From Acidobacteriota bacterium (GTDB lineage Bacteria; Acidobacteriota; Terriglobia; Bryobacterales; Bryobacteraceae), in contig JAFDVZ010000007.1 in the NCBI GenBank assembly GCA_018268715.1, positions 852,106 through 916,105 of the forward strand: a stretch of 64,000 nucleotides of DNA, read 5' to 3'. The notes under the pieces were generated by a model, which worked only from the letters and a program-made list of their open reading frames with translations, was not told where the DNA came from and searched no databases. A program made the position numbers and the translations under genes. Of the stretch, positions 1 through 64,000 are shown in pieces. How positions within the stretch are numbered: the stretch's first letter is position 1; the number at the start of each line of letters is the position of its first letter.

Positions 1-261
1 CGCGCGCAGGTAGCCTTCGGTGACCAGGTCCTGGAGCGCCTGCGGGGCCTTCTGTTTGTCGTAGGTGTACTCGTCGATCACCGTGCGCAGGGTGAACAGG
101 TTGTTGCGGAGCACGCTTTCCTTCGAGCGCACGATGGATTTCTGGTAGAGCGGGACGGCGATCGAGACAATGATGGCGACGATCGCCATCACGATCATCA
201 GCTCGATCATCGTGAAGCCCGCTGCGCGGCGCGTTTTACCACTCGTTATATTGCGTTCCAT
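1..261 (-). CDS. Type II secretion pseudopilin, GspG-like (3' end outside window)
   Basis: The first 87 codons are visible; the gene runs off the left edge. The N-terminus has a short basic leader, then the prepilin peptidase site G-F-T-M-I-E-L followed by a hydrophobic helix (MIVMAIVAIIVSIAVPLY), the class III signal of pseudopilins and type IV pilins. The segment after the helix (SKESVLRNNLFTLRTVIDEYTYDK) is the usual start of a GspG globular domain. Its ATG lies 26 bp inside the preceding pseudopilin gene, so the two are probably translationally coupled in one operon with the secretin. It would be cleaved by a prepilin peptidase and build the periplasmic pseudopilus. GspG or PilA-like cannot be separated without the C-terminus. 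Confidence 0.85.
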   Translation of the reverse strand, partial: MERNITSGKTRRAAGFTMIELMIVMAIVAIIVSIAVPLYQKSIVRSKESVLRNNLFTLRTVIDEYTYDKQKAPQALQDLVTEGYLRA

Positions 262-706
262 CGCCTGCCTTCGCGGTGCTCTTGGTGTAGACGTCGAATA
301 CGTTCTGTCCACCCCAACTGTTGGACTTCGGGTCGTCCTGCATGCTGCGCTTGCCCCAGTCGAAGGAGTTCGTCATGGGGTCCTTCGGGATCCGGCGCAG
401 CAGTCGGATTTTGGTGTCGATCTTGCCGGACTGCTTGACGCCCTCCACCAGGATGTCGAGCGATTCGGGATAGCATTCGGTGCCCTGCTTGACCATGCCG
501 AGCTTGTTCTGATCGCACATGTCCTTGTACTTGTCGACAGCCTGGCGCATCTCGTGGAGCGCCCAGCGCAGTTCGCGCTCGCGGTCTCGGCGGACCTTGT
601 AGCGGGCGAGCGGCACCACCATCCCGCACAGCAGCGACAGGATGGTGAAGGCCACGATCAGCTCCACCAGGGTCAGCCCCAACTCGCTATGTTTACGTCC
701 GGCCAT
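236..706 (-). CDS. Pseudopilin / prepilin-type N-terminal cleavage domain protein
   Basis: 156 aa. The leader MAGRKHSELG ends at a cleavage site G-L-T-L-V-E-L, with the conserved Glu at +5, followed by a hydrophobic helix to about residue 33. The remainder is charged and globular (RDRERELRWALHEMRQAVDKYKDMC...) and contains the I-P-x-D-P-M-T-x-x motif typical of GspG-type major pseudopilins. It starts 2 bp after the secretin stop codon and overlaps the next pseudopilin start, so it is the middle gene of a secretin-pseudopilin-pseudopilin transcript. Two adjacent GspG-like genes occur in acidobacterial T2SS-like loci; which is the major subunit is unknown. Confidence 0.88.
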   Translation of the reverse strand: MAGRKHSELGLTLVELIVAFTILSLLCGMVVPLARYKVRRDRERELRWALHEMRQAVDKYKDMCDQNKLGMVKQGTECYPESLDILVEGVKQSGKIDTKIRLLRRIPKDPMTNSFDWGKRSMQDDPKSNSWGGQNVFDVYTKSTAKAGDGTQYNEW

Positions 707-708
707 GG

Positions 709-3108
709 CTATTGGACGGTGACCTCCACGGCGGGGGCCGTGACGGCGATCGGTTGCAGTTGGGCGTTGCGGAGGCCGAACTCGGAGACCACCACCACTG
801 TCGCGCCCTTGCCGATGGCGGTGAACGAGAGCGTGGCCAATCCGCCGGATCCGTTGACGCCGCCCGCGCCGGGCAGCCGGTTCATGGTGATCCAGGCTTC
901 GCCCGAGTCGTTGCGGATGTCCTTGGCGCTGGTGATGCGCTGGTTGTCCCGGGAAAGCAGTTCGCCAGGCGTGATCTCATTCAGACGGAGCACCTTCGGG
1001 TCCCATTTGAGGCGGATTGGCGAGGCCGTGAACAGGTCCTGCATCAATTCCCCCTGGAGGGTCAGGTTGAGCTGTCCGCCGAGCTGCGTTTGGGCCCGTC
1101 CCGGCATGAAGATCAGCCGGGGGCCGGCGGCCGGCGCGGCGGAAGGGACGCCCGGGATGGAGGGCTGGGCGGTGGGGGGCGGCGGCGTAACGACGGCCGG
1201 CGCCGGGGTCGGCGGAGGCGCGGCGGCCGCCGGTTGGTTCTGCGCGGGTCCCGGAGCGGGGGCCGGCGCGGAGGCGCGCGGCGCGTAGGATACCCGCACC
1301 ACCTGGTCGGAGCCGGACAGCACGCCCTTGACGTCGACATCGGTCAGGCTGGGCGTGCGCACAATGTGGGGCACCAGGGCGATGAGCAGGTCTCCGCGCT
1401 CCTTGTCGGTGGCCTCGCCGCCGAGCAGGCGCCCGAGAATCGGGATGTTCACCAGCCCGGGCACGCCGTTGAGGCTCCGCGTGTTCTGATCCTGGGAGAG
1501 GCCGCCGAGGATGTTCACCTCGCCCTCCCGCAGCCGGATTTCCGTTTCACTCTTGCGCTGGCCGATGATGGGCTGCTCGACGCCGCCGATGGTGACGTGA
1601 TCGCTCACGTTCGACACCTCGATGGCCACCTTCAGCGTGACTTCGTCCTTGCCGTGAACGGTGGGCGTCAGGTCGACGTTCACGCCGACTTCGGCGAAGT
1701 TGAACTGCGTGTTGGCGTAGGCCATGCCCGCCACGCTGCCGATGCCGCTGTTGAACGAACCGGTGGCGTAGGGGATCTTGTTGCCGATGCGGAGCGTCAC
1801 CTTCTGGCCGTCGGAGGCGCGCACCTGCGGCGATTGCAGCACACGGGTCTCGCGGTCCGACATGACAAGGTTCAGCAGCGCGCCCGGCAGCGTCGTCGAG
1901 AAGTCCGCCATGCTGATCCGCTTCAGGTTCGTCAGGTTGACCACCGTGGAGGAACTGGAGGTGGTGGAGGTGGAGGTGGTCGACGTGGTGCCCGTGGTCG
2001 AGGTGGTCTGGCTGATGCTGCTGCGGGGCGTGAAACCGATAGGAAGATTGAGCCCGGTGCTGGACAACTGCGCGGCGAGCGTGCGGGTCTTTGAGCTGTT
2101 GGCCTCCATGACGATCACGTCCACGATCACCTCCGCCTTCGGCTTATCGAGATCGTGGATGAGCTTTTCGGCGAGCGCGATCTGATCCGGCGTTCCGCGC
2201 ATCAGGATGGCGCGCTGGGCGTTGTAGGTGAACACGCGTCGAATTTCGGTGAGCGAGCGGACGGCGGTGGCGATTTCCTGGAACTCCTGCACGCTGGTGG
2301 CGTTCTGCACGTAGAACACTTTCACCACGTTGTCTTCGTAGTCGCGGCGCTTGGTGATGTTGTCTTCGGTGACGAAGATGGTGTTCGAGCTGATCGGCTT
2401 CCAGAACGTCTTGGTGAGAATGGCCAGATAGTCGAGCGCCTGGTCGAGCGAGGCGTTGTTCAGATCGAGGTTGAAGCCCTTGCCCTGGGACTGGGACTGA
2501 AACTGCGGGTCGAACACGACGTTGATGCCGGCCAGCTTGCCGACCGTCTCATAAAGGACCTTGGGCGGCTGGTTGTTGATCTTCAGCGTCGCCGGCAACT
2601 GGCTGATGGGCTTCAGTTCGGGCGGCGGCAGGATGGAGGCGGCGCGTTCGTCCATCTCCTTGCGGGCGCGCTCGGCGGGGGTGACGCCGCGCTCGGCGCC
2701 TTCCAGCTTCTTGCCGTTCTTTTCGGCCTCCACCATTTCCGTCGTGCGGCGCCATTCCTGCAACGCGATGGCCGAGCCGGGGTCGCGGAGGATGCCCGTC
2801 TGGAATTCCTTGAGCGCTTCCTCGAGCTTGCCCTGCTCGCGGAGTTTCTGCCCGGCGTCGACGTGAATCTGCGAGGCCTGAAAGCGGCCGCGCTTGACAT
2901 ACATCATGTAGCCGGGATCGCGCGGATCGCTGGCGAGCGCCTTTTCGTACAGGTCGACCGCCTCGTCCCACTGCTTGCGCGCTTCGTAGGACTGGCCCTC
3001 CTTAATGTACTTGTCGCCTTTTTTCGTTCTTGCCTGGATGGGCGCCGCCATCGCGACCGCGATCGCCACAAACCCGATCAGGCGGCGTAAGTTATTCTTT
3101 TTCATCAT
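709..3108 (-). CDS. Secretin (GspD/PilQ-like) with N-terminal TPR and C-terminal cohesin-like domain
   Basis: 799 aa outer-membrane channel subunit. Visible in order: a Sec signal (to about residue 26, ending PIQA); a TPR-like region with two repeats (about 30-130); an N0/STN-like and N1-like region (about 170-330, with VFDPQF and FYVQNA); a Ser/Thr-rich insert; and the secretin beta-domain (about 400-600) with VGVNVDLTPTV, REGEVNILGGL, VPGLVNIPILGRLL and LIALVPHIV. A Pro/Ala-rich linker (about 615-660) leads to a roughly 130-residue C-terminal domain resembling cohesin (GQLNLTLQG, LKWDPKVL, GGLATLSF). It heads the pseudopilin operon. The start has two consecutive ATG codons; the first is used here. 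The TPRs may replace a pilotin or help assembly (inference). Confidence 0.88.
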   Translation of the reverse strand: MMKKNNLRRLIGFVAIAVAMAAPIQARTKKGDKYIKEGQSYEARKQWDEAVDLYEKALASDPRDPGYMMYVKRGRFQASQIHVDAGQKLREQGKLEEALKEFQTGILRDPGSAIALQEWRRTTEMVEAEKNGKKLEGAERGVTPAERARKEMDERAASILPPPELKPISQLPATLKINNQPPKVLYETVGKLAGINVVFDPQFQSQSQGKGFNLDLNNASLDQALDYLAILTKTFWKPISSNTIFVTEDNITKRRDYEDNVVKVFYVQNATSVQEFQEIATAVRSLTEIRRVFTYNAQRAILMRGTPDQIALAEKLIHDLDKPKAEVIVDVIVMEANSSKTRTLAAQLSSTGLNLPIGFTPRSSISQTTSTTGTTSTTSTSTTSSSSTVVNLTNLKRISMADFSTTLPGALLNLVMSDRETRVLQSPQVRASDGQKVTLRIGNKIPYATGSFNSGIGSVAGMAYANTQFNFAEVGVNVDLTPTVHGKDEVTLKVAIEVSNVSDHVTIGGVEQPIIGQRKSETEIRLREGEVNILGGLSQDQNTRSLNGVPGLVNIPILGRLLGGEATDKERGDLLIALVPHIVRTPSLTDVDVKGVLSGSDQVVRVSYAPRASAPAPAPGPAQNQPAAAAPPPTPAPAVVTPPPPTAQPSIPGVPSAAPAAGPRLIFMPGRAQTQLGGQLNLTLQGELMQDLFTASPIRLKWDPKVLRLNEITPGELLSRDNQRITSAKDIRNDSGEAWITMNRLPGAGGVNGSGGLATLSFTAIGKGATVVVVSEFGLRNAQLQPIAVTAPAVEVTVQ

Positions 3109-3219
3109 CTTTCAAGCGCCATGGTACACTTGGACTTTCCGGTCTACGCGGCCGCGCGAACGCGGGCCGGTCCTATAAGCAACTGACGCTCCAAGCCGAG
3201 CTGGCGTTGAGGCCTAAAT

Positions 3220-3684
3220 TTGTCCGAACCACGATTCAAAGTTCTGAGCGACAATCGGCAGGCGTCGCACAACTATCACCTTTCTGATCGGCTGGAAGCC
3301 GGAATTGAATTAACCGGCACCGAAGTGAAAGCCGCCAAGACCGGCCGGATTCAGCTGAAAGACGCGTATGCGGAGGTTACCGGCTCCGAAGCCTGGCTGG
3401 TAAACGCGCATATCAGCCAGTATTCGCACGGCAACCGCGAGAACCATGAGCCGGTGCGGAAGCGGAAACTGCTGCTGCACCGTACGGAAATCGACAAACT
3501 TCAGCAAAAGACCCGAGAGAAAGGTCTGACCGTGATTCCCACGAAGATCTATTTGAAGGGCAGTCTCATCAAAGTAGAGATCGCGGTGGGGAAGGGCAAG
3601 AAGCTGCACGATAAACGAGAGGCGGAGCGGGCGCGCGAAGACGCCAACGAGGCGCGCGCCGCCATCCGGCGAAGCCGCCAATAG
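3220..3684 (+). CDS. smpB: SsrA-binding protein SmpB
   Basis: 154 aa, the normal size for SmpB. It binds tmRNA and delivers it to stalled ribosomes for trans-translation. Conserved blocks are present: [30 protein letters not shown] (the OB-fold G-T-E-V-K block), [21 protein letters not shown], and the basic tail [15 protein letters not shown]. The start is TTG; no in-frame ATG lies nearby upstream and no good Shine-Dalgarno is visible, but the N-terminus [12 protein letters not shown] matches the family. It is 14 bp upstream of pepA on the same strand and divergent from the secretin gene. Confidence 0.97.
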
Positions 3685-3698
3685 GGGACGACACGAGC

Positions 3699-5156
3699 AT
3701 GGAATTGAAGTTGGTTCAAGCGCCGTTTGAAACGGTGGAGGCCGATGCGTTGATCGCGGTGGCGCCGGAGGGCTCTGCCCAGGCGCCGGCGGCCGGGCTG
3801 GAGGATGTCGACAGGGCTTGTGGAGGCTGGATCGCGGAGATCCACGCCACGGGCGAATTTCGCGGAAAGGCCTATGACGCCGCGGTTCTGCACCGGCCGG
3901 CTGGCATCGCCGCCAGGCGCCTGATCGTGGCTGGGGCGGGGAAGACGGCCAACGCCGCCGAAATCCGCCGGGCGGTGGGCGCCGCTATTCGGGCGGCCAA
4001 GCGGATTGGCGCGGCGAAACTCGCCGTGGTTGTCCCGGAGGGCGGCGCGGCGGTGGCGCAAGCCGTGGCGGAAGGCGTGGTATTGGGCGATTGGGATAGC
4101 GACCGCTACAAGACCGGCAATGACCGGCATCCCATCGAGAGCTGCGCGATTCTGGCGTCCGGGGACGTGGCGGCGGCCATCGAGCGCGGGCGCATCGTGG
4201 CCGAATCGCAGAACTTCGCGCGCGATTTGCAGAACGAGCCGCCGAATGTGCTGGGTCCGCTGGCGTTGGCCGAACGCGCGCGGGCCATGGCGGCCGAGCA
4301 GGGCCTGGAATGCGAGATCCTCGACCAGGACCAGATGCGGCAGTTGGGGATGGGGTCGCTGCTCGCGGTGGCGCAGGGAAGCGTGCAGCCTCCGGCGCTG
4401 ATCGTGCTGCGGTACAAGCCGGCCGGCGGCGGCGCGGGCGACCACCTGGGGTTGGTGGGCAAGGGCGTCACCTTCGACACCGGCGGTATTTCCATCAAGC
4501 CGTCCGACAACATGGACAAGATGAAGTACGACATGTCGGGCGCGGCGGCGATGATCGGGGCGATGCGGGCCATCGCGCAATTGAAGCCGGCGATCGCGGT
4601 GACGGCGTTCGCTCCGACAGTGGAGAATATGCCGGGCGGCAAGGCGCAGCGGCCGGGCGACATTGTAACCTCGCTGTCCGGCAAGACCGTGGAGGTGCTG
4701 AACACGGACGCCGAGGGTCGCATGATCCTGAACGACGCCATTACTTACGCCAAACGGCTCGGCTGCACCCATCTGGTGGACGCGGCGACGCTGACCGGGG
4801 CCATCGTGGTGGCGCTGGGTCATCATTATACGGGCGTCTTTTCGAATAACGGCGCGTTCCAGGACAAGTTTCTGGCCTCGGCGGCGCGGCAGGGCGAGAA
4901 GATGTGGCCGATGCCGCTCGATGATGAATTCAAGGACCAGATCAAGACGCCGTTCGCCGATGTCGCCAACGTCGGTGGGCGCGCCGGCGGGTCCATCACG
5001 GCGGCGCTGTTCCTAAGGGAATTCGCCGAGGATACGCCGTGGATTCACCTGGATATCGCGGGAACGGCGTCCTACGACGACGGGCGGCCGTTCGCGGCCA
5101 AAGGTGCGGCGGGCGTGGCGGTGCGTAGCCTGGTGGATCTGGCGCTCAACTGGTAG
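3699..5156 (+). CDS. pepA: Leucyl (cytosol) aminopeptidase, M17 family
   Basis: 485 aa, usual for M17. It removes N-terminal residues from peptides with two metal ions. The N-terminal macro-like domain covers about residues 1-165 and the catalytic domain about 175-485. Active-site residues are present: K255 and D260 in GKGVTFDTGG, D278 in KYDMSGAA, and the signature N-T-D-A-E-G-R-M-I-L (335-344), which holds D337, E339 and R341. It follows smpB by 14 bp and is likely cotranscribed. In some bacteria PepA also acts as a DNA-binding protein; nothing in this sequence shows that role. Confidence 0.96.
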   Translation: MELKLVQAPFETVEADALIAVAPEGSAQAPAAGLEDVDRACGGWIAEIHATGEFRGKAYDAAVLHRPAGIAARRLIVAGAGKTANAAEIRRAVGAAIRAAKRIGAAKLAVVVPEGGAAVAQAVAEGVVLGDWDSDRYKTGNDRHPIESCAILASGDVAAAIERGRIVAESQNFARDLQNEPPNVLGPLALAERARAMAAEQGLECEILDQDQMRQLGMGSLLAVAQGSVQPPALIVLRYKPAGGGAGDHLGLVGKGVTFDTGGISIKPSDNMDKMKYDMSGAAAMIGAMRAIAQLKPAIAVTAFAPTVENMPGGKAQRPGDIVTSLSGKTVEVLNTDAEGRMILNDAITYAKRLGCTHLVDAATLTGAIVVALGHHYTGVFSNNGAFQDKFLASAARQGEKMWPMPLDDEFKDQIKTPFADVANVGGRAGGSITAALFLREFAEDTPWIHLDIAGTASYDDGRPFAAKGAAGVAVRSLVDLALNW

Positions 5157-5491
5157 GGCCTGGTCTCTCCGCCAGCCTGCGCGAGGTCTAGCTGGCCGCC
5201 CTGCGCCAGTGGAGGAACTGCGGTTCTTGGAAGCGTCGCCCTCCTCCGGGCGGATGGGCGGCAATTCCGGCCTAGGCCAAGTCCGGCGACGCCGAGACTG
5301 GCGCAGTCTCCGAGTTGGCGCGTCATCCGCCCGTGGCGGCGCGAGACGTTCCAGTCAACCGCCCGTGGCGGCGCGAGACGTTCCAGTCAACGATACGGAC
5401 TCGTGCGTGGCAAGGCGCTAAGGCGCAGCCACGTCAGCCCTGCCTCGCCGAAACGCCGGCCTTGGGATGCCCGTTGCCGCCGCGCGTACGT
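5157..5491. other. Intergenic region without a credible gene
   Basis: 335 bp between the pepA stop and the stop of the PIN toxin gene on the opposite strand. Short open frames here have no recognisable motifs and conflict with each other. The only structure noticed is a perfect tandem repeat at 5327-5390, listed separately. Confidence 0.5.
5327..5390. repeat. Two perfect tandem copies of a 32-bp unit
   Basis: Copy 1 is 5327-5358 and copy 2 is 5359-5390. Both begin CCGCCCGTGGCGGC and end GACGTTCCAGTCAA and match at all 32 positions. The unit contains a short palindrome, CCGCCCGTGGCGG. It lies in a gene-free stretch at the edge of an accessory zone. Two copies are too few to call CRISPR or a VNTR with confidence. 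Confidence 0.85.
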
Positions 5492-5896
5492 TCAGAGGGG
5501 GATGATTGGGCAGGTCGGGTCCAATCGCCTGAGGTCGTGCGGATCGCTGGTGACGACGCGGTCTCCGCGCTCTCTGGCCAGAATCACGACCGAGGCGTCG
5601 ATGATGTCAGCGGTGTCCGTGGCCCCGCAGAGTTCTCCGCAGGCGCGGGCAAGTTGTTGATCGAGAGGGACAATCTCGACTTCGTCGATCCTCAAGAACC
5701 GCGCCAGTGTGACCTGAACACGGCCATCCCGCCAAGCTTGTCCGACCACACCCGCAGGTACTCGAAATACAAAGCGCTGCGCCAAGGCCCGATCGAGCAG
5801 AGCGATCAGTCTCTTGTCGCCCCGATCCAAGGCGATCAACGCTCCGGCGTCCAGTGTTATCCCCGCCCGCGCCGCGGCAGCATGCGTTCTGCCCAT
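5492..5896 (-). CDS. PIN-domain toxin (VapC-like ribonuclease)
   Basis: 134 aa. The PIN fold is seen from the acidic motif ITLDAGALIALDRGD (first catalytic Asp), through the middle helix RVPAGVVGQAW, to IIDASVVILARERGDRVVTSDPHDLRRL, which supplies the second and third acidic positions. PIN toxins cleave RNA with Mg2+. The preceding gene on the same strand is a small RHH-like antitoxin, and the two overlap by 40 bp, which is long for such pairs. A later non-ATG start near GITLDAG would shorten the overlap. The C-terminus LDPTCPIIPL is typical of this VapC subgroup. Confidence 0.85.
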   Translation of the reverse strand: MGRTHAAAARAGITLDAGALIALDRGDKRLIALLDRALAQRFVFRVPAGVVGQAWRDGRVQVTLARFLRIDEVEIVPLDQQLARACGELCGATDTADIIDASVVILARERGDRVVTSDPHDLRRLDPTCPIIPL

Positions 5897-6096
5897 TTGA
5901 TGTCCTCCGGCCCTGGCTCACCATGTTGTTCGATCAGATCGCGAAGAATCGTTCGGAGGGAGTCACGCTTTTCCTGTTCCGCCAGGACGCTTGCGATATA
6001 GCCCGAAACCGAATCCGCTCTTCCGGCGCGGACTTCCCGGTGGACTCTGGCGAGTTGCTGCTTCGGCAGGGTGATAGCAATCTTCGCCTTGGTCAT
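5857..6096 (-). CDS. Antitoxin, ribbon-helix-helix-like
   Basis: 79 aa. The N-terminus AKIAITLPKQQLARVHREV followed by GRADSVSGYIASVLAEQEKR is a ribbon-helix-helix DNA-binding motif: a beta strand with alternating residues, then two helices with S-V-S-x-Y. The C-terminal arm (ILRDLIEQHGEPGPEDIKWAERML) would wrap the PIN toxin encoded just downstream. I chose the ATG at 6094-6096 because a TATGAT -10-like box ends only 6 bp upstream of it, implying a nearly leaderless transcript, and because longer upstream extensions have no family-like sequence. Confidence 0.82.
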   Translation of the reverse strand: MTKAKIAITLPKQQLARVHREVRAGRADSVSGYIASVLAEQEKRDSLRTILRDLIEQHGEPGPEDIKWAERMLPRRGRG

Positions 6097-6110
6097 ACCA
6101 ATATCATACC
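6094..6110 (-). promoter_or_regulatory. Predicted promoter/operator of the RHH-PIN module
   Basis: On the minus strand the sequence reads GGTATGATATTGGTATG. A TATGAT -10-like hexamer (6103-6108) sits 6 bp before the ATG, and GGTATGA is repeated directly (6104-6110 and 6093-6099), the second copy containing the start codon. The direct repeats are plausible antitoxin binding sites. No convincing -35 box was found. Confidence 0.4.
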
Positions 6111-6439
6111 GCTGTTCGGAGAGCCGGCTACATCGGATCTGAAGGGCCCTCGGCGGTCTGGCGCCAGTAGTCTGACGGGCTGACCTCACTTGCGTGTGCC
6201 ATCCGCGCACAGCCACAAATCCCAATAATCCGCATACGACGTCTGCGGCCAGCCACGGCCACCGAACACATCGACGCGAGTGTTGGACCTCCGGAACAGC
6301 GGCTGTCACGGCGTCCGCGGGCGCTTGCTGGTGCGAAAGGGATTTCGCGGTAGTGATCGTCCGAAAGATCTACGCCGCCTTCGGGGTAGACGACGATCCC
6401 CCCGGAACGCTTACACTCTGGTAATGGAGGAGGATCACG
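6097..6439. other. Intergenic region with a possible coding remnant
   Basis: 343 bp between the antitoxin and the sugar dehydrogenase gene, which diverge. On the minus strand, 6186-6305 is open between stops and reads plausibly as a protein C-terminus (VDVFGGRGWPQTSYADYW, then a short tail and a stop), but it has no start and no recognised family, so it is at most a decayed gene end. A strong GGAGGAGG ribosome binding site for the dehydrogenase gene is at the right end. Confidence 0.35.
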
Positions 6440-7657
6440 ATGAAATCGGCGAGAGCGGCGCTGCTGCTCACCCTGGTGGCGACGGCTTGGGCCCAGGTCA
6501 ATGTGGGAGATCAGAAACCTGCGGCCACCCTGCCCTTTACCATGACGACAACGGCCACCTTTGAACTGCCCTGGCGGATAGCCTTCCTGCCCGATGGCCG
6601 CATGTTGGTCACCGAAAAGATCGGGCCGATCTGGTTGGTATCCCCGCAGGGAGAGAAGATCGCGCCGCTTGGGGGCACGCCACCCGTCTATTGGCAGGGC
6701 CAGAACGGAATGCTGGGCGTATTCCTCTCGCCGCGTTTCGCCACTGACCAGAACATCTACATCACCTATATCGAGCCGGGCGACTATGGCGGGGGCCAGT
6801 GCCTGGCCCGCGCAAAGCTGAACGCCGGGCGTAATCCCCGCCTCGAAAATTTCGAAGTGCTGTGGCGCCAGATGCCCCGCGGTAAGGGCGGCCAGGCCGG
6901 TGGCCAGATTGCCTTTTCCCCCGACGGCCAATACCTGTTCATGACCGTTGGCGACCGCCAGCGCATGACCCCCGCTCAGGACCCGAACCAGCCCGTGGGC
7001 AAGATCCTCCGCCTGACGCTCGATGGCAAACCCGCGCCCGGCAATCCCAATTTCGGCAAGACGGGCGACGCCACCGTCTCCTTGATCGATCCGCCGCGCA
7101 ACACCGAAGCAGCTAAGACAGCCAAGACCGTAAGCACGTACACCTTCCCCGGACCCAACCTCACGCCGGCCGAAACCTGGGCTAGCGGCTTCCGCGCGCC
7201 CTATGGCCTGGCATTCTCCCCCACCGGCGAGCTATGGGAGGTCGAGCATGGCCCGCGCGGCGGCGACGAGTTGAACCTGATCGAGAAAGGAAAGAACTAC
7301 GGTTGGCCGCTGGTCTCCTATGGCATGAACTATGACGAGGTCCCCATCCCCAGCCACGACACCCGGCCCGAGTTTGCCAAGCCCGTGCTCTATTGGGTGC
7401 CCGTGATCGCGCCCGGCAACCTGATGTTCTACCGCGGCGGCAGGACCTTCCCCCAGTGGGACGGCAGCGGCTTCGTCAGCGGCCTCGCCAGCCGTGCGCT
7501 CGTTCGCATCGTGTTTGACGGCAAAGGCGGAGCCAAGGCGTCCGAGCGCTGGGATATCGGCAAGCGCGTCCGCGACGTCGAAGAAGCGCCGGACGGCTCC
7601 TTGTGGATACTCGAAGACGCCAACCCCGGCGCTTTGATTCACGTGACGCCGAAGTGA
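6440..7657 (+). CDS. Secreted PQQ-dependent aldose sugar dehydrogenase-like beta-propeller protein
   Basis: 405 aa with a Sec signal (about residues 1-18, ATAWA/Q). The six-bladed propeller of the glucose/sorbosone dehydrogenase family is shown by LPWRIAFLPDGRMLVTEK, GMLGVFLSPRFA, YITYI, GKILRLTLDGKPAPGNP, ASGFRAPYGLAFSP, WEVEHGPRGGDELNLIEKGKNYGWP and RVRDVEEAPDGSLWIL. The family oxidises aldoses in the periplasm with PQQ. The segment that normally holds the catalytic His (DHQSGRL in soluble glucose dehydrogenase) reads GGQAGGQI here, with Gln152 where His144 is expected, so activity is uncertain. The ribosome binding site is strong. The stop overlaps the GTG of a pentaheme cytochrome gene, a likely electron acceptor. 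Confidence 0.86.
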   Translation: MKSARAALLLTLVATAWAQVNVGDQKPAATLPFTMTTTATFELPWRIAFLPDGRMLVTEKIGPIWLVSPQGEKIAPLGGTPPVYWQGQNGMLGVFLSPRFATDQNIYITYIEPGDYGGGQCLARAKLNAGRNPRLENFEVLWRQMPRGKGGQAGGQIAFSPDGQYLFMTVGDRQRMTPAQDPNQPVGKILRLTLDGKPAPGNPNFGKTGDATVSLIDPPRNTEAAKTAKTVSTYTFPGPNLTPAETWASGFRAPYGLAFSPTGELWEVEHGPRGGDELNLIEKGKNYGWPLVSYGMNYDEVPIPSHDTRPEFAKPVLYWVPVIAPGNLMFYRGGRTFPQWDGSGFVSGLASRALVRIVFDGKGGAKASERWDIGKRVRDVEEAPDGSLWILEDANPGALIHVTPK

Positions 7658-8127
7658 CGCCAGTGGTCCTTCGATTCTCCGGACTGTTGCTGCTGGCCTT
7701 TGAGTTGTGCGGCCAGCAGCAGCCGCTTCCCTACAGCCACAAGACACACCTGGCCCTAGGACTCGAGTGCAAGACGTGTCACAAGAACCCCGATCCGGGA
7801 GAACTTATGGAGTACCCGCCGGAAAGTCTTTGCATGTCCTGTCACCGAGCCATCAAGACCGACAGCCCGCACATAAAGAAACTCGCTGCCGCCGCCACAG
7901 AAAAGAAGCCGATCCCCTGGGTCCGCGTCTACCGGCTCCCGCCGTTCGTGTATTTCAGCCATCGGGTGCATGCCGAGGCCCGCGCGGCCTGCGAGACCTG
8001 CCATGGGCCGGTTCGTGAGCGCGACGTCATCACCAAACAGGTGGCGAACGACATGCGATTCTGCATGACGTGTCATACCGCGTCGAAGGCTCGCAATGAC
8101 TGTGCCGCCTGCCACGAAGAACGCTGA
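7654..8127 (+). CDS. Periplasmic pentaheme cytochrome c (c3/c7-like)
   Basis: 157 aa from a GTG that overlaps the previous stop codon (GTGA), which sets the start and implies translational coupling. The hydrophobic leader VVLRFSGLLLLAFELCG is followed by five CXXCH heme-binding motifs: CKTCH, CMSCH, CETCH, CMTCH and CAACH. Extra His residues (YSHKTH, SPHIKK, YFSHRVH) could be distal ligands for bis-His hemes. The spacing resembles the cytochrome c3/c7 superfamily. Its tight linkage to the PQQ-type dehydrogenase suggests that it takes electrons from that enzyme (inference). The N-terminal leader may be a signal anchor or a cleaved signal peptide. Confidence 0.88.
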   Translation: MTPVVLRFSGLLLLAFELCGQQQPLPYSHKTHLALGLECKTCHKNPDPGELMEYPPESLCMSCHRAIKTDSPHIKKLAAAATEKKPIPWVRVYRLPPFVYFSHRVHAEARAACETCHGPVRERDVITKQVANDMRFCMTCHTASKARNDCAACHEER

Positions 8128-8326
8128 CGCCTCCGACTCCTGTACTCGCCCAGGCTTGGGAACGCTTCTGCGCCCCTTCGAAACAGCCAAACAGGATGAA
8201 GAACACGTTTCCGGAATGTGATCGCTTGTCTGGTTGGCTCGAATTGCGGGAAAGTGACGGGTAGCTCGTCCCTTTGCGGGCCATCATCATCGGTCATCGG
8301 TCGGCGGCCAAAAGCGGGGCGGGACG

Positions 8327-8482
8327 ATGGCGAAGCAGGCGAGGAAAGCAAAGCTGCACGTCCCGAAAACAGTATTGCGGCTGCCTGACCTGGATCAGGC
8401 GAAGTCGGCGGGTCTTGAACAGTCTCAGTTCGATCGAGGCTCGCCGTCGGCGAGCCATGTCATCGATCATCCAAAGACGTAG
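8327..8482 (+). pseudogene. Truncated tyrosine recombinase/integrase N-terminus
   Basis: The frame from ATG 8327 reads MAKQARKAKLHVPKTVLRLP then DLDQAKSA, which I recognise as the N-terminus of a family of acidobacterial phage-type integrases (K-T-V-L-R-L-P-D-L-x-x-A-K-x-A-V-L-N-S-L). After AKSA the expected V-L-N-S-L-S-S is found in the +1 frame (from about 8412), as if one G were inserted in the run GGCGGGTC. The catalytic domain (R-H-R-Y) is absent downstream. It is a dead fragment marking past site-specific integration. The family recall is from memory and needs a search. Confidence 0.5.
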
Positions 8483-8849
8483 ACATCTGAACGTCGGGCC
8501 TGTGCTGGTTCAGCGTGTAATGGAGATCGGGCGTTCCCTGTAAGCGAGCATATCGCGATCCGCGGCGCCAGCGGAGCCATCGTCACGCCCCCTTGTTCGC
8601 AGCACCGGCACACGCGTGCAAAACGACGGTGCGGCTATACCTCCTTCGCCCCAATTATCAGTCACCTCCGCTCGGCTATCTCTCCCGATCCTCGGTCCGC
8701 CTTCAAAGCCATCCGCATCGAAACCGACCGCTAAAGACTCAGGCTTAACGTAACCCCCCACCTCGCCCGGTCAGCTTCGCGGTGTTTTGGCTGCACACAG
8801 CCATCCGTCCACCCGCCGCCCGCGGCGCCGGAAAGGTCCCGCGGCCGGA

Positions 8850-8890
8850 GTGACCTCTAGGCTCTTAAGCAGTTATACTAAAATATAACT
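8850..8890 (+). promoter_or_regulatory. Predicted mazEF promoter with overlapping palindromic operator
   Basis: A -35-like GTGACC (8850-8855) is followed after 18 bp by TATACT (8874-8879). Overlapping the -10 is a perfect 7-bp inverted repeat, AGTTATA (8871-8877) and TATAACT (8884-8890), around CTAAAA. MazE-type antitoxins autoregulate by binding such sites. A GGAG ribosome binding site follows at 8891, 10 bp before the antitoxin ATG. Confidence 0.55.
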
Positions 8891-8904
8891 GGAGAACAAC
8901 TGCA

Positions 8905-9162
8905 ATGCACACCACGAGTCTGCGCAAGGTCGGCGGCTCGATCATGCTGGCCGTTCCACCCGCGCTGCTCGACCTCCTGCGCCTGCGGCCGGGAGTGAAG
9001 GTCGGCATCGCGGTTGAAGGCGGCCAACTGGTCGTCAAACCGCAACCGCGGCCCCGCTACACACTCGATGAACTCCTCGCTCAATGCGATCCCAAGGCGG
9101 CGCGCAGTAAAGAAGATCGCGAGTGGCTCCGCGGCAAGCGGGTCGGCGGTGAACTCATCTGA
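8905..9162 (+). CDS. mazE: MazE-like antitoxin (AbrB/SpoVT fold)
   Basis: 85 aa. The N-terminal swapped-hairpin DNA-binding domain reads TTSLRKVGGSIMLAVPPALLDLLRLRPGVKVGIAVEGGQLVVKP, with the typical R-K-V-G-x-S and L-x-L-x-x-G-x-x-V motifs. The C-terminal tail (YTLDELLAQCDPKAARSKEDREW) is the toxin-neutralising arm. Its TGA shares one base with the ATG of the mazF-like gene (TGATG), so translation is coupled. A palindrome over the -10 box at 8871-8890 suggests autorepression. Confidence 0.9.
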   Translation: MHTTSLRKVGGSIMLAVPPALLDLLRLRPGVKVGIAVEGGQLVVKPQPRPRYTLDELLAQCDPKAARSKEDREWLRGKRVGGELI

Positions 9163-9494
9163 TGAAGCGCGGTGACATTTGGCTGGTTGGGCTCGATCGC
9201 ACCGAAGGGCACGAGCAAAAGGGCCGCCGTCCCGTCCTGATCGTCTCGCCGGACGCCTTCAACCGCGTGACCAAAGTGCCCGTGGTTCTTCCCATCACGA
9301 GCGGTGGGAGTGTCGCGCGAACCGCCGGCTTCGCCGTGCCGCTGGCGGGCGCCGGAACCCAAACCACCGGCGTTGTCCGCTGCGATCAACCCCGCGCCCT
9401 CGATCTCGCCGCACGCGGCGGCAAAAAACTGGAAAGCGTCCCCGACGCGATCATCGACGAAGTGCTGGCCAGGCTGGCGCCGATATTCGAGTGA
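9162..9494 (+). CDS. mazF: MazF/PemK-family endoribonuclease toxin
   Basis: 110 aa, full length for the family. The motifs M-K-R-G-D-I-W-L-V, KGRRPVLIVSPDAFN, VVLPITSGG and TTGVVRCDQPRALDL match MazF/PemK, including the conserved Arg of the R-R-P-V-L-I-V block and the basic R-C-D-Q-P region. These toxins cleave single-stranded mRNA at short sequences until neutralised by MazE. The gene is coupled to the antitoxin by a one-base overlap. No damage is visible, so the module is probably functional. Confidence 0.93.
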   Translation: MKRGDIWLVGLDRTEGHEQKGRRPVLIVSPDAFNRVTKVPVVLPITSGGSVARTAGFAVPLAGAGTQTTGVVRCDQPRALDLAARGGKKLESVPDAIIDEVLARLAPIFE

Positions 9495-9592
9495 GTTGCA
9501 CCGGCGCGATGGGGGCTTCCGGCTTGGCGCGGCGTTAGGATGGCGCCGCTCTACACGGCTGAGCCCACTGTGGTTCCCATCCGGGAACCGGT

Positions 9593-9679
9593 TCAGGGCT
9601 TCGCCTCCAGTTGCTTCCTGATCCCTTGCGCCTCTGCCGAATCGCCCGCCTCTTCGGCGGCCAACAGATGGTATTTGCG
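9593..9679 (-). pseudogene. C-terminal remnant of an unidentified gene
   Basis: On the minus strand one frame reads RKYHLLAAEEAGDSAEAQGI then RKQLEAKP and a stop at 9593-9595. It is a helical, Ala/Glu-rich tail resembling the end of a TPR or helix-rich protein. There is no start in this frame, and a poly-C tract interrupts the sequence upstream. It is probably a leftover gene end in a zone with other fragments. The rest of 9495-9729 holds nothing I can support. Confidence 0.3.
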
Positions 9680-9729
9680 TGTGGGGCATCTTCTCTCAGT
9701 GTTAAACTCATGCGGGGGGGGGGAATCAG

Positions 9730-10050
9730 ATGATTCTTGCCAGGATAATCGCCCTTGGAATCGCGCTCACATCGGTGAGCCTCGCTGAAGACAATCCGGT
9801 CGCGGGCGCGTGGCGACTCAATGCGGCGCAATCGTCTCCCGACGCTGCCAAACTACCCGGCGTGCAAAATGGCGGGCTTAGGATTCGGAAGGAAATCTTC
9901 ACCGGCGGGAAGTCGGCCGCACAGAATCCGTCGCAGCCGGCCGCAGCGAAGCCAGGCCTCGTCCTCAAGGTCGATCTGGCGCCTGACGGCCAGAAACTGG
10001 TTCTCACCTCACCCGACGGAACCAGGAAGGGTGTTTTCCTCCGCGATTGA
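9730..10050 (+). CDS. Small secreted protein of unknown function
   Basis: 106 aa with a Sec-type signal (ILARIIALGIALTSVSLA/E). The mature N-terminus NPVAGAWRLNAAQSS carries the G-x-W-x-L-N-x-A-x-S pattern seen at the start of many small secreted acidobacterial proteins. The rest is Gln/Ala/Lys-rich with a final beta-like strand (KLVLTSPDGTRKGVFLRD). It may be shortened at the C-terminus. A run of ten G residues (9714-9723) lies immediately upstream in the position of the ribosome binding site. No function can be given. Confidence 0.5.
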   Translation: MILARIIALGIALTSVSLAEDNPVAGAWRLNAAQSSPDAAKLPGVQNGGLRIRKEIFTGGKSAAQNPSQPAAAKPGLVLKVDLAPDGQKLVLTSPDGTRKGVFLRD

Positions 10051-10114
10051 TCGCGCTCGGTGGCAACGGGGCTTTCCGTACGGGGTCAATACCCGCGCCT
10101 ACCGCGCTGTAGGG

Positions 10115-10792
10115 CTACTCGGTCGACTCCGCGCGCAGGGATACTGCCGGGTCCACCTGGGTTGCCTTCCAGCATGGAACCAGCACCGCCGGCACACCCG
10201 CGATGAGCAGTAGCGTCGGCGCAGCGACCAGCGGGAGAGGATCGTTGGCTGGGATTTCGTACACGAACCCGGCAATCGTTTTTGTCACCACCCACGAGAG
10301 CCCAAGTCCCAAGATGCCTCCCGCAATCAGTGGACGCAGCGCCTGCTCCAAGACAAGTGCGAAGACTTGTGGCCCGGTAGCACCGAGCGCCATCCGCAGG
10401 CCGATCTCCGGCGTACGCGTGCGAACCCAGTGCATCGCCAGTCCAAACAAACCAACCATATCGAGAACCAGTGAGAGGCTCGCGAAGCTCGACACGATGG
10501 ATGTGTGGAAGCGCCGCTTGGCGCCGGCGGACCAGATCCGGTCGTGCATGGTCTCGAACTCGCCAAACGCAACGCCAGGTTCGCTGCCACGCACCGCCGC
10601 GCCCACGAGCCTCCCCGAACTGCGGGTCCTTGTGCGCACCGCCAGATACATTGACGAGGGTGGTTCCTTGTCCAGCATCCGGTAGATTTCGCCCAGGGGC
10701 TGTTCCTCAAGGGAACTGCTTTTGATATCGGCCACAACGCCGATGATCTCCTGCCAGGGCCCATTCGAGAGCTGACGGATTCCCTTGCCCAC
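10115..10792 (-). pseudogene. C-terminal fragment of a MacB/FtsX-like (ADOP-type) ABC permease
   Basis: 225 codons are open from an internal GTG. The sequence matches the end of acidobacterial MacB-like permeases: W-Q-E-I-I-G-V-V-A-D-I-K, SSMYLAVRTRT, RRFHTSIVSSFASLSLVL, then the FtsX core RTRTPEIGLRMALGATGPQV with three to four hydrophobic helices, and the ending PCWKATQVDPAVSLRAE. Full-length family members have about 800 residues, so roughly the first 550 (including the first membrane helix and the periplasmic MacB domain) are missing. Upstream of 10792 the frame no longer resembles the family. An IS3 element begins within about 270 bp, and rearrangement around it is the likely cause. Confidence 0.75.
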
Positions 10793-11064
10793 GGCTCCGC
10801 GGTCGCCCCCTCCGTGCCAACGTTGATGAGACAGTTTCCCCGGTCATAATTGACTGATCGGGTTGGACCCTTCTGTTGCCGGCGCTCGATTCGACTGCTA
10901 TACGAAGGCCCTGCGGCGCTCTTTCTGGAGAGTGCCGCTTCAAGCACGCCTGATTCCGTGCTCACGTGCCCTTGTAGTTGAGGACCGGCTCCCCCGCCCC
11001 GGAAATTCTATGGACAGCTCTTTGGGGACATAATTGAGCAGAAATGTTCCGAAGGAGGAAGAGC

Positions 11065-11457
11065 ATGGCAAGTGGAACGAAGAAGGATTCCGGGGCTGCG
11101 GAAGGAGCCCGGAGGGCGACTGAGCAGGCCCCGGAATCGGCCGGCCCCACCGGGACTGGCCGATGGTCGGCGCAACGCAAGGTTTCCGTCATCCTCGAAT
11201 TGTTGCGGGGAGCGGACCTGGAGAGCACGTCCCGAAAATACCGGGTGACGGTCGCCACTCTGACGCAGTGGCGGGATCGTTTCCTGACGGCTGGCGAGAG
11301 CGGAATCAAGAGTCGCGAAGTGGACCTGGAGGATGAGGAAAAGCGGCGCTTGAAGGCCGTGGTGGCCACCATCAGCGTCGACAACGAGCTGTTGCGCGAG
11401 AAGATCGCTCGTCTGGAGAATGGCCGCCCTTTTCCAGCGGGGAGGTCGAAGCGATGA
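11065..11457 (+). CDS. IS3-family transposase OrfA (helix-turn-helix protein)
   Basis: 130 aa from the ATG at 11065, chosen because AAGGAGG lies 6-12 bp upstream; an ATG at 11044 has no such site. The central part, RWSAQRKVSVILELLRGADLESTSRKYRVTVATLTQWRDRFL, is the HTH_Tnp_1 helix-turn-helix that binds element ends. A leucine-zipper-like C-terminus follows (LKAVVATISVDNELLREKIARLE). The stop overlaps the orfB start by 4 bp (ATGA), so orfB is probably made by translational coupling rather than by the usual -1 frameshift. Confidence 0.92.
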   Translation: MASGTKKDSGAAEGARRATEQAPESAGPTGTGRWSAQRKVSVILELLRGADLESTSRKYRVTVATLTQWRDRFLTAGESGIKSREVDLEDEEKRRLKAVVATISVDNELLREKIARLENGRPFPAGRSKR

Positions 11458-12347
11458 GCCGCACCGTTTCGCCTTCCACCAACAAGCCGTACGGGGTGGC
11501 GCGCGTGGCCGGGGTTTGGCAGGTGGCGCGATCCAGTTTCTACGCAGCGCGCCTCAGGCAGTTGCGTCCGCGGCAGCCCGGCAAGCGAGGTCCCCGTGTT
11601 CTATCGGATGCCGAGTTGGTGGCTGCCATTCGGGAGCTTCTGGCCGCGCCCGTGTTCGCTGGAGAAGGGTATCGCAAAATCTGGGCGCGCCTGCGGCACA
11701 ACAGCGTGCGCACGTCGAAAGACCGGGTGCTGCGGCTGCTCCGTGAAAACCAACTCCTGTCCCCGGCGCGCCAACCGCAGCCAAGCCAGGCCAACCCGCA
11801 CGACGGCACGATCGTCACGGAAGCGCCCGACCCGATGTGGGGCACTGATGCGACCGCCACCTGCACCGAGCAGGAGGGCGCCGTCACCGTCTTTGCCGCG
11901 ATCGATCACTTCACGGCGGAGTGTGTGGGCATTCACGCTGTGAAGAAGGCCACGCGCTTCGAGGCGCTCGAGCCAATCCGTCAGGGCGTGCGAGAACGGT
12001 TCGGAGCCTTCTCCGCCGCAAGCGCCTCCGGCCTGTGCTTGCGTCACGACCACGGAAGCGTATACATGAGCGATGATTTTCAGAATGAGATCCAGTTCGT
12101 CGGCATCCAATCGTCGCCCGCTTTCGTTCGGCAGCCGGAAGGAAACGGATGCATTGAGCGCTTCTTTCGCACCTTGAAAGAGCAGCTACTCTGGGTCCAG
12201 CGGTTTCATGATCTCGCCGAACTGCAAACCGCGGTCGCCGACTTCCGCGATCGCTACAACCAACACTGGATTATCGGGCGGATGGGCTACCGCACTCCAA
12301 CTCAGGCAAGACGAGATTCCCTCGTTGACTTACAGACTGCGGCGTGA
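11454..12347 (+). CDS. IS3-family transposase OrfB (DDE integrase core)
   Basis: 297 aa. The N-terminus resembles the HTH_21 region (YRKIWARLRHNSVRTSKDRVLRLL). The retroviral-integrase-like core carries the DDE triad: Asp in DPMWGTDATA, Asp in LRHDHGSVY, and Glu in GNGCIERFFRTLKE, with the usual K/R seven residues later. The end, YNQHWIIGRMGYRTPTQARR, is typical of family members. No frameshift or stop interrupts it. It cuts and joins element ends together with OrfA. Confidence 0.93.
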   Translation: MSRTVSPSTNKPYGVARVAGVWQVARSSFYAARLRQLRPRQPGKRGPRVLSDAELVAAIRELLAAPVFAGEGYRKIWARLRHNSVRTSKDRVLRLLRENQLLSPARQPQPSQANPHDGTIVTEAPDPMWGTDATATCTEQEGAVTVFAAIDHFTAECVGIHAVKKATRFEALEPIRQGVRERFGAFSAASASGLCLRHDHGSVYMSDDFQNEIQFVGIQSSPAFVRQPEGNGCIERFFRTLKEQLLWVQRFHDLAELQTAVADFRDRYNQHWIIGRMGYRTPTQARRDSLVDLQTAA

Positions 12348-12350
12348 TTC

Positions 12351-12440
12351 AATGAAGCGACTTATTCCCACTGCGCTGTCCATCTCGTCTGGGGCAATAC
12401 AGAATTTCATCGCCGCCCCTCTTCCGGCTCGTTCCGGTGA
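12351..12440 (+). pseudogene. Possible IS200-like (Y1) transposase N-terminal fragment
   Basis: A 29-codon frame directly after the IS3 orfB reads TYSHCAVHLVWGNTEFHRRP and then stops. The pattern Y-S-x-x-x-V-H-x-V-W is that of the first strand of IS200/REP-associated Y1 transposases. No catalytic Tyr or HUH region follows. It is probably a truncated neighbour of the IS3 element. The identification rests on a short match. Confidence 0.3.
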
Positions 12441-12530
12441 TGGCTAAATTCAGAGTCGTCGCGTCGGTTCGAGCTGACATTGGTCAACTGGCTCTTCATC
12501 ATTCGTGTACGAAGGCATCCCGGCGATCGC

Positions 12531-12647
12531 ATGCCTGGCCGCTGTGCGCGTCACTTCGCCCGCGCCTTTCGCGTCTCCGAGTCAACCATTCGGAAGATCC
12601 TCCTCAGGAGGACATGGTCTCATCTCGACCGCATTGATCCCGATTGA
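12531..12647 (+). pseudogene. Short helix-turn-helix-like remnant
   Basis: 38 codons reading CARHFARAFRVSESTIRKIL then LRRTWSHLDRIDPD and a stop. The A-x-x-F-x-V-S-x-S-T-I-R-x-I motif with a following T-W-x-H-L is the repeat-type HTH often found at the C-terminus of homing-type HNH proteins and resolvases. It overlaps the 3' end of the HNH gene on the other strand, so at most one is fully genuine there. Likely decayed. Confidence 0.3.
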
Positions 12648-13523
12648 ATCTCCGACCGGGGACAGATCCTCTTCTCCGGAATCCAAGCAAAGCGTATATC
12701 CAGCGAGAGGCGTTCCGACGGGTACGCCGACGCTCGGAAAGCTGACGCGATAGACGAGATATCCGAACAGCCTTACTACGACGACGACAGGCTCTCTTTG
12801 CGAAATGAGAAGACCATGAAACGGACCGTAGCTCGACGCATGGAGTTCCTCAAAAAGGCAACAGTCAGGGGACAAGTCCCTCAATCGGAGACTGTCTCGA
12901 ACTCTGTCCAGCGACGGATGGAAGATGCCTGATCCAACATGGAGAGCGAGGAACTCGTAGGCGATCTTGATGACGAGTAGGGGCTTGACATCCGGGCTGT
13001 TCAGCTTGAGGCGAGGCGCGATGGCCGCGTCTTTCTTGATAGCGGTACGGTCCGAAAGCTGGATGTATTGGCCTTCGGTAGCCGCGTCGAGTCGCGCCAA
13101 GGCTTCGGCGATCTCGGCGTTATCCTTGCCTTCGCGGCGGAGCATCGTTTCGACCTTCTTGGGTCCGTCCTTGCTCGGAACAACGATTGAACCATCGCGA
13201 AGACGTTGCGAGTCGAGTGTAACCTCGCCCTTTCTGAGCCGACCGTCCAGAATGCCCAATGGGCTATCGAAGATGTACGGTTGCCCTTCTTCCAACCTTC
13301 GCGCGAGTTCCGGGATCTGTTCGCTCAACCTGTTGAACGCGAATCGAACCGCCGGATCGCTCTTCCAGCCTCCTTCGACTTCGCCGAGGCCACTATTACA
13401 GGGAGCACAAAGGAACCGCGCCCATAACCGACCTCCCAAGGCTTCGGGAATGATGTGTTCGGCGCTGAAGGGAGCTTCGCTCTTGCATACGAGACAACGA
13501 GGATCGTTCCAACCGACTTCCAT
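12582..13523 (-). CDS. HNH endonuclease-family protein
   Basis: 313 aa. The N-terminal 50 residues form an HNH zinc-finger nuclease motif: C10-x2-C13, then E22-H23-I-I-P with an acidic/His metal site, and C39-x2-C42-N43. This is the HNH_5-type arrangement common in stand-alone phage- and island-borne nucleases. The remaining 250 residues are unrecognised, with mixed alpha/beta character (a VVVVVRLFGYLVYRVSF strand is near the end), and may bind the substrate. It stands alone between the IS3 element and the tRNA fragment. It could be a defence or homing nuclease; the target is unknown. Confidence 0.75.
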   Translation of the reverse strand: MEVGWNDPRCLVCKSEAPFSAEHIIPEALGGRLWARFLCAPCNSGLGEVEGGWKSDPAVRFAFNRLSEQIPELARRLEEGQPYIFDSPLGILDGRLRKGEVTLDSQRLRDGSIVVPSKDGPKKVETMLRREGKDNAEIAEALARLDAATEGQYIQLSDRTAIKKDAAIAPRLKLNSPDVKPLLVIKIAYEFLALHVGSGIFHPSLDRVRDSLRLRDLSPDCCLFEELHASSYGPFHGLLISQREPVVVVVRLFGYLVYRVSFPSVGVPVGTPLAGYTLCLDSGEEDLSPVGDSIGINAVEMRPCPPEEDLPNG

Positions 13524-13889
13524 GCCCGATTGTACGTCCGTAGGCCGCGCCGCCGACGCCTAACCTAGGGTATTTTCTACGGTTTTTTTCTCATGAGGAG
13601 TTTTCGAGGAGTCGCGGTAAACTGTTGATGGCTATGCTACTAGGAAGATTTGGAGCGGGAGACGGGACTCGAACCTGCGACGTCCAGCTTGGGAAAACGC
13701 TCAAAGATCGTGTACTAAAGAGGATACGGTGTTCTAAGCAGTCCTGAAGGCCACGCGGTTTCCGCAGTTTCCACCCAATGCCAGCGAGCGGCGTCATGAT
13801 GGCGTCACGCGGTCCCTCCGGTAAAGCTATAAATAATAACGACGCCCTACAAAAATGGGAACTCGTCACCACACGCCCGAAGACCTTCC
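13524..13889. other. Intergenic region holding a tRNA-Gly 3' fragment
   Basis: 366 bp between the HNH gene (minus strand) and the OLD-like gene (plus strand). It holds a 45-bp piece of tRNA-Gly (listed) and a moderately AT-rich stretch before 13890 (AAGCTATAAATAATAACGAC) that may carry the promoter of the downstream gene. No protein gene is supported. Confidence 0.55.
13651..13695 (-). other. 3' half of a tRNA-Gly(CCC) gene, attachment-site-like scar
   Basis: On the minus strand the sequence begins at the anticodon loop TTCCCAA (anticodon CCC), continues through the 3' anticodon stem GCTGG, a variable loop, the T arm with GGTTCGAGTCCC, and ends with the acceptor strand CTCCCGC-T-CCA. The U73 discriminator and CCCGC fit tRNA-Gly. 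The 5' half (acceptor GCGGGAG, D arm, 5' anticodon stem) is not upstream; the bases before the loop do not pair with GCTGG. Integrases that recombine in the anticodon loop leave exactly such 3' halves. One T-stem pair (A-C) is mismatched, consistent with a nonfunctional copy. Confidence 0.65.
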
Positions 13890-15620
13890 ATGTTGCGTAC
13901 GCTCCGTCTGCAAGACTACCGTTGTTTTGATGATCATACCGTCACGTTCCACCCCGGCACGGTCGTGGTGGGGCGAAACAATGCCGGCAAAAGCACGATC
14001 GTTGAGGCGTTGCACCTCGTCGCCGCCGTCGTCAACCGCAAAAGCGCGACGTTTACCCAACCGCCCGCCGACTCCGAGTTGCCCGGATTTCAACGTTGCA
14101 TCATCCCGCGCATCTCGCATCTTGGGCTGAATCTGCGCACCGCCTTTCACCGGTACGGCGACCCGCCGGCGGTATTGACGGCCAACTTTACCGGGAACGC
14201 GACGGTGACGATTTACGTCGGCCGCGAAGGGATCCACGCCACGATTGCCGGACCAAAGGGATGGGTGAGCACCAGCAGCGGCTTTCTTGCGCTTGACATC
14301 CCACACATCAACATCTTGCCGCAAGTCGCGCCACTGCAAACTGAGGAGACCAATCTTCGCGATGAGTACATCAATGAGCACTACTACACGCGCCTCTCCT
14401 CACGCCACTTTCGCAATCAAATCCTGCGCAACCCGGAATACTTCGCGCACTTCAAAAGTCTCGCCGAGGAGACCTGGCGCGGGCTGCGCGTGGAGACCGT
14501 CCAAAACAGCGGGAATAATCTCAGCATGCTGGTCACGGATGGAGATTTCGCCGCCGAAGCTGCGTGGATGGGCCACGGCCTGCAGATGTGGCTGCAGACC
14601 ATCTGGTTCGTCGCCAAAACACCAACGACCTCCACGGTCGTCCTCGATGAGCCCGATGTGTACATGCACCCGGATCTGCAGCGCAAACTCTACCGCCTCG
14701 TGCGAGCGCGCTTTTCGCAAAGCATCATCGCCACACATAGCGTGGAGATCATGGCCGAAGCCGATCCCGCGGACATTCTTGTGATTAATAACAAACGCAA
14801 GCGCTCCGTGTACGCGAACACCGAGCCCGGCGTACAAGTACTCGTGGACCAGCTCGGGGGCATCCACAACGTGCACCTCGCGCGGCTTTGGAACGCGAAA
14901 AAAGTCCTGCTCCTTGAAGGCAAAGACCTCGGCATCCTCAAGACGTTTCACGGCAAACTCTTCCCCAATACCGACACACCCCTTGATGCCATACCCAACC
15001 TCAGCATCGGGGGATGGGGCGGGTGGGAGCACGCCATCGGCGGCAGCATGGCATTAAAAAACGCCGTGGGGGATCGAATCACGACGTACTGCATCTTTGA
15101 TCGCGATTACCACACCAGCGAAGAGTTATCGGATCGGTACGACCAAGCACAGGAGCGCGGGATAAGCCTACACATCTGGCTGCGCAAAGAGATCGAAAAC
15201 TATCTCCTCAATCCGACTGTGATCGCGCGCCTGATCAAGCAACGCACAAAACAGAGTCCACCAACCCCGGCAGACGTTACTGCGTTCTTGCTCAAGGCTT
15301 GCCAGCAGGAAAAGGACACAGTCTTTGATGCCATCGCAAACCATCTCGCCCACCGCGACAAAAGCCTCGACACGGGCGGCGCGAACAAAGCGGCAAGAAA
15401 ACTCCTTGACGCCCGATGGCAGGATCACAAGCTTGAGATGGTCAGCGGCAAAGCGCTCGTCTCCCACCTCAACACGTGGACGCAAGAAGAGTTCAAAACC
15501 AGCGTGGGCGGGATGGCGATTGCCAAAGCCTTCCAGGCCAATGAGATCCCCAACGAGATGCGAGAATTCCTCGTCACGGTCGAGGAGGGCAAAGTGATCA
15601 CAGCAAAGACCCTACCCTAA
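13890..15620 (+). CDS. OLD-family ATPase/TOPRIM nuclease (AAA_21-type)
   Basis: 576 aa. The N-terminal ABC-type ATPase has Walker A G-R-N-N-A-G-K-S-T (28-36) and Walker B VVLDEPD (D253-E254), then an H-loop-like IIATHSVEI. The C-terminal half looks like a TOPRIM domain: E343 in VLLLEGKD, D404 and D406 in CIFDRDYH, then RKEIENYLL. This order is that of class 1 OLD nucleases, ATP-regulated DNA nucleases found in phage P2, Gabija (GajA) and some retrons. No UvrD-like GajB helicase or reverse transcriptase is nearby. The gene lies just after the tRNA-Gly scar and before a small coiled-coil gene, in an island-like context; an anti-phage role is inferred. Confidence 0.85.
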   Translation: MLRTLRLQDYRCFDDHTVTFHPGTVVVGRNNAGKSTIVEALHLVAAVVNRKSATFTQPPADSELPGFQRCIIPRISHLGLNLRTAFHRYGDPPAVLTANFTGNATVTIYVGREGIHATIAGPKGWVSTSSGFLALDIPHINILPQVAPLQTEETNLRDEYINEHYYTRLSSRHFRNQILRNPEYFAHFKSLAEETWRGLRVETVQNSGNNLSMLVTDGDFAAEAAWMGHGLQMWLQTIWFVAKTPTTSTVVLDEPDVYMHPDLQRKLYRLVRARFSQSIIATHSVEIMAEADPADILVINNKRKRSVYANTEPGVQVLVDQLGGIHNVHLARLWNAKKVLLLEGKDLGILKTFHGKLFPNTDTPLDAIPNLSIGGWGGWEHAIGGSMALKNAVGDRITTYCIFDRDYHTSEELSDRYDQAQERGISLHIWLRKEIENYLLNPTVIARLIKQRTKQSPPTPADVTAFLLKACQQEKDTVFDAIANHLAHRDKSLDTGGANKAARKLLDARWQDHKLEMVSGKALVSHLNTWTQEEFKTSVGGMAIAKAFQANEIPNEMREFLVTVEEGKVITAKTLP

Positions 15621-15987
15621 CAAGAAAGGACGGCGCTTCGCGCATACCAGCTACGCCCAAGACATCAGCTTTGAAAGCGCACGCTAAGCTATGCGGTGGG
15701 TTGCTAGTGATACCTCTTCTGGTGGCCACTGGTTGATCTCGCGCGTTTGGACCCCGGCGCTTTGCAAGATGTCATAAAGGGGGCGGATGCCATCGGTTGC
15801 CTGATTGCGGATTTGCTGATTCGGCCCTGTGGAGCGTTGTTGGCAAAACGTGAACGCTTGTTCCAAGATACTATTCGATACTCCGCAGGCGGGCGCAGGG
15901 CGTCGGGCAAGCACGTGCGAAACGGTGCGGAAAACGGTGCGGACCTGCGCGAGACGGCCACCGTAACGCGAGCGCAAGCCACGCAAC
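15621..15987. other. Intergenic region, no gene supported
   Basis: 367 bp between the OLD-like gene and the coiled-coil gene. Open frames exist on both strands (for example 15684-16103 minus) but they overlap each other and match nothing I know. An 11-bp sequence, CACGCTAAGCT, at 15680-15690 recurs at 16388-16398, flanking this region and the coiled-coil gene. Confidence 0.4.
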
Positions 15988-16395
15988 TTGCGAAAGACAC
16001 CGAAGGGCCCGGCGAAGAACGGCACGCTCCCAGAGGAGCTGGAGAGCTTCACGCGCAGCACCCAACGCCTCACGAGCCTGCGCGAGCGACTCCGGAAGGA
16101 CATCGAGGACTACCAGCACGCGTACACCGCCAAACTCGCAGCGTTCGACCAAGAACGCGCACAGATCAATGACACGACCACGCAGCGCACCATCACCAAC
16201 CTCCGACGGCACACCGAAGACGACCTCCGAGAACGCCTCGAAAACGCCAATGCCACCCTGGAAGCACTCGACCGCTGGCCGCTGTTTTCGATACCCCGAA
16301 AATCGCCGTTCACACCACTCACTACCGAAATATCCGTCACCTTATCAACAACTTCCGAAATTCACTCACCCCGAGTCTCTAGACACCCACGCTAA
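15988..16395 (+). CDS. Small coiled-coil protein of unknown function
   Basis: 135 aa from a TTG start. The sequence is strongly helical and charged from about residue 16 to 96: PEELESFTRSTQRLTSLRER then RKDIEDYQHAYTAKLAAFDQ, TTTQRTITNLRRHTEDDLRE and ANATLEALDRW. The heptad-like spacing suggests a long antiparallel or dimeric coiled coil. The basic N-terminus (RKTPKGPAKNG) could touch nucleic acid. The C-terminal 35 residues are Ser/Thr/Pro-rich. No family is recognised. It is the next gene after the OLD-like nuclease on the same strand, 367 bp away. Start uncertain. Confidence 0.55.
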   Translation: MRKTPKGPAKNGTLPEELESFTRSTQRLTSLRERLRKDIEDYQHAYTAKLAAFDQERAQINDTTTQRTITNLRRHTEDDLRERLENANATLEALDRWPLFSIPRKSPFTPLTTEISVTLSTTSEIHSPRVSRHPR

Positions 16396-16563
16396 GCTGA
16401 AAGTAGGAGGGAGCGCCAAGCCTCATCCACGCGCTCCACGCTCGTAGAGAGCATCCCCCGCAACCGGTGTCCACCGGTCGGAAAATCGTAAACGCACAGG
16501 AAAGGCGGTAACACATCACGCTGGCGGAGCCCTGCCCGCCGGCCAGGATACCGGTGTCGGCAA

Positions 16564-17559
16564 ATGGATAACACGAACGAAAAGAAACCTGTCAGCGAGG
16601 CCCGCAGTGAGGCCGCCCGCATCAACGGCGCCAAGTCCAAGGGGCCCGTCACGCCCGAAGGCAAAGAGCGATCTTCAAAGAACGCCACCTTTCACGGCGT
16701 TCTGTCCCGCACCGGACTCATCCCCGAAGAGGATCGGCCCGAGTTCTCCACCGGCTTCCAGTGCTATCTCTATCGTCACGACCCTCGCGACCGCCACGAA
16801 TACGACCTCATCGAGGAAGCCTACTCCACCACCTGGCGCCGCCGCAAAGCCGAGGTGCTTCACGATATCTCGGTAGCCATCCAGGTCACTGAGGACATGT
16901 CGGACGTGGACGTCTGTTACCCCGGCCTCGACCACCTCGGCCGCGAGAGCCTCGCCTACCGCCACTCCCTGGCGCAAAGCAATCTCCTTCCCAATCTCGA
17001 ACGCTACATTCGCCAACTCGGCTCGCAGGCCGCCCGCGCTCTCAAGGAGTTCCGGATGCTGCGCAACGACAGCCTGCCCCCGGGCCAACCCCATCCCGGA
17101 GTCATCGGCCCTCACCCGGGCCCCCCGGGCCAGAGGGATTACGTTCCACTGTTGACCTATCCCCCGGTTGTCCCTCCCGCCGAGCAGCAGGACCCTGAAA
17201 AGGAAGCCCGCGTCGCGGCGTGGATGCAGATCTTCGTCCGCCGTTTCAAGTTGGATGCCGGGACCGCCACCCCGAAGGCCGCCGAACCAAACGAACCCAG
17301 GCCCGCCGCGCCTCCCCCTCAGCCGCCCGAACCGTCCCCGAAAGTAATGACCGCCACGGCGGGTTCGGCCCCGGAACTCGCGCCGGAAATCGACCAAACG
17401 AACCCAGCAGCCCCCCAAACCACGCCCCAGGCCCCGGCGTCCGCAACATCCGGCAGGATTCCCCCGCCTAGCCTTGGAATGCGTGGCCCGACCGTGCCTG
17501 CTCGCCCCCGGACGCCTCAGCCGGCAGGTCGCCATCCCGGTAGAGATCCAGGCTGGTGA
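16564..17559 (+). CDS. Conserved hypothetical protein with TPEGK...NAxxHG motif
   Basis: 331 aa. Residues about 15-50 contain AARINGAKSKGPVTPEGKER followed by SSKNATFHGVLS. This S-x-G-P-x-T-P-E-G-K-x-x-S-S-x-N-A-x-x-H-G signature is common in acidobacterial proteins of unknown function, often present in many copies per genome. A helical region follows (EDRPEFSTGFQCYLYR to about residue 160, with DLIEEAYSTTWRRRKAE). The last ~130 residues are Pro/Ala/Thr-rich and probably disordered. No signal peptide is present. The function is unknown; the basic motif suggests nucleic-acid binding (inference). Confidence 0.75.
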   Translation: MDNTNEKKPVSEARSEAARINGAKSKGPVTPEGKERSSKNATFHGVLSRTGLIPEEDRPEFSTGFQCYLYRHDPRDRHEYDLIEEAYSTTWRRRKAEVLHDISVAIQVTEDMSDVDVCYPGLDHLGRESLAYRHSLAQSNLLPNLERYIRQLGSQAARALKEFRMLRNDSLPPGQPHPGVIGPHPGPPGQRDYVPLLTYPPVVPPAEQQDPEKEARVAAWMQIFVRRFKLDAGTATPKAAEPNEPRPAAPPPQPPEPSPKVMTATAGSAPELAPEIDQTNPAAPQTTPQAPASATSGRIPPPSLGMRGPTVPARPRTPQPAGRHPGRDPGW

Positions 17560-17811
17560 CCGCCTGCGCGGGCTAATCGTCGAACAACAACTCGGTTCAC
17601 CTCGCGGGTCAACCCGGCCAATCCTGTAGACGTCCCTCGTGGGCGACGCGAGAATTGCGGCAACGGCTCGAACCCCGTCTCGATCACCTCGGGTGCGCCG
17701 CCCTTGGCCAGTTCGTGGAGCTACGCCGTGTGGCCCAGCCGCACAGGGTGCGCCGCTGGAGCGAATCCTCCGACGATGACGAACACGGCGGTCCGGTGGA
17801 TGCGACTCCGC

Positions 17812-19938
17812 CTATTGCGCGGCCGGCGACTTAGTCCAGATGTAGGCCTGCTGGCGGCCGGGGACACCGTCGACGGCGATCGAGAACAGTTGATAGCCGG
17901 AGGCGCCGGGCGCGAGCTTCACCCGCCAGACGCTCGAAATCGAGCCAGCGTCGGGAGTGGCCGGCGGGCGGCTGGCCAGATAGGACACCGAGACCGGCAG
18001 CGTGACTGATTCGAGCGCGACGGTGTTGACGACGCCGGTGGCGAGCGGCGCGTCGGTGACGCCGACGCCGTTCAGGAACAGCGACACGGTGGCGCCGATG
18101 ACGGCCGGATTGGCGCAGGAGTTTACCGTGCCGTCGGCATTCAGGGCGAAAGCGTGCGCACCGAGAGTCGGCGGAGTAGCGGCGCAGGACTCCTCGGGCA
18201 TGGCGAACAACGTGGGCTGGCGGGCGACGATCGCCAGATTGCGCGCCGGTCCGGAGGCCGCGTCGGCGCTCGTGGCGAGGCGCAGTTGGGTCGAGCCGGC
18301 CACCTCATAGGGGACCTGGAAGTTGATCTGGCCCGGCGAGGCGTAGAGCATCGCGGCCGGCTGGGCGCCGATCGAGATGGACGCGCCGGCCAGTTCGGCG
18401 GGCGCGCGGTCCCCCGTGAATGACGCCGTGTCCGCCGCCAGCTTCGAGCCGAACATCGAGATCAGTTGACCGGGGGCGGCCCGCGAAATCTGCATGCCGT
18501 CCGCGCCATCCACCAGACAGGCTTGCGTTGCGGGGTCGTCCAGGTGGACATCCGCCAGGACGTCGGTGGCCGAGGCGAGCGCGAGCGAACCATCCGGCCG
18601 CGCGGCGATCTGGGGCGTCACCGTGTAGGCGAGTTCGCAGAAATAGCAGGTAGCGAATCCGTTGACGGGCTGCGAACTGACCAGCTTCGCGCCGGAGGGG
18701 TCGAGCGTGGCCAGATAAACGGCGGCGTGCGAAAGGGCGGGCCGGCAGGCGCTGGGAACGTCGGCGAGTCCGGGGAAGTCGTGCGACCCGGCGATGCCAG
18801 TCACGTGGATCGCGCCCGCGCGGTCGACCGCCATGCCCGTGAGGGTTTCGATGGACGTTCCGCTCAGCAAGGTCGACCAGATCAGGGCGGTCCCCGTGGA
18901 GTTCAGCTTCGTCACGAAGCCCGTGGATGGGGGCGGATAAATCGCCGGATGGGGGCCCGAGTAGGCCTGGATGGGAGGCTGGGCGGTGACGGTGTAGGCG
19001 GTTTGGAACGCGCCGGAAGTCACCGGATAGTCGGAGGAGTTTGTGGATCCGGCGAGCAGAACCGCGCCTTCGGCGTCCACGTTCAGGGCGCGAACGCTCG
19101 ATCCCCAGGTTCCTGTAACGAAGGTGGCCCAAAGCAGGTTGGCGCCGTCGGCGCTCAGCTTTGCCACGTAGGGGTAGGCGCAGGCGAATCCCACCATGCC
19201 GGTTCCGCCGCAGGCGCGGAATTCGTGAGTGGTCTGGAGGGCGCCGGGCGTCGGCAGGCTGGAACTGGGGTAGCCGTAGATGTCGTAACCAGTGACGATA
19301 ATGGCGCCCGATTGATCGTAGGCCGCCAGGTTGCCTCCAAGACCCTGGAGCGCGAAAAGGGCCTTCGTCCCCTGCGCGTTCAGCTTCAGCAGGATCGCTT
19401 GGCCCGAGGCGGAGTAGGACCCCGTGGCGGCGAAGGTCGTGTCGGCGTTGCCGCTGATCAGCGCCTCTCCCGCGTCATTGACGGCGATGCTCGCGCCGCT
19501 GCCGGCTTTTGCTCCGCCGAAGTACGTCGACCAGACGACGCCGCCGGCCGTGTCCACCTTCGCCGCAAAGCCCTGATTGTCGCCTTCGTAGGCGGTCTTC
19601 ATCGCGCCGGCGCTGACGGGGAAGTCCGGCGAGGAGGTCCAGCCGGTGACGTAGATGGAGTCGTCGGCGCCGACGGCGATGGCGCTCGCGTATTCTGAGC
19701 CGGAGCCGTGGAGCGCGGTCCAGGCGAGGATCCGCGAGCCGTCGGGCGAGAGGCGGGCCACGAAGGCGTCGGCCGCGTCGGTCTTCGATGAGGTCGCGCC
19801 GGCGACGCACAGGTTTCCGGCGGAGTCCGTGGCGATGGCGGACGCCTTTGCGCCTTCCGGCAGAAATCGGAGTTCGACGGCGGCGTGAGCCGCGGCCGCC
19901 GAAAGAAGGATGATGGCCGCCAGGATACGACGTGGCAT
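17812..19938 (-). CDS. Secreted SBBP beta-propeller protein with Solibacter-type C-terminal domain
   Basis: 708 aa with a Sec signal (MPRRILAAIILLSAAAAHA). Residues about 20-470 hold repeated SBBP units of the form D-x-x-G-x-x-x-V-x-G-x-T-x-S-x-D-F-P and F-V-x-K-L-x-x-x-G-x-x-x-x-W-S-T (for example VTGWTSSPDFPVSAG and LAGSTNSSDYPVTSG). Residues about 475-705 match the Solibacter C-terminal domain (TIGR03437-like): SRAAPGQLISMFGSKLA, AMLYASPGQINFQVPYE, VSLFLNGVGVTDAP. Such proteins are extracellular and expanded in Solibacter; their function is unknown. The preceding minus-strand gene ends 25 bp upstream, so the two may be cotranscribed. Confidence 0.9.
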   Translation of the reverse strand: MPRRILAAIILLSAAAAHAAVELRFLPEGAKASAIATDSAGNLCVAGATSSKTDAADAFVARLSPDGSRILAWTALHGSGSEYASAIAVGADDSIYVTGWTSSPDFPVSAGAMKTAYEGDNQGFAAKVDTAGGVVWSTYFGGAKAGSGASIAVNDAGEALISGNADTTFAATGSYSASGQAILLKLNAQGTKALFALQGLGGNLAAYDQSGAIIVTGYDIYGYPSSSLPTPGALQTTHEFRACGGTGMVGFACAYPYVAKLSADGANLLWATFVTGTWGSSVRALNVDAEGAVLLAGSTNSSDYPVTSGAFQTAYTVTAQPPIQAYSGPHPAIYPPPSTGFVTKLNSTGTALIWSTLLSGTSIETLTGMAVDRAGAIHVTGIAGSHDFPGLADVPSACRPALSHAAVYLATLDPSGAKLVSSQPVNGFATCYFCELAYTVTPQIAARPDGSLALASATDVLADVHLDDPATQACLVDGADGMQISRAAPGQLISMFGSKLAADTASFTGDRAPAELAGASISIGAQPAAMLYASPGQINFQVPYEVAGSTQLRLATSADAASGPARNLAIVARQPTLFAMPEESCAATPPTLGAHAFALNADGTVNSCANPAVIGATVSLFLNGVGVTDAPLATGVVNTVALESVTLPVSVSYLASRPPATPDAGSISSVWRVKLAPGASGYQLFSIAVDGVPGRQQAYIWTKSPAAQ

Positions 19939-19963
19939 GCCTTAAGCGTAACTCCGTCGGCGG

Positions 19964-22900
19964 TTACGGTTGTGTGTCGAGTTCGCGGAGGGCGCGCTGA
20001 GCTACCGGGTGTCCCGGCTTGCGCTCAAGCAAGTCGCGCATGACGTCCTTCGCCTTTTCGCGATTGCCCAGCCGGACCCACACACGGGCGAGGTTGAGAT
20101 AGAGGGCGTCGTCGTTCGGCGCCATCCGGATCCCGTACTGGAAGGCCGCGATGGCGTCGTTCGGTTGGCCGATGTTCAGGAACAGAACGCCCAGGTTGTT
20201 GATGGCCGATGAGTCGTCGCGCTTGAGTGAGATGGCGGTTTCGAATAACTTGCGCGCCTCGGCGGTGTGGCCTTGCTTGGCTAATAGGAGTCCCAGGGCG
20301 TTGGCGGCGTCGCCGCTCCTGGGGTCGAGTTCGAGCGCGTGGCGGTAGGTGCGTTCGGCCTCGGCGGCGGCGCCTGACTTCTCCTGGGTCTCGCCGATGT
20401 TCAGCAGGATGTAGATCGACTCAGGCTCGATGGAGAGGGCGCGTTCGTACAGGCTGAGCGCTTCCTTCAGGTTGCCGGCTTCGACTTCCACGCCTCCTAA
20501 CTCGTTCCAGCCGCCGGTCAATTTGGGATCGATGGCGACGGCCCGCTGAAGGGCCTGGCGGGCCTGGTTGAGGCGGCGGGCCTGGAGGTGGATGCGGCCC
20601 ACGGCGAACAGCGCTTTCGGGTTGTCGGGCGTGCGTCGGAGCATCTCCTCGAGATAGGGCAGGGCCTGTTCGTTGTAGCCCGCCATCAGCAGGGCGCCGC
20701 CGAATTTGTAGTAGTCGCGGCGCGGATGGCCGGTGAAACGGCCTTCGAGCGGGACGCCGCGCGGATCCGGGAGCGGGCCGTCGAGCGAGTGCAGGTCGGC
20801 CTGCGCGACCGCGGCGGACGGCGGCTCGGCGTAGATCTTGCGGGCGCGGCTCTCGGCGTCGATCAGGAGCCAGATGGGCGTCTGTAAGTCGACGCGGTAA
20901 TCGAAGAGATAGCGGCGGAAGATCGCGTAACCCGCGGCTAACTCGTCGCTCGCCTTTCGTAAGTCGAGTGAGTCGAAGGGTGTCGCGATGTTGGGAGCGG
21001 GTTCGCCCGCGTGAATGTAGAGCAGGGCCGGGCCGCGGCGCTTTTCGGGTAATGGGACAGGCTCCCAGAACCATGTCGAATGCAGGCGGGCGAGATTGTC
21101 CACCGTGAAGGAGATGTTGTCGGGCAGGTCCTTGCGGGGGCGAAGGGGCGTCGCCTTGGGTTCGGCGACGCCTTCGGTGATCTCATAAAGGAACCCGGCC
21201 TTGAGGGGCGGGAACGTCTGGGTGTCGCCGGAGGGCCAGCGGACTCTGACGTCACGGGCGACGGTCTCATCGCCGAGGCCGAAATACAGGCGTTTGGTGT
21301 GCTGCGACAGGTAGGCCGACCCGGCGGCCAGCCAGCGCGTCCGGCCGCCCGCCTCGACACGCGCGCCGATGGCGTCGCGATTCGATTTCACGCCCCGAAG
21401 GGCGATGACGATCTTGTTGCGATCGACGCCGCGGGCGTTCTGGAAGACGCGGACCTGCGGGCCGAGCCTGCTCTTTAGAACGATGTCCAGATTGCCGTCG
21501 CCATCGAAGTCCGTGAAGGCGAACGAGCGGCTGTCTTCGGGGACGTCGATGCCGCTGACTCCCGAATGGTCCCAGTAACGGCCGGCCTTGCGGACGAAGA
21601 AGAAATTGGGCTCGGGGCCGGCCCAACTGTGCTCCTGGCGGACTAACTGGTTGATGGCGTTCCAGCCGTTTTCGTACTCCGGCGCGGGCGATTGTTTGAC
21701 TGGCGACTTAGAGACCACCTGGCGGTAGAAATAACTCATCAGGTCGGTCTTGCCGTTGTTCGTCAGCATGCCGGTGGCGATATATAACTCGGGCGTGCCG
21801 TCGTTGTCGAAATCGGCGCCGTCGCAGGACCAGGACCAGGGGCAGATTTCGATGCCTTCGACGTCGCCCGTATAACCGAATGTGCCGTCGCCGTTGTTGT
21901 GATAGAGCGAGTTGCCCTTGACGTGGTGTTGGTACTTGGCCTTGAGCGAGGGGTCCTTCGCCACCGGGCCGAAAGCGGGGTCGTTGACGACGCGCTGTCC
22001 GCATGCGCTCCACATGTTGGAGACGAGCAGGTCCGGACGGCCGTCGCCGTCGTAATCGAGCCAGGCGGCGCTCATGCCGGGGCCGAGGTCGACCACGCCG
22101 GCCTCCTCGGCGACGTCGCGGAAATGGCCGTTTACGTTCTTATACAGGTTCTTGCTGCCAAAGTCGTTGGTGACGTAGACGTCGGGCCAGCCGTCGTTGT
22201 TGTAGTCGCACCAGGCCGCCGCGAAACTGAACCGGTTGTTGTTATGGTCCATGCCGGTGGCGGCGGTGACGTCTTCAAAATAGCCCGGCGATTCGTTCAG
22301 ACGGTTGCGGAACAGGAAATTCGGCGGGCCGTTGCGCGCGTCGTGGTAAGGGACCGGATAGCGATATTGGGCCTCGCTCTGGTAATAGACGTAACAGCAG
22401 AGATAGAGGTCCAGTCGGCCGTCGCGGTCGTAATCGGCTGCCGCGGCGCTGGTGAAGGAGCCTTGTGGCGGCGTGGCGAATCGGAAAGCGTCCGGCTGCG
22501 GGGTGAACTTTCCGGCGCCGTCGTTCAGAAACAGGAGGACCTGATTGGTTCGGATCAGAACCAGGTCCTGGCGGCCGGAGTTACGAAAATCGGCGAAGAG
22601 GGCGCCTGCGGTGTCGTCCAACATATCGAGGCCGGCCTGCTTCGAGATGTCGCGCAGGCGCCCGGAGTCGTCGAATTTATACAGGCGGTTCGGGAGGCCT
22701 CCGGGCTGGCAAACGAAGATCTCGTCGCGGCCGTCTCCGTCGATGTCGGCGGCGGCCACGCCGTTTTCGCCGTAAACGTCGATGCCGCAGGCCGGGTCGA
22801 GACGGGCGCGCCAGTAGGGGACGCCGCGCGTCAATTGGTCGTGGAAGGAGGGCTCGCCGTCGAAGGCGTGGCCGGTGACGTCGCGAAACCAGGGCCGGTC

Positions 22901-23422
22901 GGCGTGGGTCAGGATCTCCTCGACGGGTTCAAGGCTCGCGATCGCGCCGTTGCGCCAGGTGATCTTCCAATACCCGACGCGGTATTCCAGGCGGCCCTGG
23001 TTGCGGCTGCGGATCACATAGCGGAGTTGATCGCCGGGCAGTGAGAAGAAACGAGCGTCCCGGATCTCGCCGAGCGAGGCTCGCCATTTGGTCCAGCCTT
23101 CGGCCACGGCGGCGTCTTTTCCGAACACCGCTTTCGCGACGCCGGGAGCGATTTCACGGTATTCGACCGGCGCGGGAGAAACCCCGGCGCAACCGGCGGC
23201 GATGGGCGTGGCGGACCGGGATAGGGCCGCGCGCAGGCCGGTTTCGATCTCCATGGCGACCTTCTCGCCGGCGAATTCGTCGGAGGCGGGCGGAACCAGG
23301 TCCATCAACGGCGCCCAGGCCGGCTGTTGTCGGAATTTGACGGGGAACGGGGCGGACGCGTGGCCCTTCGATGCGAAGAAGGTGGTTGCGGCGAACGCTG
23401 CCAGGAAGTCGCGACGGTTCAC
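19964..23422 (-). CDS. FG-GAP/ASPIC-UnbV repeat protein fused to a TPR domain
   Basis: 1152 aa with a twin-arginine-like leader (MNRRDFLAAFAATTFFASKGHA). From about residue 215 to 640 there are FG-GAP/VCBS repeats with D-x-D-G-D-G-x-x-D calcium-like loops (AAADIDGDGRDEIFVCQ, DYDRDGRLDLYLCC, DYDGDGRPDLLVSN, DFDGDGNLDIVLK). Residues about 655-745 form an ASPIC/UnbV domain (IALRGVKSNRDAIGARVEAG ... VRVRWPSGDTQTF). After a linker with unrecognised sequence, the C-terminus (about 925-1150) has six or so TPRs (ALFAVGRIHLQARRLNQARQ and following). This CRTAC1-like architecture suggests an exported scaffold or adhesion protein, unusual in ending with TPRs. Confidence 0.88.
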   Translation of the reverse strand: MNRRDFLAAFAATTFFASKGHASAPFPVKFRQQPAWAPLMDLVPPASDEFAGEKVAMEIETGLRAALSRSATPIAAGCAGVSPAPVEYREIAPGVAKAVFGKDAAVAEGWTKWRASLGEIRDARFFSLPGDQLRYVIRSRNQGRLEYRVGYWKITWRNGAIASLEPVEEILTHADRPWFRDVTGHAFDGEPSFHDQLTRGVPYWRARLDPACGIDVYGENGVAAADIDGDGRDEIFVCQPGGLPNRLYKFDDSGRLRDISKQAGLDMLDDTAGALFADFRNSGRQDLVLIRTNQVLLFLNDGAGKFTPQPDAFRFATPPQGSFTSAAAADYDRDGRLDLYLCCYVYYQSEAQYRYPVPYHDARNGPPNFLFRNRLNESPGYFEDVTAATGMDHNNNRFSFAAAWCDYNNDGWPDVYVTNDFGSKNLYKNVNGHFRDVAEEAGVVDLGPGMSAAWLDYDGDGRPDLLVSNMWSACGQRVVNDPAFGPVAKDPSLKAKYQHHVKGNSLYHNNGDGTFGYTGDVEGIEICPWSWSCDGADFDNDGTPELYIATGMLTNNGKTDLMSYFYRQVVSKSPVKQSPAPEYENGWNAINQLVRQEHSWAGPEPNFFFVRKAGRYWDHSGVSGIDVPEDSRSFAFTDFDGDGNLDIVLKSRLGPQVRVFQNARGVDRNKIVIALRGVKSNRDAIGARVEAGGRTRWLAAGSAYLSQHTKRLYFGLGDETVARDVRVRWPSGDTQTFPPLKAGFLYEITEGVAEPKATPLRPRKDLPDNISFTVDNLARLHSTWFWEPVPLPEKRRGPALLYIHAGEPAPNIATPFDSLDLRKASDELAAGYAIFRRYLFDYRVDLQTPIWLLIDAESRARKIYAEPPSAAVAQADLHSLDGPLPDPRGVPLEGRFTGHPRRDYYKFGGALLMAGYNEQALPYLEEMLRRTPDNPKALFAVGRIHLQARRLNQARQALQRAVAIDPKLTGGWNELGGVEVEAGNLKEALSLYERALSIEPESIYILLNIGETQEKSGAAAEAERTYRHALELDPRSGDAANALGLLLAKQGHTAEARKLFETAISLKRDDSSAINNLGVLFLNIGQPNDAIAAFQYGIRMAPNDDALYLNLARVWVRLGNREKAKDVMRDLLERKPGHPVAQRALRELDTQP

Positions 23423-23591
23423 TAGTTACAGGGTGTCACAAGCGCCGTCGGGTTTTCGGGGGCGTGGTTCCGGCCGCGCATGCGGTGGTCGCGATGGGCC
23501 GCCAACTTCGTCCGGGTTACGGCTCTCCGCAAGGAAAGTCATCTGATACACTGAAGTTCAGGAAAGGCCAGTTCGGTTCGTAATTGAAACG

Positions 23592-24179
23592 ATGCTTCTC
23601 CCACGAGAGTTCATCGGCTACTTATCCAGGCAGCTTGTCACCCGGTTAACGCCACGGATAATTGAGACCTCAGACGCGTCATCGGCGGCGCAGATCGTGT
23701 CCGGAATTATTGAAGAAGAACTCGCGGTGGAAGACCGCCTGAACGACGAAGTTCGCGATCTGCTCAGCCAGTACGCCGATTACATGCGCGAAAATAACGT
23801 CTCCTATCAGGAGATGTTCCGCCGGATTAAGAACACATTGATCACCCAGCGGAAGGTGATTCGGGCGGCGGGACGCGATACCGGCGATCACATGAAGCTT
23901 TCTCGCGACAAAGTGAACGATTTGTCGCACAAAATCGTCGCGGAGTTGCGCAAATCGCGCGAATTTCGCCTCAAGAAAGCGCCCAACGACGTGCGGCTCG
24001 AGATTGTGAAGTACATGACCGAGTTGCTCAGCCTGGAGGACAAGATCGACCGCGCGGCTCGCGCCAAGATTCGCACGCAGAAGCGGGAAATTGGCGAGGG
24101 CACCGAAGAGTACGATCTGTTGCTCAAGCGCTACTACGCCGAGGAACTCAAGAAGTTCGGCATCGACCTGAGTCACTGA
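23592..24179 (+). CDS. DUF507 family protein, two tandem modules
   Basis: 195 aa. The two halves are similar in layout: MLLPREFIGYLSRQLVTRLT ... VEDRLNDEVRDLLSQYADYM and MKLSRDKVNDLSHKIVAELR ... LEDKIDRAARAKIRTQKREI. Each has a helical basic start with a following E-D-R/K-I/L-D/N acidic helix. DUF507 proteins occur as separate ~90-aa genes or as fusions in Deltaproteobacteria and Acidobacteria; no function is established. No membrane segment is present. It is 9 bp upstream of the ribokinase gene, probably one operon. Confidence 0.87.
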   Translation: MLLPREFIGYLSRQLVTRLTPRIIETSDASSAAQIVSGIIEEELAVEDRLNDEVRDLLSQYADYMRENNVSYQEMFRRIKNTLITQRKVIRAAGRDTGDHMKLSRDKVNDLSHKIVAELRKSREFRLKKAPNDVRLEIVKYMTELLSLEDKIDRAARAKIRTQKREIGEGTEEYDLLLKRYYAEELKKFGIDLSH

Positions 24180-24188
24180 TTCCCTCAC

Positions 24189-25121
24189 ATGCCCGCCCAG
24201 ATTGTTGTGCTCGGAAGTCTCAACATGGACTTTGTGGTCCGCGTGGAGCACCTGCCCGCGGCCGGTGAAACCGTGCTCGGCAGCGGTTTTCAGATGATTC
24301 CCGGGGGAAAGGGCGCCAACCAGGCCTGTGCCGCCGGACGGTTGTCCAGCCGGGCGGTGGGGACGCGAATGGTGGGGCGGGTGGGCTACGACGTGTTCGC
24401 CGACCATCTGAAGGCGAGCCTGGCGGCGGCCGGAGTGGATGTGGCGTACGTGCATGCCACGCGGTCCCAGCCGACTGGAATCGCCCTGATCTGGGTGGAC
24501 CGCAACGGGCAGAACTCGATTATCGTGGCTTCGGGCGCCAATCACGCCATCGCGGCGAGTGACGTCGAGGGTGTGCGCGCGGCGTTCCGTGGGGCGTCCT
24601 ACGCCTTGTTCCAGTTGGAGACGCCGTTGGCGGCGGTGGCCGCGGCGATGAAGACGGCTCGCGAAGAGGGCGCGAAAACGATACTCGATCCGGCCCCCGC
24701 GTGCGCGCTGCCGGCTGATTTGCTTGCGCAGGTGGACGTGCTGACGCCGAACGAGAGCGAGGCGATGATCCTGTTGGGCGGTGATCCGGCGGCGGCAGTC
24801 GTCAATCCCGCCGAGACGGCCGCGGCGCTTCGGAGTTTAGGGCCGCGCGCGGTGATTCTGAAACTCGGCTCCCGCGGGTGCTACTACGATGACGGGGCCG
24901 AGACGCATTCGGCGCCGGCGTTCGCCGTGCAGGCGGTGGACACCACGGCCGCGGGCGACACCTTCAACGGCGCGTTCGCCGTGGCCATGGCGGAGGGGCA
25001 GCCGGTGGCCGAGGCGTTGCGCTTCGCCAACGCGGCGGCCGGGCTATCGGTGACCCGGATGGGCGCGCAGGCGTCGATTCCGACTCGCAAGGAGACGGAC
25101 GAGTTTCTGGCGGCGCGCTGA
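24189..25121 (+). CDS. rbsK: Ribokinase (PfkB family)
   Basis: 310 aa, normal for ribokinase, which phosphorylates D-ribose at O5. Family motifs: VVLGSLNMDFVVRVEHLPAAGET (substrate lid), G-G-K-G-A-N-Q-A in the first signature (about 39-46), NGQNSIIVASGAN, LTPNESEAMILLGGDPAA, KLGSRGCYY and the second PfkB signature D-T-T-A-A-G-D-T-F-N-G-A (about 251-262), with the catalytic base D257. It follows the DUF507 gene closely. No ribose transporter is nearby, so another sugar or nucleoside salvage is possible; the sequence itself favours ribose. Confidence 0.93.
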   Translation: MPAQIVVLGSLNMDFVVRVEHLPAAGETVLGSGFQMIPGGKGANQACAAGRLSSRAVGTRMVGRVGYDVFADHLKASLAAAGVDVAYVHATRSQPTGIALIWVDRNGQNSIIVASGANHAIAASDVEGVRAAFRGASYALFQLETPLAAVAAAMKTAREEGAKTILDPAPACALPADLLAQVDVLTPNESEAMILLGGDPAAAVVNPAETAAALRSLGPRAVILKLGSRGCYYDDGAETHSAPAFAVQAVDTTAAGDTFNGAFAVAMAEGQPVAEALRFANAAAGLSVTRMGAQASIPTRKETDEFLAAR

Positions 25122-25122
25122 C

Positions 25123-25644
25123 TTAGCTCCTTTCGAGCCGCGCCAGCTTGTCGCGCACCCGCTCCGCCGTTTCGAAGGCGGGATCAGGCTGACAGAGCGA
25201 TTGCATGAGGTAGTTTTCGAGCGCCTCGATATATGAGATGCGGGCGCCCCAAGGGTCGCCGCTTTCGGACGATCGATCGGCGAGCGCCTCCGTGCGGCGA
25301 CCCCGCTTCTCGTAATAGCCCGCCCCAACCAGCCGTGAAACTCCCGACGCCAGGCGTTGCGCCGCCTCCTGGTAGCTGCCCTTCCGGGCGAGCCGGAGCC
25401 ACTCGTCCTCCAAGTCGTCCGGCTGTGCGGTGGCGGCGACGTCCAACTGGCAGAGCTTTTCCTGCAAGCGTTCAAAGGCCGCCATGTGCCGGCCGTATTC
25501 GTCCGGGTCCGCCCACCTGCGGCCACATGGCAACAGTCGGGTCTGGGCGGCGCGGTAGAATGGCGACGCCTGCGCGCCGGGCGCCGCGTCGCCTTGGCGT
25601 TCCAGTTCCGCCGCGGCCTGGAAGTCTTCTTCGTATTCGGGCAT
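25123..25644 (-). CDS. Hypothetical helical protein
   Basis: 173 aa, no recognised domain. It is rich in Ala, Arg and Glu and looks entirely helical (FQAAAELERQGD, HMAAFERLQEKLCQLDVAAT, WLRLARKGSYQEAAQRLASG, ISYIEALENYLMQSL, ERVRDKLARLERS). Two segments resemble degenerate TPR helices. No signal or membrane segment is seen. It lies 9 bp after the start-proximal side of the DUF5060/DUF4038 gene on the same strand and converges with ribokinase, whose stop is one base away. Probably real because it starts immediately downstream of the hydrolase gene. Confidence 0.55.
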   Translation of the reverse strand: MPEYEEDFQAAAELERQGDAAPGAQASPFYRAAQTRLLPCGRRWADPDEYGRHMAAFERLQEKLCQLDVAATAQPDDLEDEWLRLARKGSYQEAAQRLASGVSRLVGAGYYEKRGRRTEALADRSSESGDPWGARISYIEALENYLMQSLCQPDPAFETAERVRDKLARLERS

Positions 25645-25653
25645 GCGCCCTCC

Positions 25654-27489
25654 CTATGGCTTACCCCGCGGGACGGGACCTTCGTATTCCAGGCGAAGCC
25701 CCCAGTCGTTGTCCGTGGGAAAGTCGGGTAACAGGATGATGCCGATTCGGCTGGATTGCAGTCTCCCGGCGCCGGCGTCTTGCCAGCTTCCGTTGCGCGG
25801 GTCGAACCATTGCGCGCGGTACACGCTGTTGAGTTGGGCGCCTCGCACCTGGCTTTTCGGGCAACCTTTCTCGAAGTAGCCGAGGAAGACCCGCTTGTCG
25901 GGCGTGCGCGCCGCGTAGGCCCAACCTTCGTACGCGCGGTAATTGTGTGTCTTGTTGGGAGTCACCAGGTCAGCAATGGGAACCAACTCCTGGTAACGCT
26001 TGCCGATCGAAAACGCGAAGTCGCGCAGATAGCGCATCTGGCTTCCGGAACTCCATTGGAAAGCCTCCCACATCTTCACTGGCGCTTCCGGTTCGATGTC
26101 GGCGCCCCAGATGCCTTCGGCGCCGTAGACGTGGCCGGCGAATCCGCCGGACAGGAAACTGCCGTAGATGCCGGACCGTACGAACAGGTCGTCGCGCTCC
26201 GTGCCGCCGGGCGCGCCATACTTATAGCCGCCGTTCAGCCCGCGGGCGTCGAAGTAACCGGAGTAGTAGGGCTCGCCATTCAGGGCGGGTTTCGGATGCG
26301 GGAGGTTGAAGATTTCGGTCAGGTACCAGTAATTGTAGTGTTCCCGCATGTTGCCGGTCTGGTGGAGAGTCACCCAGGAGTCTTCGCCCCAATTTTCGAG
26401 CGTGGAGGGATTGGCGTTGGCGGATAACAACGTGCCGAATGGGGGATAACCGTATGTTTGCTTCACTAACTCGATGGCGTCGAGGAAATCGGAGGGCCCG
26501 ACGCTTTCGGCGATGATGTCCAGGTGGATCGGGCTAAGGACGACGTTATTGGCCTGGTATCTCGACCAGATGTACTGAATGAATCGGGAGTATGAATCGG
26601 GCCACTGGTAGTACTTCTTCCAGCACAGGCTGGCGTCTCTCCGGGAGACTTCGATGAACGGCACGAACCCCTGGGCGTTGAGGTAGTCGATCTTGCGGTC
26701 GACGTATCGGAAATAGGCCGGATTGACGCGGTCGACATCCGGGAACATCTGCTCGTAGCCGGGGACTTTGCCCGGGAAGACGAACGGGCGGCCGCCCTCG
26801 TTGTCCATGTTCTTCGCGCTGTTGGCGCCGAACTCGAGCCAGGCCGAGCGCACGGTGGTCTTGTCGGCGTCGTCCATCACTACTCGCCAGGGCTTGCCGT
26901 CGGTCATCCAGTTGGGAAAGGCGGCGATGATATTCACCCAGTTATAGCCCTGGGCCTTGCGGTAACGGACGTAGTCCTTAAAGCCGGCTTCGGGGCCAAG
27001 GGGACGCTCCCGATCGTCGTCGTACCACTTGAAGCGATTCGCGCCGGTGGCATACCAGGTGTCGCCGATCACCAGGAACGGAGTTCCGTCGGCTTGTTCG
27101 AGGGCATGGCCGTTCGCGGTCGCGCGAAGGAATCCGCGGCGGAGCGGATTGGCGTTCTTGTCCGCTTCGGTCCAGGCGATTGCGTCGAAGGCGCCGCTCT
27201 TTCCCGCAAGGCCGGGATCCGGCGGGGTGGACCCGCTACGCCAGGTCCAACGTCCGGGGGCCGTGGCGGTGACGCGGACGCGAAATGTCGAGCCGCCGTC
27301 CCAGAAGCCGTAGACGCGCTTCCGGAAGTTGGGGCCGGTCAGCTCCACCCACACGGTGACGTCGGTGTAGGGGTTGCCGTACGCACGCGCCGACTCGAGC
27401 GTGATCTCATGTTTCTCCCAAACGTGCAAGGGCGCCGCAAGGGCGCCCATTGCCGTCAAGGTTGTAAGAAGCAGCAGTATGCGCCGCAT
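25654..27489 (-). CDS. Secreted DUF5060/DUF4038 glycoside hydrolase-like protein
   Basis: 611 aa with a Sec signal (MRRILLLLTTLTAMGALA). Residues about 20-105 form an N-terminal beta-sandwich resembling DUF5060 (HEITLESARAYGNPYTDVTV, VRVTATAPGRWTWRSGS). A (beta/alpha)8 domain related to DUF4038 and GH140-like apiosidases follows (FLVIGDTWYATGANRFKWYD, YNWVNIIAAFPNW, FVPFIEVSRRD, YIWSRYQANNVVLSPIHLDI, LNGEPYYSGYF). Glu in GEPYYSG and Asp/Glu in HLDIIAE are candidate catalytic residues. The family acts on plant cell wall glycans such as rhamnogalacturonan II side chains; the substrate here is unknown. The next minus-strand gene, an UxuA-like enzyme, ends 5 bp upstream. Confidence 0.82.
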   Translation of the reverse strand: MRRILLLLTTLTAMGALAAPLHVWEKHEITLESARAYGNPYTDVTVWVELTGPNFRKRVYGFWDGGSTFRVRVTATAPGRWTWRSGSTPPDPGLAGKSGAFDAIAWTEADKNANPLRRGFLRATANGHALEQADGTPFLVIGDTWYATGANRFKWYDDDRERPLGPEAGFKDYVRYRKAQGYNWVNIIAAFPNWMTDGKPWRVVMDDADKTTVRSAWLEFGANSAKNMDNEGGRPFVFPGKVPGYEQMFPDVDRVNPAYFRYVDRKIDYLNAQGFVPFIEVSRRDASLCWKKYYQWPDSYSRFIQYIWSRYQANNVVLSPIHLDIIAESVGPSDFLDAIELVKQTYGYPPFGTLLSANANPSTLENWGEDSWVTLHQTGNMREHYNYWYLTEIFNLPHPKPALNGEPYYSGYFDARGLNGGYKYGAPGGTERDDLFVRSGIYGSFLSGGFAGHVYGAEGIWGADIEPEAPVKMWEAFQWSSGSQMRYLRDFAFSIGKRYQELVPIADLVTPNKTHNYRAYEGWAYAARTPDKRVFLGYFEKGCPKSQVRGAQLNSVYRAQWFDPRNGSWQDAGAGRLQSSRIGIILLPDFPTDNDWGLRLEYEGPVPRGKP

Positions 27490-27493
27490 GGCT

Positions 27494-28585
27494 TTACATG
27501 CTGCTGAGCGCTGCCTGCAGCATCGCGCGGGCGTATGCTACGTCGAACACGTCGCCCGTGTAGCCGCCGCCGCCCGGATAGCCCCGGATGGGTCCGCGTT
27601 CGCGGTCGTAGTCGAGGGCGCGCGGGTGTTCGGGATAGATCGTGGAACTGTATTTGTTCTTCACCAGTTCCTTCATGACGCCGAACATGTCCACTACGCC
27701 TTCGTCGATGAATACTTCAGCGTAGCTTTCGTACGGTTTACGCACGAGCACGTTGCGGAAATGCATGTGGTTGATCTTCTTGCGGCTGGCGAAGTAGCGC
27801 GCCGTTTCGACGGGATCCTCGCCCATTTCGCGGGTGACGCCGCAATCGAAGGTGATGCCGTTGGCGGGGCTGTCGACGATGCTGACGAGTTTTTTCCAGC
27901 CGGCCACCGTGCCCATGATCTGCTGGGATCCGCGGCTTTCGGGGGCGGGCGGATCGTTGGGGTGCAGCGCAAGGCGCACGCCTGATTCAACCGCCACGGG
28001 GACGATCGCCTTCAGGAAGTAGCTGATGTTGGTCCACATCTCGTCGAGCGTGTGGGCGCCCTCGCTTTCAAGCGGCGGAAGGCCCTTCATCTTCGCGTAG
28101 TCAAAGGCCGTGCGCCCGGAGCCCGCGCGGCCTGGCTCTTCGTAATAGCCTTCCATGGCGCGGTGCGCGTACCAGTTGTATTCGATGACGGGCAGGCCCG
28201 CCTTGCCCGCCGCGCGGATCGACTTGATGACGTTTTCGATGTCTTCGTCGCGGCCGGGACGGTTGTAGATCGCGCGGTTGAAGCCGCCGATCATCAGGTT
28301 GTACAGCGTGAGTCCGAAGTCTTTCGCTTTCTGAACACGCGCACGCAGGTCCTCTTCGGTCCATGGGAGGCGCGGCGAACCGCCGCCAATGAGATGCGTG
28401 ACGCCGATCTGTTTGACGCGGCGGGCGCCTGCCTCATCCATTGGATAGGGCATGGCGAGCTTCGGGGTGTCCGGTCCTTCCGTGATCGGCCACTGTTTGG
28501 AAGCAGCCGCCGGAGCGAGTCCGGGCGCCGCCGCCGCCAATCCGAGCGCCTGCATCATGTTTCTTCGAGACCAGCCGGATTTCAT
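27494..28585 (-). CDS. Mannonate dehydratase (UxuA-like) with Tat-type leader
   Basis: 363 aa from ATG 28585. The start is supported by a twin-arginine-like leader, SRRNMMQALGLAAAAPGLAPA. The TIM-barrel body matches UxuA: MPYPMDEAGARRVKQIGVTH, VIEYNWYAHRAMEGYYEEPG, GVRLALHPNDPPAPESRGSQ, ITFDCGVTREMGEDPVETAR, INHMHFRNV and FIDEGVVDMFGVMKEL. His and Cys metal ligands are visible in L-H-P-N-D, D-C-G-V and H-M-H-F-R-N-V. UxuA converts D-mannonate to 2-keto-3-deoxygluconate, usually in the cytoplasm. The export signal and the adjacent exported hydrolase suggest that this one works in the periplasm (inference). A TIM-barrel epimerase relative is an alternative. Confidence 0.82.
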   Translation of the reverse strand: MKSGWSRRNMMQALGLAAAAPGLAPAAASKQWPITEGPDTPKLAMPYPMDEAGARRVKQIGVTHLIGGGSPRLPWTEEDLRARVQKAKDFGLTLYNLMIGGFNRAIYNRPGRDEDIENVIKSIRAAGKAGLPVIEYNWYAHRAMEGYYEEPGRAGSGRTAFDYAKMKGLPPLESEGAHTLDEMWTNISYFLKAIVPVAVESGVRLALHPNDPPAPESRGSQQIMGTVAGWKKLVSIVDSPANGITFDCGVTREMGEDPVETARYFASRKKINHMHFRNVLVRKPYESYAEVFIDEGVVDMFGVMKELVKNKYSSTIYPEHPRALDYDRERGPIRGYPGGGGYTGDVFDVAYARAMLQAALSSM

Positions 28586-28705
28586 GGGGGTCTTGAATCT
28601 CCTTCTTGGGGGAATGTTGCTGTGGATAGCATATGCCAATGAAGCCAGGGTGGGGAAGGGCGCCATCGGACGCCGAGGTCCGAATCGTGATTGAATGAAG
28701 GCGAC
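28586..28705. promoter_or_regulatory. Divergent promoter region
   Basis: This 120-bp spacer separates the start codons of the UxuA-like gene (minus) and the GH35-like gene (plus), so both promoters must lie here or the genes share control. An AT-richer patch is present at about 28620-28640 (GTGGATAGCATATGCCAATG). No precise boxes can be assigned. Confidence 0.35.
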
Positions 28706-30289
28706 ATGATTCGCGCCGTCGCCGCCGCCCTGCTTTTCGCCGGTTGCCTTGCCGCCCAAACCGCGCCGGTTCCCCGCATCGTGGCCAAGGATGGACGGCA
28801 TGCGCTGATGGTGGATGGCGCGCCGTTTCTCATGCTGGGGGCGCAGGCGAACAACTCCAGCGCCTGGCCCGCCATGATGCCGAAGGTGTGGCCCGCGATT
28901 CACGCGCTGAACGCCAACACGCTGGAGATTCCCATCTACTGGGAACAGTTCGAGCCCGAGCCTGGCCGCTTCGACACGTCAACGGTCGACCTGCTGCTCA
29001 AGCAGGCGCGCGAACACAAGGTCCGGCTGGTGTTCCTGTGGTTCGGCACGTGGAAGAACGGCAGTTCGCACTACACGCCGATGTGGATGAAGCGGCAGCG
29101 GGACAGGTATCCGCTGATCGTGGGCGCCAAGGGCCGGACCGTGGATTCGCCTTCGCCGCACGCGCCCGCGACGCTCGAGGCGGACAAGCGCGCCTTCGCC
29201 GCCTTCATGCGCCATCTGAAGGCGGTGGACCCGCAGCGCACGGTGATCATGGTTCAGGTGGAGAACGAGCCTGGCTCGTGGGGGAGCATCCGCGATTACT
29301 CGCCGGCGGCGCAGAAGTTGTTCGACGGTCCCGTGCCTGGGGAATTGCTGAGCGCACTGGGCAAACAACCCGGATCGTGGGCGCAGGTCTTCGGGGCCGA
29401 CGCCGATGAGTTCTTCCATGCCTGGTCGGTGGCGCGCTTTGTCGGGCAGGTGGCGGCGGCGGGCAAGGCGGAGTACCCGCTCCCCATGTATGCGAACGCC
29501 GCGTTGCGCGATCCGCTGAAGCCGGGGCCTCCCGGGAGTTATGAGAGCGGCGGGCCGACCGATAACGTTATCGGGATCTGGAAGGCGGCGGCGCCCGCGC
29601 TCGACTTAGTCGCGCCGGATATCTACATGAGTGACAGCGCGCGGTATTTGAAGGTGCTGGAGCTTTACCACAGACCCGATAACGCGCTGTTCGTTCCAGA
29701 GACGGGGAGCAGTCCGGCCTATGCGCGCTACTTCTTCTCCGTGCTGGGCAATCAAGGCATCGGATTTTCGCCTTTCGGCGTCGACTACACGGGATTCTCG
29801 AATGCGCCGTTGGGCGCCGCGCGGATGAACGAGGAGACGCTGGCCCAATTCGCGCTGAACTACAAAGTCGTCGGGCCGATGATGCGCGAGATCGCGAAAC
29901 TCAGCTTCGAGGGCAAGGTGCAGGCGGTGGCCGAGGAGAAGGAGACCCACTCCCGGACGCTCGATTTCGGCGACTGGACGGCGGTTGTTTCCTATGGAAC
30001 GCCCGGCTTCGGACGCGGCGACAACCCGCGCGGGAACGCCGAACCGACCGGCCGCGCGCTGGTGGCGCGACTGGGCCCAAATGAGTTTCTGGTGACGGGG
30101 TTGTTTTGCCGCGTCGACTTCAGGAACGCCGATAGCGGCAAGCAGCGCGAATTCCTGCGTGTGGAAGAGGGTGCGTACGCCAATGGCGTCTTCAAACCCT
30201 CGCGACTATGGAACGGCGATCAAACGGACTGGGGATTGAACTTCACTTCGGCGCCGCAGGTGCTGCGAGTCACCCTGGGGACCTTCTAA
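28706..30289 (+). CDS. GH35-like beta-galactosidase with DUF5597-type C-terminus
   Basis: 527 aa from the ATG at 28706. A Sec signal follows at once (IRAVAAALLFAGCLAAQ). The GH35 TIM barrel has LMLGAQANNSSAWPAMM, NTLEIPIYWEQFEPEPG, VRLVFLWFGTWKNGSSHYTP, the acid/base in MVQVENEPGSWG (E188) and the nucleophile in FVPETGSSP (E332). The C-terminal ~170 residues are beta-rich and match DUF5597, found in GH35 relatives of soil and gut bacteria (for example FGRGDNPRGNAEPTGRALVA). It would release terminal beta-galactosyl residues from plant glycans in the periplasm or outside the cell. It is divergent from the UxuA-like gene. Confidence 0.87.
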   Translation: MIRAVAAALLFAGCLAAQTAPVPRIVAKDGRHALMVDGAPFLMLGAQANNSSAWPAMMPKVWPAIHALNANTLEIPIYWEQFEPEPGRFDTSTVDLLLKQAREHKVRLVFLWFGTWKNGSSHYTPMWMKRQRDRYPLIVGAKGRTVDSPSPHAPATLEADKRAFAAFMRHLKAVDPQRTVIMVQVENEPGSWGSIRDYSPAAQKLFDGPVPGELLSALGKQPGSWAQVFGADADEFFHAWSVARFVGQVAAAGKAEYPLPMYANAALRDPLKPGPPGSYESGGPTDNVIGIWKAAAPALDLVAPDIYMSDSARYLKVLELYHRPDNALFVPETGSSPAYARYFFSVLGNQGIGFSPFGVDYTGFSNAPLGAARMNEETLAQFALNYKVVGPMMREIAKLSFEGKVQAVAEEKETHSRTLDFGDWTAVVSYGTPGFGRGDNPRGNAEPTGRALVARLGPNEFLVTGLFCRVDFRNADSGKQREFLRVEEGAYANGVFKPSRLWNGDQTDWGLNFTSAPQVLRVTLGTF

Positions 30290-30675
30290 CCACGGATGGC
30301 GGCGCCGCGCTCCGCCAATAACTCCCGCAGCAGCGACCTGTGGCAGCGCGACTCGTTTTCGCAATAACAGCCGACCGAGAAGTCGCTTTGATGAGACAGC
30401 GCCGCCAGCAGGTCCAGCACACGGCTCGCGTCCGGCTGATCCATCTCGGCGCGGTACTTCTTTCGGAACGCCGCCCACGACTTGTCGTCGGCGGCGTTCA
30501 GCGCTTCCTTCACCAGGTCGGCGGTCGGCGAAAGGTTCGGCAGCCAGACATCGTAGAAGTCCCGCCGGCCGAATTCAGCCTTGGGGACTCCCCGTGGCGG
30601 ACGCCGCACCGTTCCTATCCGCAGACCTTCATCCGGACTGCGTGGCGAACCAAGCCGGACGATCGAGATGGACAT
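30286..30675 (-). CDS. DUF488 family protein
   Basis: 129 aa from the ATG at 30675. DUF488 hallmarks: SIVRLGSPRSPDEGLRIGTV, VPKAEFGRRDFYDVWLPNLS, a helical middle (SWAAFRKKYRAEMDQPDASR) and the Cys-rich end FSVGCYCENESRCHRSLLRE, with C-x-C-x7-C-H. Family function is unknown; the Cys/His cluster suggests metal or redox chemistry. It overlaps the 3' end of the GH35-like gene by 4 bp (tail to tail) and follows the epimerase gene by 16 bp on the same strand, so it may be cotranscribed with it. Confidence 0.87.
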   Translation of the reverse strand: MSISIVRLGSPRSPDEGLRIGTVRRPPRGVPKAEFGRRDFYDVWLPNLSPTADLVKEALNAADDKSWAAFRKKYRAEMDQPDASRVLDLLAALSHQSDFSVGCYCENESRCHRSLLRELLAERGAAIRG

Positions 30676-30691
30676 GCGCGCGGATCCTCTC

Positions 30692-31603
30692 TCAGGCGAA
30701 CGACTTCCGCAGCATCTCCAGGCTCTTGGCGACGGCCAGTTCCGGCGTCTCCTTGCCTTCCATCTCCAGCGAGACGTAGCCGCGGTAGTTGGCTTTACGG
30801 AAGATGTTGGCGATCCGCTTATAGTCCAGGTCCAAGGTGTACCATTCCCCGCCGCCGTAATAGGTTTTGGCCTGCACAATGATGGCGTGGGGCGCCACCT
30901 TCTCCAGGCCCGAGTATGGGTCGTCCGGGAAGTTGCCGGTGTCGAGATTGATGCCGAGCCACGGCGAATTCACTTCGCGATGGATCTCGAGCAGCGTATT
31001 GATATCGGTGGTGAGACCCCAGTGATTTTCGAGCGCGAGCACGACGCCGGCTTTCTCGGCCGCCGGCAGACACTCGCGGATCGAGTCCACGCACCATTTC
31101 ATCGCATCGGTTTTCTTGTAGCCGGGCAGCGGCGGCTCGTCGCCCTTAACCTTCATCAGGTCGTCGAAGGACTTGATGGTCTTCCAGCGACCTGAATTCA
31201 GGCGGACCACCGGGATGCCGAGTTGCACGGCCAGGTCGATGCAGTGGACCGTGTGATCCACCATCTTCTTGCGCTCGGCGGAGTCGGGCGATACGAAATC
31301 CTGGTGGATCGAGAGCATCACCAGGTCCAGCGCCCGCGAGAGCGCCTGACGCTTCAGCTTGTTGAGATACGCGGTGGATTCACTCTCGAATTGCCGGTGC
31401 AGCAACTCCACTCCGTCGAAGCCGAGCGTTGCGGCGTGGTCAATCACCTTCTCAAGGGGATACTTCACCGGTTTGAAGTGCCAGTAGGAGTACGTCGACA
31501 CCGCGAATCGCTGCCGGGGTTGAGTAAGGGGAGCAGCCGGAGCGGCGCTTGCCAAAGCAGGCGCCAGGGCCGCGGACTGAAGAAGTGCACGACGGGAAAC
31601 CAT
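30692..31603 (-). CDS. Sugar phosphate isomerase/epimerase family protein with Tat-type leader
   Basis: 303 aa from the ATG at 31603, chosen because a leader of twin-arginine form ([22 protein letters not shown]) follows directly. The xylose-isomerase-like TIM barrel (AP_endonuc_2) is seen in [100 protein letters not shown] and [11 protein letters not shown]. Metal ligands are E in ALENH, D in LDTGN, H or Q in VQAK, and E in SLEMEG. The substrate is not predictable. Export suggests a role in periplasmic sugar conversion. Upstream is the Oar-like receptor, separated by a hairpin. Confidence 0.85.
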
Positions 31604-31624
31604 ACTGCCTATCGTTGCACAGAC

Positions 31625-31655
31625 GATGGGGCGGACCGCTTGGGCCCGCCCCATC
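31625..31655 (-). terminator. Strong hairpin after the Oar-like receptor gene
   Basis: GATGGGGCGG (31625-31634) and CCGCCCCATC (31646-31655) form a perfect 10-bp stem around an 11-nt loop. It lies 16 bp downstream of the receptor stop (minus strand) and before the epimerase start. No T tract follows, so it may attenuate or stabilise the receptor mRNA rather than act as a classical intrinsic terminator. Confidence 0.55.
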
Positions 31656-31670
31656 GGGTATGCCTGGCGA

Positions 31671-34600
31671 TCAGAACAGGAATTTAGCGCCTAACTGCAG
31701 GTACCGCGGACTGGCGATCCCGCCCACCTGGCCGAAGCTGGACTGGCCGAGCGTCGTGTTGATGTCGGTGGGATACCAGTGGTTGATCGCGTTGAAGGCC
31801 TCCACACGCAGTTGCAGAGTGCCGCGCTCCACCACGCGGATGTTCTTCAGCGCGAAGGCGCTGAGGTCGAAGGTTCCCGGTCCGCGCAACACCCACTTGC
31901 CGGCGTTGCCGTAGGTGAAGTCGGCGGGACGGGCGAATGCGGCCGTGTTGAAGTAGCGGAAGATGGTGCGCTGATCCGACGGCAACTGCCAATCGCCGAC
32001 CACGTTCGGCCGGGTGGCGACGCCGCGCGCGACGCTGGTGACGCCGGGCGCGTAGAGCCGGCCGGTGGTCCAGGTCCACATCCCGTTAAGACTCCAGCCG
32101 CCCAGGATGCGGCCGAGCAGGCCCTTCTGGTTGGCGAACCACTGCGGCTCGTAGGTGTGCGTGGCTACGATGTTGTGGCGGCGGCTCTCTTCGAGTTCGG
32201 ACCGTTCCGCGCGAATGTTCAGCGGATTCTGGACGCCGCCGGCGATGCCCTCAATGCCGTAGCCGATGTTCTTGCCGAGCGTGTAGGCGAAGCTGTAGGT
32301 CAGGTCCTTGGCGCGACGCTTCACCAGCAACTGCATCGAGTTGTATTCCGAGGTCGCCGAAGGCTCCACCAGGCTGATGCCGTTCAAGCCGCGGTACGGC
32401 AGGAACTGGCGCGTGTCGACGCCCTGGTGGGCGGCGGCCTGATCGGGCGTCAGGAAGTTGAGCGGGCGCGAGAACGACAGATGCCGCCCGCTGCTGCCGA
32501 CGTAACTCAGGTCGAGCAGCATCTTGAAGGGCAACTGGCTCTGGACGCCGAAGCTGTACTGATACATCGTCGGGATCTTGTAGTCGGCCGGAAGCGCGCT
32601 GGCGTCGATTGGGAATGTGGTGGTGTTCGGCACGCCGCTGCCCGGATTGTCCGCGTTGCCGTTGGTGACGGTGGACGACTTCACGAGCGGCGCCTTGGCG
32701 CCCAGATACCAGCCGGAATATGCGATGCCGGTGACGCCCTGGAAAATGCCCGCGCCGCTGCGGACCACGATCCGCCCGGTGCCCAACACGTCCCAGGCAA
32801 CGCTCAGGCGCGGTTGGAAGTTCGTTTTGCGAAGCGGATTGAATCCCGTGGGAACGCCCCGGAACAAGGCCTTGATGGCCGGGTCGCTGGCGGCCAGCAC
32901 GCGGCCGTTCGCCGAGTCGGGGAAACCGCTGCCGGGCAGGGTCAAGCCGTTATACGGATCGCCGGTTCCGGCCACGATGGAGCCGTTGGCGGCCACCTGC
33001 GGCGCCTTCGTCGGATCCCAGAACTGCTGCATGAAGACGACTTCGTTGTTCCACTTGGACGACCAGGGCGAAATCAGGCCGTAGCGCATGCCGAACTCCA
33101 GCGTCAGGTTGCGGCGGGCCCGCCAACTGTCCTGGACGTAGCCTTCGCGGGCGTAGGCGCGGTAGACCGTCTGGACCGACGGTCCGGTTTCGCTGTAGGA
33201 GTCGAAGTACCCGAGCAGGCCGTTGGCCCACGGCACGCCGGTGTTGCGCGGATTCGAAGTCGAACTGCCGAAGCTGAACGTGCCGTTGTCGTTCGCCTGG
33301 TTCAGCTCGTTCATGTTCATGTTTTCGAGATACACACCCGCCTTGAGGCTGTGCGCGCCCAGGATCTTGGTCAGGTTGTCCTGGAAGACGAAGGTGGGCG
33401 TGGCCGCTTTGCTCGGCTGGCCCGATCCGGTGATGCCGGTCATGTTTGAGAAACTCACCGCCGGGATGCGGTTGCCATTATTCGCGCCGAACAGTAACGG
33501 GAAGGTCACGCCATAGGCGTCGCGCCGGTAGCCATTGCCGAGCAGCGAGAAGTCCTCGCGGTAGTCCGACTCTCCGGCGCTGAATTCGTTGATCAGCGTC
33601 GGACTGATGGTGGTGGTGAGTGAGACGGCGAAGTTGTTGCCGCGGCGATGGCGGTACACCTCGAACAAAGGAATGTTATTGCCCGTGTTGTCGAACGGCG
33701 AGGTGAAGTTCTGGTCGCCGTGCAGGCCGCGGACGGTGAGCTGCCAGTTCTGGCGGATGTTGTAATCGGTTCGGAAGATGATGTCCTGGTTGTCGGTGGG
33801 CTGGGAGCGGATGGCCAGGTAGTTGCCGCCCGGTCCAGGGAAGTTAGGATCGGGATAGATCTTCTGCAGCGCCTTGCCGAGACCGCTGATCCGCGTGGTG
33901 GGGATGACGTTGCCCGGGAATGGCGACTTCGTGTCGGGATCCACCGGCGCGGTCTTCGACTGGCTGAAGTCGCCCGCGCGCTCGAGCGTGGTGGGCACAA
34001 TCGACAGCTTCTGATTGAATCCGGCCTGCCAGCGTCCCTCGAGTCCGAAGAAGAAGAACAGCTTGTTCTTTTCGGTATTCCAGACCTTGGGCAGATACAC
34101 CGGGCCGCCGCCCGTGAATCCGTAGTTGTGATACCGCGTGCGGGGTTTTGCGTTGGTGATGGCCTGGGTGGCGGCGAACTGGTCGCTGAAGAAGAACTCG
34201 TAGGCCGACAGGTGGTAATCCTGGCTTCCCCGCCGCGTGGTGAAGCTGATCTGTCCGCCGGTGCTGCGCCCATACTCCGGCGCGTAGCGGCTGGTGTAAA
34301 CGTTCACCTCGTCCACGAAGTCGACGCCGAGAATATTGTTGACCTGGACGCCGTCGCGCACGCGGCCGTTGTTGACGCCGTCGAGCGTCACGAAGTTGGT
34401 GTCCTTACGATTGCCGTTCACCATCAGTCCACCCATCGAGTAACTGGTGGCGCGAAAATCGGTGGTGAAGTTGCCGTAGCGGGAGATAACTCCCGGCAGA
34501 ATTCCCAACATATAGTATGGGTTCCGCCCGGGCAGCGCGTAATTCTGGAGATTGTTGGCGGTGATCAGCCGGCTGACCTCGGCGGTGGAGGTGTCCACCA

Positions 34601-34955
34601 GCGGGGCTTCGGCCTGCACTGAGACCCGCTCGGACACCTGGCCGACATCGAGCTGCAGCTTGAGCGTCACAACCTGGTCGGTGTCGAGTTCGACGCCCGA
34701 CCGGATTAGCGTCTTGAAACCGGCCGATTCCACGGTGACCTCATAATTGCCGCGGCCGAGGGAAGGAACGCTAAACGAACCGCTCTCATTGGTGGCGGTG
34801 GAACGCTCGAAACCGATCGCGGCGGAGCGGACCTTAACCGAGGCGTTTGGGACCGCGGCCCCGGTGGCGTCCATGACGTCTCCGTTTATGGCCCCTTTGG
34901 TTTGAGCGAACGCCGGCGACACGATTGCCAGCGCGATCAAGAGATAGCGAGACAT
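31671..34955 (-). CDS. TonB-dependent receptor, Oar-like, with carboxypeptidase-regulatory-like N-terminus
   Basis: 1094 aa from the ATG at 34955 (AAAGGGGA upstream). A Sec signal ([18 protein letters not shown]) is followed by a CarboxypepD_reg-like domain ([40 protein letters not shown], about 20-105), a plug region with [20 protein letters not shown] and [20 protein letters not shown] (about 120-240), and a long beta-barrel with repeated aromatic strands ending in LGAKFLF (terminal Phe). Oar-like receptors are expanded in Acidobacteria, and many are thought to import oligosaccharides. It lies among glycan enzyme genes, but its ligand is unknown. Confidence 0.93.
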
Positions 34956-35138
34956 GGAATCCCCTTTTTGAACCTGCAACGCAGGCTGGACGGACGCACC
35001 ACTGCCCTACGCCCCGCGCCCCCGCGTTGAACGATGGTAAAACAAAGTCTCGCGCGGCGTAAAGTGCGGCGCGAATCCGTCGCGGGCGGCCCGTTCACCG
35101 AGGCCGATTTTGCTTAGAATCGAGGCAGGGAGGGGAAA
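34956..35138. promoter_or_regulatory. Divergent promoter region
   Basis: 183 bp between the start codons of the Oar-like receptor (minus) and the Cys/Met PLP enzyme (plus). Both transcripts must start here. A GGGAGGGGA ribosome binding site precedes 35139 and AAAGGGGA precedes the receptor. No clear -35/-10 pair is assigned. Confidence 0.4.
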
Positions 35139-36389
35139 ATGTCCGAGCATAAATCGAACCTTCGGCCGCCTACCGAAGTCCTGACGCGCGGCTTCGACCC
35201 GAAGCTTTCCGTGGGTTCGGCCCGGCCCGCCGTCTTCCGCAGTTCCACCTACGTGTTCTCGAGCCCCGAGGCCGCCGAACGGGCCTTCGACGTCGTCAGC
35301 GATCGGGCGCAGCCGCTGCCCGGCGAGCATATCGATCTCGTCTATTCGCGCCTGAACCACCCGAACGCCGAGATCCTGGAGGATCAGGTGACGCCGCTCG
35401 AACACGGGGCGGGCTCGGCGCTGGTGTTCAATTCCGGCATGGCCGCCATCATGACGGCGATGTTCACTTTCCTGCGGCCGGGATCCACGGTCGTCTACAC
35501 GGTGCCGATCTACGGCGGAACGCAGCACTTGATCCGCGACTTCCTGCCCCTGTGGGGCGTAACCGGAATCCCTGTCCCGGCCGGCGCGGGGGCGCGCCTG
35601 GACGAGGTGATCCGCGCGGCGAGCCCAACGGTGGTGCTGATTGAGACCCCCGCCAACCCGACGCTCACCATGACCGATATCCGCCGCGCTTGCCGGACCG
35701 CTTCCGCGCTGCCCGCGGAGAACGGGCGCGGGCGGCCGCTGGTGATCGTGGACAACACGCTGCTCGGCCCATCCTTCCAGCATCCGCTGGTCTGCGGCGC
35801 CGACATGGTGGTCTATTCGGCTACGAAATACCTGTCGGGCTTCAGCGACATGATCGCGGGCGTCGCGCTATCGGCGGACCCCGAGGTGATGCGCCAGGTG
35901 AGGGCCAAGCGCAATCTCTTCGGCAACATCCTGCAGCCGGACGAGTGCTGGATGCTCGACGGGCGCCTGCCCACAGTGTCGCTGCGCATGAACCGCGCGA
36001 GCAAGAACGCGCAACGCATCGCCGAGCAACTGGCGCGGCATCCGAACGTGCTGAAGATGAACTACCCGACGTTGTTTGCCGATGAGGAGCAGCGGTCGAT
36101 TTTCCGGTCGCAGTGCGACTATCCCGGCGCGATGTTTTCGATGGAAGTGCGCGACAGCAAGCGCGGCGCGTTCGACTTTCTTCGAAGCCTGCGAATCGCC
36201 CGGAACGCCGTGTCGCTCGGCGGCGTGGAGACGCTGGTCTGCCATCCGAAGACCACCACGCATTCGGGATTCACCGAAGAGGAGTTCCGCGTCGCGGGCG
36301 TCACCGACGGGTTGGTCCGCGCCTCGATCGGGATCGAGGATTGGCGCGATCTGCTGGGTGATTTCGAACAGGCGCTGAACTGTGTGTAG
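35139..36389 (+). CDS. Cystathionine gamma-synthase / methionine gamma-lyase family PLP enzyme
   Basis: 416 aa, typical for the Cys/Met metabolism PLP family. Motifs: PAVFRSSTYVFSSPEAAERA, YSRLNHPNAEILEDQVTPLE (phosphate-binding Y-x-R), VFNSGMAAIMTAM, VYTVPIYGGTQHL, IETPANPTLTMTDI, and the Schiff-base lysine K230 in Y-S-A-T-K-Y-L-S-G-F. The C-terminus has the family's SLGGVETLVCHPKTTTHSGF and GLVRASIGIED. These enzymes catalyse gamma-replacement or elimination at homoserine esters, cystathionine or methionine; the reaction cannot be chosen from sequence alone. The mechanosensitive channel gene follows 18 bp later. Confidence 0.92.
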   Translation: MSEHKSNLRPPTEVLTRGFDPKLSVGSARPAVFRSSTYVFSSPEAAERAFDVVSDRAQPLPGEHIDLVYSRLNHPNAEILEDQVTPLEHGAGSALVFNSGMAAIMTAMFTFLRPGSTVVYTVPIYGGTQHLIRDFLPLWGVTGIPVPAGAGARLDEVIRAASPTVVLIETPANPTLTMTDIRRACRTASALPAENGRGRPLVIVDNTLLGPSFQHPLVCGADMVVYSATKYLSGFSDMIAGVALSADPEVMRQVRAKRNLFGNILQPDECWMLDGRLPTVSLRMNRASKNAQRIAEQLARHPNVLKMNYPTLFADEEQRSIFRSQCDYPGAMFSMEVRDSKRGAFDFLRSLRIARNAVSLGGVETLVCHPKTTTHSGFTEEEFRVAGVTDGLVRASIGIEDWRDLLGDFEQALNCV

Positions 36390-36407
36390 CCCGGCGGAGG
36401 GCCCGCG

Positions 36408-38147
36408 GTGAAACGCCAACTGCCGTTCATCCTGATCGGCGTGCTGCTGGCGGCGTGCGCGGCGGGCGTCTTTCTCACACGCGGGCCTGCGTCGAACCGG
36501 CCGGAAAACAAGAAGGCCGCCGTTCAGACGATCGACAGTCGCCTGCTCGACACCGCGCGGGCGCTTTCCACCGAGGCCGATACGGCCGACGACGAGGCGA
36601 TCGCGCAGGAGATCCTGCACGACGCCGATCATGAGTTCGATCAAGCTTTCGCGAGCGCTCTGCGCGAGGCGGCCGCCTCCGCACCGCCTCCCGCCGGACC
36701 TCTCAAACAACTCGGCGACCGCGTCTCCGCGATCAAGTCGCGTATCGCCAAGGCGCAGGAGGCAGCCGCCAAACTCGCCAAACCGGCCGAATCCGACGAC
36801 GACGCGGCGACCCGGCTGGAATTGATCAACGCGCAGATCGCGCTCGACCAGGACGAACTCGAAGACGTCCGGCAGGAACTCGCGCGACGGGGCGGCGACC
36901 GTCACGCCACGCTCGAGCGTATGAAGAAGGCGCACGAGACCGCCGAGCATGTGCCCGCCGTCGCCAAGCTCGGCTCGCCGCCGCCCACCCGCACGATGTG
37001 GGAGCAGGCCGCGGCCTGGCTTGCGTTGTACGGCAGACGGGGGCGGATCGAGGCGGCCCGGCAGCAGGCGGCGACGCGCGCGGCCACGCTCGGGCGCGAA
37101 CATGACGCCCTCGAACGGCTATTGGCGAAGAATCCCGTGGCGGTGGTGTCCGCCGCGCCGTCCAGTGACGAGGACGAAGAAGAGGATCCGGAGGAGATGC
37201 TGGCCCGTCTCAAACAGCTCTCCGACCAGCGCAAGACGCTCGCCGAGCTCGACAAACGGATCGACGATGCGCAGCAAATCGCCGCCGGGTACGGTCGTTG
37301 GGAGGCGGCTCTCGACCTGCGCCTGAAGGCCATCCTGCACCTGTTGTTGATTTCCACCGCCGCGATTCTGGCCGTGCTGATGGCGGTTTTCGCGCTGGAA
37401 CGGGCCATCCGCCTGGCGTACCGCCGAAAGGGCGATCCCCGCGGAACCCATCAAGCGCGGATGCTCGCGTCCATCGTGGTGCAGTTGCTGGGCTCCGCGG
37501 TCGCCGTCTTCATCGTGTTCGGCATGCCCAGCCAGACGTCCACCATCATCGGCCTCACCACGGCCGGTCTCACCGTGGCGCTCAAGGATTTCATCGTCGG
37601 CTTTTGCGGCTGGTTCGCGCTGATCGGTAAGAACGGAATTCGTGTCGGGGATTGGGTGGAAATCGAGGGCGTGGGCGGCGAGGTGATCGAAGTCGGATTG
37701 CTCAAGACGGTGCTGCTCGAAATGGGTGACTGGACGAACTCCGGGCACCCCACCGGTCGCCGCGTCTCATTTGTGAACAAGTACGCCATTGAGAATCACT
37801 ACTTCAATTTCTCGACCGCCGGGCAGTGGCTGTGGGATGAGCTGCGCATGACTCTTGCCGACACGAGCACGGCCTACCAGATGGCGACGCAAATCCGCGA
37901 CATGGTGGAAGCCGAGACCGAGGCGGACGCGCGTGTGGCGGAGCAGGAGTGGGAACGGGTCACGCGGCAGTACGGATCGCGTGCATTCTCGGCGAAACCA
38001 GCGGTCGATCTGCGGCCGACGGTCGGCGGGCTGGAGGTCCGCGTGCGCTACATAACGCGCGCGCCGCAGCGCTATGAAGTGAAGTCGCGGCTATTGGACA
38101 AGACCGTGGCGCTGGTCCATGCCCCGACTAGTCCCGCGACGTCGTGA
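36408..38147 (+). CDS. MscS-family mechanosensitive channel with long N-terminal coiled coil
   Basis: 579 aa. A leader or first membrane segment (RQLPFILIGVLLAACAAGVF) precedes about 270 residues of charged helix with coiled-coil character (VSAIKSRIAKAQEAAAKLAK, QIALDQDELEDVRQELARRG, LSDQRKTLAELDKRI). Membrane helices follow at about 305-330 (LHLLLISTAAILAVLMAVFA) and 350-375. The MscS pore and beta domain (about 385-470) show STIIGLTTAGLTVALKDFIV, VGDWVEIEGVGGEVIEVGLL and GRRVSFVNKYAIENHYFNF. MscS channels release solutes on hypo-osmotic shock. The extended periplasmic part resembles MscK-type channels in miniature. It overlaps the GH42 gene tail to tail by 20 bp. Confidence 0.9.
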   Translation: MKRQLPFILIGVLLAACAAGVFLTRGPASNRPENKKAAVQTIDSRLLDTARALSTEADTADDEAIAQEILHDADHEFDQAFASALREAAASAPPPAGPLKQLGDRVSAIKSRIAKAQEAAAKLAKPAESDDDAATRLELINAQIALDQDELEDVRQELARRGGDRHATLERMKKAHETAEHVPAVAKLGSPPPTRTMWEQAAAWLALYGRRGRIEAARQQAATRAATLGREHDALERLLAKNPVAVVSAAPSSDEDEEEDPEEMLARLKQLSDQRKTLAELDKRIDDAQQIAAGYGRWEAALDLRLKAILHLLLISTAAILAVLMAVFALERAIRLAYRRKGDPRGTHQARMLASIVVQLLGSAVAVFIVFGMPSQTSTIIGLTTAGLTVALKDFIVGFCGWFALIGKNGIRVGDWVEIEGVGGEVIEVGLLKTVLLEMGDWTNSGHPTGRRVSFVNKYAIENHYFNFSTAGQWLWDELRMTLADTSTAYQMATQIRDMVEAETEADARVAEQEWERVTRQYGSRAFSAKPAVDLRPTVGGLEVRVRYITRAPQRYEVKSRLLDKTVALVHAPTSPATS

Positions 38148-40284
38148 ACCACGCGTCCTGCGCCTCCAGGCGATGCTCGAATCGGCGGCCCTTCAAGCGG
38201 AATGCCGCATCCACGGGCTGTTTCGAGTGATTGATGGCGAACACGAGCGTGGTCGAGCCGGATTCGAGATAGCGCACCTCCACCTGGCCGCGTTCCGTCA
38301 CGACCGGAAGCTCAACGCCCGCCCATTCGAGCAGACTCCGGTAGAAGCGCGCCACGGCCGGAGTCGGCCCCGATTGATAGGCCGCGCTTATGAAGGACCC
38401 TAACATCAACGTCCTGCCTCTTCCGTAGGTCGACGTCACCGCCGCCGCCCGCCCGTCCGCGAATCGGGCGCTCACTCGCGCGGAGGGCGACATCGGCTCC
38501 AGCGTCTCCTCATACCAGCGCGCCGCCAACTCATCGCCGTTGGCGAGCCACTTCAAGGCGGTACGGCCCTTGTCGCCCGTCTGCACGTCCGTCTCGCGGC
38601 AACCCATCACTTCCCACAAACCCATTCCGGGGATGCGCTCGGACGCGCGCCCGGATTCGTTGTTCCATCCGAGGCGCGCCTCGGCCACCAGCGCTCCGCC
38701 GCTTTGAACATAGGCGCGAAGCACCGCGGCGGACGCCTCGGGCAACATCACCGGATAGGGTAGGAACACCAGCCGGTACTGGCGCATGTCGCCGGGCGTC
38801 AGATGATCGATGTGGATGTAGTCGATCGGCACGTTGGTCTCAAACAACGCTCGGTAGATTCCGAGCAGCGAATCCCGCTCGATGCCCGCCACCTCGCCTT
38901 GCGGCCCCGCGTAAACAGTGGCGCGCTGCCGACCTCCGACAAAATGCGCGAGTGGGTTGTATACGATCGCCACCTGCGCTTTCGGCGGGCGCGCCTCGAG
39001 GAATAGCTTCTGGTTCCGATTCACGGTCTGCGCGATCGCTCCGGCGGCGCGGGCGCGCTCCGTGATGGTTCCGTCCAGTTGATTCAGGCCAAAACCGCCG
39101 CTTTCGTAGCCGGAACTCATCGGATACCAGGCGTAGTAGTTGACGCCCTTCGCCCCGCGCGCGATCGCCGACCACGTCCAGACGCGGATATCCTCGGGTG
39201 TGACGGTGGGGCTGACGTTCAACGCGATGGTTCCGAATCCGCCTTGCAACTCGCCGATGTAGAATCCGCCGCGACCGTTGGCGAAGCCGAACGATCGCGT
39301 GAAGTCGAGCAGGGCCGCGCGCCAGACGCTATCGCGGTCGACGAAGGCCGAATGTTTCGGGTAGAACGACGTGCCGTAGTAATCCACCTGCGCCGCCATG
39401 GTCCAGTCGTCGGACTGGCCCTCCCAGTGATGAGGCGAGGCGAACAGGCCGACTCCGGCGGCGTGACTGGTGACGATCGCCGTGGGCGCCGCCGCCTTTA
39501 CCGCCGCCGTGCGATCATGCAGGTCGCCGCCCAGCTTGTCGGCGATGAACATCTTCCAGTCGATGTAATCGGCGTAGGAGAGGATGGTGCTCAACCGGCT
39601 CGGCTCCACCTGATCCCACGAATCGAAGCGCCGGTACCAGGCCTCGTTCAGCCTGTCCAGATCGCCGTACTTGTTCCTGAGCCAGGACCGGAACTTCGCC
39701 ACCGTATTGCGGCAGTAGCAGAACTCCGGATTCGAAATGTAGGTTGGCGTGGCCCAGTTGATGACGTGCGGTTCGCTCCACAGGTCCCATCCGGCAAACG
39801 CCGGGTTCCCGCGAACGTGCTCGGCGAGCGCCTGGTAGAAGGCCAGATCGGCCGAACGCACCCCCGGATGGTCCATGCAGTAGCCCGGCGAGGATTCGGG
39901 CTGGACCGTCTGGCCGTTCGACGACACGAAGAGCGAGTCCGGGTACTTCGCCCCGACCCATTGCGGCGCCGAGTCCATATATACCTGCAGGAACACTCGC
40001 AGACCCTCTTCTCTCGCCAGTTCGAGGATCACGTCCAGATTCTCGAAGTCGTACTGGCGCTGGCGAGGTTCGCCCGACGCCCAGTCGATCCAGGTGCGAA
40101 TCGCGTTGAAGCCGAGGGCCTTGATCTGCCGCACGTCTTTCCGCCAGAGCTCCTTCTTCGCCCGAGCGTTCTTCTCGAGCATTGGGGCGCGGGCCTTTCC
40201 GCCTCCGTACCACACCGCCATGGGCAGGAAGTCAGCGGCAAACAGCGGAAACATCCCCAGCAGGAAGACCAACGCTCGGCTCAT
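38128..40284 (-). CDS. Beta-galactosidase, GH42 family, secreted
   Basis: 718 aa with a Sec signal (MSRALVFLLGMFPLFA). The GH42 TIM barrel has FNAIRTWIDWASGEPRQRQY, VFLQVYMDSAPQWVG, YCMDHPGVRSADLAFYQ, the acid/base E171 in WDLWSEPHVINW and the nucleophile E345 in FYIGELQGGFG. Cys-containing Y-C-M-D-H and E-F-C-Y-C segments could hold the structural zinc site of GH42. The trimerisation/Rossmann-like domain (VAIVYNPLAHFVGG, YRLVFLPYPVMLPEAS) follows, and the C-terminus ends in a small beta domain (QVEVRYLESGSTTLVFAINH). It cleaves terminal beta-galactose from oligosaccharides. Confidence 0.91.
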   Translation of the reverse strand: MSRALVFLLGMFPLFAADFLPMAVWYGGGKARAPMLEKNARAKKELWRKDVRQIKALGFNAIRTWIDWASGEPRQRQYDFENLDVILELAREEGLRVFLQVYMDSAPQWVGAKYPDSLFVSSNGQTVQPESSPGYCMDHPGVRSADLAFYQALAEHVRGNPAFAGWDLWSEPHVINWATPTYISNPEFCYCRNTVAKFRSWLRNKYGDLDRLNEAWYRRFDSWDQVEPSRLSTILSYADYIDWKMFIADKLGGDLHDRTAAVKAAAPTAIVTSHAAGVGLFASPHHWEGQSDDWTMAAQVDYYGTSFYPKHSAFVDRDSVWRAALLDFTRSFGFANGRGGFYIGELQGGFGTIALNVSPTVTPEDIRVWTWSAIARGAKGVNYYAWYPMSSGYESGGFGLNQLDGTITERARAAGAIAQTVNRNQKLFLEARPPKAQVAIVYNPLAHFVGGRQRATVYAGPQGEVAGIERDSLLGIYRALFETNVPIDYIHIDHLTPGDMRQYRLVFLPYPVMLPEASAAVLRAYVQSGGALVAEARLGWNNESGRASERIPGMGLWEVMGCRETDVQTGDKGRTALKWLANGDELAARWYEETLEPMSPSARVSARFADGRAAAVTSTYGRGRTLMLGSFISAAYQSGPTPAVARFYRSLLEWAGVELPVVTERGQVEVRYLESGSTTLVFAINHSKQPVDAAFRLKGRRFEHRLEAQDAWFTTSRD

Positions 40285-40472
40285 GGCTCAAGAATACCGA
40301 AGCCGGCGTGGCGTGCCCCCGGGGTTGAACGCGATGGCAGGCCGTGGCAGTAAACGTTTCAGTAACGTGCGAGGCTGTTCATTGGCGCCTTGTTTGAGTC
40401 AATTTCGACCAGATTACGCACTTTCCCCCGTCCACGAGTGAAGCTCTGCACCAGGTAACCGATAAGTCCCGT
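40285..40472. promoter_or_regulatory. Divergent promoter region
   Basis: 188 bp between the GH42 start (minus) and the hybrid kinase start (plus). It contains an AT-richer patch at 40380-40415 (TTTGAGTCAATTTCGACC, then AGATTACGCAC). No defined boxes. Confidence 0.3.
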
Positions 40473-43433
40473 ATGTTTGACTGCGCCGGCTGCGCCATTA
40501 GCGCGCCGGCGAGCCGCCAGGTTGGGCTGTTGTTTGACGCCCTGGGCGAGGCGGCGTTCATGCTGGACGTTAATGGCGTGGTCAAACTGGGAAATCGCGA
40601 AGCAAGGGCGTTGACTGGCGAGAGCGAGCTGGAGAGCGGCTTGCGCTTTGAAAATCTTGTGGTGCTGCGAGATGAAGCCAGACGCTCGAGATTGTCGGTT
40701 GCGTCGCTGCTCGGGAAAGAGGCGGGGGCCTGGGCCCTGCTTCCGAACGGCGCGGACAAGCCGGTAACCGTCAGAGCTGTTGCGCTCGACGGCGGCGTGT
40801 TCATCGGGATTCGGGATCGCAGCCAGCAGTATGAGCGGGAGGCCCGCTTGTCCGAGTTCACCCGGACTCTGGACCTGACCCTCGACTGCGTGTTCATGTA
40901 TAGGGCCGCCGATCTGAGGTTCATCTACGTGAACGCGGGTGGGCGGCGTCAGGTCGGGTATTCGGAAGAGGAACTTCTGAACATGACCGTGCTCGACCTC
41001 AAGCGCCAGTTCACGGCCACCGCGTTCCGCGAGATGGTCCGGCCGCTGTTTGACGGCAAACAGTCGTCCATCACCTTCCGCACCACACACCGGCACAAGG
41101 ACGGGCACGACATCCCGGTGGAAGTGTGCCTGCAACTGGTGGTTGGAGTGGGCCGGGAGCCGCGCTTCGTCAACATTGTCCGCGACATCACGGACCGCCT
41201 GCTCGTCGAGTCGGCGTTGAAGGAGTCGGAGACGCTGTTTCGCGATGTGATCGACTCCCTGCCTGCCTGCATCGGGGTCGTCGACCGCAACGGCAGGTTG
41301 GCCGCGAACAGTCGGCCCTGGGCGGAGTTCCCGGCGACTCTCGACGGAGAGGGGGGACTCGGACTCCCGGGCGGCGACTACTATGACCTTTGCCGTCGGC
41401 CCGTCGGCGCATCGAGCCAGCGCGGTGAACAGATCCGCGACGGCTTGGGCAAAGTGCTGACCGGCGGCGCGGAGAGCTTCTCCTGCGAGTATCCGGTGGT
41501 GGTGGACAACGAACGCCAATGGTGGAAGTTCGACGTCAACCGCTTGAGGCGTGAATCCGGCGGCGCGGTGGTCTCCCACACCAACATCACGCGCCAGAAG
41601 ACCGCCGAGAAGGTCCTCGAAGACTTCAAGGCGGCGCTCGACGAACACGGCATCGTCGCGATTACGGATCCCCGCGGGCGCATCACTTACGTCAATGACC
41701 GGTTCTGCGCCATCTCCAAGTTCTCCCGAGAGGAACTGATCGGCAAGGACCACCGCATCATCAGTTCCGGATATCACTCGAAGGAATTCATCCGGAACCT
41801 CTGGCGCACCATCAAGGCCGGGCGCGTGTGGCGCGGAGAAATGAAGAACCGCGCCAAGGACGGCTCGTATTATTGGGTGGACACCACCATCGTCCCCTTC
41901 CTGGACGCCGCAGGCCGGCCGACGCAGTACATCGCCATTCGGGCCGACATCACCGCCAGCAAGGAAGCCGAAGCGCTGCTTCAGCAATCCAATCGCGCGT
42001 TGGAGGAGGCCAAGCTCAAGGCCGATTCCGCCAGCCAGGCGAAGAGCCGGTTTCTTGCTAACATGTCGCACGAAATCCGCACGCCGATGAACGCCATCCT
42101 CGGCTATTCGCAGCTGATGCTGCGCGACCGCGCTCTGGGCGATGGGGCCAAGGCCAGTCTCCGAGTCATCAACCAGAGCGGCGAACATTTGCTCGGGCTC
42201 ATCGACAACGTGCTGGACATGTCGAAGATCGAAGCCGGACGCGTGGAAGTGCAGCAGCGCCAGTTCTCGCTGCTCGAACTGTTTGAAACGCTGGAGGCTA
42301 TGTTCCGGCTGCGCGCCGCGGCCAAGAATCTGAGGCTGGACGTTCGCCTGACCGAAGTGGAGAATTCGACGGTGATGTCGGATGTCGGCAAGGTTCGCCA
42401 GATTCTGGTGAATCTGCTTTCGAACGCCGTCAAGTTCACCGACCAGGGGCGCATCAGCCTGTTCGGCTCGCTCGAACCGGAAGAGGACGGCCAGCTTTGG
42501 TTCCTGGCGTCGGTCACCGACACGGGCATTGGCATGAGCGCGTCTGAATTGAATCAGTTGTTTCGCCCGTTCACTCAAACTCACGCCGGACTTAACACTC
42601 GCGAGGGCACCGGCCTGGGACTGGCGCTCAGCCGGGACTTCGCCCGGTTGCTCGGCGGCGACATCACCGTCGAGAGCACGCCCGGCATGGGGACGACCTT
42701 CCGCCTTCGCATTCCGACGAAACCCTGCCAAGGCGACCCGGTGTCGAGAAGTCCGCGTTCCCGGTTGGTGTTGGGACTCAAACCGGGACAGCGTTCTCCG
42801 CGTATTCTTGTGGTCGACGACAGGCCCGTCAACAGCCACTGGCTCGAGGAGTTGCTCTGTCACGTCGGTTTCGAGGCCCGCTGCGCCGAGAGCGGGGAAG
42901 AGGCGATCGCGGAGTGCCATTCCTGGTTGCCGCACGTCATCCTGATGGACATTCACATGCCCGGGATGGACGGGCTGGAGGCGACCCGACGGATCAAGGC
43001 CGATCCGCGAACCGCCGGCACCCTGATCATCGCTCTGTCGGCGAGCACGTTCGAAGTGGAGCGCGAGGCGGTGACCCAGGCGGGCGCCGACGGCTTCCTG
43101 CCCAAGCCCTGTCAGGAGCGGGATCTGTTTGCCGTTCTGGGGCAGATGCTCAATCTGGAATTTCTGTTTAGCGACGGTTCGCACGCCAGCGATATCGCGA
43201 AGTCGCACGGTTCTGTGACAGTGGATTCGGCCATGCTTGTGGCCCTACCCAACCCCTTGCGCGCGGAACTGTATGCCTCGGCGGTCAATGGCGACCGTTT
43301 CCGCCTGGAGGAGATCATCCGCCAGGTCGGCGCCGTCGCCGGACCGGACCTTGCCGCCGGTTTGCTCCGGCTGGCGGAAAACTACGAATACGAATCCATC
43401 ACCAACGCCTTGGAGGCGGTATGTCAGAGCTAG
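40473..43433 (+). CDS. Soluble hybrid sensor histidine kinase, multi-PAS, with C-terminal receiver
   Basis: 986 aa, no clear membrane segment. In order: PAS-like domains at about 15-120, 130-250 (TLDCVFMYRAADLRFIYVNA), 250-380 (DVIDSLPACIGVVDRNGRLA) and 385-505 (DEHGIVAITDPRGRITYVND); HisKA with the phospho-acceptor H533 in NMSHEIRTPMNAILGYS; HATPase_c with N-box NLLSNAVKFT, G1 DTGIGM and G2 GTGLGLALS; receiver (about 775-890) with D826 in VILMDIHMPGMDG and a conserved Lys in LPKPCQ. The tail (LPNPLRAELYASAVNGDRFR) resembles the helical segment found after receivers in many such kinases. Its stop lies 13 bp inside the next response-regulator gene, so the two are translationally coupled. Confidence 0.94.
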   Translation: MFDCAGCAISAPASRQVGLLFDALGEAAFMLDVNGVVKLGNREARALTGESELESGLRFENLVVLRDEARRSRLSVASLLGKEAGAWALLPNGADKPVTVRAVALDGGVFIGIRDRSQQYEREARLSEFTRTLDLTLDCVFMYRAADLRFIYVNAGGRRQVGYSEEELLNMTVLDLKRQFTATAFREMVRPLFDGKQSSITFRTTHRHKDGHDIPVEVCLQLVVGVGREPRFVNIVRDITDRLLVESALKESETLFRDVIDSLPACIGVVDRNGRLAANSRPWAEFPATLDGEGGLGLPGGDYYDLCRRPVGASSQRGEQIRDGLGKVLTGGAESFSCEYPVVVDNERQWWKFDVNRLRRESGGAVVSHTNITRQKTAEKVLEDFKAALDEHGIVAITDPRGRITYVNDRFCAISKFSREELIGKDHRIISSGYHSKEFIRNLWRTIKAGRVWRGEMKNRAKDGSYYWVDTTIVPFLDAAGRPTQYIAIRADITASKEAEALLQQSNRALEEAKLKADSASQAKSRFLANMSHEIRTPMNAILGYSQLMLRDRALGDGAKASLRVINQSGEHLLGLIDNVLDMSKIEAGRVEVQQRQFSLLELFETLEAMFRLRAAAKNLRLDVRLTEVENSTVMSDVGKVRQILVNLLSNAVKFTDQGRISLFGSLEPEEDGQLWFLASVTDTGIGMSASELNQLFRPFTQTHAGLNTREGTGLGLALSRDFARLLGGDITVESTPGMGTTFRLRIPTKPCQGDPVSRSPRSRLVLGLKPGQRSPRILVVDDRPVNSHWLEELLCHVGFEARCAESGEEAIAECHSWLPHVILMDIHMPGMDGLEATRRIKADPRTAGTLIIALSASTFEVEREAVTQAGADGFLPKPCQERDLFAVLGQMLNLEFLFSDGSHASDIAKSHGSVTVDSAMLVALPNPLRAELYASAVNGDRFRLEEIIRQVGAVAGPDLAAGLLRLAENYEYESITNALEAVCQS

Positions 43434-44605
43434 AAACAATCACGCCACAATTTACGTCGCAGGAGCCGGCCCTGGCGCACGGCAACATCATGATCGTGGA
43501 TGACACGCCGGCAAACCTGCGGTTGCTTGAGGAAATGTTGCGGGAACAGCGCTATACAGTGCGTTCGTTCACCCGCGCGCGCCTGGCGTTGGCCGCGGCC
43601 GCCCAACAGCGGCCGGACGCGATCCTGCTCGACATCAATATGCCTGAGATGGATGGCTACCGCATGTGCGAGCGCCTGAAGGCGGATCCCACCCTGGCTG
43701 AAACGCCAGTCATCTTCCTGAGCGGCTTGAGCGCCGCCGAGGACAAGGTGAAGGGCTTCCGGGTCGGCGGGGCCGACTTCGTCTGCAAACCCTTCCAACT
43801 GGAGGAAGTGAACGCGCGCGTGGAGATGCAGTTGAAACTCGCTCGCGCACGCCAGGCCGAACGGGATTTGCTCGAAAAGACGCTGAACGGCATCGTCTCG
43901 ACATTGTTCGATCTCCTGCAACTTACTTCGCCGATTCTGACGGGGCGGTCCAACGCCATTCGTGATGTCGCCTCGCACGTCGCTGGCAGCCTGGCCATAC
44001 CTGGACGGTGGCGAATCGAACTCGCCGCGCAGTTGGCCCTGCTTGGATGCATCACCATCCCGGTGGAGTTGTTCCAGCGCGCCTATCGCGAGGACGCAAT
44101 CACCGATATTGAGGAAGCGTCGTTCCGCGGACACCCCAGGGTGGGCGCGGAAATGGTGTCGAAAATACCTCGGTTGGAGGGCGTCGGGATCATCATCCGC
44201 CACCAGTTAGGCGATCCGACCTCCGCCTTGCCGTCCGACAAGGAGTTGGCGTCAGAAATCGGGTTGTTGCAGGCGGTCATCGCCTTCGACCGAAAGATGG
44301 CGGACATCCGCCGGCCTAAGGACGCGCTGGCTGAAATGCGCCGCGCCGGAACGTTCGATCCGAGGTGCCTGGCCGCCCTGGAGGAATACGCGCCGTCGAG
44401 AGCCGCCTATGAGCTGTGCGAAATCGGAGTGCGCGACCTGCAGCCCGGAATGGTGCTCGATTGCGACGTCGTAACCCGTCAGTACAAAGCGGTCATCATG
44501 AGCGAAGGATCGGTGCTGAACCCGGTGTGGATCCGGCGCCTGATCAACTTCGCCGGCACCGGCAACATCGACAATCGGTTGCGCGTCCGCGTGCCTCGCG
44601 GGTAG
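43421..44605 (+). CDS. Response regulator with degenerate HD-GYP-like output domain
   Basis: 394 aa. The receiver (about 22-140) is complete: IMIVDDTPANLRLLEEML, phospho-acceptor D71 in AILLDINMPEMDGY, and K in DFVCKPFQ. A helical linker leads to a domain that follows the HD-GYP layout (TGRSNAIRDVASHVAGSLAI, GHPRVGAEMVSKIPRLEGVG, AVIAFDRKMADIRRPKDALA, RRAGTFDPRCLAALEEY). The metal motif expected as H-D-I-G-K is L-L-G-C-I, and no H-H-x-x-x-x-G-x-G-Y-P is present (IIIRHQLGDPT), so c-di-GMP hydrolysis is unlikely. The C-terminal ~65 residues (GVRDLQPGMVLDCDVVTRQY) resemble the extra domain seen after some HD-GYP/HDOD regulators. It overlaps the kinase gene by 13 bp and is its probable partner. 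Confidence 0.88.
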   Translation: MSELETITPQFTSQEPALAHGNIMIVDDTPANLRLLEEMLREQRYTVRSFTRARLALAAAAQQRPDAILLDINMPEMDGYRMCERLKADPTLAETPVIFLSGLSAAEDKVKGFRVGGADFVCKPFQLEEVNARVEMQLKLARARQAERDLLEKTLNGIVSTLFDLLQLTSPILTGRSNAIRDVASHVAGSLAIPGRWRIELAAQLALLGCITIPVELFQRAYREDAITDIEEASFRGHPRVGAEMVSKIPRLEGVGIIIRHQLGDPTSALPSDKELASEIGLLQAVIAFDRKMADIRRPKDALAEMRRAGTFDPRCLAALEEYAPSRAAYELCEIGVRDLQPGMVLDCDVVTRQYKAVIMSEGSVLNPVWIRRLINFAGTGNIDNRLRVRVPRG

Positions 44606-44634
44606 ATGGCTAAGCCGTTACCCGGCCCGCGCCT

Positions 44635-47600
44635 TCAGTCTCGCGAAGGCGCGGTGAACTCATAGTCGCCCGGCCCGAGCGTGTACACCGCTCTGCCCAT
44701 CGCGTACTTCACAAACCGGCCGCCGATCATGCCGCCGCGCTCCTTCACCGACTCGGGCTTCGACGTCGGCAAGTAGAGCGTCGCCGACGTATTGGCGGGA
44801 ACCGTCGCGCGATAGGTCAACACTCCGCCCTCCACCTTCCAGGAACTGCGAATCCGTCCGTACATCGAATCGTAGTGACCTTCGGCCCAACTCATGCGGC
44901 CGGTCGGGTCCGGCTCCGGCTGCAGGATGAACTTCTGGAACCCCGGCTCATCCCGCTGAATCCCCAGCGAATACGCGAGCATCCACTGCCCCACCGCCCC
45001 GAACGAATAATGATTGAACGAGTTCATGCTGTTGTTGCCGCCAAATCCGTTCTCTACGGTGTAGCCGTTCAGCCGCTCCCAAATGGTGGTTGCGCCCTGG
45101 TCGACCGCATACAGCCACGAAGGATACCGCTCGTTCAGCAACAGCCGGTAAGCGGCTTCGACGAGCCCGTTCTCAGACAGCGCCCGGCCGATCCACGCCG
45201 TGCCGATGAACCCCGTCATCAGCGCATAGCTCGGACGCAACACGCCGCCGTCGTCCTTGTTCTCCCGCGCCACCGCCTCAGCCAGTCGCTTCGCCATATA
45301 GGGCGCCTGCTCGCTATTGAACAGCACCATGCCCAGGCCCACCGCATAAGACGTCTGCGTGTCGGCCAACCGTAGCGCCGGCGGTGGATCCGATGGATTT
45401 CTGGGTCCGAAACCCCGGCTCGGGATCCCCATGGTCTGATGGTCGGCGTTGACGAAGGTCGAGTTGAACGCCGCGCGTCGCTTCTCATACAACGCCACGT
45501 ATCTGGCCGCGTCGGCGTGCTTACCCAGCACCGCGGCCGCCTTCGCCATGATGGCTAGATCGTAGGCGTGATACGCAGCCGCCAGATACGCCGACCCCAG
45601 CGCGTTATTCTGGGGGCCCAGCCAGTCGCCCAACTGCGCATCCGACGTCAGCCCGGTCTTGGGATCCACCGTGCTTTCGAGATAGTCGAGATAGGCCGTC
45701 ATGGCCGGATAATGTTGCTCGAGCAGCGTCACGTCCTTGTATTGCCGATACGCCTCCCAGGGGACGACAATTCCGGCGCTGCCCCACAATACGCCTCCGA
45801 ACCCGCCGCCCACCGGCGCCACGTCGGTGAACCGCCCCGCCGGCGACTGCACATCCCGCATTGCCCGCATGTGCCGCGTCAGGAACTGGTCAGCGTTCGA
45901 CACATACGTCGCCGTCGCGGAAAACACGTTGATGTCGCCGGACCAGCCCATCCGCTCATTACGCTGCGGACAATCGGTCGGAATCGTCAGGAAGTTGTCG
46001 ATATTCGACCAGACCAGGTTCGACCACAGCTGATTCACCTTCGCATTCGACGTCCTGTACTCCGCCGTCAATTCCCGTACGGAACTGACCACCACGCCCT
46101 CCACCGCCTCGAGCGGCGGCGCTTTCTCGATCCCCGTGATCTCGACATATTGGAACCCGTGCGAGGTGAAGCGGGGCTCAAAGGTCTGCGGGCCCGCTTT
46201 CATTGTGTAGACGTCCGTGCTCAACGCGGCGCGATAGTTCTCGGTCATGATCATGCCCGCGTTCGCACCGGACTCTTTCAGGTTCGGGTACAGCATTTCC
46301 GCATACCGCACAGTCATTCGTGCGCCCGGACTTCCATTGGCGATCCGGATTCGCGGCGCCCCGACGATGTTCTGTCCCAGGTCGTACACGAAAACGCCCG
46401 GCCTGACCTCTTTCACCGATTTTGCGCGCAGCGTGCGGAAGATTCCGGCGTTGTCCCCGATCTGCCCCACCAGCGACAGCTTGTTCCACTGGAACGGCGG
46501 CGCGGGCGGCCCGAAGCCTCCCGCTTCGGTCCCCGAAAAGGCCGTCCCTTCCAGCGGCGTGACCTTCGCGGGTTTCCACTTTCGATCGTCGTAGGCCTGC
46601 GTCGACCAACCCTCCACGTCCGCTTCGCGCGAGGCGTCGTAAATTTCGCCGAAGTCCAGGCTCGCATACCGCACCGGGCCCTGGCCGAAGTACTTCCAAT
46701 CCCGGCCGTTTGTCGTGACGATATCCGACGAGCCGTCCTTGTAAGTCACTTCCAGCTTCGCCAGCAGGGATTGCCGGTCTCCGAAGTGATTCCACACCGA
46801 ACCATAACTCAACAGCCCGCTCCACCACCCTTCGGCCAACATCGCCCCCAGTGCGTTCCGGCCACTCTTCACCAGTGATGTGACGTCATAGGTCTGATAA
46901 AGGTGCGTGACGTTGTATTGAGTGAGCCCGGGATTCAGCCGATCCTCACTAACCCGGTGGCCATTCAGAAACACCTCATAGACGCCCCGCGCCGTGACAT
47001 ACAACCTCGCCCGGTCAACCACCTTCGCCGCTGTCTGGAACGTGGCGCGCAGCATCGGCGCGGAATTCCGGCTGGGATTCCTCACGACAAACGCGCCGTT
47101 CGGGCCTCCGTCAATCGAGTAGCCGCCGCCCGCTACCGACAATCCGGAACTGGCTGCGTCCGCGAAAATGCCACGATACGGCGCTGTCTCCAGCCTCTCG
47201 CGGAACAGTATGTTGCGCGGGGCTCGGTTGTTTCGCACCGTAACGTCGCGGAACGTCGCGCGCTGCCCCGGCCCCGCCTCGAAACCGAGGTCGCACAACA
47301 GTCCGAACGGCAGGTAGTCGCCACCCGATCCCATGGGGTTCAGATTCACCGCGTTCGGCGCGTTACGACGTCCCGCGAAGGCGCCTGGACTACTCGCCGC
47401 CATTGTCGGCTGTGCGCCCATGAACGCCGCGTTCCCGTCGATCATGATCGTGATCTGGCCGAACGCGCTGCGGAATTCGATGCGATGCTCGGCGTTCTTG
47501 TTTCCGGCGTCGATCATGCGCGACGCGACATCGAAAGTCTTGAACGGCCGTTCCGCGCTGTCGCCTTTGGCGTAACCCACGCGGTAGACATGCAGCTTCG

Positions 47601-48264
47601 CCCGGCCGTCGGCGGAGCCGTCCACCCCGCTCACATCGAGTTCCAGTTTGATGTAGCTTTCATCCCGGCGATTCTCCAACTGCAGGATGTTCTTGTTGCG
47701 ATCCATCAAACGCGAGTCGTTCGCCCCGTATACGAAACTCGCCCGCGTGCTTCCCGGCGCGATGGTCACCGAATAGCCGAGGTCGAAGATGGCGAGATAC
47801 GGAGAGTACAGCGTCAGATCCTCCTCACCGCCGCCGATCCACTGAGCCCCGGCCCACGCCTTGGAATCTGGCGACGAGTCCATCAGCCCCGTCTCAAACC
47901 ATGATCCGGTGGTCAGCTTCGCCCCGGTCTGATCCCACACCGTCAACGTCCAGCCGTAGCGGGTAGCCGGCCGGAGGGCGGCGCCCTCATACGCCACGGC
48001 CAGAGAGTTGGCGCTTTCCACCCGTTGGGAATTCCAGACAACGACGCCTTTGGGATCCGTCACCGCGATCTGGTAGGCGATCTGGCGGGCGCCCCGCTCG
48101 TTCGCCTCCATCCTCCAACTGAATCGCGGCTTCGCCACGTCGATACCGAGCGGCGCGGTCCTATATTCGACCCGCGGATCCTTCAAAGTTCGGGGAGGCT
48201 CGGCGGCCTGGATCAGCAGGACCGACGTGGCCAGCGTCATCAGCACTCGAGTTGTCCGGATCAT
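44635..48264 (-). CDS. Alpha-L-rhamnosidase, GH78 family, secreted
   Basis: 1209 aa with a Sec signal (MIRTTRVLMTLATSVLLIQA). N-terminal Bac_rhamnosid_N-type sandwich domains (KPRFSWRMEANERGARQIAY; ARLYVTARGVYEVFLNGHRV), a laminin-G-like insert (about 160-350), then the (alpha/alpha)6 catalytic domain with IPTDCPQRNERMGWSGDINV. Aligned to characterised GH78 enzymes, D764, E770, W774 and D777 are all kept. The general base is expected in the later YPSWLYAVDQGATTIWERLN block (Glu in IWERLN). The C-terminal GH78 beta domain closes the protein. It removes terminal alpha-L-rhamnose from pectin side chains or plant glycosides. It is divergent from the enolase-superfamily gene. Confidence 0.95.
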   Translation of the reverse strand: MIRTTRVLMTLATSVLLIQAAEPPRTLKDPRVEYRTAPLGIDVAKPRFSWRMEANERGARQIAYQIAVTDPKGVVVWNSQRVESANSLAVAYEGAALRPATRYGWTLTVWDQTGAKLTTGSWFETGLMDSSPDSKAWAGAQWIGGGEEDLTLYSPYLAIFDLGYSVTIAPGSTRASFVYGANDSRLMDRNKNILQLENRRDESYIKLELDVSGVDGSADGRAKLHVYRVGYAKGDSAERPFKTFDVASRMIDAGNKNAEHRIEFRSAFGQITIMIDGNAAFMGAQPTMAASSPGAFAGRRNAPNAVNLNPMGSGGDYLPFGLLCDLGFEAGPGQRATFRDVTVRNNRAPRNILFRERLETAPYRGIFADAASSGLSVAGGGYSIDGGPNGAFVVRNPSRNSAPMLRATFQTAAKVVDRARLYVTARGVYEVFLNGHRVSEDRLNPGLTQYNVTHLYQTYDVTSLVKSGRNALGAMLAEGWWSGLLSYGSVWNHFGDRQSLLAKLEVTYKDGSSDIVTTNGRDWKYFGQGPVRYASLDFGEIYDASREADVEGWSTQAYDDRKWKPAKVTPLEGTAFSGTEAGGFGPPAPPFQWNKLSLVGQIGDNAGIFRTLRAKSVKEVRPGVFVYDLGQNIVGAPRIRIANGSPGARMTVRYAEMLYPNLKESGANAGMIMTENYRAALSTDVYTMKAGPQTFEPRFTSHGFQYVEITGIEKAPPLEAVEGVVVSSVRELTAEYRTSNAKVNQLWSNLVWSNIDNFLTIPTDCPQRNERMGWSGDINVFSATATYVSNADQFLTRHMRAMRDVQSPAGRFTDVAPVGGGFGGVLWGSAGIVVPWEAYRQYKDVTLLEQHYPAMTAYLDYLESTVDPKTGLTSDAQLGDWLGPQNNALGSAYLAAAYHAYDLAIMAKAAAVLGKHADAARYVALYEKRRAAFNSTFVNADHQTMGIPSRGFGPRNPSDPPPALRLADTQTSYAVGLGMVLFNSEQAPYMAKRLAEAVARENKDDGGVLRPSYALMTGFIGTAWIGRALSENGLVEAAYRLLLNERYPSWLYAVDQGATTIWERLNGYTVENGFGGNNSMNSFNHYSFGAVGQWMLAYSLGIQRDEPGFQKFILQPEPDPTGRMSWAEGHYDSMYGRIRSSWKVEGGVLTYRATVPANTSATLYLPTSKPESVKERGGMIGGRFVKYAMGRAVYTLGPGDYEFTAPSRD

Positions 48265-48326
48265 TGATCCTCATCGTATTACCGCGGCGGTATCCGTGCG
48301 ACGCCGTTCATCCGCCCGCCCCTGCT

Positions 48327-48353
48327 GCTGATAAGATCTGTCGCTGATAAGAT
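48327..48353 (+). promoter_or_regulatory. Two direct GCTGATAAGAT repeats, candidate regulator site
   Basis: GCTGATAAGAT occurs at 48327-48337 and 48343-48353, perfect 11-bp copies with a 16-bp period, in the 117-bp space between the divergent rhamnosidase and dehydratase genes and 29 bp before the dehydratase ATG. Direct repeats near a start are typical of activator or repressor binding; the protein is unknown. Confidence 0.45.
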
Positions 48354-48381
48354 ATGGTTTCGTTCGATTCAAGGAGCAACC

Positions 48382-49737
48382 ATGAAACCTTTTTCCGGAT
48401 CTCGACTGGGCCGGCGTGGATTCTTGCGCGGAGCAGCGGGCGTCGCGGCGGCTGGATTTTGGGCCGACGAGACGATCGAGGCTTACCAGAATAACGTCAA
48501 CACCAATTCGAAGCCCTCCGAACTGAAGATCACCGACCTGCGCGTCGCAACCCTCAAGGGCGCGCCGATGATCGATCCCATCATTCGCATCGACACCAAC
48601 CAGGGAATCTACGGCCTGGGCGAGGTCCGCGACGGCGCGACCAAGACGTATGCGTTGATGCTGAAGAGCCGGATCCTCGGCGAGAATCCGTGCAACGTCG
48701 ACAAGATCTTCCGGAAGATCAAGCAGTTCGGCGGACACGCGCGCCAGGGCGGCGGCGTGTGCGGCATTGAGATGGCTTTGTGGGATCTGGCCGGCAAGGC
48801 GTATAACGCGCCTGTGTACCAGATGATGGGCGGAAAGTTCCGCGATAGCATCCGCTGCTATGCCGACACCACGGAATCGCACGATCCGAAGATCTACGGC
48901 CAGCGCCTGAAGGCCCGCAAGGACCAGGGCTTCACGTGGCTCAAGATGGACCTGGGCATCGACCTGATGGAGCACACCCCCGGCTGCATCACCGCTCCCG
49001 CCGGCTCGCAGATCTCCATGGGCGGCCGTGTTCCCCATATGTTCACCGGCATCGAAATCACCGACAAGGGCGCCCAGGTGATGGCCGATTACGTCGGCGT
49101 GGTGCGCGAGTTAGTGGGTTGGGATGTGCCGCTTTCGTCCGACCACTTCGGCCATATAGGCGTGAACTCCTGCATCAAGCTGGGCAAGGCGCTTCAGAAG
49201 TACAACCTGGCCTGGCTCGAGGACATGATTCCGTGGCAGAACACGGAGTTGCTCAAGAAGATCGCCGACGCCATCGACATCCCGCTGTGCACCGGTGAGG
49301 ACATCTATTTGAAAGAAGGTTTCGCCGAACTGTGCCGCGAGCACGCCGTCGACATCATCCACCCTGACCTGGCCACCTCGGGCGGCATCCTCGAAACCAA
49401 GAAGATCGGCGACATGGCGTGGGAGTACGGCGTGCCCATGGCGATGCACTTCGCCGGTTCGCCCGTCTCGTGCATGGCGAACGTGCACTGCGCCGCGGCG
49501 ACGGAGAACTTCCTGGTGCTCGAAAACCACTCGGTGGACGTGCCGTGGTGGGACAACCTGGTCGAAGGCATCGAGAAGCCGATCGTCAACAAGGGCTTCA
49601 TCAAGGTTCCCGAGAAGCCGGGCCTGGGCATCACGTTGAACGACGACGTCATGAAGCAGCACCTGCTGGAGCCGGGCTACTTTGAGCCCACCCCGCAGTG
49701 GGACCGGGATCGCACGAACGACCGTCTGTGGAGTTAG
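48382..49737 (+). CDS. Enolase-superfamily (mandelate racemase-like) sugar-acid dehydratase with Tat-type leader
   Basis: 451 aa. The leader GRRGFLRGAAGVAAAGFWAD has a twin-arginine form. The N-terminal capping domain (ITDLRVATLKGAPMIDPIIR) precedes the barrel. Metal ligands: D254 in SSDHFGH, E280 in WLEDM, E306 in TGEDIY; a catalytic His, H356, in AMHFAGSP. The KMDLG strand and the HPDLATSGGI strand are typical of the MR subgroup, most like galactonate, gluconate or rhamnonate dehydratases. No confident substrate. Divergent from the rhamnosidase gene, which supports a role in rhamnose or uronate breakdown (inference). Export would be unusual, as these enzymes are usually cytoplasmic. Confidence 0.85.
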   Translation: MKPFSGSRLGRRGFLRGAAGVAAAGFWADETIEAYQNNVNTNSKPSELKITDLRVATLKGAPMIDPIIRIDTNQGIYGLGEVRDGATKTYALMLKSRILGENPCNVDKIFRKIKQFGGHARQGGGVCGIEMALWDLAGKAYNAPVYQMMGGKFRDSIRCYADTTESHDPKIYGQRLKARKDQGFTWLKMDLGIDLMEHTPGCITAPAGSQISMGGRVPHMFTGIEITDKGAQVMADYVGVVRELVGWDVPLSSDHFGHIGVNSCIKLGKALQKYNLAWLEDMIPWQNTELLKKIADAIDIPLCTGEDIYLKEGFAELCREHAVDIIHPDLATSGGILETKKIGDMAWEYGVPMAMHFAGSPVSCMANVHCAAATENFLVLENHSVDVPWWDNLVEGIEKPIVNKGFIKVPEKPGLGITLNDDVMKQHLLEPGYFEPTPQWDRDRTNDRLWS

Positions 49738-50531
49738 TAACCGGGTACTTCTCGCTGGCGCGGCAGTTGGAGGCGGCTGACGCCCGCAACGCCGCGCTAT
49801 CGGCCGAAGCGCAGGCTCGGTTGAAGCCCGAAGCCGGCGCGGCGGTGCTCGCCATTGCCGGGGGATCCGCCGCCTTTGCGGGCGTGGGTTCCCCGCTCAC
49901 CCACGCGATCGGCGTGGGCATGAACGGTCCGGTGACGGAAGCGGATCTGGACCGGATTGAGTCCTTCTATTTCGAGCGAGGGGCGCAGGTGAACATCGAC
50001 CTGTGTCCCCTGGCCGACCTGTCGCTCGCCGAGTTGCTTGCGCGCCGCGGCTACCGTTGCGTCGAGTTCAACAACGTCCTGGTGCGCCGCACCGCTCCCC
50101 TCGAATTCGCCGATGCCCGCGTCCGGCGGGCCGCGCCCGAGGATGCCGCCTTGTGGTCCCGCACGCTGGCCGAGGGCTTCTTCGAGCATGAGCCGACGCC
50201 GGCGGAACTGGAGATCGGCCTGTACCTGTTTCATATGCACGGGTCGAGCGCCTGGTTCGCCCGCGTGGACGGCGTCGCGGCGGCGGGCGGAGCGTTGACG
50301 CTGGGCGCGGATGGCGTCGCCACGCTGTGCGCCGACGCGACCCTGAAGGCGCATCGCGGCTGCGGTTTGCAGCAGGCGCTCATCCAGGCTCGGTTGGCGG
50401 ACGCCGCCTCGCGCGGCGCTGTGCTCGCGACAGCGGCCACCATGCCCGGAACCGTCTCGCAGCGCAATTACGAGCGGTGCGGATTCCGCGTCGCTTACAC
50501 CAAAATGAACATGCAGCGCGACCTCTCGTGA
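49728..50531 (+). CDS. GNAT-family N-acetyltransferase
   Basis: 267 aa from a GTG at 49728; an earlier ATG at 49698 would overlap the dehydratase gene by 40 bp. The N-terminal half (GVGMNGPVTEADLDRIESFY, FERGAQVNIDLCPLADLSLA) resembles the eukaryote-like GNAT relatives in which a degenerate N-terminal lobe precedes the catalytic lobe. The C-terminal GNAT fold covers about 120-265 (FADARVRRAAPEDAALWSRT, AAAGGALTLGADGVATLCAD, CoA loop RGCGLQQALIQARLADA, NYERCGFRVAYT). Motif A is R-G-x-G-x-Q rather than Q/R-x-x-G-x-G/A, as seen in some family members. The substrate is unknown. It overlaps the dehydratase stop by 10 bp. Confidence 0.82.
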   Translation: MELVTGYFSLARQLEAADARNAALSAEAQARLKPEAGAAVLAIAGGSAAFAGVGSPLTHAIGVGMNGPVTEADLDRIESFYFERGAQVNIDLCPLADLSLAELLARRGYRCVEFNNVLVRRTAPLEFADARVRRAAPEDAALWSRTLAEGFFEHEPTPAELEIGLYLFHMHGSSAWFARVDGVAAAGGALTLGADGVATLCADATLKAHRGCGLQQALIQARLADAASRGAVLATAATMPGTVSQRNYERCGFRVAYTKMNMQRDLS

Positions 50532-50547
50532 TAACTTGAATGGTTCT

Positions 50548-51366
50548 ATGAAACCCTTACTTCTGCTGGCGTCGCTTGCTGCTGCGGCGCTATTCGCGCA
50601 GCAGCATCACGAATCGGTTGGATTCAAAGACACCCCGATGCTGCCCGGCCTGCCGTGGCGCGTCCACGACATCGACCGGCCGCATCCGGCCGTCGTCACG
50701 CCCGCGGCCGCCATCGGCCAGCCGCCTTGGGACGCCATCGTGCTGTTCGACGGCAAGGACCTGTCCCACTGGGAACAGCGCGGGCGTGGCGCCGATCGCG
50801 GCAAGATGGTGGCGCCCAAGTGGAAGGTGACGGATGGCTATTTCGAAGCCGCGCCCGGCTCGGGCGACCTGATCTCCAGGGAGAAGTTCGGCGACGCGCA
50901 GTACCACGTGGAATGGTGCGAGCCGGAGTCCATCAAAGGCGAAAGCCAGGACCGCGGCAACAGCGGTTTCATCATCATGAGCCGTTACGAAATCCAGGTG
51001 CTCGACTCCTTCAATAACCTGACCTACGCCGACGGCCAGGCCGGCGCGATCTACGGCCAGTGGCCGCCCTTGGTGAACCCGGCGCGGAAGCAGGGCGAAT
51101 GGAATACGTACGACATCGTCTTTGAAGCGCCGGTGTTCGAAAACGGCGCGCTGAAAAAGCCCGCCTTCGTCACCGTGTTCTTCAACGGCATCGTGGTTCA
51201 CAACCGCAAGGAGATCATCGGACGGATGGTGTACCGCCAGGTGGGCACGTACGCTCCGCACGAAACCGAGGAGCCGCTGCTGCTGCAGGATCACAACCAC
51301 CCGGTCCGGTATCGCAACATCTGGGTCCGCAAACTGAAGGGCTACGATCAGCCCGAGAAACGCTGA
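50548..51366 (+). CDS. Secreted DUF1080 family protein (3-keto-disaccharide hydrolase-like fold)
   Basis: 272 aa from the ATG at 50548. A Sec signal (KPLLLLASLAAAALFAQQ) is followed by the concanavalin-like DUF1080 domain: AIVLFDGKDLSHWEQRGRGA, YFEAAPGSGDLISREKFGDA, FIIMSRYEIQVLDSF, GQAGAIYGQWPPLVNPARKQ, FVTVFFNGIVVHNRKEIIGR and LLLQDHNHPVRYRNIWVRKL. The G-x-I-Y/F-L-x-G-x-Y-E-I-Q-V-L-D-S block is diagnostic. Members bind or hydrolyse glycans; some act on 3-keto sugars. It follows the GNAT gene by 16 bp and precedes the M16 peptidase gene by 19 bp. Confidence 0.9.
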   Translation: MKPLLLLASLAAAALFAQQHHESVGFKDTPMLPGLPWRVHDIDRPHPAVVTPAAAIGQPPWDAIVLFDGKDLSHWEQRGRGADRGKMVAPKWKVTDGYFEAAPGSGDLISREKFGDAQYHVEWCEPESIKGESQDRGNSGFIIMSRYEIQVLDSFNNLTYADGQAGAIYGQWPPLVNPARKQGEWNTYDIVFEAPVFENGALKKPAFVTVFFNGIVVHNRKEIIGRMVYRQVGTYAPHETEEPLLLQDHNHPVRYRNIWVRKLKGYDQPEKR

Positions 51367-51385
51367 ATTCCGAAAGGGTCTCAAC

Positions 51386-54214
51386 ATGCGTTCCAGACTT
51401 CTCTTCTTATCGCTGGCGTTCATGGCGGTTGTGGGCGCGCAGAATCTTCCGGGCGGCGCGCGAAGGACGACGTCGATGGCGGGGATCACGGAGTACGAGT
51501 TCCCCAACGGGTTGAGGGTGCTGCTCTATCCGAACCCGGCCAGCCCCAAGATCACGGTGAACGTCACCTATCTGGTGGGCTCGCGGCACGAGGGCTATGG
51601 CGAAACCGGCATGGCCCACCTGCTCGAGCACATGAACTTCATCGAGACCACCACCGGCCGCCAGATCAAGAACGAGATCGTGGGACGGGGCGCGGCCTGG
51701 AACGGCACGACTTCCTATGACCGCACCAACTACTTCGAAACCGTCCCCGCCACCGACGAAAATCTGAAGTGGGCGCTGGGCCTCGAAACGGATCGCATGG
51801 CGCATGTGAAGTTCACCAAGAAGATTCTCGACACCGAGATGACCGTGGTCCGGAACGAGTTCGAGCGCGGCGAGAACAGCCCGCAGAGCATCCTGCGTGA
51901 GCGCGTGGAGGCGACCGCCTACCTGTGGCATAACTACGGCAAGTCGACCATCGGCTCGAAGGCCGATCTCGAAAAGGTTCCCGTCGACCGGCTGGAGGCG
52001 TTCTACAAGAAGTACTACCAGCCCGACAACGCGGTGCTGGTGCTGACCGGCCGCCTGGATGAGATCCGGACATTGCAGGCCGTCGCCGACAGCATGGGCA
52101 AGCTGCCGCGGCCCGCGCGAGTGCTCGATCAAACCTACACCGTTGAGCCCCCGCAGGACGGCGAACGGTTCGTCGAACTACGGCGTGTCGGCGAAGGGCA
52201 GGACGTGGTTATCGCCTATCACGGCCCCGCGGCGGCGCATCCCGATTCGGCCGCGCTCGAGGTGCTGGCGGGCGTGATGAGCGGCGGCGGTCGCGGCGGC
52301 CGCTTCGGTGGAGGCGGAGGCTTCGGCGGCGCCACCGGGCGGTTGGCCAAGGCGCTGGTGGACACGCGCAAGGCCGACTCGGCGAACATGTCGGTGGAGA
52401 TGCTGCACGACCCCGGCCTCATCATGCTGAGCGCCGGTTTGAACAAGGACCAGTCGCTCGACGAAGTCCGCAAAGTCCTCATCGATACGGTGGAAGGAGT
52501 CGTCGCCAATCCGCCCTCGAAGCAGGAGGTGGAGCGCGTCACCACGAACCTGCTCCGGAACCTCGAAAACAGCCTGTCCGATCCCCAATCGCTCGCCATG
52601 GGAGCGTTGAATTCGGCAATTGCGCAGGGCGACTGGCGGCTGATGTTCCTCGAACACGACCGTCTGAAGGACGTAGGTCCGATGGACGTCGTGCGCGTCG
52701 CCAAGGCGTATTTGAAGGCGTCGAACCGGACGGTCGGCTACTACCGGCCCGATCCCGCGCCCGACCGCACGGTGGTTCCGGACGCGCCCGATCTCACGGC
52801 GCTGTTTAAGGACTACAAGAGCACGATGACCATCTCCCACGCCGAGGTGTTCGATCCCACGCCGGCCAACATCGAAAGCCGCCTGGTGCGAGCGAAGTTG
52901 TCCAACGGGGCAAGGATCGTGCTGATGCCGAAGAAGACCGAAGCGGGCATGGTGACGGCGACGCTTGAGCTTCGCTTCGGCGACGCCTCGACGCTTGCCG
53001 GCAAGAACGCCGTGGCGCAGATTGCGGGCGCGCTGCTCAGCACCGGAACTCGCACGAAGAACCGGGAGCAGTTGGCCGATGAGATGCGGAAGCTGAACGC
53101 CCGCATCCAGGTAAGCGCGGGCGGCGGTCCGGCCGGTGGCGGCGGACGGGGCGGCCGCGGCGGATTCGGTCCCACGAGTTCGGTGAACGGCGCCATCGCG
53201 AACGTTACGGCGCCGTCGAGTTCGTTCATTCCCGCCCTGCGCCTGGCCGTCGAGATTCTGAAAGAGCCCGGCTTCGCGCCCGAGGAGTTCGAACGGATTT
53301 TCCAGACGCGAGTGAAGGCGCTCGAGAACCCGCAGACCGAGCCGGTGCAGCTATCGGCCGAAACGCTCCAGCGCCACTTGAGCCCGTGGAAGCCCGGCGA
53401 TGTGCTGTACCCGTACACTCGTGAGGAGCAACTGGCGGCGATGAAGGCGGTCACACTGGACGCTGTGAAGAAGTTCCACGCCCAGTTCTACGGCGCGAAC
53501 GCGGCGGTGCTCGCCATCGTCGGCCCCGTGGATCAGAAGACCGTGCAGGCCGCGGCCGAAGAACTGATCGGATCGTGGAACACCGCGATGTCCTACCAGC
53601 CGGTCGCGCCCTCCTACCACGCGGTTGGGCCGATCAACCGGAAGATCGAAACTCCGGACAAGGCCAACGCGCAGTTCGAAGCGGGACTCCGCTTCAAGCT
53701 GGCCGACACCGATCCCGATTATGCGGCGATGGTTCTGGCCGGTTACATGTTCGGCGGACCCATCACGTCGCGCGTTTCCGACCGCATCCGCAATCGCGAA
53801 GGCCTGAGCTATGGCGCGAACGCGCGCGTTACGGTCCCGGCGGAGGGCGATGCGTCCCTGCTTTCGGCCACCGTCAGCCTGAATCCGGTGAATGGCCCGA
53901 AGGTGGAGGCGGCGTTTCTCGACGAGTTGTCGAAGGCGTTGAAAGGCGGCTTCACGGCGAAAGAGGTGGCGGACGCGAAGAAGGCGTTTCTCGATTCCCG
54001 CGCCGTGTCGCGATCGCAGGACGCGGCGTTGCCGGCGCTGCTCGTGGCCAACGAATACCGCGGCCGAACGATGAAGTGGGAAGAGCAAGTGGAAAGCCGG
54101 ATCCAGTCGCTGACGCCCGACCAGATCAGCGCGGCGTTCCGTAGGTGCGTGGACGCCGCCGCGTTGACCATCGTGAAGGCCGGGGATTTCAAGGCGGCGG
54201 GCGTGTTTCAATAG
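51386..54214 (+). CDS. M16 (insulinase-family) zinc peptidase, fused double-domain form
   Basis: 942 aa with a Sec signal (MRSRLLFLSLAFMAVVGAQ). The N-terminal M16 lobe carries the inverted zinc motif H78-L-L-E81-H82 and the distal Glu region TVVRNEFERGENSP. Its C-lobe includes NAVLVLTGRLDE. After residue about 485 a second M16 repeat starts (RLVRAKLSNGARIVLMPKKT), without an HXXEH motif (FGDASTLAGKNAVAQIAGAL), as expected for the inactive half. Glycine-rich insertions occur in both halves (MSGGGRGGRFGGGGGFGGAT about 295-315 and GGGPAGGGGRGGRGGFG about 575-590). Such exported fusions degrade peptides in the periplasm. Confidence 0.93.
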   Translation: MRSRLLFLSLAFMAVVGAQNLPGGARRTTSMAGITEYEFPNGLRVLLYPNPASPKITVNVTYLVGSRHEGYGETGMAHLLEHMNFIETTTGRQIKNEIVGRGAAWNGTTSYDRTNYFETVPATDENLKWALGLETDRMAHVKFTKKILDTEMTVVRNEFERGENSPQSILRERVEATAYLWHNYGKSTIGSKADLEKVPVDRLEAFYKKYYQPDNAVLVLTGRLDEIRTLQAVADSMGKLPRPARVLDQTYTVEPPQDGERFVELRRVGEGQDVVIAYHGPAAAHPDSAALEVLAGVMSGGGRGGRFGGGGGFGGATGRLAKALVDTRKADSANMSVEMLHDPGLIMLSAGLNKDQSLDEVRKVLIDTVEGVVANPPSKQEVERVTTNLLRNLENSLSDPQSLAMGALNSAIAQGDWRLMFLEHDRLKDVGPMDVVRVAKAYLKASNRTVGYYRPDPAPDRTVVPDAPDLTALFKDYKSTMTISHAEVFDPTPANIESRLVRAKLSNGARIVLMPKKTEAGMVTATLELRFGDASTLAGKNAVAQIAGALLSTGTRTKNREQLADEMRKLNARIQVSAGGGPAGGGGRGGRGGFGPTSSVNGAIANVTAPSSSFIPALRLAVEILKEPGFAPEEFERIFQTRVKALENPQTEPVQLSAETLQRHLSPWKPGDVLYPYTREEQLAAMKAVTLDAVKKFHAQFYGANAAVLAIVGPVDQKTVQAAAEELIGSWNTAMSYQPVAPSYHAVGPINRKIETPDKANAQFEAGLRFKLADTDPDYAAMVLAGYMFGGPITSRVSDRIRNREGLSYGANARVTVPAEGDASLLSATVSLNPVNGPKVEAAFLDELSKALKGGFTAKEVADAKKAFLDSRAVSRSQDAALPALLVANEYRGRTMKWEEQVESRIQSLTPDQISAAFRRCVDAAALTIVKAGDFKAAGVFQ

Positions 54215-54243
54215 CGATTCCGTGCGATGTATACTATACATCG
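54207..54243 (+). promoter_or_regulatory. vapBC promoter with 19-bp palindromic operator
   Basis: CGATGTATACTATACATCG (54225-54243) is a perfect inverted repeat: two 9-bp arms around a central C. It contains a TATACT -10 hexamer (54230-54235), with a weak TTCAAT -35 (54207-54212) 17 bp upstream. The expected transcription start, about 7 bp after the -10, coincides with the GTG that ends the palindrome. Autorepression by the antitoxin at this site is expected from the family. Confidence 0.65.
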
Positions 54244-54497
54244 TGAGGCGAACTCAACTCTACCTGGATGAGCAGCTCTGGAACGCTCTGCACGCGCAGG
54301 CGAAAACGCGGCGGACCACGGTGTCCGAACTGGTTCGGGAGGCGGTTCGAGACCGTTACCTGGGCAGCCTGCAAGAGCGCGAACAAGCCATGCGTCAATT
54401 CATTGGAAGCCGTCTCGGCGGGGTAGATGCGGATGCGGTGGAGGAGGTACGCGAACTGAGGCGGGGAAGCCGGCTGGACCGGCTTGAGACGGAATGA
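54243..54497 (+). CDS. VapB-type antitoxin (ribbon-helix-helix)
   Basis: 84 aa from the GTG at 54241-54243 region (codon 54243-54245), the G of which closes the operator palindrome. The N-terminus RRTQLYLDEQLWNALHAQAK followed by RRTTVSELVREAVRDRYL is a ribbon-helix-helix domain with the usual R-T-Q-x-Y-L-D/T strand. The C-terminal arm (FIGSRLGGVDADAVEEVREL) binds the toxin. Its stop overlaps the toxin ATG by 4 bp (ATGA). An upstream in-frame GTG at 54222 would put the palindrome inside the coding region and is less likely. The short or absent leader implies leaderless translation. Confidence 0.87.
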   Translation: MRRTQLYLDEQLWNALHAQAKTRRTTVSELVREAVRDRYLGSLQEREQAMRQFIGSRLGGVDADAVEEVRELRRGSRLDRLETE

Positions 54498-54868
54498 CAC
54501 TGCTGGTGGACTCCGATATCCTGATCGAAGTATCTCGCGGGAGGGATGCCGGGATCGTCAGCCGGTGGGAGGAACTGGCCGCGTCGGACGCAGCCATTCT
54601 GTGCTCAGCCGTTTCGGTCGCGGAGCTGTGGGCTGGCGCACGTCCCCACGAATCGAAAGGGCTTGAGTATTTGTTCCAAACGCTGACGTGCGTTCCGGCC
54701 GATGCGGTAATCGGCCGGAATGCGGGCTCATATCTCAGACGCTTCCATAAGAGCCACGGCGTAGAGTTGGGCGACGCCCTGATCGCCGCAACCGCAGTGG
54801 CCAGGCGCGCCCGACTCTGGACTCGCAACCGGAAGCACTACCCGATGGATGATCTGTCCTTCTTCTGA
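54494..54868 (+). CDS. vapC: VapC-type PIN-domain toxin
   Basis: 124 aa. PIN signature residues: D6 and D8 in LLVDSDILIEVSRG, Glu in CSAVSVAELWAGA (about residue 44), Asp in GVELGDALIAATAV (about 95), and the last acidic/Asn region in LWTRNRKHYPMDDLSFF. This is a complete VapC with four acidic active-site positions, expected to cleave tRNA or rRNA. The 4-bp overlap with the antitoxin gene makes a normal TA operon. It converges with the efflux-type operon. Confidence 0.92.
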   Translation: MTLLVDSDILIEVSRGRDAGIVSRWEELAASDAAILCSAVSVAELWAGARPHESKGLEYLFQTLTCVPADAVIGRNAGSYLRRFHKSHGVELGDALIAATAVARRARLWTRNRKHYPMDDLSFF

Positions 54869-54876
54869 CGCCCCGG

Positions 54877-55109
54877 CTACTGGACCCGCAGGTTCCTGCG
54901 AAGCTCGTCCGCCTGCTTCCGGATCTCGTCTTTCTGTTCCAGCAGTTCCTTGCGCAGTTCGCGCAACTCCTGGTGCTGGACCGGCAACTCCACCCGCAGC
55001 GGCGTCACCTGCCAACGGGCCCGCTCGACGATCATCCGCGGAACGCTCCCAAGAAACAACAGCAGCCCGAGGACGCAGATTGCGATCGCGTCGGGATTGC
55101 GGCGGGTCA

Positions 55110-55110
<1 letters not shown>
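54877..55110 (-). CDS. Small membrane-anchored coiled-coil protein
   Basis: 77 aa. One membrane segment (AIAICVLGLLLFLGSVPRMI, about 8-27) is followed by a charged coiled coil (HQELRELRKELLEQKDEIRK, QADELRRNLRVQ), which would lie in the periplasm if the short basic N-terminus is inside. Its ATG shares one base with the stop of the ABC ATPase gene (TGATG arrangement), so it is the third gene of the adaptor-ATPase operon, in the place where a MacB-type permease is normally found. No similar family is recalled. It may be a regulatory or accessory subunit, or the relic of an operon that lost its permease. Confidence 0.7.
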
Positions 55111-55808
<698 letters not shown>

Positions 55809-55860
55809 TTACTGTCTCCTCGTGGCAGCTGTAAGCTATGCATACGATCAACGGGCCGGC

Positions 55861-57111
55861 TTAGTTCAACCGAATTCGATTCTGGGCGTCCCAGGTGGAC
55901 ATATCGGAGAGGATAACCTGGTCCCCAACCTTTAGACCGTCGACGATCTCAATGGTGTTTACGGAACTGCGCCCTAATTTCACGGGCACGCGGTCCGCGT
56001 TCTTGCCGTCGGCTTCCAGTTTGAACAGCGTTATCTGACTGTTGGGCTGTCCGAACACCGGGCGGCCGACGTAGACGACATCGGCCAGCCGTTCGATTTC
56101 GATGGTTCCGTCGACGCTCAGGTCGGGGCGCGCGTCATGCGGCAGCTCTCCAATCAGCTTGACGTCGACAGTCACCGTGCCGTTCACCGCCGCCGGGTCG
56201 ATTCGCATCACCTTGCCCTGGATGTGGCCGTTGCGGGTGTCGATGTCGGCGTCCTGGTTCAGCACGATGTCCTTCACCTGGGTTTCCGGGATCTTCAGCT
56301 CGGCCTTCAACCGCCACGGCTGCACCACTTTGGCGAGCACGGCGCCCGGAGCCACACGCTGGCCGACCTCGACGTTTACTTCCTTGAGGACGCCGCGCGT
56401 GCCGGCCCGGATGGTCATCTGCTCGTACTGCTTCTTCTTGAGCTGAAAGGTCGCCTGCAACTTCTGGATCTGGACGGTTTGGGAGTCCAACTGCGCTTTC
56501 ACCGAGTCGCTGAGGATCGCCAACCGCTTCTGCTCGTTCGCCAGCCGCCCCTTGGACTCCTCGAATTTCGCCTCGGAGAGCTTCACTTCCAGGGCCGGCT
56601 TCAGGTCCAGCTTTTCCAGTTCCCGGTCCCGGTCGAGCGTGAGTTTGGCCTGTGTGAACGCCGACTGCTGCTGCGCGACAAGGCTCTCCTGGTCGAGCTT
56701 CTGGCTCTCCAGCTTCACCTTCAGGTCCTCGTAGGCGGCCTTCGCCTGCTTCACCTGCCACTCGTAATCGTTCGCCGACAGCTCCAAGTCAGGATTACTG
56801 AGCACAAGCAGAACGGTTTCAGGCGTCACGTCGACGCCCGGCAGCAGGCGCTTCTCCACGCGTCCTTCAAACTGCGACGCGATCTGGAGCGGCTCCTCGG
56901 CCACCAGCGAGCCGAGCCCGCGAACCTGGCGAAGCATCGGCCCCCGTTTCACCTGGTCCACCCAGACGGTGGAGCGTTCCACGGTGGGAGCGGCGGGTTT
57001 CAGGCGGGAGAGGCCCCAGGTTATGAGCGGGACAATGATCAACACGGCGGCGCCGATGCCGATGCGCCGTATCAGCTTCCGTCGCCCCGCGCCCTTTCGT
57101 TGGATATCCAT
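55861..57111 (-). CDS. Periplasmic adaptor subunit of an efflux system (MacA/HlyD family)
   Basis: 416 aa. An N-terminal membrane anchor (LIRRIGIGAAVLIIVPLITW) follows a basic start. The barrel-sandwich lipoyl halves are RGPMLRQVRGLGSLVAEEPL and RAGTRGVLKEVNVEVGQRVA, separated by a long alpha-hairpin (about 120-240: ANDYEWQVKQAKAAYEDLKV ... LQATFQLKKKQYEQM). A beta-barrel (LKAELKIPETQVKDIVLNQD, ARPDLSVDGTIEIERLADVV) and a membrane-proximal domain (VPVKLGRSSVNTIEIVDGLK) follow. It would link an inner-membrane pump to an outer-membrane channel. It starts the three-gene operon with an ATPase and a small coiled-coil protein; no permease or TolC is present here. Confidence 0.92.
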   Translation of the reverse strand: MDIQRKGAGRRKLIRRIGIGAAVLIIVPLITWGLSRLKPAAPTVERSTVWVDQVKRGPMLRQVRGLGSLVAEEPLQIASQFEGRVEKRLLPGVDVTPETVLLVLSNPDLELSANDYEWQVKQAKAAYEDLKVKLESQKLDQESLVAQQQSAFTQAKLTLDRDRELEKLDLKPALEVKLSEAKFEESKGRLANEQKRLAILSDSVKAQLDSQTVQIQKLQATFQLKKKQYEQMTIRAGTRGVLKEVNVEVGQRVAPGAVLAKVVQPWRLKAELKIPETQVKDIVLNQDADIDTRNGHIQGKVMRIDPAAVNGTVTVDVKLIGELPHDARPDLSVDGTIEIERLADVVYVGRPVFGQPNSQITLFKLEADGKNADRVPVKLGRSSVNTIEIVDGLKVGDQVILSDMSTWDAQNRIRLN

Positions 57112-57296
57112 GGCAGTAGTCCGGCTCTAGGTTCGCAAATCCCGTGCCACTCGGGTTTCGACTTTCATGTGGTTGAAAACGGTAGTCTTCGCCCCGCAAC
57201 CCGCCGTGCCCGCCGGAACACGGTGTCCGTTTGTGGGACGCTCTTGTACGGAGCGGGACAGGCGCGCCGCCGGAAGCTCTGCTACACTCCATCATC

Positions 57297-58736
57297 ATGA
57301 TCGTCACCGGGGCCGACTACGTCGCCAGCCTGCGCGGGCGAAACCTGCGTGTTTTCCTCCTGGGAGAGCGGGTCGCCGAGCCGGTGGACCACCCCATCAT
57401 CCGCCCCTCCATCAACGCCGTCGCCCGCACCTACGACCTGGCTGTCGAGCATCCCGAACTCGCCACCGCCTGGTCGACGCTCTCCGGCCGCCCGGTGAAC
57501 CGTTTCCTCCACGTCACCGAGAGCGTCGCCGACGTGGTGGCGCAGAACCGCATGCAGCGCCGTCTCGGCCAGTTGACCGGCACGTGCTTCCAGCGCTGCG
57601 TCGGCATGGACGCCATCAACTCACTGTTCTCTGTGACTTTTGAGATGGACCAGGCCCACGCGACCCCCTACCACGGCCGTTTCAGGCGCTTCATCGCGAA
57701 CATGCAGCAGGAGAACTTCGTCGTGGGGGGCGCCATGACCGACCCCAAGGGCGACCGCTCCCAGGGCCCCTCCGAACAGGCCGATCCCGACCTGTTTGTC
57801 CGCGTGGTGGAGCGCCGCCCGGACGGCGTCGTGCTGCGCGGCGCCAAGATGCACCAGACCGGTTGCATCAACTCCCATTGGATCGTCGTGATGCCCACCA
57901 TGCGCCTTGGCCCGGCCGATCGGGACTACGCGGTGGTGGGGGCCATCCCGGTGGACGCCCCCGGCCTGACGTTCATATATGGACGCCAGTCCTGCGACAC
58001 CCGCGCGCTTGAAGGCGGCGACATCGACCAGGGCAACGCCCGGTACTCCGGCCAGGAGGCGATGATCCTGATCGACGACGTTTTCGTCCCCACCGAGCGC
58101 CTGTTCATGGATGGCGAGACCGAATTCGCCGCGACGCTGGTGGAGCGATTCACCGCCTACCACCGGCGTTCCTACGTCTGCAAAACCGGCCTCGGCGACG
58201 TGCTGATCGGAGCGGCGGCGTTGGCGGCGGACTATAGCGGCGTCGCCGGCGCCTCCCACGTGCGCGACAAACTGGTCGAAATGGCGCACTTGAACGAGAC
58301 CATTTACGGCGCGGGCATCGCCTCCTCGCACGAATCCCACGCCACCGCCGCCGGAAACTTCGAGCCCGACGATCTGCTCGCCAACGTCTGCAAGCACAAC
58401 GTCACCCGATTCCCCTACGAAATGGCCCGCCTGGCGCAGGATCTGGCGGGCGGCGTGGTGGCCACCCTGCCGTCGGAGAAGGATTTCGACAACCCCGAAA
58501 CCGGTCCCCTGTTGCGCAAGTACCTGAAGGCCCGGGAAGGCGTGCCCGCCGAGGCCCGCGCCCGCATCACGCGCCTGATCGAGAACATGACGCTCGGCCG
58601 CAACGCGGTCGGCTACCTGACCGAATCGATGCACGGCGCCGGCAGCCCGCAGGCGCAGCGGATCCAGATCGCTCGGCAGATGGGACTGGAGGAGAAGAAA
58701 CAGTTGGCGAAGCGCCTGGCGGGGATTCCGGACTAA
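57297..58736 (+). CDS. 4-Hydroxybutyryl-CoA dehydratase-like flavin/FeS enzyme (HpaB family)
   Basis: 480 aa from the ATG at 57297. The protein matches the HpaB (4-hydroxyphenylacetate 3-monooxygenase) fold throughout: DHPIIRPSINAVARTYDLAV, FLHVTESVADVVAQNRMQRR, MTDPKGDRSQGPSEQADPDL, GVVLRGAKMHQTGCINSHWI. Unlike plain HpaB monooxygenases, it keeps the [4Fe-4S] ligands of 4-hydroxybutyryl-CoA dehydratase: C97 and C101 in GTCFQRCVG, H289 and C295 in AYHRRSYVCKTGLGD. The His-Cys spacing is one residue shorter than I recall for AbfD (HRQSYGGCK). Function would be 4-hydroxybutyryl-CoA or related acyl-CoA dehydration/isomerisation; confirm the substrate separately. Confidence 0.85.
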   Translation: MIVTGADYVASLRGRNLRVFLLGERVAEPVDHPIIRPSINAVARTYDLAVEHPELATAWSTLSGRPVNRFLHVTESVADVVAQNRMQRRLGQLTGTCFQRCVGMDAINSLFSVTFEMDQAHATPYHGRFRRFIANMQQENFVVGGAMTDPKGDRSQGPSEQADPDLFVRVVERRPDGVVLRGAKMHQTGCINSHWIVVMPTMRLGPADRDYAVVGAIPVDAPGLTFIYGRQSCDTRALEGGDIDQGNARYSGQEAMILIDDVFVPTERLFMDGETEFAATLVERFTAYHRRSYVCKTGLGDVLIGAAALAADYSGVAGASHVRDKLVEMAHLNETIYGAGIASSHESHATAAGNFEPDDLLANVCKHNVTRFPYEMARLAQDLAGGVVATLPSEKDFDNPETGPLLRKYLKAREGVPAEARARITRLIENMTLGRNAVGYLTESMHGAGSPQAQRIQIARQMGLEEKKQLAKRLAGIPD

Positions 58737-58740
58737 GCAA

Positions 58741-58768
58741 GGGGCGCGGCGGCGGGCCGTCGCGCCCC
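58741..58768. terminator. GC-rich hairpin between convergent genes
   Basis: GGGGCGCGGCGG (58741-58752) pairs with CCGTCGCGCCCC (58757-58768), a 12-bp stem with one G-T pair and a 4-nt CGGG loop. It lies between the stops of the dehydratase-like gene (plus) and the second Oar-like receptor (minus) and could end both transcripts. No T tract is present. Confidence 0.6.
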
Positions 58769-58776
58769 ATCCAACC

Positions 58777-61700
58777 TCAGAAGTTGAACTTCAAGGCAAA
58801 CTGAATCTGACGCATGGTCCGTGCGGAGGTGATCTTGCCGAACGACGAGCTCGGATTCGGGTTCGAACCGTTACCCCACGTCAGTTCGGTCAGGTTCAAC
58901 TGCACGTGATTCGGAGCGTTGAACATCTCCATGCGGAACTCCAGGTTCTGCTTCTCGGTGATTGGGAAGAACTTGAACACCGAAAAGTCCTGGTTGCCCA
59001 TCCACGGCCCGCGCAACGGGTTGCGTCCGCAATTGCCGAACGTGCCCGCCACGGTGTTATAGAACGCCGCCGGATTGTACCAGCCGTTCTGGTTGTTATT
59101 CGCGAGCGTCGTGCTCACCCCCGCCGCGCAATTCAGCCGCGTGGCGTTGGAGATGAAGTTCGTGCCGCCCGAATCCCAGGACCCCGTGCTGACCACGCTG
59201 CCGCTCTGCAGCGTAGTGATGGTGCTCAACTGCCAGCCGCCCACCACCTGGTTCATCACGCCGCCCTGGTTGAGGAACTTCTGGCCCTTGCCAAACGGAA
59301 GTCCGGCGATGATGGATGCCACCAGGCGATGCGGAATGTTGAAGTCCGACGGCCCCTTCTCGCACTTGTTCGGACAACGGGCGTCCTGCGGCGAGAAGTT
59401 GCTGCCCACCGTGCCGCGAATGTTGCTCGTGGTGTCGATCGACTTCGACCACGTATAGCCGATCAGCGTATTCAGGTTCGACCCGAGCCGCTGCGTGAAC
59501 TTCGCCGCCAGCGAATCGTAATGGCCGACCCCGTCCGCGTTCACCCACTGAATCCCCGACGCGCCCCACTCCGGATACGGGATCCTCTGCACCGCCGGCA
59601 GCGCCGGGTTGAGGATGCCCTGGTTCTGGTTGGCCAGGTACAGCAGGTGCCGGCTTTGCGACCCGACGTACCCGACCTCCGCCGTCATCGACTTGCCCAG
59701 CGTCCGCTGGACATTCAGGATGTACTGCATCGAGTAGCTATTCGGCAGGTGCGGATTCGCGCCCCACGTCAGTCCGATGGGGACGGTCACCGGCAGCGAC
59801 GCCGTGTTGATGAAGTTCGTATAGGTGAACGTCGGCTTCTGGTAGTTGGTCTGCACCACCTGGCCCGTCCGTCCGCCCAAGCCCCGGTTCATGTCGAAGA
59901 TCGAGTTCTTGCTCTCCTGCGAGTAGAACATGCCGACGCCCGTCCGGATCGACCACTTCTCGTTCGGACTGTACGCGATTCCGATGCGAGGAGCGAAGTT
60001 CAGGTAGTCCGTTTCGATCAGCCGCGAGCCCAGCCGACCGTCGCGCACCGTCTGCAGCGCCGGCGATCCCGCCACCGTCGCGCCCTGACCCTGCCAGTAC
60101 GGTTGATACCGGAAGTTGATGCCGTCGTAGAAGCTGCCCGATCCGGTTCGCACATACACCGGATGCTTGCTCATGTCCTGCTCACTGGCCAGGTACGGAA
60201 GCGCCTGGTTGATCTGCACGTTCACCTGGTTGCCGGACTTGTCGAGCAGCGGCTGCGCGACCTCCCACCGGAAGCCCAGGCTCACCGTCACCTTGCGGTT
60301 CACCCTCCACGTGTCGTCGATGTAGGTGGCCCACTCATGATTGACGAAGTCGCCCGAAGCGAGCGCCACCGCGATGATCGCGTTGTAGGTGTCGCCCAGC
60401 AGGAAATCGGCCCCCGTATACCCGCCCGACGCCTGCGCCGTGGTGGCGCCGGTGGGCGTGTACACCTGCGTGAACCGGTTGTCGAAGTAGAACTGTCCAC
60501 GCGGGAATTCGTTGCCGTACTGCGGGAAATGATTGATGCGGTACTCGCCGCCGAACCGCAGCGAGTGCTTCCCCCGGATCCAGGAGAAGTTATCGATGAA
60601 CTGGAAGTACTTGTCATCGATCTGGAACGGGCTGCTGGTGGGATTGCCGAACGTCGTCAGGTTCTGCGACGTGAAGTTGATGTTCGGAATGCCCCAGGAG
60701 TTCTTATCCGTCACCTTCACCGGGATGCCGACCTTGCCGCTGACATCCTCGACGCCGGCTAACTGCTGCGTAATATTATTGAACAGCGCGTTATACCCGA
60801 AGCGCGCCTCGTTCACCTTGGTCGCCGAGAACGTCCGCACGTTCGACAGCACCCATTGGCTGGCCTTTGTATACAGGACGTTGCCGTCCACCTGCGCCAT
60901 GGTCGGATTGGCGGCGAAGGTCGACTCGTCGTTCCAGCTATACCGTCCGAACCACTGCGATTTCGCGCTCTCGTTCAAATCGATGCGCGCCGTGAACGTG
61001 TCCTTGTCCACCGGCACGCCCAGGTTCCACTGGTGATTCTGGTACGGCAGCCCGCTCCCTCCCGGAATATTCGGCAGCGGCATGTACTTGAGCAGATACA
61101 CCGATCCGGCGCTCAGCCGGCTGGTGGGGATAATATTGCCGGGAAACAGCGACTGCGTGATATTCGGATAAGTGCCGCCGCGCGAATCCGGGTCCGCCAG
61201 CGGATAAGTCGGAAGCAACGCCGAAAAGTCCCCGTTCCGCATCGCCTGAGTCATCACGCTCGCCAGCTGCGGAGTCGTCTTCCTCGACTTATAACCCTCG
61301 AAGTTCGACATGAAGAACATCCGGTTCTTCCCGTTGAAGATCTTGGGAATCTGCACCGGACCGGCCAGCGTGAACCCGTATTGATTCTGCCGGTACGGCG
61401 CCTTCTTCGGCGGCGGATTCGTCGCGCTGCGCGAGGCCGACGCGAAATCATAATCCTTGGCGTCCAGCAGATCGTTGCGCAGGAACTCCGAAGCCGTCCC
61501 GTGATATTCGTTCGTCCCCGGTTTGGTCATGGCGTTCACCTGGCCGAGTTCGCGCCCGAACTCCGCCGGATAAATGCCGGATTGCACCTTAAACTCCTGT
61601 AAAGCGTCCACCGAAGGCTGCAGGATGTACGTGTTGAAGTCGATATCGGTGTTCGTGACGCCGTCGAGCGTGTAGTTCTCCCACGTCGACCGCCCGCCCG

Positions 61701-62253
61701 TCACCGCGATGGTCAGGTTCCCGCGGGACCCGCCCAGTCGTCCGCCCGCCTGCGCGGCGGCCGTGAATCCGGTCGTCACGTTGGGACTCAGCCCCACCAG
61801 GCTGAAGTAACTGCGCCCATTCAGCGGCAGCTCCATGATGCGCGTCTGCTCGATGACCGTGCCCACCGTCGCGTCTTCCGTGCTTAACTGGGCCGCGCTC
61901 GCCGCCACCTCGACGGTTTGCGTCGCTTGGCCGAGCTTGAGCGAGAAATCGACGCGAGCAGTCTGTTGAACCTGTAACTCGATCCCGTTCGTGATGACCG
62001 TCTCAAAACCCGAGGCGGTCGCTTTCACCTGGTAAACGCCAGGCACCAATGAGGGGAATGCGTAGATTCCCGAAGTGTTCGTTTCTGTGGTTCGCGCCAC
62101 GTTGGTCGCCGTGTTGGTGACCGTGATAGTCGCGTTGGGGACCAAAGCTCCGCTCTGATCCTTTACTTCGCCGGTAATCGATCCGGCAGTCTGGCCCAGC
62201 GCCATGGCTGTAAAAAGGCACATGAGCCCAATGAGCAGCAGTGATCTTTTCAT
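58777..62253 (-). CDS. TonB-dependent receptor, Oar-like, with carboxypeptidase-regulatory-like N-terminus
   Basis: 1158 aa from the ATG at 62253, which is followed directly by a Sec signal (KRSLLLIGLMCLFTAMALGQ); upstream codons in frame are not signal-like. The CarboxypepD_reg-like domain covers about 20-105 (GSITGEVKDQSGALVPNATI, TSGIYAFPSLVPGVYQVKAT), then a plug with ELPLNGRSYFSLVGLSPNVT and GGRSTWENYTLDGVTNTDID, and the beta barrel ending FALKFNF. It is a paralogue of the receptor at 31671-34955 with the same layout but a different ligand-binding barrel. Its neighbours (dehydratase-like enzyme, hrpB) give no hint of the substrate. Confidence 0.93.
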   Translation of the reverse strand: MKRSLLLIGLMCLFTAMALGQTAGSITGEVKDQSGALVPNATITVTNTATNVARTTETNTSGIYAFPSLVPGVYQVKATASGFETVITNGIELQVQQTARVDFSLKLGQATQTVEVAASAAQLSTEDATVGTVIEQTRIMELPLNGRSYFSLVGLSPNVTTGFTAAAQAGGRLGGSRGNLTIAVTGGRSTWENYTLDGVTNTDIDFNTYILQPSVDALQEFKVQSGIYPAEFGRELGQVNAMTKPGTNEYHGTASEFLRNDLLDAKDYDFASASRSATNPPPKKAPYRQNQYGFTLAGPVQIPKIFNGKNRMFFMSNFEGYKSRKTTPQLASVMTQAMRNGDFSALLPTYPLADPDSRGGTYPNITQSLFPGNIIPTSRLSAGSVYLLKYMPLPNIPGGSGLPYQNHQWNLGVPVDKDTFTARIDLNESAKSQWFGRYSWNDESTFAANPTMAQVDGNVLYTKASQWVLSNVRTFSATKVNEARFGYNALFNNITQQLAGVEDVSGKVGIPVKVTDKNSWGIPNINFTSQNLTTFGNPTSSPFQIDDKYFQFIDNFSWIRGKHSLRFGGEYRINHFPQYGNEFPRGQFYFDNRFTQVYTPTGATTAQASGGYTGADFLLGDTYNAIIAVALASGDFVNHEWATYIDDTWRVNRKVTVSLGFRWEVAQPLLDKSGNQVNVQINQALPYLASEQDMSKHPVYVRTGSGSFYDGINFRYQPYWQGQGATVAGSPALQTVRDGRLGSRLIETDYLNFAPRIGIAYSPNEKWSIRTGVGMFYSQESKNSIFDMNRGLGGRTGQVVQTNYQKPTFTYTNFINTASLPVTVPIGLTWGANPHLPNSYSMQYILNVQRTLGKSMTAEVGYVGSQSRHLLYLANQNQGILNPALPAVQRIPYPEWGASGIQWVNADGVGHYDSLAAKFTQRLGSNLNTLIGYTWSKSIDTTSNIRGTVGSNFSPQDARCPNKCEKGPSDFNIPHRLVASIIAGLPFGKGQKFLNQGGVMNQVVGGWQLSTITTLQSGSVVSTGSWDSGGTNFISNATRLNCAAGVSTTLANNNQNGWYNPAAFYNTVAGTFGNCGRNPLRGPWMGNQDFSVFKFFPITEKQNLEFRMEMFNAPNHVQLNLTELTWGNGSNPNPSSSFGKITSARTMRQIQFALKFNF

Positions 62254-62767
62254 TGCAGACCCCTTTTGCAAGATTGAGGCGATCGTGCTGTCCGCGAGAG
62301 CCAGGTACTCTCGCGGCGTCGAATCGCGGAGCCGGAACAACATCATCCCGGTTCCCGGCTCCGATTCGTGTGTGAAGCGGCTCCGCGGGTGGCCAACATC
62401 CCGCCGAAGCCTGAACGCACGCATCCGGCTGTGCGGCCGGACAGTGGCGTTGAATGGTGAGGCAAGCCCTCCGCGCGGCGCCCTGCGGTCTGGCGCTGGG
62501 TGGAAGGACAATACGACCCGAATACGGCGGCGTCGCCGCGGGAGCCGACAGCATCCCGCGGTGTCCGACAGTCCTCGTTGACCGTCTCGCGAGCGACGAA
62601 ACCATCATGGAAACTTGCGACCTCCTGAACGAGACCTCGGTTTCGATTTCGGGCTGGTGATTAGTCTATAACCAAATCGTGTTTTTGTGGAAGACCACTC
62701 CTCGTTTGCCCGAAAGAAAGCGCTAAAGCCGTTCCGCCGGCCCCCGCCCCTGCTACCATCCGATTGA
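62254..62767. other. Intergenic region between divergent Oar-like receptor and hrpB
   Basis: 514 bp containing both promoters. The only base-composition feature is an AT-rich stretch at 62655-62695 (GTCTATAACCAAATCGTG, then TTTTTGTGG), a plausible promoter area. GAAAGGGGTCTGCA-type sequence just upstream of the receptor ATG (AAAAGGGG on the minus strand) is a ribosome binding site. No gene or RNA was seen. Confidence 0.45.
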
Positions 62768-64000
62768 GTGCGGCAACCCCTACCCGTCGATGCAATCGTT
62801 TCCGATACTTTGGCGGTTCTCCGATCGCATCCGAACCTCGTGATCCTCGCGCCCCCCGGCGCTGGCAAGACCACGCGCATCCCCCGCGCCCTGCTGGCGC
62901 TCGGCCTCGACGGCGCCGTCATCGTGCTCGAACCGCGACGTCTCGCCGCCCGCATGGCCGCCCGCCGCGTCGCCCACGAACTCGGCGAATCCCCCGGCGC
63001 CACCGTCGGTTACCAGGTGCGCTTTGAAGAATGCGGCGGCCCCAACACCCGGCTCTGGTATTGGACCGAAGGCGTCCTCACGCGCAAGCTCCTCGCCGAT
63101 CCTTCGCTCGCCGGCGTCAGCGTGGTCGTGCTCGACGAATTCCACGAACGTCACATCGATACGGACCTCGCCATCGCCCTGCTCCGCCGTCTCCAGCGCG
63201 TCTCGCGCCCCGATCTCCGCATCGTCGTCATGTCCGCCACCATGGCGCCTCAGCCCGTCGCCGACTACCTCGGCGGCGCCGCCATCCTCGAATCCGAAGG
63301 CCGCCTGTATCCCCTCGCCATCGAACACACGCCCCACTCCGCCCAGTCCCTCGAAGACCAACTCGCCGCCGCTCTCGAGCGCCTCACCGTCCAGGGCGTC
63401 GACGGCGACATCCTCGCCTTCCTGCCCGGCGCCGCCGAAATCCGCCGCGCCCAGCGCGCCTGCGAACGCCTCGCCGACCGCGCCGGACTCGCCGTCGTTC
63501 CCCTCCACGGCGACCTCTCGCCCGCCGAGCAGGACCGCGCCGTTTCCCCCGGCCCGCGCCCCAAGCTCATCCTCTCCACCAACGTCGCCGAAAGCTCCAT
63601 CACCATCGAAGGCGTCACCACCGTCATCGACAGCGGCCTCGCCCGCATCGCCGTCAACTCGCCCTGGACCGGTCTGCCCTCGCTCAACGTCTCCCGCATC
63701 AGCAAGGCCTCGGCCCGTCAGCGCGCGGGCCGCGCCGGCCGCATCCGCCCCGGCCGCGTGATTCGTCTCTATTCGGAGGACGACTTCGCGCGCCGCCCCG
63801 AACACGACACCCCCGAGATCCACCGCCGCGAGTTATCGCAGGTGTTGCTCGATCTGGAGGCCATGGGCGCCGGCGATCTCGTCTGGTTCGATCCGCCCCC
63901 CGAAGCGGCGCTCTCGGCCGCGCGAACTCTGCTTGACCGCCTCGGCGCGACGGGCCCCACCGGACTCACCGCCGCCGGCCGCGAGATGGCCCGCCTGCCC
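62768..64000 (+). CDS. hrpB: ATP-dependent helicase HrpB (3' end outside window)
   Basis: 411 codons from a GTG start are visible and open to the window edge. DEAH/RHA-type motifs: I G31-A-G-K34-T in LAPPGAGKTTRIPRAL; Ia EPRRLAARMAARRVA; II D123-E-F-H126 in VVLDEFHERHIDTDLA (D-E-F-H is typical of HrpB); III MSATMAPQPVADYL; IV-V ILSTNVAESSITIEGVTTVI; VI RQRAGRAGRIRPGRVIRLYS. The conserved V-G-Y-Q-V-R-F-E-x motif of HrpB follows motif Ib. The rest, about 400 residues including the C-terminal HrpB domain, lies beyond the window. Role: RNA/DNA helicase of unclear substrate. Confidence 0.95.
   Translation, partial: MRQPLPVDAIVSDTLAVLRSHPNLVILAPPGAGKTTRIPRALLALGLDGAVIVLEPRRLAARMAARRVAHELGESPGATVGYQVRFEECGGPNTRLWYWTEGVLTRKLLADPSLAGVSVVVLDEFHERHIDTDLAIALLRRLQRVSRPDLRIVVMSATMAPQPVADYLGGAAILESEGRLYPLAIEHTPHSAQSLEDQLAAALERLTVQGVDGDILAFLPGAAEIRRAQRACERLADRAGLAVVPLHGDLSPAEQDRAVSPGPRPKLILSTNVAESSITIEGVTTVIDSGLARIAVNSPWTGLPSLNVSRISKASARQRAGRAGRIRPGRVIRLYSEDDFARRPEHDTPEIHRRELSQVLLDLEAMGAGDLVWFDPPPEAALSAARTLLDRLGATGPTGLTAAGREMARLP

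Follow-up and report, generated by a model that had tools for sequence, protein, structure and literature searches.

A standalone ATPase-TOPRIM gene of the OLD superfamily in an acidobacterial genome, most likely an anti-phage effector, lies beside the relic of an unrelated gene

The stretch of 64,000 nucleotides from an Acidobacteriota genome analysed here (the window) carries at 13890-15620 an intact gene for a 576-aa protein that joins an ABC-type ATPase to a TOPRIM domain. The protein belongs to the ATPase-TOPRIM (OLD) superfamily and fits no published OLD class. A preliminary description had coupled this gene with a small coiled-coil gene downstream as a two-gene defence pair; we find one gene and not a pair, most likely encoding a self-contained anti-phage effector of the abortive-infection type. 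The sequence at 15942-16276, by contrast with this intact gene, is what is left of an unrelated gene, one end of it cut beside a repeated element, and has no part in the function.

The ATPase-TOPRIM gene and its predicted fold

The gene and the parts of its product are as follows.

13890-15620, + strand: standalone ABC ATPase-TOPRIM protein, intact, 576 aa (OLD superfamily, AriAB-like TOPRIM), identified from full-length homologues of 39-73% identity, dN/dS and an AlphaFold model
13968-13994, + strand: Walker A motif VGRNNAGKS, residues 27-35, with G28, N30, N31, A32, G33 and K34 invariant in nine family members
14568-14609, + strand: ABC signature-like motif MGHGLQMWLQTIWF, residues 227-240, of which GHGLQMWLQTIWF is invariant in the ATPase-TOPRIM family
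14634-14675, + strand: Walker B and the loop after it, TVVLDEPDVYMHPD, residues 249-262, with D253, E254 and H260 invariant
14901-15209, + strand: TOPRIM nuclease domain, residues ~338-440, assigned from invariant columns, the C-terminal fold and the analogy with TsOLD
15210-15587, + strand: all-helical C-terminal domain, residues ~441-566, as predicted in the AlphaFold model of the C-terminal region

The 576-aa reading frame is a real, intact gene under purifying selection and no chance frame: it opens with an ATG whose position is the same throughout the aligned homologues, and comparison with the 73% identical homologue gave a dN of 0.21 and a dS of ~2.0 (dN/dS ~0.1, with dS near saturation) and identities of 0.79, 0.84 and 0.47 at the three codon positions. 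An intact ATPase and a TOPRIM acidic triad (E343, D404, D406) had been read from the sequence before, and alignment of nine family members bears this out: the Walker A motif (VGRNNAGKST when extended to residues 27-36), D253-E254, H283, E343, D404 and D406 are invariant in all nine. The TOPRIM residues comprise E343, D346, D404 and D406, together with a KEIENYL motif that contributes E434 and E436; the candidate metal B ligands, D346 and E434/E436, are invariant in the same alignment. Residue roles were taken from the TsOLD counterparts E377, D381, D431, D433 and E480 (PMC7049728). Sequence comparison revealed that the ABC signature is of the GxGxQ type, like that of P2 Old (FGHGTQ), and not the SSGE of AriAB. 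Pfam recognised the ATPase alone, with AAA_21 and AAA_15 above cut-off.

AlphaFold modelled the full-length protein with a pLDDT of 82.6 and a pTM of 0.67, and the C-terminal region by itself with a pLDDT of 86 and a pTM of 0.82; in the latter model about seven helices come after the TOPRIM core. With the whole 576-aa model as query, Foldseek returned TsOLD as the top PDB match (6p74, E 2.6e-15), followed by PtuA and GajA, matches that in our reading come mainly via the ATPase. A search with the C-terminal region by itself gave modest E-values and was led by the corresponding regions of Class 2 OLD proteins (6njw, E 1.5e-3; 6nk8); AriB came after them (8ux9_A, E 0.011; 8v46_D), and TsOLD, which is without a C-terminal helical domain (PMC7049728), was matched over 125 columns only, in the TOPRIM part. 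A sequence search of this region against PDB chains yielded chance matches only. As far as the models predict, the family combines a Class 1 context with a C-terminal architecture like that of Classes 2 and 4.

The small open reading frame and the surrounding sequence

Three further features flank the gene.

15942-16276, + strand: relic of a gene for a coiled-coil protein, frameshifted and truncated at either end; its DNA is 74% identical to positions 1400-1733 of contig L041, with frame-changing indels
16292-17596, + strand: 1.3-kb repeated element with a 331-aa open reading frame (16564-17559), recognised from a 93.6% copy over 1317 bp (G000:C39, ~772-773 kb)
13651-13691, - strand: tRNA 3'-end fragment, a possible integration scar, recognised from matches to tRNA genes elsewhere in the genome

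The open reading frame at 15988-16395 (135 aa), previously taken for a coiled-coil gene, is not an intact gene; it is a chance reading of relic and repeat DNA, and its TTG start lies inside the homologous stretch. A patterned scan of IMG/VR revealed one relative of the 135-aa protein, 65% identical over residues 8-96, on contig L041, where the gene is intact and encodes a protein of 213 aa that begins MKLIGALLAIGIGLVAITQFTNPSTVRAQ, an apparent signal peptide. At the DNA level, homology to the L041 gene starts at 15942 in another frame (DLRETATVTRAQATQLAKD) and extends to 16276, where ~60 codons of the L041 gene are missing; on the way the frame is changed by a 1-bp insertion (16003/16004) and by a compensating indel pair (16044-16048). 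The last ~35 codons of the open frame (residues ~100-135) are repeat DNA from 16292. Over the in-frame remainder, dN to the L041 gene is 0.23 and dS 0.65, in keeping with an old gene that has since decayed. A second relative, in a genome of the host's own family (G180), also contains stop codons. The contig that carries the intact coiled-coil gene, 91.9 kb long and perhaps a fragment, showed no OLD relative, and no coiled-coil relative was found on plasmids. The viral-database entry L041/L093 (IMGVR_UViG_3300036781_000821) also carries an open reading frame for a 650-aa HerA/VirB4-like ATPase, and may therefore be an integrative/conjugative element rather than a virus.

The repeat downstream has the look of a mobile or repeat-associated element not described before: its 93.6% copy lies ~95 kb off in the same genome, 27 related stretches occur in that genome, and its left-end sequence is found at 18 places. 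Its 331-aa reading frame (ARINGAKSKGPVTPEGKERSS...) is of no known family. On the other side of the ATPase gene, the tRNA scar of the preliminary description was recovered as a 93% match of 13651-13691 to the 41 nt at the 3' end of tRNA-Val(tac), with 86-87% to tRNA-Gly genes; no intact tRNA is present in the window. This fragment lies between the ATPase gene and a divergent gene for a 313-aa HNH_5 endonuclease (12582-13523, - strand); by eye, the relic in L032 is likewise near an HNH-like open reading frame. Further away, the window contains an IS3-type transposase pair (11044-12347, an HTH_Tnp_1 frame and an rve integrase-core frame), beside it a 225-aa fragment with an FtsX permease C-terminal domain (10115-10792), and a MazE-like antitoxin (E 1.3e-4, just under the Pfam cut-off) adjoining a PemK/MazF-like toxin (9e-29) at 8905-9494.

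Distribution and gene neighbourhood

Relatives of the 576-aa protein were found at 14 other loci; three of them are more distant, and the close ones, at 39-73% identity, span at least four phyla going by record titles. Full-length homologues come from Acidobacteriota (73% in genome G209; 53-56%), Chloroflexota (43%), Bacteroidota (39-41%) and Verrucomicrobiota (39%). High-scoring members occur in 4/396 sampled genomes of the phylum. Within the host's family (237 genomes including the host), two of the 236 others hold full-length close relatives (73% and 54%), and a third, G116, retains a 147-residue N-terminal remnant only (L014/L071, G116:C167:311-1093), which is 63% identical and continues into unrelated sequence, as a decayed copy does. 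We found no tblastn match to the protein in 50,697 phage records and no relative in IMG/VR; plasmid relatives are distant only (27-29%, on Cupriavidus megaplasmids), and the search of named phage families with the protein and with the coiled-coil frame returned only unspecific ATPase PHROGs.

An all-against-all comparison of the open reading frames within 5 kb of the 15 loci revealed no conserved neighbour gene, leaving only generic TPR/ABC matches, a weak 57-residue match between L008 and L067, and a Fic protein at two loci. The lack of a recurring neighbour argues for a standalone gene; five loci (L006, L009, L010, L003, L067) reach a contig end on at least one side, and an infrequent partner may therefore have been missed. 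The absence of a Gabija helicase or retron reverse transcriptase, already remarked upon in the preliminary description, was confirmed in a Pfam scan of the neighbouring reading frames, which contained neither a GajB-like helicase gene nor a reverse transcriptase. A retron or non-coding RNA beside the gene was considered as well and rejected, since Rfam returned nothing at E <= 0.5 for positions 8000-20000.

Inspected by eye, some loci have defence-like neighbours: type I restriction-modification genes in L068, and HerA-like ATPases in both L067 and L008, accompanied by an HNH-type gene in the former and by a large helicase in the latter. Several homologues lie among housekeeping genes and not defence genes. 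In G209 the ATPase gene is at 1.10 Mb, and the right-hand flanking gene of the window has its relative at 2.27 Mb; the ATPase gene therefore moves independently of this flank. The right-hand gene itself (19964-23422) is conserved in relatives (70-73%) and synteny with them stops there, which leaves the border of the insert undefined from that side. Together, distribution and setting form the pattern of an optional, horizontally moving gene. The defence-like character proposed earlier agrees with this, as the gene is patchily distributed, occurs in more than one phylum, has another position in a related genome and in some cases lies within a defence island.

The host encodes a second ATPase-TOPRIM-like family (L002, G000:C39:441692-442531, with relatives L015-L017), whose members have 545-587 aa and an EIENY/EIESY motif; it is apparently standalone as well, and in L015 it abuts a helicase-like reading frame.

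Family placement and likely function

Profile searches set the protein apart from both of its nearest reference groups. PF20469 (OLD-like_TOPRIM) gave no match at E <= 1 in any of the nine family members, whereas the P2 Old control was matched at 1.2e-17. DUF4435 (PF14491, the AriB domain, with a 27-bit cut-off) gave no match at E <= 1 in the window protein, and its best score among the relatives, 15.8 bits (E 0.012) in the 73% homologue, is below the cut-off, as is one of the two real AriAB controls (24.1 and 41.9 bits). With PADLOC, AriAB was the top profile for the window protein and matched 9/9 family members; in the window protein this match extends over part of the profile (residues 243-463; 86.6 bits), against 425-474 bits over nearly the whole profile length for true AriAB fusions in the phylum. 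Comparison of the family's C-terminal region by hhalign, in which the targets were single sequences and the probabilities are indicative only, gave 64-76% with two AriAB proteins and 37% with an AriAB-like protein, against 22% with one OLD-TOPRIM protein and ~0.1% with P2 Old. Alignment revealed a series common to the family and AriAB: EG..D, DxD and (E/C)(I/L)EN(Y/F)L. In a tree of 26 proteins the family forms its own clade (99/98), with a sister group of Cupriavidus and two acidobacterial proteins (98/98), and the AriAB-type proteins form a separate clade (95/97); the deep order of this tree is unreliable because the branches are long. The earlier name 'OLD-like' stands for the superfamily, but the nuclease domain is closer to AriB of PARIS than to P2 Old.

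Two other classes resemble the protein in part. Class 2 OLD proteins, including GajA of Gabija, share the order of ATPase, TOPRIM and C-terminal helical domain, and their isolated C-terminal regions are the best structural matches of the corresponding region here; they differ in that the window gene is without a GajB helicase gene and that the profile matches are partial and weak. Class 3 OLD effectors of retrons (Eco8 type) have the same ATPase and TOPRIM effector architecture, whereas the window locus is without a reverse transcriptase or an Rfam match and the profile match is weak.

Of the specific readings, a fused PARIS protein (AriAB, Class 4 OLD), whose ATPase would sense phage anti-restriction proteins and whose AriB part would cleave tRNA, accounts for the single chain of ABC ATPase (AAA_15/AAA_21) and TOPRIM, for the PADLOC result, for the EIENYL that follows the DxD motif as in the AriAB fusions, for the best hhalign match and for the presence of AriB among the few Foldseek matches. 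We regard it as unlikely, given that DUF4435 is not reached, that the ATPase signature is GHGxQ and not SSGE, that the protein is ~100 aa shorter, and that it falls in a clade of its own, if one whose deep joins are unsure. About equally unlikely is an ordinary Class 1 OLD nuclease of the P2 Old or Thermus scotoductus OLD (TsOLD) kind, degrading or nicking DNA: the single-gene context, the ATPase with Walker A, Walker B and H-loop joined to a TOPRIM, the equivalent metal A residues (E/D/D), the GxGxQ-type signature and the whole-protein match to TsOLD, taken as mainly ATPase-driven, all conform to it, but 0/9 members match PF20469, the modelled C-terminal helical domain is absent from TsOLD, and the TsOLD match of the C-terminal region is confined to the TOPRIM part. 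Failing two Class 1 features and one PARIS feature (DUF4435), the protein is filed with neither. The paper that described PARIS applied its fusion profile at an 80-bit threshold (PMC9122126); automated tools may therefore already call some family members PARIS, which limits any claim of novelty.

A role outside defence, as a DNA-maintenance or cell-cycle ATPase, has a precedent within the superfamily in the archaeal Cran1, an ATPase-TOPRIM protein that acts in the cell cycle and illustrates that such proteins are not all defensive (PMC12796447), and it would suit those homologues that lie among housekeeping genes. We think it distinctly improbable: the very patchy distribution in phylum and family, the relatives across phyla and the loss by decay in G116 are unlike those of a core gene. 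Hardly credible any longer is a true two-gene system in which the ATPase-TOPRIM protein works with the 135-aa coiled-coil protein. The two frames are indeed adjacent on the same strand, separated by the 367-bp gap reported before, and the smaller is rich in charged coiled-coil sequence; against this, the small frame is a truncated, frameshifted relic with a repeat-derived tail, and its intact relative, with its apparent signal peptide, is on a contig without an OLD relative. A relic from the gene of an apparently exported protein could not, therefore, have the role of a cytosolic partner. Moreover, conserved adjacency, by which the preliminary description had proposed to judge the pair, was found at 0 of the 14 other loci, that of the 73% homologue included, also with the intact 213-aa protein as query.

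As a self-contained effector, the reading that we prefer, the protein would in its working mode be most like a fused PARIS or a single-gene OLD effector. Its ABC/SMC-like ATPase head may assemble into dimers or larger rings; in this state it would sense infection and restrain the fused TOPRIM nuclease, much as AriA of PARIS holds the AriB tRNase sequestered until a trigger arrives (PMC12409363). Upon such a trigger the TOPRIM domain would cut nucleic acid with two metal ions, metal A being held by E343, D404 and D406 and metal B probably by D346 and E436. Host tRNA is the likelier target and DNA the alternative, an order that we adopt because the TOPRIM is nearest to AriB. We infer the nuclease activity, its substrate, the trigger and the anti-phage role. 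Single-gene OLD proteins with phage phenotypes are known, P2 Old among them; in ybjD the TOPRIM is dispensable, and nuclease action is therefore not to be assumed for the 576-aa protein. A 2023 review treats broad defence activity of single-gene OLD proteins as an open question (PMC10568477).

More tentatively, and with some doubt, we suggest that the family could constitute a separate, undescribed class of standalone ATPase-TOPRIM defence proteins in at least four phyla, in which a chain of ~580 aa would combine an OLD-type signature, an AriB-like TOPRIM and a helical C-terminus, would sense and kill without a partner, and would link Class 1 OLD proteins to PARIS. The relic beside the gene is a caution that a coding-like open frame adjoining a defence gene need not be its partner. 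A family like this one, compact, encoded by one gene and bearing an AriB-like nuclease, would offer a means of testing whether PARIS-type tRNA cleavage and OLD-type sensing work in one chain.
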